Assembly (NCBI RefSeq): GCF_026413145.1
Contig: NZ_JAOVYZ010000015.1
Coordinates: 1-37,876 of the forward strand
Source: Limosilactobacillus kribbianus
GTDB lineage: Bacteria > Bacillota > Bacilli > Lactobacillales > Lactobacillaceae
Direction: 5' to 3'
Length of the DNA: 37,876 bases
Of this stretch, positions 1-37,876 are shown piece after piece; positions within the stretch are counted from its first letter, which is position 1, and every line of letters starts with the position of its first letter. The notes under the pieces were generated by a model. That model did not search any database and was not told the DNA's origin. It was given only the letters and a program-made list of their open reading frames with translations. The translations under genes were made by a program, and so were the position numbers.

Positions 1-102
1 ATGCATCGTCGGAATAACATTCCTCGCAAGTCATTGAACTACCGCACACCACTTGAAGTATTCATGAAGCACGTCACCGATGAGCAACTAGCTTTTTTCT
101 AA
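1..102 (+). mobile_element. IS30-family transposase, C-terminal remnant
   Basis: The first 34 codons are open from the window edge to TAA at 100-102 and include RRNNIPRKSLNYRTPLEVF, which resembles the C-terminal end of IS30-family transposases. The rest of the element lies outside the window. The sequence just after the stop (about 103-121) should be the terminal inverted repeat, because the cas9 reading frame on the opposite strand stops making homologous protein there. The transposase stop overlaps the last codons of the truncated cas9 frame in antisense. The exact IS boundary and target duplication cannot be seen. Family assignment is from recognition of the C-terminal motif only. Confidence 0.75.
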
Positions 103-3100
103 CTTAATTTGACATTTCGGGTCATATAAAAAATTAAATTGGTTGAACTTAAATCGCTGTTTAGTGTCTTTTTCAAAGAACCGTTGATATTTCCCATAAA
201 TAAAGTAAGACTGCAAGCCTGAGTAACGGTGGTACAGATATTGACCGACAAATGCGCTCAGGTACCCATCTACCGCATGGTGATAATCGTTCACATCACG
301 GTTCTTATAGAGGTTAAGCGCTTCACGCAACTGGTGATTAAGCTCTGCCTTAACTTCAATAATCTGCGTGTCGTCCTTCTCATAGCGACTCGTGAGAATA
401 TTGGCCGCTAATTTAATTACCTGACGTGTCTCAACCAACTGCCGATTAATAAATCCATTAGCTTTATACTTATCAATTGAATCAGGATCAGTCATCAGAT
501 TATTACACTTTTTCTTACTAATCAGCCGATGGTCGGCAAGTTTCTTCCAAAGAGGCTTCATTTTTGAGCCGAACATCCTCAATGGAACATTATTCGATTT
601 ACCATTATTAACTGGCCGGCTAACCAAGACTTTGTTATCTAAGGAGTCGTCTTTGAGGAACGCCTGCGGAAGAATATGATCAATATCGTATTTAGTTGAA
701 ATTTCATCAATGTTGATTGGCTCGCCGGTGTACATATCACGACCCAACTGCGTAAAGTACAGGAAGAGACGATCATTCAGGTCCTTAACATCCCCCAATT
801 CTTGGTGAACCCTTTCATTAGCAACTAACTCTTTAGCGGTTGTTTCGTAAATGTCTTTTAACTTTGCTAACCGCGATTGGGTCCGGTGAGAGCGCTGATC
901 CTCCCGGGCAAACTCCAACGAGATGAACTTTGGCGCTCTGCCCGCGGCCCTGACAATATCATCGACAACCTTAACCACTTGTCGAATTGCTTTTTTGTTC
1001 TGCGGCGAAGTATATGCATCAGCCAAAATCGACTCGTAGTCTTCATCATTGATCTGGTCCTGGTTGGCATTCTTAATTTGTTCAGCAAAGACGGGCTCGT
1101 TAACAATCTCCATAAAAGTGCACTGCGTATTCCACATCAGGCCCAGAATGGACTCACCCTTCTCATTTTTCAGCCCACAAAGAAGCTTCTTGGAAAGTCG
1201 TCCCCATCCCTGATATCTTTTTGCGATTAAATCAGTAATCTGTTCTTTAGTCAGCCAGTTTATTTCCCGGAGTTTGGTTTTTAAGATGTTCTTATCTTCA
1301 AAAACGGTAATCCATTCAATAATTTGTTCGAAATCATTCTGCAAATTTGGATCATCGATCTTTGCACCAAAAATCTTCTTAAAATCAATATAGGTACCAA
1401 AGGAATTATTGAACTTCACCGGGTCAGACAACCCCGTTATTATTGGTCGATTGGCCATCCCCTTTGAAAGCAGGTTAGCCAATTGCGAAGCCTTCACGGT
1501 CTTTTTAGCCTTAAAGAGCTTTTCAAATGCCTCCTGTTTTTCGCCTACTTCTAATTTACTGCCATTTACACGCACCATGTTTAGTTCGTTTAGCACTTTA
1601 AAACGTTCGTATAGAAGACTGTGGTCAGGTAAAACATCTTCCCCAATTAAATACGTATCCTTGGTCGTCATCCGCTTTATGAACTGGTTAGCCGATTCAG
1701 TGCGATCAACTTTTTCGTCAAAATTCCATGGCGTAATCTTACCTGGCGCTTTTCTAATCATCCACGCAAAGCTCTTGCCCGAAGACTTCTCCTGATCTTC
1801 TTTGGTGATTAACGGGCCAACATAGTAAGGAATGCGGAAAGCAACCAGTTCACTTAACTTGTACTTAGCCCTGCTTTGACGCTGCTCATTTGGATTTGGC
1901 TCGGCAAGCCAAGAGTAGTATTTGCTTTGGTTTTCAATAATTTTTTCTAGTTCTTTTAAATGTAAATGCAGCTGGTAAGGAATGACACCATTCTGATTGG
2001 TCCGCTGCTTGGGCATAAACTGATTTTGATCAATCAATGCCTTAATCTCCTCTGCCAGTTGAGTATTATTTAAGGAGCGCTTTACAACTTTATAGAAGTC
2101 ATCTTGACTGGCCGTCCCTGACTTCTTTGTTGAATTGCCAACGTACTCTGCATATGCTTCCATCACTTCAGAATACGTCTTTCTATCTAAGGACTTGGCA
2201 TACTTTTTGAGCATCTCCAGGTGATTCTTGTGAGCATCATATTTTTCAATCATTGACTCGCTGAGAGTTTGTCCGCTTGGCACAATATCATTTAGAGTGA
2301 TTTGAGAATATAATTTAGATAAAAGATCTAATATCGTCAGTTGTGGTTCATTTAATTCGCCAGTCAATTCTGCTAAAGTGTCGTCGATATTCTCATCGCT
2401 GAGCTGAATTTTCCACTTATTTTTATCTTCAGTAGTTATTTTTAAGACTTCAGCTAAGTCAAATTTGTACCCTAGAATGGCCTTACTTATTTGCTTAGCA
2501 ATGCTTAAATTTAACTTATCCAGTGATTTATCGCCCAAAACGACATAGAGAATTTTGGCAATCTCTTTTTGCTTATCTAAAGTGGCCGTGCTACTATCTA
2601 GCAGTTTCTGAGCAATTGCATCCGTCTTCTCAAGATTAATTTGAAACGGCGCTACTGGATCAATCTCGTCAAAAGCATCGTTGATTGACTTAAAGTCTTC
2701 CTCAAAATTGATTTTGTCAGTGCTGAATTTTGAAACTGGCAAATTATTCAAGAAATTACCCCGGTATTTCACAATGTGGTGAATCGCTAAGAAAATCTCT
2801 CGAAGGTCAAACTGCCGATCGTCATTCATCAGATGATACCGCAAGTGATAAATGGTTGGGTATTTATCATAAAATGCACTGTCGGTTTCATCGGGGAACA
2901 ATAGAGAACTTGAAAACCACTTTTTGCTATCCTGAGGTGACAAATTAGATTCTTTCAAGCGTGCAAAGAAGGTTGGGTCAACCTTTGCCATATACGGATC
3001 AAAGATTTCCTCGAGCAAAGAAAGCCGCCACTTCCGCCGCTTGAGCCGCCGCCGGGTGGTTCTGAAGCCACGCCGCTCTGCAGCCGTTGTTCCTTTCTTA

Positions 3101-3225
3101 AATAAGCGTGCCCCGATCACTGTCTTTCCCTTTAAACGGATTGGTCGATATTTTTCATCAATTGCTGAAAAGCCGACCGAGGTTGCCCCGATATCGAGGC
3201 CAATAGAATAATCACCCTTATACAT
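88..3225 (-). CDS. cas9: Type II Cas9 endonuclease, C-terminally truncated by IS30 insertion
   Basis: RNA-guided DNA endonuclease of the SpCas9-like (type II-A) kind. RuvC-I has IGLDIGATSVGF with D11. An arginine-rich bridge helix lies around residues 50-75. RuvC-II has ISLEFARED with E771, the HNH domain has YDIDHILPQ with H850 followed by GKSNNVP, and RuvC-III has HHAVDGYL with H983 and D986. Both nuclease centres look intact. Homology ends near NFLYD (about residue 1035), and the last 10 residues are encoded by IS DNA. Family members run to about 1370 residues, so the end of RuvC-III and the whole PAM-interacting C-terminal domain are missing. The start ATG has a strong AAGGAGGAG site. No array, cas1/cas2/csn2 or tracrRNA was found here. 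DNA targeting is probably abolished; a residual RNA-binding or regulatory role is only speculation. Confidence 0.93.
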   Translation of the reverse strand: MYKGDYSIGLDIGATSVGFSAIDEKYRPIRLKGKTVIGARLFKKGTTAAERRGFRTTRRRLKRRKWRLSLLEEIFDPYMAKVDPTFFARLKESNLSPQDSKKWFSSSLLFPDETDSAFYDKYPTIYHLRYHLMNDDRQFDLREIFLAIHHIVKYRGNFLNNLPVSKFSTDKINFEEDFKSINDAFDEIDPVAPFQINLEKTDAIAQKLLDSSTATLDKQKEIAKILYVVLGDKSLDKLNLSIAKQISKAILGYKFDLAEVLKITTEDKNKWKIQLSDENIDDTLAELTGELNEPQLTILDLLSKLYSQITLNDIVPSGQTLSESMIEKYDAHKNHLEMLKKYAKSLDRKTYSEVMEAYAEYVGNSTKKSGTASQDDFYKVVKRSLNNTQLAEEIKALIDQNQFMPKQRTNQNGVIPYQLHLHLKELEKIIENQSKYYSWLAEPNPNEQRQSRAKYKLSELVAFRIPYYVGPLITKEDQEKSSGKSFAWMIRKAPGKITPWNFDEKVDRTESANQFIKRMTTKDTYLIGEDVLPDHSLLYERFKVLNELNMVRVNGSKLEVGEKQEAFEKLFKAKKTVKASQLANLLSKGMANRPIITGLSDPVKFNNSFGTYIDFKKIFGAKIDDPNLQNDFEQIIEWITVFEDKNILKTKLREINWLTKEQITDLIAKRYQGWGRLSKKLLCGLKNEKGESILGLMWNTQCTFMEIVNEPVFAEQIKNANQDQINDEDYESILADAYTSPQNKKAIRQVVKVVDDIVRAAGRAPKFISLEFAREDQRSHRTQSRLAKLKDIYETTAKELVANERVHQELGDVKDLNDRLFLYFTQLGRDMYTGEPINIDEISTKYDIDHILPQAFLKDDSLDNKVLVSRPVNNGKSNNVPLRMFGSKMKPLWKKLADHRLISKKKCNNLMTDPDSIDKYKANGFINRQLVETRQVIKLAANILTSRYEKDDTQIIEVKAELNHQLREALNLYKNRDVNDYHHAVDGYLSAFVGQYLYHRYSGLQSYFIYGKYQRFFEKDTKQRFKFNQFNFLYDPKCQIKLEKS

Positions 3226-3341
3226 GCGAAACTCCTCCTTATATTTTATAAAAATATTCTTATTACTTTTATCATATCAAAAAGAAAGCGGGTACACCAT
3301 CCGTTGCCTTATTAAAAAAGAATTTTTCAACATTAAACATG

Positions 3342-3379
3342 CCCCACCCTCGTTCGACGACAGCCAAACGAAGGTGGGG
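3342..3379. terminator. Strong hairpin between cas9 and the membrane-protein gene
   Basis: A 15-bp stem with two mismatches pairs 3342-3356 with 3365-3379 (CCCCACC at one end, GGTGGGG at the other) around an 8-base loop. It lies just after the stop of the minus-strand membrane-protein gene and before the cas9 promoter region. The T-tract is weak on either strand, so it may be a terminator or another RNA structure. No anti-repeat or tracrRNA-like sequence was recognised in the remaining bases up to the cas9 start. Confidence 0.5.
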
Positions 3380-3400
3380 TACTTATTTCCTATATTAATT

Positions 3401-4150
3401 TCAAAGCCGCACAACCAAATTAACCAGCAGCGACCAACAGATTGCGACCGCCATCACCATCCCAAAGGCCGCCAGCAAGGCAATCAAAGCGTGTTGAATC
3501 AACGCCGCCTTGCCCAGCAGGATCAGGACGAAGAGGATCACTCCCACCAGAATATACAGGGTGACCGCGGCCGGGAGTGCGTTTTTGAGGTCGGCATTAC
3601 TAAGGTCAAAGCCGCAGATCGTGATATTGACCGACAGCAGGACCCAGATGATCACAGCGCCCCAGTGCAGCGGTGCGCTCGCGGGAACGGTCGCAGTTAA
3701 GGGATAATTGAGCGCACTCCCAATTGTCTGCAGGCCCCACCAGTAAATCGCCGGCACCAGCCACCTGGTCAGCAAAATTAGTACCGCGGCACATCCATAG
3801 ACTGGCGCCGTCCCGATCAGCGCGTTGCCGAGAAACTGGTAGTAACTTCCCTTATTCCAGGAATGATTCACGTAGCCCAGCGTCCCGCCGTCATCCGGAA
3901 CGTTTGTGATCAGTAAACGGAAGTCATTGATCCGGTGACCAAAGAGCAGGGCCATGATCAGGTGACTGAGCTCGTGGAAAATCACGCCGAGCCCGCCCAA
4001 CCAAACCACGGCCCGCGCACCATACCGGCTTGCCAGGCGCTCCTTGGAATTACGGTTGATGAAGGTTAGACCGAGAACTATCACTAGCGGGACCAGCACG
4101 AGCATTAGCAAGTAACCAGCCGTAGTCTTTAGATCTGATGTTAGGTTCAA
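3401..4150 (-). CDS. Polytopic membrane protein with HELSH motif (M50-like)
   Basis: A 249-residue hydrophobic protein with about six predicted membrane spans. A first span (about residues 11-30) is followed by a segment containing VIFHELSHLIMALLFGH near residue 58. HExxH inside a hydrophobic segment is the zinc-binding signature of M50-type intramembrane or membrane-associated metalloproteases. A later GNALIGTAPVYG stretch could contribute to the same fold. I do not see a clear NxxPxxxxD second motif, so protease activity is unproven. The reported start is TTG, with GGTGAGG very close upstream; no better ATG was found. It stands alone between two hairpins, next to cas9, and nothing in the context indicates a substrate. 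Confidence 0.6.
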   Translation of the reverse strand: MNLTSDLKTTAGYLLMLVLVPLVIVLGLTFINRNSKERLASRYGARAVVWLGGLGVIFHELSHLIMALLFGHRINDFRLLITNVPDDGGTLGYVNHSWNKGSYYQFLGNALIGTAPVYGCAAVLILLTRWLVPAIYWWGLQTIGSALNYPLTATVPASAPLHWGAVIIWVLLSVNITICGFDLSNADLKNALPAAVTLYILVGVILFVLILLGKAALIQHALIALLAAFGMVMAVAICWSLLVNLVVRL

Positions 4151-4226
4151 GTCCTCACCGCCCTTCGTTTAATACCACAATCATAATCGCTGCCAACCAG
4201 TAGCGCAAATTTTAACCCTACAACTC

Positions 4227-4262
4227 AAAAATCTCCCAGCAAAATTCTGCTAGGAGATTTTT
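4227..4262. terminator. Bidirectional Rho-independent terminator
   Basis: The stem AAAATCTCC-AGCA / TGCT-GGAGATTTT is followed by T-rich sequence on both strands. It closes the minus-strand transcription unit that carries the SDR remnant and the PLD-ATPase gene. Confidence 0.8.
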
Positions 4263-4269
4263 AATTTTT

Positions 4270-4594
4270 CTACCGCACCATGGCGGAGCCACCATTAATG
4301 GCAATCTGCTGCCCGGTAATATAGTGGGCAGCGTCGGAAGCCAGAAATACTAACGCCGGCGCGATATTCTTCAGCGGATCGCCCAGATATCCTAACGGAA
4401 AAGCCTGTCCCATTTGTTTTTGGACCTGTTGCTTCAACTCTGGTGTGACTTTTTTGCCCCTTCAGCACCGTCGAGCGTCCACGCCGTTGGCAAAGAGAGC
4501 GAACCGATACCTTTCCTTTTGGGTAGGCACGCAATTCATCTTCTAAGGCCGCACTAAGCAGCTGCCATGTCATTTTGCTTCGTCGATTTTCCAT
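4270..4594 (-). pseudogene. Decayed short-chain dehydrogenase/reductase (3' part only)
   Basis: Reading the minus strand from about 4460 to the TAG at 4270-4272 gives an intact SDR C-terminus ending with YITGQQIAINGGSAMVR, the usual last strand of classical SDRs. Upstream of an A-rich run near 4455 the frame changes, and fragments in other frames (DELRAYPKG, then GAEGAKK) continue the homology for a short distance. The N-terminal Rossmann half with the Gly-rich loop and the YxxxK catalytic region is absent. The remnant begins a few bases after the PLD-ATPase stop, which suggests that the accessory gene inserted into or replaced the 5' part of the SDR gene. It is not expected to be functional. 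Confidence 0.75.
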
Positions 4595-4610
4595 CTACCA
4601 ACACTTCCAA

Positions 4611-6884
4611 TCATTTTCTCTTCTTTAGCCAGCGCCAAAATGAGCTTGGCGGCAGCGGTGCCCCAATCCACTTGCAAAACTCCCTGGCCTTGATTTCCGC
4701 AATCCCGTCCTTGGCCGAGCCAATTAACAGTCTTGGCGGAATAGCGTCCGAATACTGCTTAATTGGATTGCTTCTGCGATCATTACTAGCGATTCGATTC
4801 AGATCAACATAAAAGCGATTATTTCTGGTCTCATAATTAAAGAGTGGCTGCCTCTTGTGCGCATCTTCGTGATAAAGTTTTCGCCAAACACTCTTATTTT
4901 GAAAATCAGCATCATTCAGCTTTTCGGTGGGAAAATAGGCTGGCACCTGCCGACCGACTCGCCGATAGTAGGCCTTAAAAATCGACCGCGTAATGGACAA
5001 GGGGTCTTCACGCAACTGATTAATCATCGCGCTGTTTTCGTCCTCACTATTACCAAGTTCATCTAATTTTTTACTGATTTGAATAATGAAATCACTAAAT
5101 AGTTTAGTGTCAAGCCGTTTTTTGATGGCGTTAATGTTATCAGAAGCCTGCCGTGCCCTTCGCGGATCCTCTTTGATATTTGGAAAAGCCTGATTAAAGG
5201 TTAAGGAATAGACCCGTCGCTGGGCTGCGGAGTCGAGGCCATACACATCAAAGTTGGTCGTCGCAATCAGCGCTGGGGTCGCTTTGGGGTTCCCCTTGTA
5301 GGCATTCGACACCCGTTTAATTAGGGTTGACCCATACTTATCCTGCTCATAAAAGTCAGACTGGACTTCATCGATAAAGATTGGCCAAACATTATCTTCA
5401 TCGGCCATCCACTTACTCAGCTTTCTAATTCGATCGGCTTTGACCGTTTTCTTCGCACTGCTGGCAATATCCGTGTCGTATGCCAATGCCGTTTCATGCA
5501 CCGAAAATAGGCTCACCATCTCAATCAAGATCTGCTGCAGTTCCGACTTGCCTGAACCCCCAATCCCGTTGAGAAACAAAAATAGCGGCAAATTATTCCG
5601 ATCGCTTTCGGGGTACAGCGCCCCGATCTCGTACAGAAAGGGCGCCGTAAAAGTATAGAGAATTGCTTCATAAACCCGCATGCCATAGTTATTCGTAAAG
5701 CGAGCATCAACGATCCAATCGCGGTATGAAGCAATGAGATCATCAATCACCTCTAGCGCCGTAGCAATATCGTCGCTTGAAGCTTCCCGACCAATCGGTT
5801 CTAGTGATTTATTTGCCGGATTATAAATGAAAAGCCCGCTGATGTTTTTAGCCAGATTCCGTTCGACCGGACACGACTTATACAAGGTGCGGTGGCGCTT
5901 AAGATCGCTCTCAGCCTCCTCCTGGTCCGTAACCCGGCGCACTTTCAGATACTTAGTGATCACCTTGTTAATCTGACGGGGCTTTTTAATGACCGGTTGC
6001 TTGTTGCGGGTCGTAACCGCCTCATGCGTGATTTTATAAACCGTTGTCGCATCCTGAAGGCTCTCTTTTGCTAAATCTAAGACCTTGAGATTACTAGCCC
6101 CGGAGTCCTTAAGGTCATCAATAATCTTCGGGGAAAGGACCTTTGAATCTACTTTGGCGCCAATATCTGCTAAGTTTTCCGCAATCCCCTCGGCTTTGAC
6201 CAGTTCGGTCTGCTCAACATCCAAAACAACGGGAGCTTTTTTCTTTACTGCATCCCCGATTTTCGCATCATTAATCTTCAACAATTCATCGGGAAAGTAG
6301 CTATGACAAATTTTCTTAATGTGGCTTTCATAATAATCCTGATATTTCTGAAACAATTTCGAATTGTCCCAGATCATAATATCTTCCAATTGGTGGGTTT
6401 GACTGTTAAAAGCCTGGTCTGAGAGGTTGGCCGAGCCAATAATCAGTCGCTTCTCAGTGGTTGCTGAATTGCTAAGCAAGTAAAACTTGGAATGAATGAT
6501 GTAACCAGTCGGTACCAAGAATGAGTAGGCCGTCCGCAAGCGCTTTTTAAGATTGTTCGAAAGCTCATTGTAATGGTCAAGTGGTTCGCCTTCTAAAGCG
6601 TTCTTTACAGAAGAAAAGATCGCCATCTTCGAAATCGCTTCCTGCGCCTTGACCTGCTGGATATTCTCTTGAATTCCAAGCACCAGTTCAAACTTTTTGA
6701 AATCAGAAAAATACTTACTAATAAACCTTCCCGATGCAGAATAGGTCACACCGGTAAATGTGTCAAAGCGCCGACTGTCAAAAATATCTGGAACAGTAAT
6801 CTGGGAAACATCCTCTCCATTAATCAGAACATGCAGCGAATTAAGATCATCGGGTTCACCAAGGAGTGAAGTTTGAGCATTCAT
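4611..6884 (-). CDS. PLD-type nuclease / P-loop ATPase fusion protein
   Basis: A 757-residue two-module protein from the chosen ATG (MNAQTSLLGE). Residues about 35-190 resemble a restriction-endonuclease-type phospholipase D domain, with HSKFYLL (H131, K133) followed by GSANLS (S151, N153) and an acidic residue in QLEDIM. This is one HxK catalytic half, so a dimer would be needed for a full active site. A charged linker occupies about 200-330. The C-terminal ATPase has Walker A GIGGSGKS (440-447), Walker B PIFIDE (501-506), a sensor-like ATTN (541-544) and a possible arginine finger in AQRRVYSL (R556/R557), as in AAA+ or superfamily 3 helicases. The frame stays open upstream to TTG 7055 and ATG 7028, but that part encodes a terminator-like hairpin and lacks PLD homology. 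Nuclease plus ATPase beside a broken cas9 suggests defence; this is inference. Confidence 0.72.
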   Translation of the reverse strand: MNAQTSLLGEPDDLNSLHVLINGEDVSQITVPDIFDSRRFDTFTGVTYSASGRFISKYFSDFKKFELVLGIQENIQQVKAQEAISKMAIFSSVKNALEGEPLDHYNELSNNLKKRLRTAYSFLVPTGYIIHSKFYLLSNSATTEKRLIIGSANLSDQAFNSQTHQLEDIMIWDNSKLFQKYQDYYESHIKKICHSYFPDELLKINDAKIGDAVKKKAPVVLDVEQTELVKAEGIAENLADIGAKVDSKVLSPKIIDDLKDSGASNLKVLDLAKESLQDATTVYKITHEAVTTRNKQPVIKKPRQINKVITKYLKVRRVTDQEEAESDLKRHRTLYKSCPVERNLAKNISGLFIYNPANKSLEPIGREASSDDIATALEVIDDLIASYRDWIVDARFTNNYGMRVYEAILYTFTAPFLYEIGALYPESDRNNLPLFLFLNGIGGSGKSELQQILIEMVSLFSVHETALAYDTDIASSAKKTVKADRIRKLSKWMADEDNVWPIFIDEVQSDFYEQDKYGSTLIKRVSNAYKGNPKATPALIATTNFDVYGLDSAAQRRVYSLTFNQAFPNIKEDPRRARQASDNINAIKKRLDTKLFSDFIIQISKKLDELGNSEDENSAMINQLREDPLSITRSIFKAYYRRVGRQVPAYFPTEKLNDADFQNKSVWRKLYHEDAHKRQPLFNYETRNNRFYVDLNRIASNDRRSNPIKQYSDAIPPRLLIGSAKDGIAEIKAREFCKWIGAPLPPSSFWRWLKKRK

Positions 6885-6950
6885 TGAAATTACCCGCTTT
6901 CTTGTCTTTCGGGAAAAATAACAAATCCATATTCCTGCCTCTGCTCGCCA

Positions 6951-7003
6951 TGTCAAAAAGTAAAAGCTCAGAGCAACGGTTGGTAACCACTGTTCTGAGC
7001 TTT
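6951..7003 (-). promoter_or_regulatory. Hairpin and candidate promoter upstream of the PLD-ATPase gene
   Basis: AAAGCTCAGA at 6963-6972 pairs with TCTGAGCTTT at 6994-7003. On the minus strand the hairpin is followed by TTTTACTTTTTG, as in a Rho-independent terminator. It runs into TTGACA (plus coordinates 6951-6956), a consensus -35, although the -10 sequence 17 bases on (AATATG) is poor. A terminator followed by a promoter here would support the internal ATG at 6884 as the real start. The 268-base gap up to the flavoprotein stop holds nothing else that I recognise. Confidence 0.45.
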
Positions 7004-7110
7004 CAAGTTGCGGTGTCACTAATTTCATTATGCTAGTTTGTTCCTTTTTTCTCAACTAATTAGCATTTGCTGATCAAATATCTCTTTTCTACCCTTGTAA
7101 TATTCATTCC

Positions 7111-7142
7111 AAAAAAGCGGCCCCACCAGCAGGTCAGGCCGC
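7111..7142 (-). terminator. Rho-independent terminator of the flavoprotein gene
   Basis: GCGGCC pairs with GGCCGC (7117-7122 with 7137-7142) and is followed on the minus strand by six T. It lies 11 bases after the flavoprotein stop. Confidence 0.8.
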
Positions 7143-7152
7143 CCTTTTCAAA

Positions 7153-8583
7153 TTATTCCTCGACGATGTGTTGAACCGCGTTTCGCCCGGAGAAGCTGGC
7201 GTAACCGGCCGTCGATCCCGGCAGGGTCACGGCATAGGTATCGCCAACCATCATCCCCGCAGCATCGTTACCGATCACGTACAAACCACCGATCGGGTAG
7301 CCGTAATCGTTCAAGACCCGGTTGCAATTGTCAACCCGGATGCCGCCAATTGCCGCCGCAATGCCGACCCCCAGTTCAACTGCATAGAACGGGCCGTCCG
7401 TGACCGACGTCAGATACTTGGCATCCTTGCCGTAGTCGGTATCGATCCCCGCCGCTACCAGCTGATTGTAATTCTGAATCGTCTGTGGCAACTTAGCCAG
7501 GTGCAGTTTTGCTGCCAATTCGTCAATCGTCGCCGCACTCGTTAAGAAGCGCTGGTGGCTGGCCAGGTCGGCTTTAATTTCCTCCGGCAGTTTAGCAAGC
7601 TTGTCCGGTGAAACCGGTGAGTTGCCAACCTTCTTGTATAGGCCGACCTTCTCCAGGTGGTCAACCGCCGCCTGGTCAAAGATCGAGTAGACCTTGGACT
7701 GGGTCAAGATCGCGTTTCCCGCATTGCACATGTTGTCATTGACGTCTTCGTTAATAAACCGTTCCCCCTGCTCGTTGACCCACAGGATTGCCTCCTGGGT
7801 GGCAGCCGCGCCCAGCTCTGAACCCATGTACATAAAGGCCGGTTTCATTGGGTCATAGATAAAGCCACCGCCGAACTGTGGGGCACCAAGGGAGGCGTGC
7901 TGGCCGCCAGCCTGCCAGGCCAGCTTCAGGCCATCCCCGGTTGATTTTCCGTCACTGACCGTCATCAACCGCGAACTGTTGACTAGCTGCTTCATCAGTT
8001 GCGGATTATCCGCGTAGCCACCGGTTGCCAATAGAACGTGCTTGGTCAGGAAGGTCTGCTCAAGCCCCGTTGTTTCATTCTTCGCCACCAAACCCTGCAC
8101 CTGACTATCCGTACTGAGAATCCGCTGAGCCGCAATGCTGGTCAGAAATTCAACGCCCAGGTCCCGGGCCTTTTGTTCCAGCACCTGAACGGCCGCGTGA
8201 CCACCACCGGTAAAGGCGTGGATGGTCGGCCAGCTGTCACCCTGGGCTCCAACACCAGCAAATTCAACGCCCAGCCGGTGCAGCCAGTCGATCGTCTCGC
8301 CGCTGTGGTCAAAATAGTGCTTCAGGTGAGCGGCATTGGCCTCATAATGGGAATAATCCAGTTCGCTCTTGAGCACCGCCAGCTTATCAATCTTGATCCC
8401 GTGCTGCTTTTGCAGGTACGAATCAATACCGAGGGCTCCTTCAACATAGTTTCCGTTACCACCAATCGTCCGGCCTTTTTCCAGCACCAAGGTCTTTAAA
8501 TGGTGGCTGCCAGCTTCCACCGCGGCACTCAGCCCGGACAAGCCGGCACCGACAATTACCAAGTCATACTGTTTTTGCTCCAT
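7153..8583 (-). CDS. FAD-dependent fumarate-reductase-type flavoprotein
   Basis: A 476-residue soluble flavoprotein of the FAD-binding 2 family (fumarate reductase / succinate dehydrogenase flavoprotein type). The N-terminus has the dinucleotide-binding motif VIVGAGLSGLSAA followed by an acidic strand end (LVLEKG). Further family features are the FAD contact VLLATGGYADN in the middle and GGIRVDNCNRVL plus GLYVIGNDAAGMM near the end. No haem-binding or membrane domain is present, so electrons would come from a soluble partner or bound flavin. The ATG at 8583 has AAGGAAGTG eight bases upstream; the frame could begin three codons earlier at GTG, which is less likely. A frameshifted TetR gene lies just upstream on the same strand and may have controlled it. 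The substrate (fumarate, or another unsaturated acid such as urocanate) cannot be told from sequence alone. Confidence 0.85.
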   Translation of the reverse strand: MEQKQYDLVIVGAGLSGLSAAVEAGSHHLKTLVLEKGRTIGGNGNYVEGALGIDSYLQKQHGIKIDKLAVLKSELDYSHYEANAAHLKHYFDHSGETIDWLHRLGVEFAGVGAQGDSWPTIHAFTGGGHAAVQVLEQKARDLGVEFLTSIAAQRILSTDSQVQGLVAKNETTGLEQTFLTKHVLLATGGYADNPQLMKQLVNSSRLMTVSDGKSTGDGLKLAWQAGGQHASLGAPQFGGGFIYDPMKPAFMYMGSELGAAATQEAILWVNEQGERFINEDVNDNMCNAGNAILTQSKVYSIFDQAAVDHLEKVGLYKKVGNSPVSPDKLAKLPEEIKADLASHQRFLTSAATIDELAAKLHLAKLPQTIQNYNQLVAAGIDTDYGKDAKYLTSVTDGPFYAVELGVGIAAAIGGIRVDNCNRVLNDYGYPIGGLYVIGNDAAGMMVGDTYAVTLPGSTAGYASFSGRNAVQHIVEE

Positions 8584-8679
8584 CTTCAGCACTTCCTTTT
8601 TGTATTTGTCTTCACAATACCGTATTTGGAAGCAAATTTGAATTTACACTTTGGTCTTTTTGTTCAGGTCGCCTATAAT

Positions 8680-9185
8680 TCATTTGCCCACCTGGATTAA
8701 GTCCGCCAAGTAACGGGCAAAATCCGGAATTGCCACCTGCATGTCGTCCTTGATCCAGCGGGAAACCGCCATCGCCGAAAGGTAGATCGTATAATCCTGA
8801 GCCATGGCATGGTAAGTGCCTTGACGGGAGACCCCCACCAAATTTTTCATTGCCTGGTAGAAAATCTCGACGACGATCATTCGGTCACGGTCATCAGTAG
8901 TGTTTTCAAAGAAGGCGTGGTGGTCGTAGACGCAGGTCAGAAATTCGGTATAGACCGCCAGATAGTCCGTACTAGTTTTGAGCCGCTTAAAAATCGGGCA
9001 ATATAGTAGCGCCAGATCCACTCATAGATTGCGTAAACATCCGTGAAATAAGTATAAAAAGTCGTCCGCGAAACCCCGGCCCGGCGGCAGACTTCCGTCA
9101 CGGAAATTCGCGACAGGGGACAGGCCTTCAGCAGCTCTTCTGTACAGGCAACAATTCTCTTCTTAGTTGTTAGCGATGTCCCCAT
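8680..9185 (-). pseudogene. TetR-family regulator, frameshifted
   Basis: The first frame (from ATG 9185) encodes a TetR helix-turn-helix: RISVTEVCRRAGVSRTTFYTYF, which I give only in part here as the recognition region VCRRAGVSRTTFYTYF, followed by YEWIWRYYIARF. The homologous C-terminal ligand domain continues in the neighbouring frame from FKRLKTSTDYL to the stop at 8680-8682. The join falls in a run of five T (minus strand) near 8990-9000, so one inserted or deleted base explains the break. The gene is otherwise complete at about 168 residues, close to small TetR/DhaS-like regulators. Decay is probably recent, or a sequencing error is present. It lies upstream of the flavoprotein gene and probably regulated it. 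Confidence 0.8.
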
Positions 9186-9232
9186 CCGCTTTTCCTCCTT
9201 TGCTCTGATCTTACCATTGTTTGCGTGATTCC

Positions 9233-9241
9233 TGTTATAAT
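9233..9241 (+). promoter_or_regulatory. Extended -10 promoter for the 9275 gene
   Basis: TGTTATAAT is an extended -10 (TG at 9233-9234, TATAAT at 9236-9241), 33 bases before the ATG. No good -35 is visible, which is normal for extended -10 promoters. The divergent frameshifted TetR gene starts 47 bases to the left. Confidence 0.6.
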
Positions 9242-9274
9242 GACAAGTGATTCTTAAAAGAAAGAAGCACCAAG

Positions 9275-9529
9275 ATGGCTCTTACCCGTTACATTTACAC
9301 CGTCCAGGAGGTCGACCTGACCTTTGAGCAATTGCCGAGCGTCAAGACCTTCGAGTACCAAAATGACGCCAGTGATTACTTCGACTCCCGGATCACCGCA
9401 CTCCAAAAGCAGTTCCCCGAAGCCGACGAAACAGCCCTCGATGACTTCGACGCGGCCGGGGTTTATTGCGACGATCAAGGGGAAAGCAAGTACATGATCA
9501 TCCTGCAACGTCAGGAATTACTCTCCTAA
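9275..9529 (+). CDS. Small acidic hypothetical protein
   Basis: An 84-residue soluble protein that I do not recognise. It is acidic overall, with a DETALDDFDAAG cluster near residues 51-62, no signal peptide and no membrane segment. It begins with ATG behind AAAGAAGC, a weak ribosome binding site, and an extended -10 promoter lies 33 bases upstream. The DUF554 gene follows 76 bases later with its own candidate -10, so co-transcription is possible but not required. Codon use and GC are like the neighbours, and the frame is clean, so it is probably a real gene of unknown function. Confidence 0.6.
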   Translation: MALTRYIYTVQEVDLTFEQLPSVKTFEYQNDASDYFDSRITALQKQFPEADETALDDFDAAGVYCDDQGESKYMIILQRQELLS

Positions 9530-9563
9530 AATGCTGGCCAAGGCTCCCTAGCCCGCTAAAATC

Positions 9564-9572
9564 TGCTAAGAT
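9564..9572 (+). promoter_or_regulatory. Extended -10 promoter for the DUF554 gene
   Basis: TGCTAAGAT (TG at 9564-9565, TAAGAT at 9567-9572) lies 33 bases before the ATG. GGGAGGAAAA just ahead of the ATG is the ribosome binding site. Confidence 0.45.
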
Positions 9573-9605
9573 TAAAGGAGCATTAAATTTGGGAGGAAAA
9601 TATTC

Positions 9606-10298
9606 ATGATCGGAACCTACGCCAACACCTGCGCGATCCTGCTCGGCACCAGTATCGGCTGCCTGCTCAAGCGCGGCATCAGCAAGAAATACGAAGAGGC
9701 CCTCTTCACCGTGATGGGTCTGGCCGCCCTGGGAATCGGGCTGGAAAACGTCATCAACAATATGCCCAAGAGTCACTACCCGGTCCTCTTCATCGTCAGC
9801 CTCGCCATCGGGGCCCTGATCGGCACCTGGTGGAACCTTGACGAGCGTTTTGCCCGCCTAATCAAGCACTTCGGTGGCAAGTCCCAGCTGGTTAAGGGAT
9901 TGGCCACCGGGATCTTACTCTGCTGCATCGGCGCCCTCTCGATCGTCGGCCCCGTCATGGCGGCGGTCCGTCACGATTCAACAATGCTCTTCACCAACGC
10001 GACCCTCGACTTCGTCACCACCATGGTTTTCGGGGCCAGTTTCGGCTGGGGAATGCTCCTGGTCGCCCCGGTCCTCTTCTGCTGGCAGGGTGGAATCTAC
10101 CTGGTCGCCAAGTACCTCTCGGCCGATTTTTTCACCGGCCCGCTGGTCACCGAGATCGCAATCGTCGGTGGCTTTTTGATCGCCACCACCGGGCTTTCCC
10201 TGCTGAAGATCAAGGAGATCAAGACGCTCAACATCTTGCCGTCCCTGCTCGTCCCGGTGATTTTCTTCATCATCAAGGACCTCACCGGCCTGTTTTAA
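9606..10298 (+). CDS. DUF554 family membrane protein
   Basis: A 230-residue integral membrane protein of the DUF554 (YdfK/YqgA-like) family. Six or seven hydrophobic segments span the chain. Typical family features are the N-terminal GTYANTCAILLGTSIG, the ALGIGLENV stretch, the ALIGTWWNLDERF segment, LLCCIGALSIVGP and a small-residue-rich FGASFGWGMLL helix. Length agrees with the family. The start ATG is preceded by GGGAGGAAAA. Function is not established for the family; a transport role is often guessed. A bidirectional terminator follows directly. Confidence 0.88.
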   Translation: MIGTYANTCAILLGTSIGCLLKRGISKKYEEALFTVMGLAALGIGLENVINNMPKSHYPVLFIVSLAIGALIGTWWNLDERFARLIKHFGGKSQLVKGLATGILLCCIGALSIVGPVMAAVRHDSTMLFTNATLDFVTTMVFGASFGWGMLLVAPVLFCWQGGIYLVAKYLSADFFTGPLVTEIAIVGGFLIATTGLSLLKIKEIKTLNILPSLLVPVIFFIIKDLTGLF

Positions 10299-10305
10299 AA
10301 CCAAC

Positions 10306-10350
10306 AATGGATCAGCACCCGTCAAATCGCGTGCTGATCCATTTGTTTTT
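10306..10350. terminator. Bidirectional terminator between DUF554 and phosphatase genes
   Basis: AATGGATCAGCAC (10306-10318) pairs perfectly with GTGCTGATCCATT (10331-10343) and is followed by TGTTTTT. It serves the convergent genes on both sides. Confidence 0.9.
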
Positions 10351-11002
10351 AAATGTCGAATTTGTGGTTGTACTCCAGTAGCTTAATGTGCCGATCAGAC
10401 GCCTCAATCGTCGTTACGCCGGCGTTAACCGGGAAGTTGCCGACCGTATCCACGCCCAGCGCGTCGGCGATCGTCCGAATGAAGGTCCCGTGGGTCACCA
10501 GTAGGATTCGGTCGCCGTCATTTGATTTCTTAATCATCCGACGAATTCCCCGCCGCCACCGGCTGACAACCTCTTCATAACTCTCAGCTTGACCGGTCGG
10601 GTCCATGTCGTGCATCATATTCCGGCCCGCCTCCAGGCTCTCGTGGCGGATGATGTCGTCGTGGTCCTGGTAGCCGTGCTGCATGGCAATCGCCCGCCAG
10701 TTGGCCTCGGAGTCCAGCCCCTCAAAGTAGCCGAAGAAGACCTCGCGGAAGGTCCGATCAGTATAAATGTCAGTTGGCTTGTGCTGAAGCTGGCTAATGA
10801 TCAGATCCCGCGTTTCAACGGCCCGTTTCAAATCGGAGGACACGACTGCACTATAAACCCGGTCCTTCAACTCCCGTCCGGTCGTCAGGGCCTGTTGCTT
10901 GCCGTGATCGTCCAGTTCAAAGTCAATCCAGCCCTGGGCCCGGTTCAAGGTGTTCAAAAAGGTCTCTCCGTGACGGACAATGTCTACCGTAATCTTTGTC
11001 AT
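10349..11002 (-). CDS. Histidine phosphatase family protein (phosphoglycerate-mutase-like)
   Basis: A 217-residue member of the histidine phosphatase superfamily. The catalytic histidine lies in IVRHGETFLN near residue 11. The second arginine of the phosphate pocket is in SSDLKRAVETRD, the acid is in FREVFFGYFEG, and the second histidine is in LLVTHGTFIRT. Together these make the 2H phosphate pocket. Length and motif spacing fit small broad-specificity phosphatases (PhoE / GpmB-like) rather than the glycolytic dPGM. It starts at ATG behind AAAGGATC, with TGCTATGAT (extended -10) about 35 bases upstream on the same strand. It appears monocistronic. The substrate cannot be assigned. Confidence 0.88.
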   Translation of the reverse strand: MTKITVDIVRHGETFLNTLNRAQGWIDFELDDHGKQQALTTGRELKDRVYSAVVSSDLKRAVETRDLIISQLQHKPTDIYTDRTFREVFFGYFEGLDSEANWRAIAMQHGYQDHDDIIRHESLEAGRNMMHDMDPTGQAESYEEVVSRWRRGIRRMIKKSNDGDRILLVTHGTFIRTIADALGVDTVGNFPVNAGVTTIEASDRHIKLLEYNHKFDI

Positions 11003-11100
11003 TTCATCCAGATCCTTTCCAATCTAAATCCGTTCTAATCATAGCACGCTAACCGCAATTTTACCCACCCAATTTGAAAATCCTGCAACACAAAATTCGG

Positions 11101-11128
11101 TTGACATTTCAAACAGATCTCCTAAAAT
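11101..11128 (+). promoter_or_regulatory. Sigma-A promoter of the Ldh_2 gene
   Basis: A consensus -35 TTGACA (11101-11106) is separated by 16 bases from the -10 TAAAAT (11123-11128). The start codon at 11176 is preceded by GAGGAGA. Confidence 0.75.
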
Positions 11129-11175
11129 AATGATAATTAAATTAAAATAAAATGAGATTGAGGAGACGGTATATT

Positions 11176-12261
11176 ATGCGAATTCAAGTCGAAGATGAGC
11201 GTCAATTTTTACAAAATGTTTTTGAAAAGCTGCATTTTTCGTCCGCGGACGGGGCATTGCTAGCCGATACCCTGGTCGACGCCGACCTGCGGGGAATCTC
11301 TTCCCACGGGATCCAGCGACTGGCCTGGTACCGCCGGATGATTAAGGACGGCACGATCGACCCGATCAAGCACGCTAGGGTCGTTCGTGAGCTGCCCGGC
11401 AGCGTTCTGATCGATGCCAACCAGAACATGGGCCAGCTGGCAGCCGTTTTGGGAATGAAGAAGATCATTGAAAAGGCCAAAAAGACCGGGGTCGCCGTAG
11501 CTGTGGTCCGCAATTCCAACCACTTCGGAATTGCTGGTTACTACAGCCGGATGGCCCTGGATGCCGGCTTGGTCGGGATCGCTTTAACTAACACCCGGCC
11601 GCTGGTAGTTCCGACCAACGCCACCCAGGCTTTCCTCGGCTCTAACGCCTTTGCCTTTGGCTTCCCGGCACAACCGCACCCGTTCATGTTCGACGGTGCC
11701 ACCTGCGTCGTCTCCGGCGGAAAGATCCAGGTTCACTCCAAGAAGGGTGACGCCCTGCCCGGCGAATGGGTCGTCGACGGCAAGCGCGAGCTAGTCACCG
11801 ATTCCGATGAGGCTGAAGACATCCTCGCCACCGCCGCCTTCACCGAGGGCGAGCAAAAGGGTGGCGGGGTCCTGACCCTTGGTGGCAAGGATGAGGTCAA
11901 CGGCAACTACAAGGGGATGGGCAATTCGATCGTGATCGAACTTTTGACCGGGATCCTCGCCCAGGGTTCCATTTCCGCCAATACCGTCAGCGGCAAGCAC
12001 GACTTCAGCCAGTTTCTCTTCGTCCTTGACCCGTCTTTCTTCGGTGACCCAAAGGTGCTGGAAAAAGACGCCACCAGCATGCTCGACCGCATTCGTCAGC
12101 TCGACCACATCCCCGGCAAAAAGATTTGGATCCCTGGTGACCGTGAATACCGCCTCCTGGATGAAAACAAGCAGCGCGGTGTCAGCGTCGATGACAAGAC
12201 CTACGATGAGATGAAAACGATCGGCGAAGAGCTGGACGTGACTGTTCCAACCGAAGCCTGA
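11176..12261 (+). CDS. Ldh_2 (malate / L-lactate dehydrogenase) family oxidoreductase
   Basis: A 361-residue NAD(P)-dependent dehydrogenase of the type-2 malate/L-lactate dehydrogenase family (MdhB, YlbC, ureidoglycolate dehydrogenase relatives). The family signature DLRGISSHGIQRL, holding the catalytic histidine, lies at about residues 40-52. VVRNSNHFGIAGYY and the NTRPLVVPTNA segment form the nucleotide and substrate pocket, and GNYKGMGNSIVIELLTGIL matches the conserved KG..L helix. The frame runs eight codons further upstream, but ATG 11176 has the ribosome binding site (GAGGAGA) and sits 48 bases past a consensus -10. It is monocistronic, with its own promoter and terminator. The true 2-hydroxyacid substrate is not evident. 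Confidence 0.88.
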   Translation: MRIQVEDERQFLQNVFEKLHFSSADGALLADTLVDADLRGISSHGIQRLAWYRRMIKDGTIDPIKHARVVRELPGSVLIDANQNMGQLAAVLGMKKIIEKAKKTGVAVAVVRNSNHFGIAGYYSRMALDAGLVGIALTNTRPLVVPTNATQAFLGSNAFAFGFPAQPHPFMFDGATCVVSGGKIQVHSKKGDALPGEWVVDGKRELVTDSDEAEDILATAAFTEGEQKGGGVLTLGGKDEVNGNYKGMGNSIVIELLTGILAQGSISANTVSGKHDFSQFLFVLDPSFFGDPKVLEKDATSMLDRIRQLDHIPGKKIWIPGDREYRLLDENKQRGVSVDDKTYDEMKTIGEELDVTVPTEA

Positions 12262-12285
12262 ATATTTTGCATTAATCATGACCCT

Positions 12286-12316
12286 AAAATGGTGCGTTTA
12301 TGCACCATTTTTTTGT
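12286..12316 (+). terminator. Rho-independent terminator of the Ldh_2 gene
   Basis: AAAATGGTGC pairs with GCACCATTTT across a short loop and is followed by a T run. Confidence 0.9.
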
Positions 12317-12332
12317 TTATGTCCCAATTTAA

Positions 12333-12386
12333 TTGACGTGAAATGAATATCTGTTAAACTAATGGTAAGGATGTAAACGCTTTACA
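12333..12386 (+). promoter_or_regulatory. Promoter with cre-like operator for a 55-residue small protein
   Basis: The -35 TTGACG (12333-12338) and extended -10 TG-T-TAAACT (TAAACT 12355-12360) are 16 bases apart. Immediately downstream is TGTAAACGCTTTACA (12372-12386), whose arms TGTAAA and TTTACA are perfect inverted repeats about CGC. The left half matches the CcpA cre half-site TGNAANCG, and the right half is shifted by one base from the consensus. It could therefore be a cre or another LacI-family operator. Its place just after the start of transcription would suit roadblock repression. Confidence 0.6.
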
Positions 12387-12409
12387 CTGAAAAGGAGGTC
12401 GTGATTATT

Positions 12410-12577
12410 ATGGCTGAAAACAGTTGGCTCGTCGATCTCTGGTTATCCGGTGATCGCCAAGGGGCACTGGCGGAGGGCTTGAACCTGGAGATGTTCCAGG
12501 AGGCCCTAGCGGACATGAATCTGACGCCGACACTTCAAGAGGAGCTGTTAGCGGAATTCGAAAGTGAAGTACTCTAA
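12410..12577 (+). CDS. Small very acidic protein, 55 residues
   Basis: An ATG with an ideal AAAGGAGG site (12391-12398) opens a 55-codon frame ending in TAA at 12575-12577. It encodes MAENSWLVDLWLSGDRQGAL followed by a leucine- and glutamate-rich helical tail. It has about twelve acidic and only one clearly basic residue. No signal peptide or transmembrane stretch is seen. The gene has its own promoter, a cre-like operator and a terminator that starts five bases after the stop, so it is a complete small transcription unit. I do not recognise the family. A carbon-source-regulated small effector is a guess; the gene itself is well supported by its signals. Confidence 0.7.
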   Translation: MAENSWLVDLWLSGDRQGALAEGLNLEMFQEALADMNLTPTLQEELLAEFESEVL

Positions 12578-12581
12578 GTTG

Positions 12582-12616
12582 AATAGCTGTCAGTCTGACT
12601 GACGGCTATTTTTTAT
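12582..12616 (+). terminator. Rho-independent terminator of the small acidic protein gene
   Basis: AATAGCTGTCAG (12582-12593) pairs with CTGACGGCTATT (12599-12610), followed by TTTTATTT. Confidence 0.85.
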
Positions 12617-12623
12617 TTGGGGC

Positions 12624-12949
12624 TTGACATTGATGAGCAAGCTTTGTATGATAATGACAATTTAATTAGAGAACGCTGAGAAAAGATGAGTAGTAGGCGC
12701 AAAGCATTCCAGAAAGCCGGGATGATGAGAACCGGTATGACGAACGCTTACGAAGATGGTCTTGGAGCATTTCCGAATCGCGAGTCACTTTGGCGAACGG
12801 TTCCCGACCGGCACCCGTTACCGTGCCCGGGTTTACCCTTTTCGGGTGTACCTAGTAAGGGCTGGGCTGTGAGGTTCGGTCGAATCCGGGTGGTAACACG
12901 CTGCTAGCGTCCCGTGGAAGAACAATTTTGTTTTTCCGCGGGATTTTTT
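12624..12949 (+). ncRNA. T-box leader (probably tRNA-Met-responsive) with its promoter
   Basis: A consensus promoter TTGACA-17-TATGAT (12624-12652) drives a leader of about 290 bases. The T-box core GGGTGGTAACACG lies at 12888-12900. The antiterminator is visible as CGGG / ACGC...GCGT / CCCG around a TGGTAAC bulge. The competing terminator pairs CCCGTGGAAGAAC (12911-12923) with GTTTTTCCGCGGG, followed by six T. Stem I includes GATGAGTAGTAG near 12687 and CCGG hairpin arms around 12720-12735. The best specifier candidate is ATG at 12737-12739 on the 3' side of stem I, which would mean methionine. That fits the downstream methionine-synthase-like gene. Specifier placement is inferred without folding. 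Confidence 0.85.
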
Positions 12950-13000
12950 GTTTTCCAGGCCCACTGCTCAGCGCTCAAGCAAAGAAAGGATCTGCATATT

Positions 13001-14140
13001 ATGACTGAATTTACTAAACGAACCACTTCCCCATTCCGCTACGATGTTGTCGGCAGTTTCCTCCGCCCGCAGCAATTAAAGGACGCTCGCGCCCAATTTG
13101 CCCAGGGGCAAATCAGTCGGGCCGAACTGACACAAGTCGAAAACCAATGCATCATTGACCTGATCAAAAAGGAAGAAGCGGTCGGCCTGCACGCCGTCAC
13201 GGACGGTGAATTCCGCCGCAGCTGGTGGCACCTCGACTTCCTCTGGGGCCTGCAGGGCGTTGAAAAGGCTCAGGCAGAAGAGGGCTACGTTTTCCATGAC
13301 GAAATTTCCCGGGCCGAGACCGCCAAAGTAGTGGGCAAGGTTAGCGGGGAAAATCATCCCTTCGTCCAGCACTTTAAGTTCACCCAGGCCCACGTCTCTG
13401 CTGGCACCCAGGTCAAGCAAACAATCCCGTCACCGGCACAGGCCCTAGCGGAGTTTGAACGTCCCGAAAACCTGGCCGGGATCAAGCAATTCTATGCTTC
13501 GCTGGACGAATTTTGCGCTGACCTGGTCAAGGCCTACAACCAGGTGATCGGTGATCTCTACCGGGCCGGTTGTCGGACCCTGCAGCTCGATGACTGTACC
13601 TGGGGTGCCCTCGCCGATTGGCACGAGCACCCGGAACACATTCCGGCCTACGGAATCGATGCCACGGCCCTTGACCGCAACAAGGAAGCCTTCGTCGAGA
13701 TCAACAATGCCGTACTCAAGGGTCTGCCAGCGGATCTGACCGTCAACACCCATGTCTGCCGTGGTAACTACCACTCCACCTGGTCCAACGCCGGGGGCCA
13801 CGATTACGTCGCCGATCCCCTCTTCACTCGCGAACGGGTCAACGCCTTCTACCTCGAATACGACAGCGAGCGCGCCGGGGGCTTTGAACCGCTGGCCCAG
13901 GTTCCGGATGACAAGTACGTGGTCGTCGGTCTGGTCACCTCGAAGTCCGGCCAGCTGGAGGATAAGGCAGCAATCATCCGCCGGCTGGAAGAGGCAGCGA
14001 AATTCCACCCGCTCGACAAGCTCTGCCTCAGTCCCCAGTGTGGCTTCTCTTCCACCGAAGAGGGCAACATCCTAACTGAGGAACAGCAGTGGAATAAGGT
14101 TCGCTTCATCAAGGAGATTGCCGAAGAGGTGTGGGGTTAA
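13001..14140 (+). CDS. MetE C-terminal-domain-type methionine synthase (YxjG/YxjH-like)
   Basis: A 379-residue protein homologous to the catalytic C-terminal half of cobalamin-independent methionine synthase, which methylates homocysteine at a zinc thiolate centre. The expected zinc ligands are visible: THVCRG (His and Cys), LEYDSERAGG (Glu) and LSPQCGFSS (Cys). The N-terminal substrate loop VTDGEFRRSWWHLDF is also typical. Single-domain proteins of this kind (B. subtilis YxjG/YxjH) lack the folate-binding half and may use another methyl donor. The ATG at 13001 follows AAAGAAAGGATC. The frame continues upstream to 12914, but that is inside the T-box terminator, so it is not coding. Expression should rise when charged tRNA-Met falls. 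Confidence 0.88.
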   Translation: MTEFTKRTTSPFRYDVVGSFLRPQQLKDARAQFAQGQISRAELTQVENQCIIDLIKKEEAVGLHAVTDGEFRRSWWHLDFLWGLQGVEKAQAEEGYVFHDEISRAETAKVVGKVSGENHPFVQHFKFTQAHVSAGTQVKQTIPSPAQALAEFERPENLAGIKQFYASLDEFCADLVKAYNQVIGDLYRAGCRTLQLDDCTWGALADWHEHPEHIPAYGIDATALDRNKEAFVEINNAVLKGLPADLTVNTHVCRGNYHSTWSNAGGHDYVADPLFTRERVNAFYLEYDSERAGGFEPLAQVPDDKYVVVGLVTSKSGQLEDKAAIIRRLEEAAKFHPLDKLCLSPQCGFSSTEEGNILTEEQQWNKVRFIKEIAEEVWG

Positions 14141-14149
14141 GGAGAAAAA

Positions 14150-14193
14150 TGAAGAGATCACTTCACTTAATGTGGAGCGGTCTCTTTGCTTTT
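14150..14193 (+). terminator. Probable terminator after the methionine synthase gene
   Basis: AAGAGATC at 14152-14159 can pair with GGTCTCTT near 14179-14186, with a long loop that can pair further (CAC / GTG), followed by TGCTTTT. The stem is less strong than others in the window. Confidence 0.55.
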
Positions 14194-14220
14194 ATCAGCC
14201 GGTTTTCAAAATATTAAATT

Positions 14221-14273
14221 CAAGTGAAGCATTGATCATTTCACTTGCAAGCTCCTGCAATCTCTCCTACACT
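14221..14273 (+). promoter_or_regulatory. gntK: gntK promoter with inverted-repeat operator
   Basis: CAAGTGAA (14221-14228) and TTCACTTG (14240-14247) form a perfect 8-bp inverted repeat with an 11-base spacer. The right arm overlaps a candidate -35 TTGCAA (14245-14250), 17 bases from TACACT (14268-14273). This placement fits a repressor site. No gntR gene lies in the window, so the regulator would act from elsewhere. Confidence 0.5.
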
Positions 14274-14309
14274 GAAAGCAAATTTCCATACTATAAAGGA
14301 GCAAAAAAA

Positions 14310-15848
14310 ATGAATTACTTAATCGGTGTCGACGTCGGCACCACTGCCACCAAAGCAATTCTCTACGGCCAGGGCGGGCAGATACTTGCCAAAGTCAGCG
14401 TCAGCTACCCGCTTCACCGTGACGTCAGCGGGATGGCGGAACAGGATCCCGAACAGATTGTGGCCGCGGTCGAAAAGGTCATTCACGATACTGCCGCCCA
14501 GGCCGATCCGCGAAAAGGCCAGGTGGCGGCCGTCGCTTTTTCCAGCGCCAATCAAAGCCTGCTCCTCCTCGATGAGGATTTTCATCCCCTCTCTCGGATC
14601 ATCACCTGGGCCGACACCCGCGCGCGCCCGATTGCTTTTCGCCTGAAGCATTCGCCGCTGGGTCCGCAGATTTACGGGCGAACGGGAACCCCGATCCACC
14701 CGATGTCACCGCTCACCAAAATCATGTGGCTCAATCGCGAACACCCCGAGCTGATTCGCCGCACCCGTTACTTCGGTGACATCAAGTCCTACCTCTTTTA
14801 CCGCTTCTTCGGTACCTTCCAGGTCGATATTTCAATTGCCTCCTGCACGGGGATGATGAATATCGCCACCGGTGATTGGGATGAAACAGCTCTGAAATTG
14901 GCTGAGATCGACCGCGACCAGCTGCCGACAATTGTCAACGGTACCAGCCAGGCGATCGGCCTCAATCCTGCCGCCCAGGCCAAGATGGGGCTTCCCGTCA
15001 ACACTCCCTTCGTCTACGGCGCCTTTGACGGGGCCCTTTCCAACCTCGGCGTCGGCGCCACCCGCAAGGATACGGTTGCGATCACCATTGGCACCTCCGC
15101 GGGCGTCCGGGCCATCACCGACCACCCTGTCGTTGATCCCCACCAGCGACTGTTTTGCTACGCGGTCGATCGGGGACGCTGGGTGATCGGCGGCCCACTC
15201 AACAATGGCGGTGCCGTCTACCAATGGGCGGTGGAGAACTTGGTCAACACCCCCGCCGTTAAGAACGGCAAAACCAACCCCTATGAGCTGGCGAACCGCG
15301 TTATCGCCAGCGTCCCGGCCGGCGCCCACGGCCTGCTCTTTCTGCCCTTCCTCGGTGGCGGCCGAGCCCCACTGTGGAATTCCAACGCCCGCGGAAGCTA
15401 CTTCGGCCTCTCTGAACTGCACACCCGGTCCGACATGCTCCGGGCAGTCATGGAAGGCATCTGCATGAACGTGGCCACCGTCTACAGTGCGGTTTGCGAC
15501 CTGGTCGGCACGCCGGCCCAGGTCACGGCTACCGGTGGCTTCACGCGTTCGCTTGTCTGGCGGCAAATGCTGGCCGACGTTCTGAACTGCCCGGTCAACA
15601 TCCCCGCGGCTTACGAATCTGGCTGCCTGGGTGCAGCCACCATGGCGGCGCTCAGTCTGGGGATGATTGATGATCTCGGTGCCGTTAAAAAAATGGTGGG
15701 CAAGGTCGTGACCTACCAGCCGGATCCCCACGATGCCGATATCTACCGAGAAATGATGCCGCTCTTTCGCCAACTGGAGACCCTGCTGACCCCTGCCTAC
15801 TCGACCGTTGCCAAACTGCAACAAAAACTTGATCGTGACGACCGTTAA
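14310..15848 (+). CDS. gntK: Gluconokinase (FGGY family)
   Basis: A 512-residue FGGY-family carbohydrate kinase that phosphorylates gluconate to 6-phosphogluconate, feeding the phosphoketolase pathway of heterofermentative lactobacilli. The N-terminal phosphate loop is GVDVGTTATKAILYG. The central WADTRA..I and ASCTGMMNIATGDWDE segments, then AFDGALSNLGVG, TIGTSAGVRA and the C-terminal TATGGFTRSLVWRQMLADVL, all match gluconate kinases. The GTSAGVR signature and the length of about 510 favour GntK over xylulokinase or glycerol kinase. The ATG at 14310 is preceded by AAAGGAGC; the open frame back to 14118 overlaps a terminator and the promoter and is not used. No gluconate permease is adjacent. 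A strong terminator overlaps the stop. Confidence 0.85.
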   Translation: MNYLIGVDVGTTATKAILYGQGGQILAKVSVSYPLHRDVSGMAEQDPEQIVAAVEKVIHDTAAQADPRKGQVAAVAFSSANQSLLLLDEDFHPLSRIITWADTRARPIAFRLKHSPLGPQIYGRTGTPIHPMSPLTKIMWLNREHPELIRRTRYFGDIKSYLFYRFFGTFQVDISIASCTGMMNIATGDWDETALKLAEIDRDQLPTIVNGTSQAIGLNPAAQAKMGLPVNTPFVYGAFDGALSNLGVGATRKDTVAITIGTSAGVRAITDHPVVDPHQRLFCYAVDRGRWVIGGPLNNGGAVYQWAVENLVNTPAVKNGKTNPYELANRVIASVPAGAHGLLFLPFLGGGRAPLWNSNARGSYFGLSELHTRSDMLRAVMEGICMNVATVYSAVCDLVGTPAQVTATGGFTRSLVWRQMLADVLNCPVNIPAAYESGCLGAATMAALSLGMIDDLGAVKKMVGKVVTYQPDPHDADIYREMMPLFRQLETLLTPAYSTVAKLQQKLDRDDR

Positions 15849-15894
15849 AAAAGATGCCGCTAAGCACATTGCTCTGCTTGGCGGCATCTTTTTT
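15847..15894 (+). terminator. Strong terminator of gntK
   Basis: AAAAAAGATGCCGC pairs with GCGGCATCTTTTTT, and inner AAGCA / TGCTT extends the stem. It ends in a T run. Confidence 0.92.
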
Positions 15895-15900
15895 GTCTTC

Positions 15901-15967
15901 GTTGCTAATTTTGCAACCCCGCGTCAACTTTTTCGCGCTAGGCAGATGCTCCTTCAGGATTTACTAT
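15901..15967 (+). promoter_or_regulatory. Upstream element 1 of a twin pair (GTTG-N9-CAAC, then CGTCAACTTTT) and -10
   Basis: GTTG at 15901, CAAC at 15914-15917, and CGTCAACTTTTTCGC at 15922-15936 match element 2 (16737 onward) base for base at the key positions and in the same order. The GTCAAC block lies 34-35 bases before a -10 candidate TACTAT (15962-15967), the same distance as in the second copy. This points to a binding site for a shared regulator upstream of the -35 region. Confidence 0.6.
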
Positions 15968-16002
15968 TATTTTGTAAGCAAAACAGAAGGGAGCCTTTTA
16001 TC

Positions 16003-16698
16003 ATGAAAAACGTTCTTATCATTGGTGCTAGCAGTCAAATTGCTAGCCACGCCGAACAGATGCTGGTTGGGGATCCAGAGATTAAGCTAACCCTCTTTCT
16101 TCGCCATCCCGCTCGGCTCGCTGACAATCTGAAGGATCAGCGAATCATCACCGGTGACGCCACCAAGTTGGCCGACGTCCAGGAGGCGGTCAAGGGCCAG
16201 GACATCGTCTACGCCAGTCTCGCCGGTGAGGTCAAGGCGGCTGCCGAAACCATCGTCCAGGCAATGGATACCGCCGGAGTCAAGCGCCTGATCTGGACCT
16301 CGTCACTGGGAATTTACAACGAAATCCCCGGTGAGTTTGGCCGCTGGAATCAGCAAGTTTTGGGCAGCTACTACCACCATTATCGCCTTGCCGCCGACGT
16401 CATTGAGGCCAGTGACCTGGACTACACGATCATCCGACCAGCCTGGCTGACCAACCTGGATGAGGTCGATTACGAGACGACTCACCGCGATGATCCGTTC
16501 AAGGGGACCGAGGTTTCACGCAAAAGCGTCGCTGCCTACGTGGTCAGCGTGATCAAGGAGCCAACCAAGGACGTTCGGGATTCGATCGGTGTCGACAAGC
16601 CCGGTACCGAGGCCGATCGCCCGCGCCCAGACGTTATGGCGGCCAATGGCGGTTACGAGCCCGCCGTCAAGGAAGACATCAAGGTGCGTTTTCCTTAA
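16003..16698 (+). CDS. NAD(P)-binding oxidoreductase (atypical SDR)
   Basis: A 231-residue single-domain Rossmann protein of the NAD(P)H-binding / NmrA-like SDR group. The N-terminus carries VLIIGASSQIASH (nucleotide-binding Gly pattern), then LFLRHPARL at the end of the second strand, GDATKLADVQEAVKGQDIVYASL, an IWTSSLGIYNE segment at the usual catalytic position, and YTIIRPAWLTN. Substrate specificity in this group varies from quinones to flavins and cannot be assigned. ATG 16003 follows AGAAGGGAG. The open frame back to 15808 crosses the gntK terminator and is not used. The gene has its own promoter and shares a regulatory element with the Old Yellow Enzyme gene 140 bases downstream, so the two may respond to the same signal, for example electrophiles; the signal itself is a guess. 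Confidence 0.83.
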   Translation: MKNVLIIGASSQIASHAEQMLVGDPEIKLTLFLRHPARLADNLKDQRIITGDATKLADVQEAVKGQDIVYASLAGEVKAAAETIVQAMDTAGVKRLIWTSSLGIYNEIPGEFGRWNQQVLGSYYHHYRLAADVIEASDLDYTIIRPAWLTNLDEVDYETTHRDDPFKGTEVSRKSVAAYVVSVIKEPTKDVRDSIGVDKPGTEADRPRPDVMAANGGYEPAVKEDIKVRFP

Positions 16699-16736
16699 TT
16701 AATCCATTAAGTCCTTTCCAATCCAATAACAATCAT

Positions 16737-16803
16737 GTTGACAATTTCACAACGACTCGTCAACTTTTCGCCGATTTTTAATTCACCCTTTCCATGCTAA
16801 GAT
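16737..16803 (+). promoter_or_regulatory. Upstream element 2 of a twin pair and -10
   Basis: GTTGACAATTTCACAAC at 16737-16753, then CGTCAACTTTTCGC at 16758-16771. The GTTGAC and GTCAAC ends are also a perfect inverted repeat with a 16-base spacer. An extended -10 TGCTAAGAT (TAAGAT 16798-16803) lies 34 bases after the GTCAAC end, as in element 1. The TTGACA inside could be taken for a -35, but no -10 lies at the right distance from it. Confidence 0.6.
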
Positions 16804-16834
16804 CAAGACAAAAGTAATCAAGGAGGACAAAATT

Positions 16835-18076
16835 ATGTCAAAACTCAACCAACCTCTGACCTTCCGCCACGGCGCTACCGTTACGAACCGCTTCGTGCAG
16901 CCACCAATGCTGACCAACAGCGCCGAGGACGGTTTTGCCACCCAAGACACCATCAACTACTACCAGGCCCACGCCAAGTCCGGTGGCATGATCATCACCG
17001 AGTACATGTACGTCAGCGAAAACGGTGGTCCCGCCCTGACCTGGAAGCGCGGCCGCGAACAGCTGGCTGCCTACGATGACAAGTTCATCACCCAGCTGAC
17101 CAAGGTGGCAACGACGATGAAGAGCGCCGGTAACAAGGCCATCATGCAGATTGCCCACACTGGTCGGGAAGCCAACTTCCGCGCCATGGAGGGCAAGCCG
17201 GTCTACGCCCCAACTGCACTGGACTTCCCATTCCTGCCGTACAAGGTTCATGAGTTCACCGATGAACAGGTTCAGCAGGTCGTTGCTGACTTCGGGGCAG
17301 CAGCCAAGCGGGCCATCGACGCCGGTTTTGACGGGGTCGAGATCCACGGGGCCAACCACTACCTGATCCAGCAGTTCTTCTCCGCCTACTCCAACCGGCG
17401 GACCGATCAGTGGGGCGGCTCCCTTGAGAAGCGGATGAACTTTCCACTGGCCGTCGTTAAGTCCGTCATGGACACAGTCAAGAAGTACGCCCCAAAGGAC
17501 TTCATCGTTGGCTACCGGATCTCTCCTGAGGAAATCCACGGCAAGAACATCGGCTACACCTGGCATGAGGCCACCCAGCTCGTCGACCGGCTCACCACGG
17601 AATTCGACCTTGACTACATTCACCTGTCAATGCCGCAATTCGATGCCAAGCCGGGTGATGCAATGCTGCTCGACACCAGCAAGGCCGACCAGGAGTTCAA
17701 AGATTCGGCCAAGCCACTGGCCACCCTCTTCCAGCCATCCCTGAACGGGGCCAAGGAAATCATCGTCGGTGGTATCCGCAACCGGGCCCAGGCCGAAGCC
17801 GCCAGTGAATTAGCCGACCTGGTTGCTGTCGGCCGGGCAACAATTGTTGATCCACTCTTCGCTGAGAAGATCCTGAACAGTAAAGATGATCAAATCGTCA
17901 GTGAGGTTACCCCGGAACAGGTCAAGGTCAATCACATGACCCAGGGTTTGATTGATGTTTACTCCGGTCCCAAGGCCGCCATTCCGCTGCCCGGCGCCGA
18001 AAACATCAAGTCGCTTCACCAGGGCTTTGGTGGCTGGGCCGAGATGAAGTACCCCAAGAATTCCGAAGTGAAGTAA
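16835..18076 (+). CDS. Old Yellow Enzyme-type NADH:flavin oxidoreductase
   Basis: A 413-residue FMN-dependent TIM-barrel reductase of the Old Yellow Enzyme family, acting on activated C=C bonds and related electrophiles. Family motifs in order: FRHGATVTNRFVQPPM at the N-terminus, MQIAHTGREAN (the His/Asn-type substrate region), DGVEIHGANHYLIQQFFSAYSNRRTDQWGG (shortened here to EIHGANHYLIQQFFSAYSN and RTDQWGGS), VGYRISPEE, and the phosphate-binding end ADLVAVGRATIVDP. No C-terminal 4Fe-4S / FAD domain follows, so it is the short form. ATG 16835 follows AAGGAGGA. It is monocistronic with a strong terminator, behind the second of two near-identical regulatory elements. Confidence 0.92.
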   Translation: MSKLNQPLTFRHGATVTNRFVQPPMLTNSAEDGFATQDTINYYQAHAKSGGMIITEYMYVSENGGPALTWKRGREQLAAYDDKFITQLTKVATTMKSAGNKAIMQIAHTGREANFRAMEGKPVYAPTALDFPFLPYKVHEFTDEQVQQVVADFGAAAKRAIDAGFDGVEIHGANHYLIQQFFSAYSNRRTDQWGGSLEKRMNFPLAVVKSVMDTVKKYAPKDFIVGYRISPEEIHGKNIGYTWHEATQLVDRLTTEFDLDYIHLSMPQFDAKPGDAMLLDTSKADQEFKDSAKPLATLFQPSLNGAKEIIVGGIRNRAQAEAASELADLVAVGRATIVDPLFAEKILNSKDDQIVSEVTPEQVKVNHMTQGLIDVYSGPKAAIPLPGAENIKSLHQGFGGWAEMKYPKNSEVK

Positions 18077-18086
18077 ATTATTTAAC

Positions 18087-18127
18087 AGCAAAGAAGAGGC
18101 TGGGAATTAACCCAGCCTCTTTGCTGT
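18087..18127 (+). terminator. Terminator of the Old Yellow Enzyme gene
   Basis: AGCAAAG-AGAGGCTGGG pairs with CCCAGCCTCTTTGCT. The T-tract is short. Confidence 0.85.
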
Positions 18128-18139
18128 TATATAGCTATA

Positions 18140-18313
18140 AATGCTACAGCGCGGTAGCTGGCTGCGACGCGAAGCTAGTCCGAACGTTGATAAATCAACG
18201 CCCACCAGATAGGCTAGCTTCGCGTCGGAACGCCTAGCCAGCCTCCCAATAGGCTTGCTCCGCGTCGACGGGGGTGGGAAGACGAACTCGCAAGCGAGTT
18301 CTTTCCCACTCCC
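18140..18313. repeat. Structured intergenic palindromic element
   Basis: Nested inverted repeats fill the gap between two convergent genes. GCTGGCT (18157-18163) pairs with AGCCAGC (18236-18242). CGACGCGAAGCTAG (18165-18178) pairs perfectly with CTAGCTTCGCGTCG (18214-18227). Between them CGTTGAT (18185-18191) pairs with ATCAACG (18194-18200). A degenerate third copy of the right arm (ATAGGCTTGCTCCGCGTCG) follows at about 18249-18267. A separate hairpin, GGGTGGGAA...GAACTCGC / GCGAGTTC...TTCCCACTCCC, spans 18271-18313. No coding frame is seen. It looks like a REP/BIME-type repeat or folded RNA. Confidence 0.65.
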
Positions 18314-18321
18314 TTCTTTTA

Positions 18322-19218
18322 CTATTTTTTGCGGAAAAACGGCAGGCTCTGCAGGTCAACCTGCATCATCGCACTGGCCAAGAGCAAAATGGCCCCGCCA
18401 ACGACTAACTGCGGGGTTAACCTGTCGTAGCCGAGCACGACCGAAAAGACGCTGGCGAAAAACGATTCGAGGATTAAGATTAATCCGGCCGAGGTCGCAT
18501 CGGTGTGGGCCTGGCCGATAATCTGCATCCCCTGCCCGAGAAAGGTGATACCGACGGCCAAAATCACGATCGGCGCCAAAGCCTGCATCCAATGAATTTG
18601 ACCAAAGGTGGCACGTTCCGTTCCGAAGAAGGTCAGCCAGCCAAAGATCCCTTGCCAGAAGCCGACCATAAAGAGGACGATCCAGGAGCTGGAGGACTGG
18701 GGCGCAACCTTATTAAAGAAGATAATCTGCAACGCCCAGAAAACCGTCGACAGCAGGGTTAGAAAATCGCCGTACTGCAGGTGCAATCCATTCTGACCAA
18801 CGTTGGTCAGGACGGCCATCCCAATCACGGCCAGGGCGATCGCAAAGTAGGTCTTGCGCCGTGGTCGTTCGTGCCAAAAGAGCCACAGGATTAGTGGTGC
18901 AATTGCAACGTACAGGGCGGTGATAAAGGAACTCTTCGCGGGCGTGGTGTAGCGGAGCCCTGCTGTTTGCAGGTAATAGCCGAGATAATTAATGGCGCCG
19001 ATCTCCAGGCCTAGCTTGAGGTCTTTACGGGTAAGGCGGTTGATCTGCTTGAAGAATAGCAGGTAGCCGACCAGCGCGCAGATGGTTCCCCGGCAGGCAT
19101 TGATGAGGCCAGAATGCATGCCGGCGTTCGTCGCGAGTTTCAAGAAAATGTAGCTGCTGCCCCAGAGAATCGTTGAGAAAAAGAGCAGCAGCGTTGCTTG
19201 CTTCTTGTTGATTTCCAT
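18322..19218 (-). CDS. EamA / DMT-superfamily transporter
   Basis: A 298-residue protein with about ten transmembrane helices in two repeated halves, the architecture of the drug/metabolite transporter (EamA, RhaT-like) superfamily. The first half begins with LLLFFSTILWGSSYIFLK, and the second half repeats the pattern around LTLLSTVFWALQIIFFNKV. GQAHTDATSAGLILILESFFA near the C-terminus is also typical. The start is ATG 19218. The pyridoxal-kinase-like gene stops 15 bases upstream on the same strand and LysR lies ahead of that, so the three are probably one operon. Transport of a B6 vitamer or related metabolite would fit the neighbour; this is inference. Confidence 0.87.
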   Translation of the reverse strand: MEINKKQATLLLFFSTILWGSSYIFLKLATNAGMHSGLINACRGTICALVGYLLFFKQINRLTRKDLKLGLEIGAINYLGYYLQTAGLRYTTPAKSSFITALYVAIAPLILWLFWHERPRRKTYFAIALAVIGMAVLTNVGQNGLHLQYGDFLTLLSTVFWALQIIFFNKVAPQSSSSWIVLFMVGFWQGIFGWLTFFGTERATFGQIHWMQALAPIVILAVGITFLGQGMQIIGQAHTDATSAGLILILESFFASVFSVVLGYDRLTPQLVVGGAILLLASAMMQVDLQSLPFFRKK

Positions 19219-19233
19219 AATTGTCCCCGCTTC

Positions 19234-20043
19234 CTAGCACTCGGTCAAAATGTGCTGCAGCATCGCCGCCGTTTTGAGGCCAAACTTGCGCTCCGACTGC
19301 GGTAGGGCAGCGGTTTGTTCGACCGCAACCTGAAGATCTGCCGTCGCTCTTTGCACGGCACTGGTAAGCGGTAGGCCTTTTAAGTACCAACCAGTCAGCA
19401 GAGCGCTGAAGGCATCCCCCGTTCCGAAGAAGTGGCCAGGATAGCAAGGGCTGCTGGCAACCGTCAGCTCCTCTTTCCCCGCCGCCAGCAAATAGGTGTT
19501 AACGTGCTGCCCTTCCTTGACCCCGGTCAGAACAATCTCCGCGTCAAACATTTCCCTGGCCGCTGCCAGCAAGTCGTAGACATTCAACTCATTTTCGCCG
19601 GTTAACAGGCGCAGCTCGGTCAGATTAGGAGTGATAATGTCGGCCTGCCGACACAGGTCCCGCATTGCCGGAATGACGGCCGATTTGATTCCGGGATAAA
19701 GCGCTCCAGAATCGCCCATTACCGGATCAATGACAACCGGACCGCGTTGCTCTTTTCGCACCCATTTGGTAAGTTGTTCGACCCGTTCTGCCGTGCCGAG
19801 GTAGCCGACCAGCACCCCGTTGAAGGCAAGCTGGCTTACTTGCCAGTGGTGAAACGAACGGTCCAGCCAGGCAGTTGTGTCTAGTTCCACCGGTGTCCCG
19901 AAGCCCTCCGTCTGGGTCGACAGGAGGGTGCTGGGGGCCGTCGCGATTGGCAGGTCGAGCGCCTGAAAAATGGCAGTCGCCACCGCCAGCGAGATTTGGC
20001 CGACCGCCGAGAGATCTTGAATGATTAGCGTTGGTTTTATCAA
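19234..20043 (-). CDS. Pyridoxine/pyridoxal kinase (PdxK/PdxY-like)
   Basis: A 269-residue ribokinase-fold kinase. The N-terminus TLIIQDLSAVGQISLAVA matches the opening of pyridoxal kinases (IxDxSxxGxxSL). PVVIDPVMGDSGALYPG is the characteristic PxxxDPVMGD block, ITPNLTELRLLTG the NxxE block, and FFGTGDAFSALLTGW carries the GTGD anion hole with the catalytic base at about D210. These favour a B6-vitamer kinase over hydroxymethylpyrimidine kinase. I chose the TTG at 20043, which has AAGGTGG just upstream and gives the normal length; the open frame continues to 20103 but overlaps the end of lysR. It starts 14 bases after the lysR stop and is followed by the EamA gene, which suggests an operon. 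Confidence 0.8.
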   Translation of the reverse strand: MIKPTLIIQDLSAVGQISLAVATAIFQALDLPIATAPSTLLSTQTEGFGTPVELDTTAWLDRSFHHWQVSQLAFNGVLVGYLGTAERVEQLTKWVRKEQRGPVVIDPVMGDSGALYPGIKSAVIPAMRDLCRQADIITPNLTELRLLTGENELNVYDLLAAAREMFDAEIVLTGVKEGQHVNTYLLAAGKEELTVASSPCYPGHFFGTGDAFSALLTGWYLKGLPLTSAVQRATADLQVAVEQTAALPQSERKFGLKTAAMLQHILTEC

Positions 20044-20056
20044 GAAATCCACCACC

Positions 20057-20977
20057 TTAATCTTGTTTTGCTCCGTCTTCAATCCGCCGGCAGACCCGGG
20101 CAATGAAGTCCGCGGTCGGCTTGTCTAGGGGATGCTGAGGATTGCCGATCCAGCCGTAAGTAAAGCGATCGTCGACCAGACCCGTCAGCGGATGCTCCAC
20201 CAGCTGATAGTCACGGTAGTTTTCAACCGCCCCGTACAGCAGGAGCCCACAGGCGGGCAGGACCGCATTCAATTGGCAGACCGCGTCACAGGCAATTGCG
20301 TAGTCCTGAGTCTGCAAGACGACCTCCAACGGCCCACAGAGACTTTGAAGGTGGTCAAAGACTGTCTGGTTGATCGGATCCTTGAGCATCACGTACTGCT
20401 GGGTCCGCAGGTTTTCAATCGTCAAAGGCTGCCCCACCAGCGCATTTTGGGCACCAGTGAAGAGGCTCAATCCACCCGTATGAATCGGGTGAAAATCCAA
20501 GTGGTTCAGGCGCTGCTGGAGTGCCCGGTCCGCGTCGATGAAGCCAGCATCCAGCTCGCCACTTTCCACCAGGCGGACAATCTCAGCCGTCGGGTGCTGG
20601 CTGAGGTCCAGATAGGAGAAGTGCGGGTCCCGTTTTCTGGTCGCCAGATATTCCCGGACCAGCGGGCGCAGCAGCGTGTTGGCATAACCGAAGTGGACAA
20701 TCCGGCCGGTCGCTGAGTGCCGCAGGTTCGTGGCACTCTGGTGAAGGCGGAAGTTGACCCGCAGTTCCTGTTGCATCAAGGGCAGTAGTTGTTTCCCCTG
20801 TTCGGTCAGCTGAGTCCCCGCAGTTGTGCGCGAAAAGAGCTGCACGCCGAGCTCCTCTTCCAGCTGCTGGATGGCCCGACTGAGCCCCGACTTGGTGATG
20901 TGGAGCACGTCGGCTGCCCTTTGCATGGTGTGGTAGTTGGCCAGTTCAATGGCGTAGCGTAACTGTTCCGATGTCAT
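20057..20977 (-). CDS. LysR-family transcriptional regulator
   Basis: A 306-residue LysR-type regulator. The N-terminal winged helix-turn-helix covers residues about 1-60: MTSEQLRYAIELANYHTMQR opens it, then AADVLHITKSGLSRAIQQLEE is the recognition region and LGVQLFSRTTAGTQLTEQG the wing. The co-inducer-binding domain follows (GRIVHFGYANTLLRPLV to the C-terminus). Length is normal and the frame intact, the only undamaged transcription factor in the window. It is divergent from pncA, with 128 bases between the start codons, and is followed by pdxK and EamA on its own strand. It probably autoregulates and may control pncA and the B6 genes. The ligand is unknown. Confidence 0.9.
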   Translation of the reverse strand: MTSEQLRYAIELANYHTMQRAADVLHITKSGLSRAIQQLEEELGVQLFSRTTAGTQLTEQGKQLLPLMQQELRVNFRLHQSATNLRHSATGRIVHFGYANTLLRPLVREYLATRKRDPHFSYLDLSQHPTAEIVRLVESGELDAGFIDADRALQQRLNHLDFHPIHTGGLSLFTGAQNALVGQPLTIENLRTQQYVMLKDPINQTVFDHLQSLCGPLEVVLQTQDYAIACDAVCQLNAVLPACGLLLYGAVENYRDYQLVEHPLTGLVDDRFTYGWIGNPQHPLDKPTADFIARVCRRIEDGAKQD

Positions 20978-21021
20978 GTCGAAAATCTCCTTCCAATATT
21001 TTCATTATAAGGGGCAAAATG

Positions 21022-21078
21022 AGTGATTGCTATCTTTTTCACTTTACCTTTCTCGCTGCAGGACAAAAGTGCTATGCT
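21022..21078 (+). promoter_or_regulatory. pncA promoter and candidate LysR site
   Basis: AGTGA (21022-21026) and TCACT (21039-21043) form an inverted repeat with 12 bases between. An extended -10 TGCTATGCT (TATGCT 21073-21078) follows 30 bases on, with no good -35. This is the layout of a LysR-activated promoter in the gap between divergent lysR and pncA genes. Assignment to LysR is inferred from position. Confidence 0.45.
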
Positions 21079-21105
21079 GGTAGCAAAAGTTTAGGAGGTT
21101 TGATT

Positions 21106-21657
21106 ATGCCCAAAGCATTATTGATTATCGATTACACCAATGACTTCGTTGCTGATAATGGCGCCCTGACCGTTGGCAAGCTCGCGCAACAGCTTGATTC
21201 CTATCTTACGGAACTGGCAGAGCATTTCTACCAAAACGGCGACTATGTCATCTTCCCCACCGATGCTCATCACCTGCACGACCCCTTCCACCCGGAGTCG
21301 AAACTCTTTCCGCCGCATAACATCATCGGAACGTCCGGACGCGACCTCTACGGCAAGGTTGGCGCCTGGTTCCGGGATCACCAGGACAGTGAACGAGTCT
21401 ACCAGTTCGCCAAGAACCGCTACTCATCCTTCCAAAACACCAATCTGGATAACTACCTGCGCGAGCGACACATCACCGACCTGTGGATCAGCGGGGTCTG
21501 CACCGATATCTGCGTCCTCCACACGGCCATCGGTGCCTACAATCTTGACTACCAGCTGACGATTCCGAAACGCGGGGTCGCCACCTTTACGCCCCACGGC
21601 GACGAATGGGCCTTCAACCATTTCAAGGGCAGCCTTGGCGCCACCATTATTGAGTAA
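21106..21657 (+). CDS. pncA: Nicotinamidase (isochorismatase family)
   Basis: A 183-residue cysteine hydrolase that converts nicotinamide to nicotinate for NAD salvage. The sequence follows Bacillus subtilis PncA closely in length and motifs: ALLIIDYTNDFVA with catalytic D9, PTDAHHLHDPFHPESKLFPP with the metal-binding Asp and His residues, FAKNRYSSF with K103, and SGVCTDICVLHTAIGAYN with nucleophile C136. ATG 21106 has a strong TAGGAGGT site. The frame extends upstream to 20971, through the promoter and into lysR, and is not used there. It is divergent from lysR and ends at a strong terminator. Confidence 0.9.
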   Translation: MPKALLIIDYTNDFVADNGALTVGKLAQQLDSYLTELAEHFYQNGDYVIFPTDAHHLHDPFHPESKLFPPHNIIGTSGRDLYGKVGAWFRDHQDSERVYQFAKNRYSSFQNTNLDNYLRERHITDLWISGVCTDICVLHTAIGAYNLDYQLTIPKRGVATFTPHGDEWAFNHFKGSLGATIIE

Positions 21658-21664
21658 AAGCTAA

Positions 21665-21710
21665 AAGCCACGCGATTGTCAATTTTGACATCGCGTGGCT
21701 TGTTATTTTT
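21665..21710. terminator. Bidirectional terminator between pncA and the acetyltransferase
   Basis: AAGCCACGCGA pairs with TCGCGTGGCTT (21691-21701), with inner TGTCAA / TTGACA, and is followed by TGTTATTTTT. Confidence 0.92.
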
Positions 21711-22251
21711 AATTCAAATTTTGAATCATCTTGGCGGGAACTCCCGCGACCACCGTATTCGGCGCAACATCGTGAGTGACAACAGCTGCGGCAGCCACAA
21801 CGGCACCATGGCCAACCGTGACGCCGGGAGTGATGGTGGCCCCAGCACCGATCCAGACATCGTCTTCAATCACGATCGGTCCCAAGTTGAGGACGTGTCG
21901 ATCGCGCCTGGCAATGGCATCGAGCGGGTGGTTAACCGTCAGAAGCTGGACATTAGGTGCAATTAGGACGTTGTCACCAATTGTGATGCCGCCAAGGTCG
22001 TCGAACATAGTGTTGATGTTGATAAAATCATTCTTGCCAAAACGGGTATTGTGGCCATAATTAGTCAGCCAGGGCAGGCGAACAATGGTTGTCGGGTCCA
22101 GCGGATGACCAGTAATTTTAGCCAGCAAGGACCGGGCCTCCGCCGGTGAGTGCTGCTCATGGTTTAACTGGAAAACTAGCTGTTCATTATCCCGGACGAT
22201 GGCATCCATCCGTTCACTGTCTGCTGCGGATGTGTGTTGTTTGGTGTTCAT
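21709..22251 (-). CDS. Sugar O-acetyltransferase (maltose/galactoside acetyltransferase-like)
   Basis: A 180-residue left-handed beta-helix acetyltransferase of the Maa/LacA family, which transfers acetyl from acetyl-CoA to sugar hydroxyls. The N-terminal helical region is followed by [19 protein letters not shown], which includes the substrate-facing segment. Hexapeptide repeats then run from [15 protein letters not shown] onward, through the catalytic-His block [28 protein letters not shown] and [10 protein letters not shown]. Length is close to the family norm of about 185. The ATG at 22251 has GGAAGGTGA upstream. It is monocistronic; the role is probably detoxification of non-metabolised sugars, as proposed for LacA. 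Confidence 0.9.
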
Positions 22252-22310
22252 TATTAATCACCTTCCCAATCTTGTCTTAATTATACCCTGATCCTATAGT
22301 CCTTTAAGCA

Positions 22311-22340
22311 AAAAGAGAATGCCTCGTTGGACATTCTCTT
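22311..22340 (-). terminator. Terminator of the fructansucrase gene
   Basis: AAGAGAATG pairs with CATTCTCTT and is followed by TTTTTGC on the minus strand. Confidence 0.88.
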
Positions 22341-22360
22341 GGATGATTAGTAATTTAAAC

Positions 22361-24928
22361 TTAGTAGCGACGCTTCTTTTCAGTTAAGCCAAACATTCCA
22401 AGGAATGCTGCCGCAACAAGCCCCATTGCAGCCGCTGAATTATCATTTCCTGTCTTTGGAAGAGCCGGGGTGCTTGGTTGAACAGGGTTAGTTGGCTGAC
22501 TTGGCGTATTCGGTGTTACTGGCGTCGTCGGATTGCTTGGGCTGACCGGTGTTGTTGGTTGACTCGGTTCACTCGGTGTTACTGGCGTCGTCGGATTGCT
22601 TGGGTTGACCGGCGTTGTTGGCTGACTCGGTTCACTTGGGTTTACTGGCGTCGTCGGGTTGCTTGGGTTAACCGGTGTTGTTGGTTGACTCGGTTCACTT
22701 GGATTTACCGGCGTCGTTGGATTACTTGGGTTGACCGGCGTTGTTGGTTGACTCGGTTCACTTGGATTTACCGGCGTCGTTGGATTACTTGGGTTGACCG
22801 GCGTTGTTGGCTGACTCGGTTCACTTGGGTTTACCGGCGTCGTTGGATTACTTGGGTTAACCGGTGTTGTTGGTTGACTCGGTTCACTTGGACTTACCGG
22901 CGTCGTTGGATTACTTGGGTTGACCGGTGTTGTTGGCTGACTCGGTTCACTTGGGTTTACGGGAGTTGTCAGCTGTCCCCATTCTCCAGGAAGAGCAGCA
23001 CTATTCTTAGCATTTGGATCAAGCACACCAAACATCTCATCATTATTGCTACTGTTATCCCAGATCCAATCACCTTGGTTAGTCATTCGGGCAAGGACTT
23101 GAGTCGTATTATCTGAATTGATCTGAACCAGGTAACTTGGTGCCCATGTTGAGTAATTACCCTCACCGGCTGCAAAACCACGATTAGTCATGTATGAAGT
23201 AATGAGAATTTGATCTGAATGGCCGTTAACTGGAACAGCATAGTATGAATACGTGGATGTCCGCCAATTAGAAGGTACTGAAGCAGTTAAGACAACTCCA
23301 GAACCGTTCAGCGGAGTATATGTTCCCAACAGTGAATCAGCCACGTAACCAATCATCGCTACGTTATCCCCAACTGCTTTATTGTCAGCACTAGTTAACT
23401 CAGTATCACTCCCACGGCTAACACGAGTAGCCGAGAACAGGTAGTATTTATCACCAAGTTTGACGATATCAGGGCGCTCCAATTCGTCACTTACCATCAA
23501 TGACGTAATCAGTGGTGAATAAACTGTCTCAACTTGCGGATTGGTTTGATCATTTGTCAGCTTAAGAATGCCAAGTGCACCGTTTGCCAGACTTGCCAGC
23601 ATATTGTCATTTTTGTTATTGAGAAGCTTGAAGAAGCTCTTCAAATTGAAGGCGTCATCGCCACCGTAGTTTGACCAGTTATAAATTTGATTTTCATCCT
23701 GGTAGTTTTCGCTCCCAGTATTTCCTTCAAATACGAGGTAACGATCACCATTTTCAAGCTGAACAACATGCCCATCACGCAAGCAATAGTCATCATTGCG
23801 CATTCCAGCGCCACTTACAAATTGCTGATAAGTCTGATAATGAACGCCGTCTCCTTGAAAAATAATATGATTATCGGTCACATTCTTAATCATAACCCCT
23901 TCACTATTCACATCTAAGTGAAGCGTAGCAGTTGCTAACTGTTGATCATTAATTTTACCGTTCGACGTATCGTTTACCGTATAGAACAGCTGAATCGATC
24001 CATCATTATTTACAATGGCAGATCCAGACCATTCTTGCAGATCTGACTTTTCATTATATCCAAAGATTGAACCAGCATTCCGCCAATGTGAAAAATCATT
24101 GTCACCATACTTGTTGTAAAGAAGGTAAATATGATTATCATTTTCGTTCGGGATACCCATCATTGCAATTACAAGCTGGTAGCCATGGTAGTTGGAAACA
24201 TATCCTGTAACTGCGTCCTGAACTGGCCATGAATCCCAAATATCCAGTTTTGCAATTTGCCCGGTTTGTGCATCACGGGTAACAGCAGCAGGCATATTTT
24301 TAATTTGACTAGCATTAAAATACGGAACTGCATAACGTATATCTTTTTTGATGATTGCATTTCCAATTTCGGTTAGATCATGGAATGTCATCTTAGTTCC
24401 ACTCTGCGATGACTGAGAGAAATTGATCTTATTTAGTTCCTTAATCTGATCAGCCGTCAGCTTATTAGCATCCACGCCAGCCTTGGCAACTACTTCAGCG
24501 GCCTTTTTATTCAGTTGAGAAGACTCGTTTACCTGTGACTGTCCTTCTGCTTTAGGACTGACTTGACTTGATGAAACTGCGGCACTCTTTGTAGAAGGAG
24601 CATTGGTAGTGTCGTCCTGGTTAGTCGTGGCCGTCTTAGCGGCCGTATCAGGCGCTGCAGTGCTCGAATTATTGTCCTGTGCAGTATTTTCAGTAGCAGT
24701 ACTTGGAGTATTTAACACGACCTGATTGCTACTATCTTGCTGGGTCGAAGAATTCGTAATCTCAATGTTTTGACTAATGACGCTGCTGTTAGCATCCGTC
24801 GTTTCATCAGCTGAAACATTGGCCTGCCCACCTACGATTCCGGCAACTAAAGCGGCGGCTGACAGGGTAACTACCACCCAGTTTTTCCCGCTCTTGTACA
24901 TCTTCTTGTGTTCCTTCCGTTCGATCAT
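22361..24928 (-). CDS. GH68 fructansucrase (inulosucrase/levansucrase), LPXTG-anchored
   Basis: An 855-residue secreted enzyme that cleaves sucrose and polymerises fructose. Residues 1-40 are a signal peptide with KMYKSGKNW, cleaved after NVSA. A Ser/Thr-rich variable segment runs to about 140. The GH68 five-bladed propeller carries the nucleophile D232 in WDSWP, the transition-state stabiliser D385 in LRDGHV and the acid/base E484 in DELERP, at nearly the same spacing as in L. reuteri Inu and Lev. Seven 21-residue Pro/Ser/Thr repeats follow at about 657-803, then LPKTG (823-827), a hydrophobic stretch and KKRRY for sortase attachment. Inulin versus levan product cannot be told by reading. 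ATG 24928 gives the [10 protein letters not shown] start seen in relatives. A LacI-type operator lies downstream of the promoter. Confidence 0.93.
22520..22960 (-). repeat. Seven tandem 63-bp repeats in the fructansucrase wall-spanning region
   Basis: The repeat encodes [21 protein letters not shown] with minor changes (VS, VT). Four central copies are identical in protein and nearly so in DNA. A degenerate eighth unit (VTPNTPSQP...) adjoins the LPKTG motif. The in-frame 63-bp period allows length change by slippage without loss of the reading frame. Confidence 0.92.
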
Positions 24929-24953
24929 GCCGATGTCTCTTTCCAGTCAATGT

Positions 24954-25012
24954 TAAACGTTTAGCAATTGTTTTTCATTGACCAAAATATCACAAACTTC
25001 GTTAATTGTAAA
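24954..25012 (-). promoter_or_regulatory. Fructansucrase promoter and LacI-type operator
   Basis: On the minus strand TTTACA (25007-25012) and TATTTT (24984-24989) are 17 bases apart. TAAACGTTTA (24954-24963), a perfect palindrome with central CG inside GTTAAACGTTTAGC, lies just past the expected transcription start. This is the form of a LacI-family operator; it does not fit the CcpA cre spacing well. Confidence 0.55.
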
Positions 25013-25089
25013 TAATTTCTTCACATCTTTTTCAAACTTAAGGCAACACTCTTAACAACAAATTCTTTGATTGAAGTCCACTTCAATTC

Positions 25090-25335
25090 CTAAAGCGGAA
25101 CCCGCACCCGGGCCGGCTGACCATTGAAGTGAACGATCACCGCCTGCTTGGGCTGCAGGTCAACCATCAGCGTCACTCCGTCCACCCGCAAGCTGCGGGG
25201 ACCGGCGTAGTAAACGTCCAACGGTCGTCGCCGTAAGCGCTCAATTGCTTTGAGCAGGTCCGTGATGAACTGCTCTGCCGGCACCGTCAGTTCAACTTGT
25301 TCGAGTAATTCTTCGATTGTCGTTGCTTTTGCCAT
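25090..25335 (-). CDS. Hypothetical protein downstream of a MerR regulator
   Basis: An 81-residue protein that I do not recognise. It has a charged helical first half (TIEELLEQVELTVPAEQF, LKAIERLRRRP) and a beta-rich second half ending in VRVPL; no signal or membrane segment. The start ATG at 25335 lies six bases after the stop of the MerR gene with AAAGGATGA overlapping that stop, so the two are translationally coupled. An 18-bp perfect palindrome (25070-25087) lies just after its stop. Its place suggests a partner in whatever the MerR gene senses, but nothing direct shows this. Confidence 0.6.
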   Translation of the reverse strand: MAKATTIEELLEQVELTVPAEQFITDLLKAIERLRRRPLDVYYAGPRSLRVDGVTLMVDLQPKQAVIVHFNGQPARVRVPL

Positions 25336-25341
25336 CCGTCG

Positions 25342-26131
25342 TCATCCTTTCCGAATTTCAATTGGGATATTCAACTGCATTAATCTTTGCTGACGCATCA
25401 CGGAGAGCTGGCGTAGATACGGTTCCCCGGCAAGTTGGTAATCCGTTTTGAGTTGCGCCAGCTCATCCTCGATCTCAACCGTTCCGCCTAGTTCAATTGG
25501 AATTTGCCGATAAGTCCGCCAAACAGTGTCATACTGATAATACTCAAGCTGGCCCAAATCAATCTGCAACTGATCTGCCAGCACTTCAGCAATTGCCGTT
25601 CCGCCGCGGGCAATTGTGAAGCTCCATTGCTGCCGATCAACCGGCCCGCCAACCGCTACAAAATCCGCAAGGGAAAAGTCATTGACCCGCGATAGGCGCG
25701 TGAAGTTTTCATAGCGTTTGTCCCCGCTAAAGCCGTGCTGATCGTAAGCGATATCGAGGAAAAAGGCGTCACTCGTTACTTGCTGCTGATGCTGGCGATA
25801 CCGGTTTAATTCCTCTCGTCGCCAATCAAGCCGTTTTAAGAGCAATTGATCAAGTTGCATTTCGCGTCGCAACTGCCGTGCGCGCTTTTCAATAATTCCT
25901 TGATAATCTTCAATTGTTGAAGCTGTATGGAGCTGCTGAATTTCGGCCAGCGAAAATTTAGCTGCCCGCCCTTTCAAGATCCGTGCCAGGCTCTCGACGT
26001 CCAGATCATTGTAATAGTGATAGCCGTTTTGCGGATCCACTTGTCCATGAATTATACCAATTTTTTTCATAATAGCGAACCGTTTCACGCCCCACGCGAA
26101 AGATTCGTTGCAAATCCTTTGAAGTGTACAT
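25342..26131 (-). pseudogene. MerR-family regulator with a frameshift in an A7 run
   Basis: From ATG 26131 the frame encodes MYTSKDLQRIFRVGRETVRY and YEK, a clear MerR helix-turn-helix start, then shifts at seven consecutive A (T at 26061-26067). With six A the chain continues as IGIIHGQVDPQNGYHYYNDLDVESL, exactly the second part of a MerR DNA-binding domain, followed by a coiled coil and a C-terminal sensor-like domain to about 262 residues. A start in the second frame lacks half of the helix-turn-helix. The gene is divergent from an SDR gene across a promoter with MerR architecture. Slippage at A7 could switch it on and off, or the base may be an assembly error. Confidence 0.85.
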
Positions 26132-26146
26132 TTCAAAATCAACTCC

Positions 26147-26177
26147 TTGACCTGGTGGCGACCACCACCCTTATGCT
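26147..26177 (+). promoter_or_regulatory. MerR-type promoter of the SDR gene
   Basis: TTGACC (26147-26152) and TATGCT (26172-26177) are separated by 19 bases, longer than the normal 17. The spacer contains the perfect inverted repeat TGGTGG-CGA-CCACCA (26153-26167). Over-long spacers with a central dyad are the hallmark of promoters activated by MerR-family proteins through DNA distortion. Confidence 0.8.
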
Positions 26178-26210
26178 AAAAGCGAAAATAAAGAAGGATG
26201 GTGACATCAG

Positions 26211-26969
26211 ATGATGAAAGGTAAAGTGGCGGTAATTACTGGTGGACTTAGCGGAATCGGGAAGGGAACCGCCTTGGTCCTTGCGAAGGAACATTTAAAA
26301 ATCATTATTTTAGATCGTCAAGATGACAAGGCTCCGGCGGTTCTTCAACAAATTGAAAAACTGGGAAGCACGGGCGACTATCAGCATTGTGACCTTACGA
26401 AGCGCGCAGAGGTTGACCGGGTCTTTAACGACATTCAAGAAAAGTATGGGCGCGTCGACTACGCCTTTAACAATGCCGGGCGGGGTATCCTGTCAAAGCC
26501 ATTCGGCCAGGTTACAGCCGATGAGATTGATGGCCTGATTGACCTCGATATTAAGGCCGTCATGTACTGCATGATCAATGAACTGGCATTAATGACGAAG
26601 CAACAGTTTGGCCGAATCGTCAATACCACTTCTGGAACCGGACTAGTTGCTGGAAAAGGGATGGCGCTCTATAGTGCTTGCAAGCATGCCGTTGTAGGTT
26701 TAACCAAGGCGGCCGCACTTGATTACGCCCAGGATGGCATCACCATCAATGCCGTTGCCCCCGGTACCATCGCTACCGAATTGATTCTCCCTTACAAGGA
26801 AAGTGCTCCAGCGGAATTCAAGAAATGGGAAGCCTCAAATCCAATCGGCCGGCTGGGCAAGCCTGCCGAGATTGGTCACGCCGTCAAGTTCTTATTCGAT
26901 GATGGTTCCGAATTTATCAATGGTGTCATCCTCCCAGTCGATAGCGGTTGCGTCGCCGGCACCTTTTAA
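26211..26969 (+). CDS. Short-chain dehydrogenase/reductase
   Basis: A 252-residue classical SDR. The cofactor loop is VAVITGGLSGIGKGTA (TGxxxGIG), NNAG follows at about residue 90, the catalytic serine lies in TTSGTG, and YSACKHAVVG holds the YxxxK pair. The C-terminal GVILPVDSGCVAGTF replaces the common DGG ending. The acidic residue after the second strand (ILDRQD) suggests NAD preference. Two adjacent ATG codons are possible starts; AAGGATGGTG lies upstream. It stands alone behind a MerR-type promoter and before a terminator, so it is probably the main target of the divergent MerR gene. The substrate is unknown. Confidence 0.9.
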   Translation: MMKGKVAVITGGLSGIGKGTALVLAKEHLKIIILDRQDDKAPAVLQQIEKLGSTGDYQHCDLTKRAEVDRVFNDIQEKYGRVDYAFNNAGRGILSKPFGQVTADEIDGLIDLDIKAVMYCMINELALMTKQQFGRIVNTTSGTGLVAGKGMALYSACKHAVVGLTKAAALDYAQDGITINAVAPGTIATELILPYKESAPAEFKKWEASNPIGRLGKPAEIGHAVKFLFDDGSEFINGVILPVDSGCVAGTF

Positions 26970-26993
26970 TAATTGATAATCAATGCTTCAGCA

Positions 26994-27030
26994 GGGCTTA
27001 GTGTTTCAAACACTAAGCCCCTTTGTTTGT
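26994..27030. terminator. Bidirectional terminator between the SDR gene and sbcC
   Basis: GGGCTTAGTGTTT (26994-27006) pairs perfectly with AAACACTAAGCCC (27008-27020), followed by CTTTGTTTG. Confidence 0.88.
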
Positions 27031-27032
27031 TT

Positions 27033-30000
27033 CTAAACAGCCAGTTCGTGCCGGTAGCTGACCTTACTGCGACCATTGACCGAACTGACCCGGAGCTGAT
27101 CGGGAATCTGCTCCTCAAGTTCGGTGACGTGACTGATGATCCCAATCATCCGGTGCCCTTCTAGCTCTTGGAGGGCACGCAAAGCGTCGGTTAAGGCCTG
27201 TTGGTCAAGCGAACCGAAGCCCTCATCGACAAAGAGTGCGTCGATGCTGATGCCACCGTTTTGCTCCTGAATGATTTGGCAAAGAGCCAGAGCCAAGGCG
27301 AGTGAGGCCATGAAGCTTTCCCCGCCGGACAGGGTACGGGCACTTCGCGTTTTACCGGCATTATCGTCATATACGTTGACTTCTAGTCCCGTCCACTTGG
27401 CACCCGGACCGTGACTGGCCGTTGCCAATTCAAATTGATAGCGGCCATTTGTCAGACGTGCCAGTTGAACATTGGCTGCTGCCAGAACCTCCCGGAAGTA
27501 GGACTGGAGGACGTAGCGTTCAAGACTGAGGTGATTTTCGGTGTTACCGGTCACCACATCAGTCAGAGTTTGGAATGAATTGAGATCCTGCTGGGCATCG
27601 TCGTTAGCGCGGGCCAACTTCTCAACTCGCCGCAGGGCATTCGCAAGTTGATTGCGCTGGGTTTCAACCTGACCAATTCGGTGTTGATTTTGACCAAGCT
27701 CCTCCTGGGCAGCGGCCAGAGCCTGTTGGGTGGCCGAAAGAGCCGGTGCTGGCCGCTTGGCCACCTGCTTTTGTAAGCGTGCCAACTGGGCCTGATTATC
27801 ATGGACGGCCGTCCGGTACTCATCTACTTTAGTACGGAGCCGCGGCAGTTGCTCGCTGGTCGCCGCTGCTTGTTCCCAAAAGTCCCATGTTAAATCATCA
27901 CGGTAGCTTGCCAGCGCAGCGGTCAATTCCTGTTTGGCATTACGCTGCTGGGTTTGCCCGTTTTGAATATTAGTGGTGTTTTCCCGCTGACCACTCTGAG
28001 CGACTGCCAGCTGTTCTTGCAATTTCTGACGTTGCTGGTTGCTGGCGGTCAGGCGCTGATCAAATTGCTGAAGCTCCTCCTCCAAAACCGCCAGCTGCCG
28101 CTTGGCCACCTGGGCATCCGCAATATCTGCGGGCAGGTCCGCCTGCTTCTCTTTTAGCACCGCCGTTTGCTGGGCGATCCGCTGTTCCAATCGGTGCAGA
28201 TCCGTAACCGCCGTCTGACTGTCCTGTTGAACCGTGGCCAGTTGTTCTTGAGCCGTCTGTAGCTGCGTCCGCTCCTTTTTGGCCGTTTGGTTCAACTCGG
28301 TGAGCCGCTCTTCATCCTGATGGAGTTGGGCAGCTTGGTCTGCTACCTGCGCAGCCCAATTATCCGGCAGCGTCGCGGTTCCTAGCTGTTCAGCAAGTGT
28401 CCGTTGGGCAGCTGTCGTTTGTTCCGCCAATGTCGCCAAATGGGTCGTGGCAAGCTTAACCTGCTCCTGTGCCCGACTCTGGGCATCACGCCGCTGTTCG
28501 GTCTTCTTGGTAGCCGCATCCAGCTCGGCATCCGTCACCAGTTTCGTGGTATCCGCCAGTACGGCCGGATGCGGATGATCAATCGAGCCGCAGACCGGAC
28601 AAGGCGTTCCCGGTTTTAGTTCCCGGGCCAAGCGGGCAATCTGGTGGCGGACATAGGCGTCCTTTAAATCAATCAGTTGTGCCTGGTACTGTTCGGCTTG
28701 TGCACGGGCATTTTTCAATTCCAGCTGACGCTGATGCAGTTCATCCCGGTCGTGTGACTGTTGATCCAGCAGTTTACGCAGGTCCGCGGCTGCCCGAGCT
28801 AATTGATCATATTGGCGTTGCCGCTGGCCCAAACGTTTCTCCTGGGCGGCTAGGTCCCCCAGCGCGGCTAATTTGGCCGTTAAATCCGTGATCTGTTGCT
28901 TCAGGTCCGCAATCTTTTGCTGGCGAGCCTGCTGGGCAGCCTTTGCCGTGGTTACCTGCGCTTGTCCCCGCTTGACTTCAATCGCCAGGTGTTCACACTC
29001 CGTAAATAGCGGCAGGACCCGCTGAAGATTCTTAAATCGGTCCCGGAGGCGTTCCATTTGTGGCGCAGTATCAAGGCAATTCTGGTACTGAGCTACAGCT
29101 TTCTCGCGGTCCGCACCCAGTTTTTTCACCTGAGCAGCTAGCTGTTCGGCCTGTGCCTGCCAACTGGCCACTTGCCGTTCGCCATCCTGCCAGCGCTGAT
29201 AGGCCGCTTGGTGCTCCTGGAACCATTGCAGGTCTGCAACCTGCGTCTGAACGGCAGCGATTGCTTGCTGATGTTGCGCCAGTTTGGCCGCTTGCTGGCG
29301 AGCCTTTTCCAAGGCGGCAATTGCTTCTTGAAGTTCCTGCTGGGCATGCAAAGTCTTCGTCAATTGATTAACTTTTCCCTGCGACTGGGCCGCTGCGATC
29401 TGTAAATCCCCCAGTTGTTTTTTCAGCTCCGCCTGTAGTTTGGCGGCAACGGTCAGCCAGTCTGCAATTGGCAGCTCCGCATCCAGGTCCGGTACCGTTT
29501 CCTTGACCGATTGCAGCTTAGTTTCGGCGGCGGCCAATCCCTTCTTGCGGCTGCTCAACTCATCCTTCAATTCCTGCGCCCAGTGCGCATACTTAGTCGT
29601 ATTAAAGAGGTCTCTGAGCAATGCCTCCTTGGTGCTGCTATCCGAGTCCAAAAACTGGCGAAATTTCCCTTGGGGCAGGAGAACAATCTGCCGAAACTGG
29701 TCCCGGGTGAGGTTAAGCAGGTTGGTGATGAAGGCATTGGCCGTCTTAATCTTGGTGATTGACTGTGGTGCCGCGCTTTCAAGCGGGTAAACCAGCTCAA
29801 TGACTTGATTATGCTCGATCAAGCGTCCCTTCTTATTTTCCAAGGTCTGCTTTGGTTTGCGCATGATCCGATAAGTCTGCCCCTGGTGGATAAAAGTAAA
29901 GGTAACACTGGTCGCCGCGCTGGCGGGGGCAAAGTCGGAACGCAGAGCGGTCGCCGACCGGTCCCGGTCGTTGGTCGTCTGGCCGAAGAGGGCGTAACTC

Positions 30001-30134
30001 ATCGCATCAAAGATCGTGGTCTTGCCCGCTCCCGTATTTCCGGCCACCAGAAAGAGCTGCTTGAACTGAGTGAAGTCGACGGTCGCCTGGTCGTAGGGTC
30101 CGAAGTAGTGCATCTCAATTTTGATTGGTCGCAT
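27033..30134 (-). CDS. sbcC: SbcC, ATPase subunit of the SbcCD DNA exonuclease
   Basis: A 1033-residue SMC-like ATPase that, with SbcD, opens hairpins and processes DNA ends. N-terminal Walker A GNTGAGKTT spans about residues 32-40. Long heptad coiled coils, rich in Gln, Ala and Leu, flank a zinc hook GTPCPVCGSIDHP (C512, C515). The C-terminal half carries the signature LSGGESFMASLALALAL and Walker B IDALFVDEGFGSLD, then the His-containing IGIISHVTELEEQIP. The ATG at 30134 lies two bases after the sbcD stop with AAGGAGGAC, so the two genes form an operon; the frame runs further to 30179 inside sbcD and is not used. Full length, with no damage seen. Confidence 0.95.
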   Translation of the reverse strand: MRPIKIEMHYFGPYDQATVDFTQFKQLFLVAGNTGAGKTTIFDAMSYALFGQTTNDRDRSATALRSDFAPASAATSVTFTFIHQGQTYRIMRKPKQTLENKKGRLIEHNQVIELVYPLESAAPQSITKIKTANAFITNLLNLTRDQFRQIVLLPQGKFRQFLDSDSSTKEALLRDLFNTTKYAHWAQELKDELSSRKKGLAAAETKLQSVKETVPDLDAELPIADWLTVAAKLQAELKKQLGDLQIAAAQSQGKVNQLTKTLHAQQELQEAIAALEKARQQAAKLAQHQQAIAAVQTQVADLQWFQEHQAAYQRWQDGERQVASWQAQAEQLAAQVKKLGADREKAVAQYQNCLDTAPQMERLRDRFKNLQRVLPLFTECEHLAIEVKRGQAQVTTAKAAQQARQQKIADLKQQITDLTAKLAALGDLAAQEKRLGQRQRQYDQLARAAADLRKLLDQQSHDRDELHQRQLELKNARAQAEQYQAQLIDLKDAYVRHQIARLARELKPGTPCPVCGSIDHPHPAVLADTTKLVTDAELDAATKKTEQRRDAQSRAQEQVKLATTHLATLAEQTTAAQRTLAEQLGTATLPDNWAAQVADQAAQLHQDEERLTELNQTAKKERTQLQTAQEQLATVQQDSQTAVTDLHRLEQRIAQQTAVLKEKQADLPADIADAQVAKRQLAVLEEELQQFDQRLTASNQQRQKLQEQLAVAQSGQRENTTNIQNGQTQQRNAKQELTAALASYRDDLTWDFWEQAAATSEQLPRLRTKVDEYRTAVHDNQAQLARLQKQVAKRPAPALSATQQALAAAQEELGQNQHRIGQVETQRNQLANALRRVEKLARANDDAQQDLNSFQTLTDVVTGNTENHLSLERYVLQSYFREVLAAANVQLARLTNGRYQFELATASHGPGAKWTGLEVNVYDDNAGKTRSARTLSGGESFMASLALALALCQIIQEQNGGISIDALFVDEGFGSLDQQALTDALRALQELEGHRMIGIISHVTELEEQIPDQLRVSSVNGRSKVSYRHELAV

Positions 30135-30136
30135 CG

Positions 30137-31252
30137 CTAGTCCTCCTTGCTGATTTTCTCTAGGGATTGCTGAGCCCACTGGCGCTGCTGGGCGGACAGT
30201 TCATCCCCCATCGTCTGTTGGTAAAAGTCCGCCAAGAGGTCCATTGGGGCGGCTTGGCGACGTTTTTGATCGGCAATGGTTTCAACCTGCCGCGCCTGAT
30301 GTGTCCGGTGCAAACTGACAATCTTGGGATAGTGTTCCCGCAGCTTATTAAGCACGTCGGGAATCCGTTCGTGATCGGTTAGCTCGATATCATAGAAATC
30401 ATCTGAAGCGTGTTTTCTCGCCGTTGCAACTAGGTCGGCAAAACGCCCCTTCAGGAGATGAATATCATGGACCGGTGGCAGTGGAACCCACTCCACCTCA
30501 AACGGGTCCGTATCAACAATCCAAACGCCCTTCTCCTGCTTGGCCTCGGAAACTGAAAACTTCATTGGCGAGCCACTGTAGCGGACCCGCTCAGTGTGCA
30601 GGGCGTCCCGGTTGTGCAGGTGGCCGAGGGCAACATAATCAAATGGCGCAAGGAGGGCAGTCGAAACGGCACTCAGCCCGCCAACCTCGACCAGTGTTTC
30701 CGATTCAGCGGTTCGTTGGGACCCGGCCGCAAAGAAATGCGCAACAAGAACGTGGAATTTCCCCGAAATAAATTCCTTTTCCATGGCGGCCACAATCCGC
30801 TCCATTGCCTGATTGACGTTCCGGATAGCGTCATCATGAAAGTAGTTGCGGACCTCCTGAATGCCGAAAAACGGCAAGAGGAAGAACTGAGTGTCTTTAA
30901 TCGTAACCGGTTCAAAAGCTGTCGCCAAGTTCGTATTGAGGTAAAGTGACTTGAGGGCAAACCAATCAGCTCCTGTCCCCAATCGAGTTGCCGAGTCATG
31001 ATTGCCGCTGATCGCCAGCACTGGGAAATGATCCTGGAGGTTGAGCTGGTTCAGCATGGCATTGAGGACCCGCACCGCTGCTTCGCTGGGGATGCTGCGG
31101 TCATACAGGTCCCCGGCAATCACCACCGCATCGACCCGTTTTTCTTGGGCAATCTCTTCAATCTGATCAAAGGTCGCTTGCTGGTCAGCCAGCAGATCGA
31201 AACCGTTCAATGTTTTACCAATGTGCCAGTCGGCCGTGTGTAAGAATCGCAT
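30137..31252 (-). CDS. sbcD: SbcD, nuclease subunit of the SbcCD DNA exonuclease
   Basis: A 371-residue Mre11-type metallophosphoesterase. The five phosphodiesterase motifs are visible: FLHTADWHIGKT at the N-terminus, VIAGDLYDRSIPS, AISGNHDSATR, LVAHFF and LGHLHNRD. The DNA-binding cap and C-terminal SbcC-contact region follow. ATG 31252 is chosen, with AAAGGGACG upstream; the open frame adds only two codons from a TTG. It is the first gene of the sbcDC operon, leading into sbcC with a two-base gap. In lactobacilli SbcCD limits long palindromes, which may bear on the hairpin elements elsewhere in this window. Confidence 0.95.
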   Translation of the reverse strand: MRFLHTADWHIGKTLNGFDLLADQQATFDQIEEIAQEKRVDAVVIAGDLYDRSIPSEAAVRVLNAMLNQLNLQDHFPVLAISGNHDSATRLGTGADWFALKSLYLNTNLATAFEPVTIKDTQFFLLPFFGIQEVRNYFHDDAIRNVNQAMERIVAAMEKEFISGKFHVLVAHFFAAGSQRTAESETLVEVGGLSAVSTALLAPFDYVALGHLHNRDALHTERVRYSGSPMKFSVSEAKQEKGVWIVDTDPFEVEWVPLPPVHDIHLLKGRFADLVATARKHASDDFYDIELTDHERIPDVLNKLREHYPKIVSLHRTHQARQVETIADQKRRQAAPMDLLADFYQQTMGDELSAQQRQWAQQSLEKISKED

Positions 31253-31371
31253 TTTCAACGTCCCTTTCTGAAGTAGTCTCTTTCTATTTTACTCGCTCTT
31301 TTCAAAAAAATTCCCCCAGTGAAAAAATATTATTTTTATATTTCAAAGCGGTTAACTGAGATTGTTAACAA

Positions 31372-31457
31372 GTAAAACGCTTTACAATGTGGCTTGTGAA
31401 TTTATAGCTAGTTGAGATTTATGCTTTGTAAAACGTTTTAAGTCGTGTTATTATACT
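31372..31457 (+). promoter_or_regulatory. Ribose operon promoter with two LacI-type operators
   Basis: GTAAAACGCTTTAC (31372-31385) and GTAAAACGTTTTAA (31428-31441) share an A-rich/T-rich palindrome about a central CG; TAAAACGTTTTA in the second is perfect. Their centres are 56 bases apart. The second overlaps the -35 region of a -10 TATACT (31452-31457). This fits repression by a LacI-family protein such as RbsR, possibly by looping, with CcpA as a second candidate. No rbsR gene is in the window. Confidence 0.7.
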
Positions 31458-31519
31458 TGGCGTGCTCGTTGAAAGCGGTTAGCTGGCTGCTTTCAAATTT
31501 AATCGATGGAGGAGAAATC

Positions 31520-32443
31520 ATGACTAACCATATCGTGGTTCTAGGTAGCATCAACGTTGACACTACCTACCATGTCGACCGTTTCCCGCAACCTGGTGAA
31601 ACGATCGCCGCATTAAGCAAAAGTTCCGCTCCGGGTGGCAAGGGTGCCAATCAGGCAGTCGCCGCCGCTCGTTCCGGGGCCATCACCAGTTTTATCGGTG
31701 CTGTCGGGTCAGATAGTGAAGGACAATACATGCTCGACGCGCTGAAAGACAATGACGTCGACGTCACCCACATTACCGTCGACCAGTTCCACGGAACCGG
31801 CAGCGCGGCCGTGACGCTCGATGCCAACGGTCAAAACGACATCATGGTCTATGGTGGGGCCAACCAGGCAATGACAGCTGAGGTCCTCGGCGATCTTAGT
31901 TCCCTGCTAGCAAAGACCGACTTTGTAATTGCCCAGTTCGAAACGCCCCAAGCCGTTGCCCTGGCCCTCTTCAAACAGGCCAAGCAGCACCAGGTCACAA
32001 CGATTCTGAACCCAGCACCGGCCCATTCAATTATGCCGGAACTGTTAAAGTACACTGACGTGATTGCGCCGAACGAAACCGAATGCGCCCTGCTGACCGG
32101 AATTGAAATCAGCGATGAAGAATCAATGCTGAAGAGCGCCGACTACTTCCGGCAGCGTGGAGTTCGCCACCTCTTGATTACCCTGGGTTCCAAGGGTGTC
32201 TTCTACTCTTGCCCGGACAAGCACGGACTCGTCCCGGCCTTCAAGGTCAAAGCCGTCGACACAACTGCCGCCGGTGACACCTTCATCGGGGCGCTGAGTT
32301 CCCAGCTTGAACCGGACCTGGCCAACGTGGCCGACGCCCTGGTATACGCTCAACGTGCTTCCAGCCTGACTGTCCAAGGGATGGGTGCTATGCCATCAAT
32401 TCCGACAGCTGAGCAGGTTCGCCAAGCACTCGCCACAAAATAA
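31520..32443 (+). CDS. rbsK: Ribokinase
   Basis: A 307-residue PfkB-family kinase that forms ribose 5-phosphate. The N-terminal [21 protein letters not shown] is the ribokinase signature (shown in part as [20 protein letters not shown]), with [16 protein letters not shown] as the sugar-binding Gly-Gly loop. [25 protein letters not shown] and the C-terminal [13 protein letters not shown] with the catalytic Asp complete the set. ATG 31520 follows GGAGGAGA. It is the first gene of an rbsK-rbsD-transporter operon, with 20 and 23 bases between genes. The promoter carries two LacI-type operators, so expression should depend on ribose and carbon state. Confidence 0.93.
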
Positions 32444-32463
32444 ACTACGAGGAGAAACTGAAC

Positions 32464-32859
32464 ATGAAAAAAACTGGTATTTTGAATTCTGAAGTTGCCG
32501 CCGTTGTCGCCGGAATGGGCCACATGGACTGGCTGTCCATCGGTGATGCCGGGATGCCCGTTCCTGCCGGCACCAAGAAGATTGACCTCTGTGTCGACAA
32601 GGAACTGCCAAGCTTCATGGACGTTTTGCAAAACGTTTTGAAGGAATTAAAGGTCCAAAAGATTTACCTGGCAGATGAGATCAAGGACCAAAACCCGGCA
32701 CAGCTTGAAAACATCAAGCAGGCCCTGCCGGATGTGGAAATCGAGTTTATGCCCCACTCCCAACTGAAGAAGGACCTGGCCAAGACCCACGCCTTCATCC
32801 GGACCGGGGAAATGACCCCTTACTCCAACATCATTCTCGAATCAGGCGTTACTTTTTAA
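32464..32859 (+). CDS. rbsD: D-ribose pyranase
   Basis: A 131-residue RbsD/FucU-family mutarotase that converts beta-pyran to beta-furan ribose, the form used by ribokinase. The family opening [20 protein letters not shown] with the catalytic His in [17 protein letters not shown], and the C-terminal [21 protein letters not shown] with its Tyr and Asn, are clear. Length is exactly that of RbsD. ACGAGGAGAAA precedes the ATG. It is the middle gene of the ribose operon. Confidence 0.95.
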
Positions 32860-32882
32860 ACTAAAGGAGCAATTAAGTCAAA

Positions 32883-34256
32883 ATGGATATTAGCAAGAGC
32901 AAGGCTGCAAAAAGCCAAAAGCAAAGTTGGGTTCAACTGCCCGATGGTTATCTGAACCGCACCCCGATTTTTCAATTCATTATTTTATGTTTAATTTTCC
33001 CAATGTGGGGTGCCGCAGCCAGCCTGAACGATATTTTAATCACCCAGTTCAAGACGGTCTTCACGCTGAACGATACTGCAACGGCCTTTGTGCAGAGTGC
33101 CTTTTACGGTGGTTACTTCCTGATGGCTATCCCGGCATCAGTTTTAATTAAGAAGACCTCTTACAAGCTGTCAATCTTAGTCGGACTCCTCTTCTACATC
33201 ATCGGGTGTGGGATGTTTTTCCCGGCTTCACACGTTGCAACTTACAGCATGTTCCTGGCAGCGATCTTCGCCATCGCAATCGGTCTGAGTTTTTTGGAAA
33301 CTTCCTGTGATACCTACGCCACGATGTTCGGTCCGAAGTCACAGGCCAACATGCGGCTCAACATCGCCAACGTTTTAATTCCATTGGGTGACATCACTGG
33401 AATTATCCTTGGTAAGTACCTGATCTTCGGTGAGGGTGGTAACATCGCTGACAAGGTTAAGGGGATGACCCCCGCCCAGGCTGAAGCCTTTAACCAGCAC
33501 ATGCTGCAACTGACTCTGCAGCCATACAAGTACATCTTAATTGTCCTGATCATCATTTTCATCATTCTGGCGGTTACTAAGATGCCACGGGCCAAAGCCT
33601 TTGCCACGGCCGAAAATGGTGCTCAGGCACAGGAAGAACAGCCAAGTCTGAGTGAATCCTTCCACTACCTGATCCACAACAAGCGTTACATGAAGGGTGT
33701 GCTTTGCCAATTCATCTACGCCGGAATGCAGACGACGGTTTGGTCATTCACCATCCGGCTGGCATTGCGGATCGATAGCCACATTTCCGATGCCGATGCC
33801 TCAACCTTCATGATTTACAGTTACATCGCCTGGTTCTTCGGTAAGCTGGTTGCCAACTGGTTCCTGAAGCGTTACTCCATCACCAAGGTTCTGACCTGGT
33901 TCTCCCTGCTCGGAACGATTTCACTGATCATTACCTTCGCGGTCCCAAGCATGGTTGCTGTTATTGCCGCCATCGCTACCAGCTTCTTCTTCGGTCCGGA
34001 ATGGCCAACGATTTACGCCCACACCCTGGACCAAGTTCACGAAAAGAAGCACACCGCAATGGGTGGGGCTTTCATCGTGATGTCCTTGATCGGTGGGGCA
34101 ATCGTGCCGGCAATCCAGGGACGAGTTTCCGACCTTTCCGGCTCAATGCAGCTTTCCTTCATCGTGCCAGCAATTTGCTTTGCCCTGATCACGATTTACT
34201 TCTGGACGGAACACCGCTACGAACTGGCACACCCTGAAGAAGTTCAGGAACACTAA
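32883..34256 (+). CDS. FucP-like MFS permease, probable ribose:H+ symporter
   Basis: A 457-residue major facilitator transporter with about twelve membrane spans and a central cytoplasmic loop (MPRAKAFATAENGAQAQEEQ). The segments LNDILITQFKTVFTLNDTATAFVQ and FYGGYFLMAIPASVLIKK match the L-fucose:proton symporter family (FucP). GLSFLETSCDTYATMFGP is also characteristic. The operon with rbsK and rbsD makes ribose the likely substrate, instead of fucose; this follows from context. The ribosome binding site is AAAGGAGC. It differs from the ABC RbsABC and the RbsU permease used in many relatives. A terminator follows 47 bases after the stop. Confidence 0.88.
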   Translation: MDISKSKAAKSQKQSWVQLPDGYLNRTPIFQFIILCLIFPMWGAAASLNDILITQFKTVFTLNDTATAFVQSAFYGGYFLMAIPASVLIKKTSYKLSILVGLLFYIIGCGMFFPASHVATYSMFLAAIFAIAIGLSFLETSCDTYATMFGPKSQANMRLNIANVLIPLGDITGIILGKYLIFGEGGNIADKVKGMTPAQAEAFNQHMLQLTLQPYKYILIVLIIIFIILAVTKMPRAKAFATAENGAQAQEEQPSLSESFHYLIHNKRYMKGVLCQFIYAGMQTTVWSFTIRLALRIDSHISDADASTFMIYSYIAWFFGKLVANWFLKRYSITKVLTWFSLLGTISLIITFAVPSMVAVIAAIATSFFFGPEWPTIYAHTLDQVHEKKHTAMGGAFIVMSLIGGAIVPAIQGRVSDLSGSMQLSFIVPAICFALITIYFWTEHRYELAHPEEVQEH

Positions 34257-34302
34257 TCAATTCTTTTCCCAGAATTATAATTGCCAATTACAAACAATGC
34301 GC

Positions 34303-34346
34303 AAAAGGCTCCTCACTGCCATCCGGTAATGAGGAGCCTTTTGATT
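34303..34346. terminator. Bidirectional terminator after the ribose operon
   Basis: AAAAGGCTCCTCA (34303-34315) pairs perfectly with TGAGGAGCCTTTT (34330-34342). It also serves the convergent dehydrogenase gene. Confidence 0.92.
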
Positions 34347-35289
34347 ATTTAACTTTAGCAAAATTATTCTTGATTGCCTCTGCCGACTTAGCAAAGAGAG
34401 CTTCTTCCTGTTCGGTCAAGTCCAATTGCGGCTGATCGATCACCCCAGCAGCTCCCACCGTGGTTGGCTGGCCGATGTAGGTGCCCAGCTGCTCATTCAG
34501 CGAGGTTGCCGGGAAGGTGCGGCGTTCATCGTTTAAGACCGATTTGAGGATCGTCAGGGCTGTCATCCCGATCCCGTAGCAGGTGTAACCCTTGCCCAGG
34601 CCAACGACATGCCCACCCAGGCGGGCCTGGTTTTGCAGGTCATCTAAGTCAAGCCCCTGCTCCTTGGCAATCTTGGTCATCGCGCGGCCGTTGACGGTCA
34701 CGGAGCTCCAAGCCGTGAACTGGGTTTCACCGTGTTCACCGATCACGTAACCGGCAACGTCGGTCATCGACTTGCCCAACGTCTGGGCCACGGCCCGGTG
34801 CAGTCGCGCGGTGTCCAGCGAGGTTCCCGTCCCCAGCACTTGTTGAGCCGGCAGGCCGCTCTCCCGCTGCATCAGCTGAGCGATCACGTCACAGGGGTTG
34901 GAAATACAGATCATGATCCCGTGGAAACCACTCTGCTTAATGCGGGGCCCGACTTCTTTAACGATTCGGGCGGAGTTAGCAAGCTCCCCGACCCGGTTGT
35001 TTGAATGGTCATTCGGATTCCCAAGGACGATCTTGATGTTGCCGGCGGAAAAGACAATTGCGTCCGCGTCAGCAAGGGTTGACCAGTCATCCTCATAGGG
35101 CACAAAGGAAACCTTGGTTGTGGTCGCCAGGTAGGCCTGTTGGTCCGTTAAATCGTAAGCTTCTGCACGCGCAACTTTGTCTTTTTCATCAATCAGCATC
35201 AGTTCGCTGGCAATTCCGGCCGTCACAATATTGGTCGCAACGGTAGAGCCGACGTGACCGACACCGATCACAGCAACTTTATTTCCCAT
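34345..35289 (-). CDS. L-2-hydroxyisocaproate / L-lactate-type dehydrogenase
   Basis: A 314-residue NAD-dependent dehydrogenase of the LDH/MDH superfamily. The Rossmann loop is VIGVGHVGSTVATN, an acidic LMLIDEKD ends the second strand, SAGNIKI and ISNPCDVIAQLMQ follow, DTARLHRAVA is the substrate-loop region, and the catalytic His186 lies in VIGEHGETQF. The sequence is closer to L-2-hydroxyisocaproate dehydrogenase of lactobacilli (SxxGNIK, NPxDVI, GKGYTxYG) than to fermentative L-lactate dehydrogenase, where the loop reads differently. A role in branched-chain 2-oxoacid reduction is therefore likely. It is monocistronic and intact. Confidence 0.85.
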   Translation of the reverse strand: MGNKVAVIGVGHVGSTVATNIVTAGIASELMLIDEKDKVARAEAYDLTDQQAYLATTTKVSFVPYEDDWSTLADADAIVFSAGNIKIVLGNPNDHSNNRVGELANSARIVKEVGPRIKQSGFHGIMICISNPCDVIAQLMQRESGLPAQQVLGTGTSLDTARLHRAVAQTLGKSMTDVAGYVIGEHGETQFTAWSSVTVNGRAMTKIAKEQGLDLDDLQNQARLGGHVVGLGKGYTCYGIGMTALTILKSVLNDERRTFPATSLNEQLGTYIGQPTTVGAAGVIDQPQLDLTEQEEALFAKSAEAIKNNFAKVK

Positions 35290-35361
35290 AGTAGAATCCC
35301 CCTTGATTAATAAATTGCTCTCATTATAGTCTCATTATTTTTTAATTCAAGAGCAAATAAA

Positions 35362-35393
35362 AAGTGACCAGGAAATTTTTAATCCTGATCATT
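35362..35393 (-). terminator. Terminator of the nitronate-monooxygenase-like gene
   Basis: On the minus strand AATGATCAGGA pairs with TCCTGGTCACT (one G-T mismatch) and is followed by TTTTTATTT. It lies eight bases after the downstream stop at 35401, not after the internal TAG, which shows that the longer frame was the original gene. Confidence 0.75.
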
Positions 35394-35400
35394 TCATCCC

Positions 35401-36378
35401 CTATTGAATTTGCGGAGCGGCCTTCAAAAGAGTCATTCCAGCGGTATAAACATCCTGAATAATCTCAGCAACGGGTCGCTCTGCCTTGACCAGGTCAACA
35501 ACCTATCCCGGCATGGCCGCGCCCCGGTGCTGAAGTTCCCCCTCGGTTGAGCCGATTCGCAGGGAACCACTAGCCAGTTTAGCAACCAACGGGGCCGCCT
35601 CCCGTGGAAGATGCGTTGCTTCGACCTCGGCCACTTGGGCGGTCAGGTCATTCTTCAGGTTCCAGCATGGTGCGCCGGTTGATTCACCGACTTCAACCAG
35701 ATCATCAACGGAAGCTTCCACGACCACCCGCTTGACATTTTCATGAACGTTGCCCTCCTTGGCTGCCAGAAAGGCCGTTCCCATTTCAACGCCGGCAGCA
35801 CCCATTACCCGGGCAGCGGCATAGCCCCGGCCGTCAGCAATTCCACCGGAAGCAACGACCACCGCGTTCTTCACGACATCCAGCGTTTCTGCAAGCAATG
35901 GCAGGGTCCCAGTCGTACTGATGTGACCGCCGCCTTCCCAGCCTTTGGCAATGATTACGTCCGCACCGGCACGGTCAGCTACGGCAGCCTCACTAGCACT
36001 CATAATCTTGGTGATGACGTTCATCCCCTCGTCATGCCAGCGCTGGAACCACTTTTGATCCAATTTATAGTTAGCGCCTTCCAACGAATCAGCGTAAATA
36101 TTTTGAAGGCCGTTGCGCGCAGCAATTTCAGTTATCCGCTCAAGGTTTCCCTCAGCGTCAGAACTCATGGTGACGTTAATTGCAAACGGCTTGTCAGTAA
36201 TCTGCTTGGTGGCCTTAATCTGTTCCTCAACTACCTCCGTCGGGGAGAAGCCAACTCCCAATACACCGAGGGCGCCGGCTTCACTAATTGCGCCAACCAG
36301 TGGGGCCATTGAGGTCCAAGCCATTGGTCCACCAATGATTGGGTATTTAATGTTGAGTTGCTTTGCTAATTCATTCAC
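35401..36378 (-). pseudogene. Nitronate monooxygenase / FabK-like flavoprotein with internal TAG
   Basis: An FMN TIM-barrel protein of the 2-nitropropane dioxygenase family. The N-terminus has KYPIIGGPMAW and GALGVLGVGF. The catalytic-His segment is GWEGGGHIST, and ASGGIADGRGYAAARVMGA plus GVEMGTAFLA bind the FMN phosphate. After 291 residues (GAAMPG) an in-frame TAG at 35503-35505 interrupts the gene, yet the same frame continues for 33 more sensible residues (VVDLVKAERPVAEIIQDVYT and on) to a second TAG at 35401 and then the terminator. The full family length is about 320-330, so this is a nonsense mutation near the end. The shortened protein keeps the whole active site and may still work. 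The divergent TetR gene is frameshifted. Confidence 0.82.
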
Positions 36379-36426
36379 GATGATTCACTCCTTAACTGAT
36401 GATATACTTATGATAATCAACGGTAC

Positions 36427-36457
36427 CGGTTTGACCTAGACACTTTTGGCCAAACCG
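36427..36457. promoter_or_regulatory. Inverted repeat between the flavoprotein and TetR genes
   Basis: CGGTTTGACC (36427-36436) and GGCCAAACCG (36448-36457) form a 10-bp inverted repeat with one mismatch. The position midway between divergent genes fits the operator of the adjacent TetR protein. Confidence 0.55.
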
Positions 36458-36479
36458 TCAGTAAGGAGGCACCATTTTC

Positions 36480-37021
36480 ATGGGTGTTCGTGAACGAATT
36501 ATCAAGACGTTTTTAGAACTACTGGGAACCACCAGCTACGAGCACATCAGCATTGCGGCCGTGATGCGCCAATGTCAGCTACCGCGGACTTATTACTACA
36601 ATTCTTCGATGATAAGTCTAGTCTCGCTCATGAGGCCTTCTATTCCATTATGGCACCCGCCTTTAAATGGATAGCCCAGGGTCTGCAGGCAGATGGCACG
36701 ATTAATCAGGTTGCCACCATCCAGGGAGTAACCTACCTTACCGAGCATAGCGATTCGGCGCAAAAGCTCTTCAACATTCAGGTGGGCGACGACAATTTCC
36801 CACGTGAATACCAGCGCCGCACCAAGCAAATTGTTTATGACCGCTTACATCAGATCTTTCGTTCAACGCCAAAACGACTCGATTACGTAGCAGAGCTATA
36901 CGCCGCCGATGCGATTGCTACCATTAATTGGTACTGGCGACAGGACACACCGCTCTCTCCCGCCCAACTGGTTGACTTCATCATTACAAGCTATGAAAAA
37001 GGGTTAATTAAGCTACTTTGA
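36480..37021 (+). pseudogene. TetR-family regulator, frameshifted
   Basis: From ATG 36480 (GTAAGGAGGC upstream) the frame encodes a TetR-like start, RERIIKTFLELLGTTSYEHI and IAAVMRQCQLPRTYYY, then loses homology. The next frame resumes directly with FFDDKSSLAHEAFYSIMAP and runs to TGA after 37018. A single lost base at about 36597-36602 explains the break (for example TAC CAA TTC read as TAC AAT TCT). The restored protein would be about 180 residues, normal for the family. The divergent flavoprotein gene carries a nonsense codon, so the whole regulated unit appears to be decaying, unless these are base-calling errors. Confidence 0.82.
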
Positions 37022-37030
37022 TTCGCCTTC

Positions 37031-37080
37031 AAATTATCAGGGCGTGGGCCATCATAAACTGGCCCACGCCCTGATAATTT
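37031..37080. terminator. Perfect 20-bp bidirectional terminator
   Basis: A 20-bp stem without mismatch (37031-37050 with 37061-37080; GGGCGTGGGCC at its core) and a 10-base loop lie between the convergent TetR and aldo/keto reductase genes. Confidence 0.92.
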
Positions 37081-37082
37081 AG

Positions 37083-37766
37083 TTATTTAAGTGAATCTGG
37101 TCGGCCACTGCCACAAATCGATTCGATATCGGTCGGATTGCGTGGGCTCCATAATAGGCCCTTGCCCAGGTCAAGCTGCTTAACCGCCGCCATTTCGTCA
37201 GCAGTCAGATCAAAGTCTTGCGAATTAAAGTTTTCGATAATCCGTGCCTTGTGGACACTCTTGGGGATTGCGACGATTCCCTGCTGGGTCAGCCAGCGCA
37301 GCATTACCTGTCCGGTCGTCTTGCCATGGCTTTGCGCGATTTTGGTTAGGACGGGATTGTTAAAGATATCGTGCAATCCTTCCGCCAGTGGTGAGAAAGC
37401 TTCTGGCTGAACGTTTTGCTGGCGATAAAAGTCAACAACGGCGCCTTGCTGGTCAAGGGGATTAATTTCCATCTGATTGACCGCCGGCTGAACGTCATTG
37501 AAAATCCGAAAGTTCGTGTAGAGGTCTGGCATAAAGCTGGAAACGCCAATTGCCCGAATCTTACCGGCCTTGTACGCGGCCTCCATTGCCCGCCAGGCGT
37601 TAAAGGTATCACCAAATGGCATGTGCAATAGGTAAAGATCCAAATAATCAGTTCCCAGCTTCTGCAGTGCCGTCTCGATGGCCCGCGCCGGCTTGTCACC
37701 GGTCGTGTCCGTCACCCACATTTTTGAAGTAATAAAAAACTGTTCCCGCGGGACAATGTCATTAAG
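37083..37766 (-). pseudogene. Aldo/keto reductase lacking its N-terminal part
   Basis: The frame reads back from the stop at 37083 to an in-frame TAA at 37767-37769. Homology starts at IVPREQFFITSKMWV, which lies about 65-80 residues into normal aldo/keto reductases. What remains includes the catalytic Lys (TSKMW) and His (YLLHMPFGD), IGVSSF, VNQMEINPL, SPLAEG and the NADPH-binding IPKSVHKARIIENF. The N-terminal barrel strands with the catalytic Asp and Tyr are missing. ATG 37721 could start a 212-residue product, but it would be inactive as a reductase. The break near 37760 lies 115 bases from the window end, beside sequence of a different kind with a long hairpin. Confidence 0.82.
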
Positions 37767-37792
37767 TTAAGCTATTGACATTTGGGATACCA

Positions 37793-37843
37793 AAAGAGTG
37801 AGCCTTTATTTACACAATTTGTGTGAATGAAGGCTCACTCTTT
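37793..37843. repeat. Long hairpin at the right edge
   Basis: AAAGAGTGAGCCTT (37793-37806) pairs perfectly with AAGGCTCACTCTTT (37830-37843), and inner ATTTACACA / TGTGTGAAT extends the stem with one mismatch. It sits beyond the point where the aldo/keto reductase gene is cut, so it belongs to the DNA that replaced the gene start. It may be a terminator or the end of a mobile element; I cannot tell which. Confidence 0.6.
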
Positions 37844-37876
37844 GCTTTAAACAGCGTTGCTTTTTAAAATTAAATA

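Follow-up and report, generated by a model that had tools for sequence, protein, structure and literature searches.

A predicted PLD nuclease–AAA+ fusion of the AgaP family, with no Argonaute found beside it, in Limosilactobacillus kribbianus

A single gene of Limosilactobacillus kribbianus joins a predicted phospholipase D (PLD) nuclease domain to a ring-helicase-like AAA+ ATPase. By full-length homology spanning the PLD, P-loop and C-terminal regions, its product is a member of the family of AgaP, the PLD partner of haloarchaeal Argonautes in the APAP (pAgo-PLD) system described from Natrinema pellirubrum (Cheng et al. 2024, PMC11442185). We analyzed this gene in the context of a contig of 37,876 nucleotides, referred to as the window. 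In our estimate there is an even chance that the gene encodes an Argonaute-free, self-contained DNA-degrading effector built like AgaP. The gene and its parts are listed here by window position.

4611..6884, minus strand: PLD nuclease–AAA+ (Cch/SaPI-Rep-like) fusion gene, AgaP-family member, 757 aa
6309..6581, minus strand: PLD part matched by PLDc_2 and RE_NgoFVII, residues 102-192, with H131, K133, S151 and N153
5085..5774, minus strand: AAA+ ATPase region, approximately residues 371-600, with Walker A at 440-447, Walker B at 501-506, and R556/R557
4614..4646, minus strand: basic/hydrophobic C-terminal tail SSFWRWLKKRK, in the place of relatives' kkGFWaRLFG
6962..7004, minus strand: leader hairpin of 20 pairs, upstream of the ATG, with a U-rich 3' side

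The initial annotation had read a PLD half-site and a P-loop ATPase in one 757-residue chain, and that reading is right; it did not state that the gene lies on the minus strand. The four PLD residues are present as HxK(x)16GSxN, and the Walker A and Walker B motifs read GIGGSGKS and PIFIDE. The PLD part matches the Pfam profiles PLDc_2 (30.8 bits, cut-off 27) and RE_NgoFVII (28.6 bits, cut-off 23.8). The protein thus has the Pfam domain above a curated cut-off that marks NgoFVII/BfiI-type PLD nucleases, and since both matches exceed their cut-offs, the PLD motifs are not due to chance. In sequence, the ATPase half has only a weak match, to TIGR01613 primase_Cterm (E 0.0046). Structure prediction, proposed earlier as a check, adds a likeness to Cch/SaPI-Rep helicases: the best PDB structural matches to the ATPase part of an AlphaFold model are SCCmec Cch and SaPIBov1 Rep, with the SaPI5 primase-helicase lower. 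The model thereby predicts an AAA+ core with the Cch/SaPI Rep fold, bearing Walker A, Walker B and arginine-finger-like residues. For the N-terminal part, the leading folds include NucT and NgoAVII R, together with FAM83 and PLD3. The model has a pTM of 0.55, so the packing of the domains against each other is uncertain. Among relatives, S151, G445, K446 and R557 are invariant and H131 is at least 90% conserved in an alignment of 20 rows (A1), and H131, S151, G445, K446 and R557 are all invariant in an alignment of 37 rows (A2). Searches of other collections returned little: in PADLOC-DB 2.0.0 ZacB alone (E 2.5e-4, 18 bits, residues 68-161) and no strong match to a system model, in PHROGs one match (E 0.05), and in the PDB, by sequence, only P-loop, weak PLD and chance matches.

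Several known systems share parts of this architecture. SCCmec Cch, SaPI Rep and the primase-helicases (PDB 5dgk, 8tch, 7ola) are 9-15% identical in sequence to the window protein, and no SCCmec or SaPI element was recognized around the gene. To our knowledge, the Cch and SaPI Rep helicases have no PLD domain. The PLD nucleases NgoFVII, NgoAVII, BfiI and NucT have a single half-site in common with the window protein; we know of no AAA+ domain in them. A partner DNA methyltransferase, as expected of an NgoFVII/BfiI-type system, was not found among the scanned window neighbors, a scan that covered part of the window's open reading frames. In SauUSI, an ATP-dependent type IV restriction enzyme (PDB 7clg), the motor is an SF2 translocase, and modified bases are the concern of an SRA-like domain. 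The window ATPase differs in being of the AAA+/ring type, and Pfam finds no SRA-like modified-base domain in the window protein.

Homology over the full length links the window protein to AgaP. As described in the main text of PMC11442185, AgaP toxicity depends on H105, K107, G157, S158 and N160, and plasmid restriction with the Argonaute requires AgaP. That text treats AgaP as a PLD protein only, and the words ATPase and AAA are absent from it. We identified the AgaP gene on N. pellirubrum pNATPE02 as L104, which encodes 717 aa and follows the Piwi gene at a distance of 64 bp, because all nine residues named in that paper sit at their stated numbers. A P-loop (GESNGGK, 447) and a VVVDD motif are present in AgaP as well, and it shares with the window protein the PLD, the linker, the P-loop domain, the C-terminal region and a basic tail; window residues H131, K133, S151 and N153 align with the H, K, S and N of AgaP. 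An hhalign comparison of A2 with an alignment of seven haloarchaeal rows (A3), AgaP itself not among them, gave a probability of 100 and an E value of 3.8e-50 over 631 columns, from the PLD to the tail. AgaP groups with the A3 proteins in the tree and matches one of them, from Natrinema zhouii, at 33% identity over 97% (E 1e-101). The two proteins differ in spacing, HxK(x)16GSxN in the window protein versus HxK(x)49GSxN in AgaP. The split motif, in which some 50 residues separate HxK from GSxN, is thus not found in the window protein, which has 16 residues from K133 to G150. It is also missing from four of the seven A3 relatives, two of them beside Piwi (L036 and L105), so the split is not general.

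AgaP is haloarchaeal and adjacent to an Argonaute, whereas the window gene is bacterial with no Argonaute beside it. APAP has an adjacent long-A Argonaute gene; no Argonaute domain of any kind was found among the scanned neighbors, and the window gene is therefore not APAP as a system. The earlier statement that no named system has this order holds for the lone gene, but the homologue AgaP, which belongs to APAP, has the same architecture. Piwi lies within ~0.7 kb of 7/19 haloarchaeal plasmid relatives, and the same search found none near the other 12. This indicates that an Argonaute is an optional neighbor. Two haloarchaeal AgaP relatives with no annotated Argonaute nearby (L108 and L109) share a cluster of UvrD, PD-(D/E)XK nuclease, ThiF, DEAD helicase and RNase-H-like genes, which may represent an unnamed defense cluster.

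Members of the family occur in 34/397 genomes of the same taxonomic family, 9/395 of the same order (two partial) and 12/398 of Bacillota (at 43 bits or more; one in two pieces), with the window's own genome included in each count. The raw Bacillota tally of 53/398 was inflated by 41 genomes that match in the P-loop region only, at 26 bits at most. A profile scan of species genomes found 44 loci, mainly in Limosilactobacillus, Ligilactobacillus, Weissella, Anaerococcus and Peptoniphilus, with further loci in Arcobacter, Carboxydothermus, Desulfonatronovibrio and a Poseidoniales archaeon. Contigs longer than 1.6 Mb carry several of the members. Ten plasmid records match, including one of N. zhouii in which the member directly follows a Piwi gene. 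The window copy shares no more than 36% identity with its closest relatives, no close homologue having been found, and its own function could consequently differ from theirs. A third, very divergent subfamily (~24% identity) occupies another locus in several Limosilactobacillus genomes (L164-L168 in G414, G411, G413, G423 and G262, and L056). Homologues found mainly in phage replication modules had been named as grounds for rejecting the effector reading. Among 50,697 phage records there was no match to the window protein, and none of the 30 matched IMG/VR stretches was a relative in a search that reaches close relatives only. A phage origin was rejected on these two results.

To place the bacterial members in context, candidate neighbors were scanned with PADLOC, covering 111 of 176 candidates at 20 of 25 loci, a set that leaves aside five near-duplicate loci as well as the more distant or longest genes. 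Matches fell to 51 families, 25 of which are listed. Among these listed matches, clear defense-system neighbors could be placed at 2/20 loci at least, a raw count with no control set. Both are of BREX type: pglZ and brxL in Clostridiaceae BRH_c20a, and brxD/brxH-like genes in Carboxydothermus. RmrA, MTase_II, mad2 and PDC-S58 also matched among the pooled neighbors of the 20 loci, with no locus assigned. Enrichment of defense genes near homologues, suggested earlier as a sign of an effector, is therefore not shown. On plasmids, the Athalassotoga member adjoins a methyltransferase and helicases, the salivarius relatives lie a few kb from replication-initiator genes, and the Arcobacter relative is beside parA/parB; the salivarius and Arcobacter plasmids carry separate annotated replication initiators.

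The position of the window gene itself is accessory, and we found no defense island around it. The following features make up its surroundings.

4164..9228: accessory segment of ~5 kb, absent from the nearest genus relative (G417), which has 147 bp in its place
4270..4594, minus strand: 3' remnant of a short-chain dehydrogenase (SDR) gene, frame broken, N-terminal half missing
1..3225: type II cas9, broken near codon 1035, cut by a repeat at 1..121

G417 is the nearest relative found in the genus, 79-94% identical to the window over aligned pieces, and the flanks of the segment are 87 and 92% identical to it on the two sides. The segment contains the SDR remnant, the PLD–AAA+ gene, an FAD oxidoreductase and a regulator fragment that resembles TetR_C_8 below the cut-off. 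Mobile-element ends were sought by comparing the segment ends, and the ten best matches included no repeat longer than 13 bp. Both the low GC content and the adjoining half-deleted SDR of the initial annotation are borne out: the gene has a GC fraction of 0.45 versus 0.527 for window 9229-37876, and the C-terminal part of an SDR can be read (...GQQIAINGGSAMVR*), ending at 4270 and interrupted by stops farther upstream. Window 21716-25087 also fails to align to G417 and contains a low-GC levansucrase (GH68) gene with a KxYKxGKxW signal. The claim of a dead cas9 1.4 kb away is accurate as to the distance of the cas9 ORF start; by eye, however, the catalytic motifs are not visibly lost, and it is the C-terminus that is cut. 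Homology to a 1372-aa relative ends at window position 122, abutting a repeat that occurs at 15 places in the genome, window included; all 13 places checked, those other than C18 and C37, lie at contig ends. An insertion-sequence end is likely behind the break, and no transposase was identified for the repeat. In G417, an unbroken cas9 with cas1 and cas2 stands in the same place. A scan of 15 other window proteins gave metabolic, transport and regulatory assignments or none at all (examples are levansucrase, lactate dehydrogenases and sugar kinases), with no defense gene besides the broken cas9 and no integrase or capsid domain among them. The proposed defense-like position is accordingly weak here.

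The gene starts at an ATG at 6884, its frame staying open upstream as far as the TTG at 7055. The leader hairpin lies between this ATG and a promoter-like site (7055-7027). It is present in a single copy in the genome and may be a terminator of the upstream gene or an attenuator. The leader folds only slightly better than its shuffles (z -1.56, 16/200 shuffles as good), shuffled sequences are no poorer in promoter-like sites, and Rfam gave no family at gathering score in window 1-12000.

Within Limosilactobacillus, the family takes a second and far more uniform form. A family match was present in 50/50 genus genomes searched, including all 41 near-complete ones, and tblastn found a core copy, separate from the window copy, in 49/50, with none in G406 (82% complete). 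Such proteins, annotated by NCBI as 'ATP-binding protein' (AYP99570.1 is an example), are of the same family as the window protein, at 27-31% identity. The window genome has both copies. Only one of the 49 core copies (G418) retains the full set of H, K, S and N; in the other 48 the site is altered. K133 is retained in 5 of the 49 and replaced in 44, by R in 38, by H in 5 and by Q in 1. D stands in place of N153 in 24 copies, Y in place of H131 in 7 and I in place of S151 in 1. The ATPase residues G445, K446, D505, E506, R556 and R557 are kept in 48/48, the 49th copy being a fragment. Outside the core clade, H, K, S and N are kept in 31/31 members read, window copy included; this set leaves aside split copies and the third subfamily. 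Median dN/dS values (NG86) over 28 close core pairs, many of which share genomes and so are not independent, were 0.031 for the PLD, 0.019 for the linker, ~0 for the ATPase and 0.004 for the C-terminus; one further core pair gave 0.037 overall. Five intact-site pairs gave 0.06-0.09 overall, 0.07-0.14 for the PLD and 0.03-0.07 for the ATPase, the last indicating that the core ATPase is the more constrained (0-0.02 per pair). The core PLD domain is not decaying as a whole despite its lost catalytic residues. From these sequence patterns, the core paralogue looks like a domesticated pseudonuclease, presumably in a housekeeping role, that has lost the nuclease and retained the motor and a PLD-shaped part; the change from Lys to Arg could in principle leave some nuclease activity.

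In the tree, the core copies group as a single clade (SH-aLRT 100) with a long stem, and the window copy is a long branch outside it. This placement and an identity of ~30-32% speak against a recent duplication of the core copy as the source of the window gene, yet a tree joining the two is not rejected (AU p 0.37). A gene from a single blast cluster, assigned to Endonuclease_NS through the Pfam match of one scanned member, is found no more than 2.3 kb upstream at 12 of the 20 named core loci, three times on the opposite strand (loci with this neighbor include L062, L067, L068, L070, L076, L078, L086 and L089). It is farther off at two loci and not seen at six, four of which have less than 3.3 kb of upstream sequence. 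Literature searches found no described function for the core gene of L. reuteri, L. fermentum and others.

How might the window protein work? As an effector, its C-terminal two thirds would form a Rep/Cch-type AAA+ ring helicase that assembles on DNA, and subunit assembly would pair the PLD half-sites, as in BfiI/NucT-type enzymes. We infer that DNA loaded in this way, most likely from plasmid-like or other invading elements, would then be cut without a metal ion and independently of a partner, in defense of the cell. The short basic, hydrophobic tail may tether the protein to the membrane. Toxicity and plasmid restriction are known in print, in the main text of PMC11442185, for the homologue AgaP only. 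Against the effector reading, the family is fixed in the genus in a strongly conserved form that loses nuclease residues, the broken cas9 is the only defense gene among the window proteins scanned, and clear defense neighbors were placed at only the two bacterial loci described above. Since the core form has lost nuclease residues while its PLD domain stays constrained, the family has at least one role beyond canonical DNA cutting. The main alternative, itself rather unlikely, is that the window copy is a diverged second version of a housekeeping helicase or translocase like the core paralogue, with the ring ATPase as main worker and the PLD as a nucleic-acid-binding or structural part. The near-universal core copy, its 1/49 intact PLD sites beside 48/48 intact sets of six ATPase residues, its PLD constraint (median 0.031) and the AU result all fit such a role. 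The window copy, however, keeps H, K, S and N, its segment is missing from nearest relative G417, and members outside the genus are rare, as the 12/398 Bacillota genomes show.

We regard it as improbable that the gene is a relic, or a working example, of a helicase that initiates replication in a plasmid, an island or a phage satellite, with a PLD replacing the primase or relaxase. The Cch and SaPIBov1 Rep structural matches, the weak TIGR01613 match, and the plasmid relatives near replication initiators or parA/parB point that way, but the salivarius and Arcobacter plasmids have their own initiators, several members are on the contigs above 1.6 Mb, relatives were absent from the phage records and the IMG/VR close-relative search, and no integrase or capsid was seen among scanned window proteins. 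The earlier suggestion of a mobile-element replication relic survives mainly as a likely origin of the ATPase domain. A tail-held membrane phospholipid enzyme, either a true phospholipase D or of cardiolipin type, is very improbable. It would make sense of the PLD fold and of the tail, which in most core copies reads kkGFWaRLFG and resembles, as a resemblance only, the E. coli MinD membrane-targeting sequence KGFLKRLFGG (PMC5471200). A charge of at least +2 with four or more F/W/I/L/M in the last 12 residues occurs in 43/52 members versus 38/647 neighboring proteins, a contrast inflated by related rows. Yet the tail does not exceed controls in hydrophobic moment, the curated families nearest to the PLD part are nucleases, the top N-terminal folds include NucT and NgoAVII R (if alongside FAM83 and PLD3), and the homologue AgaP restricts DNA. 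We give almost no credence to a role as a component of the neighboring type II CRISPR locus: cas9 is 1.4 kb away and cas1 and cas2 accompany the unbroken cas9 of G417, but G417 has all three cas genes and lacks the 5-kb segment holding the gene, making an accessory role unlikely.

Returning to the reading of an AgaP-like effector, homology gives AgaP a predicted ring-helicase-like half, and relatives of AgaP exist in bacteria in which no Argonaute was seen beside them. This suggests a route by which an Argonaute partner could degrade plasmids, namely the loading of a helicase-nuclease. The chance is slightly short of even, we estimate, that what was described only as an Argonaute-accessory family of haloarchaea is a widespread Argonaute-free bacterial family, domesticated in one genus, with the window genome keeping both the tame and the intact versions. 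The gene of the putative core pseudonuclease is strictly conserved across Limosilactobacillus, including L. reuteri, L. fermentum and others. If this account is true, the core gene would be an unrecognized, possibly membrane-linked ring motor that has lost its nuclease residues and is held under near-total purifying selection.
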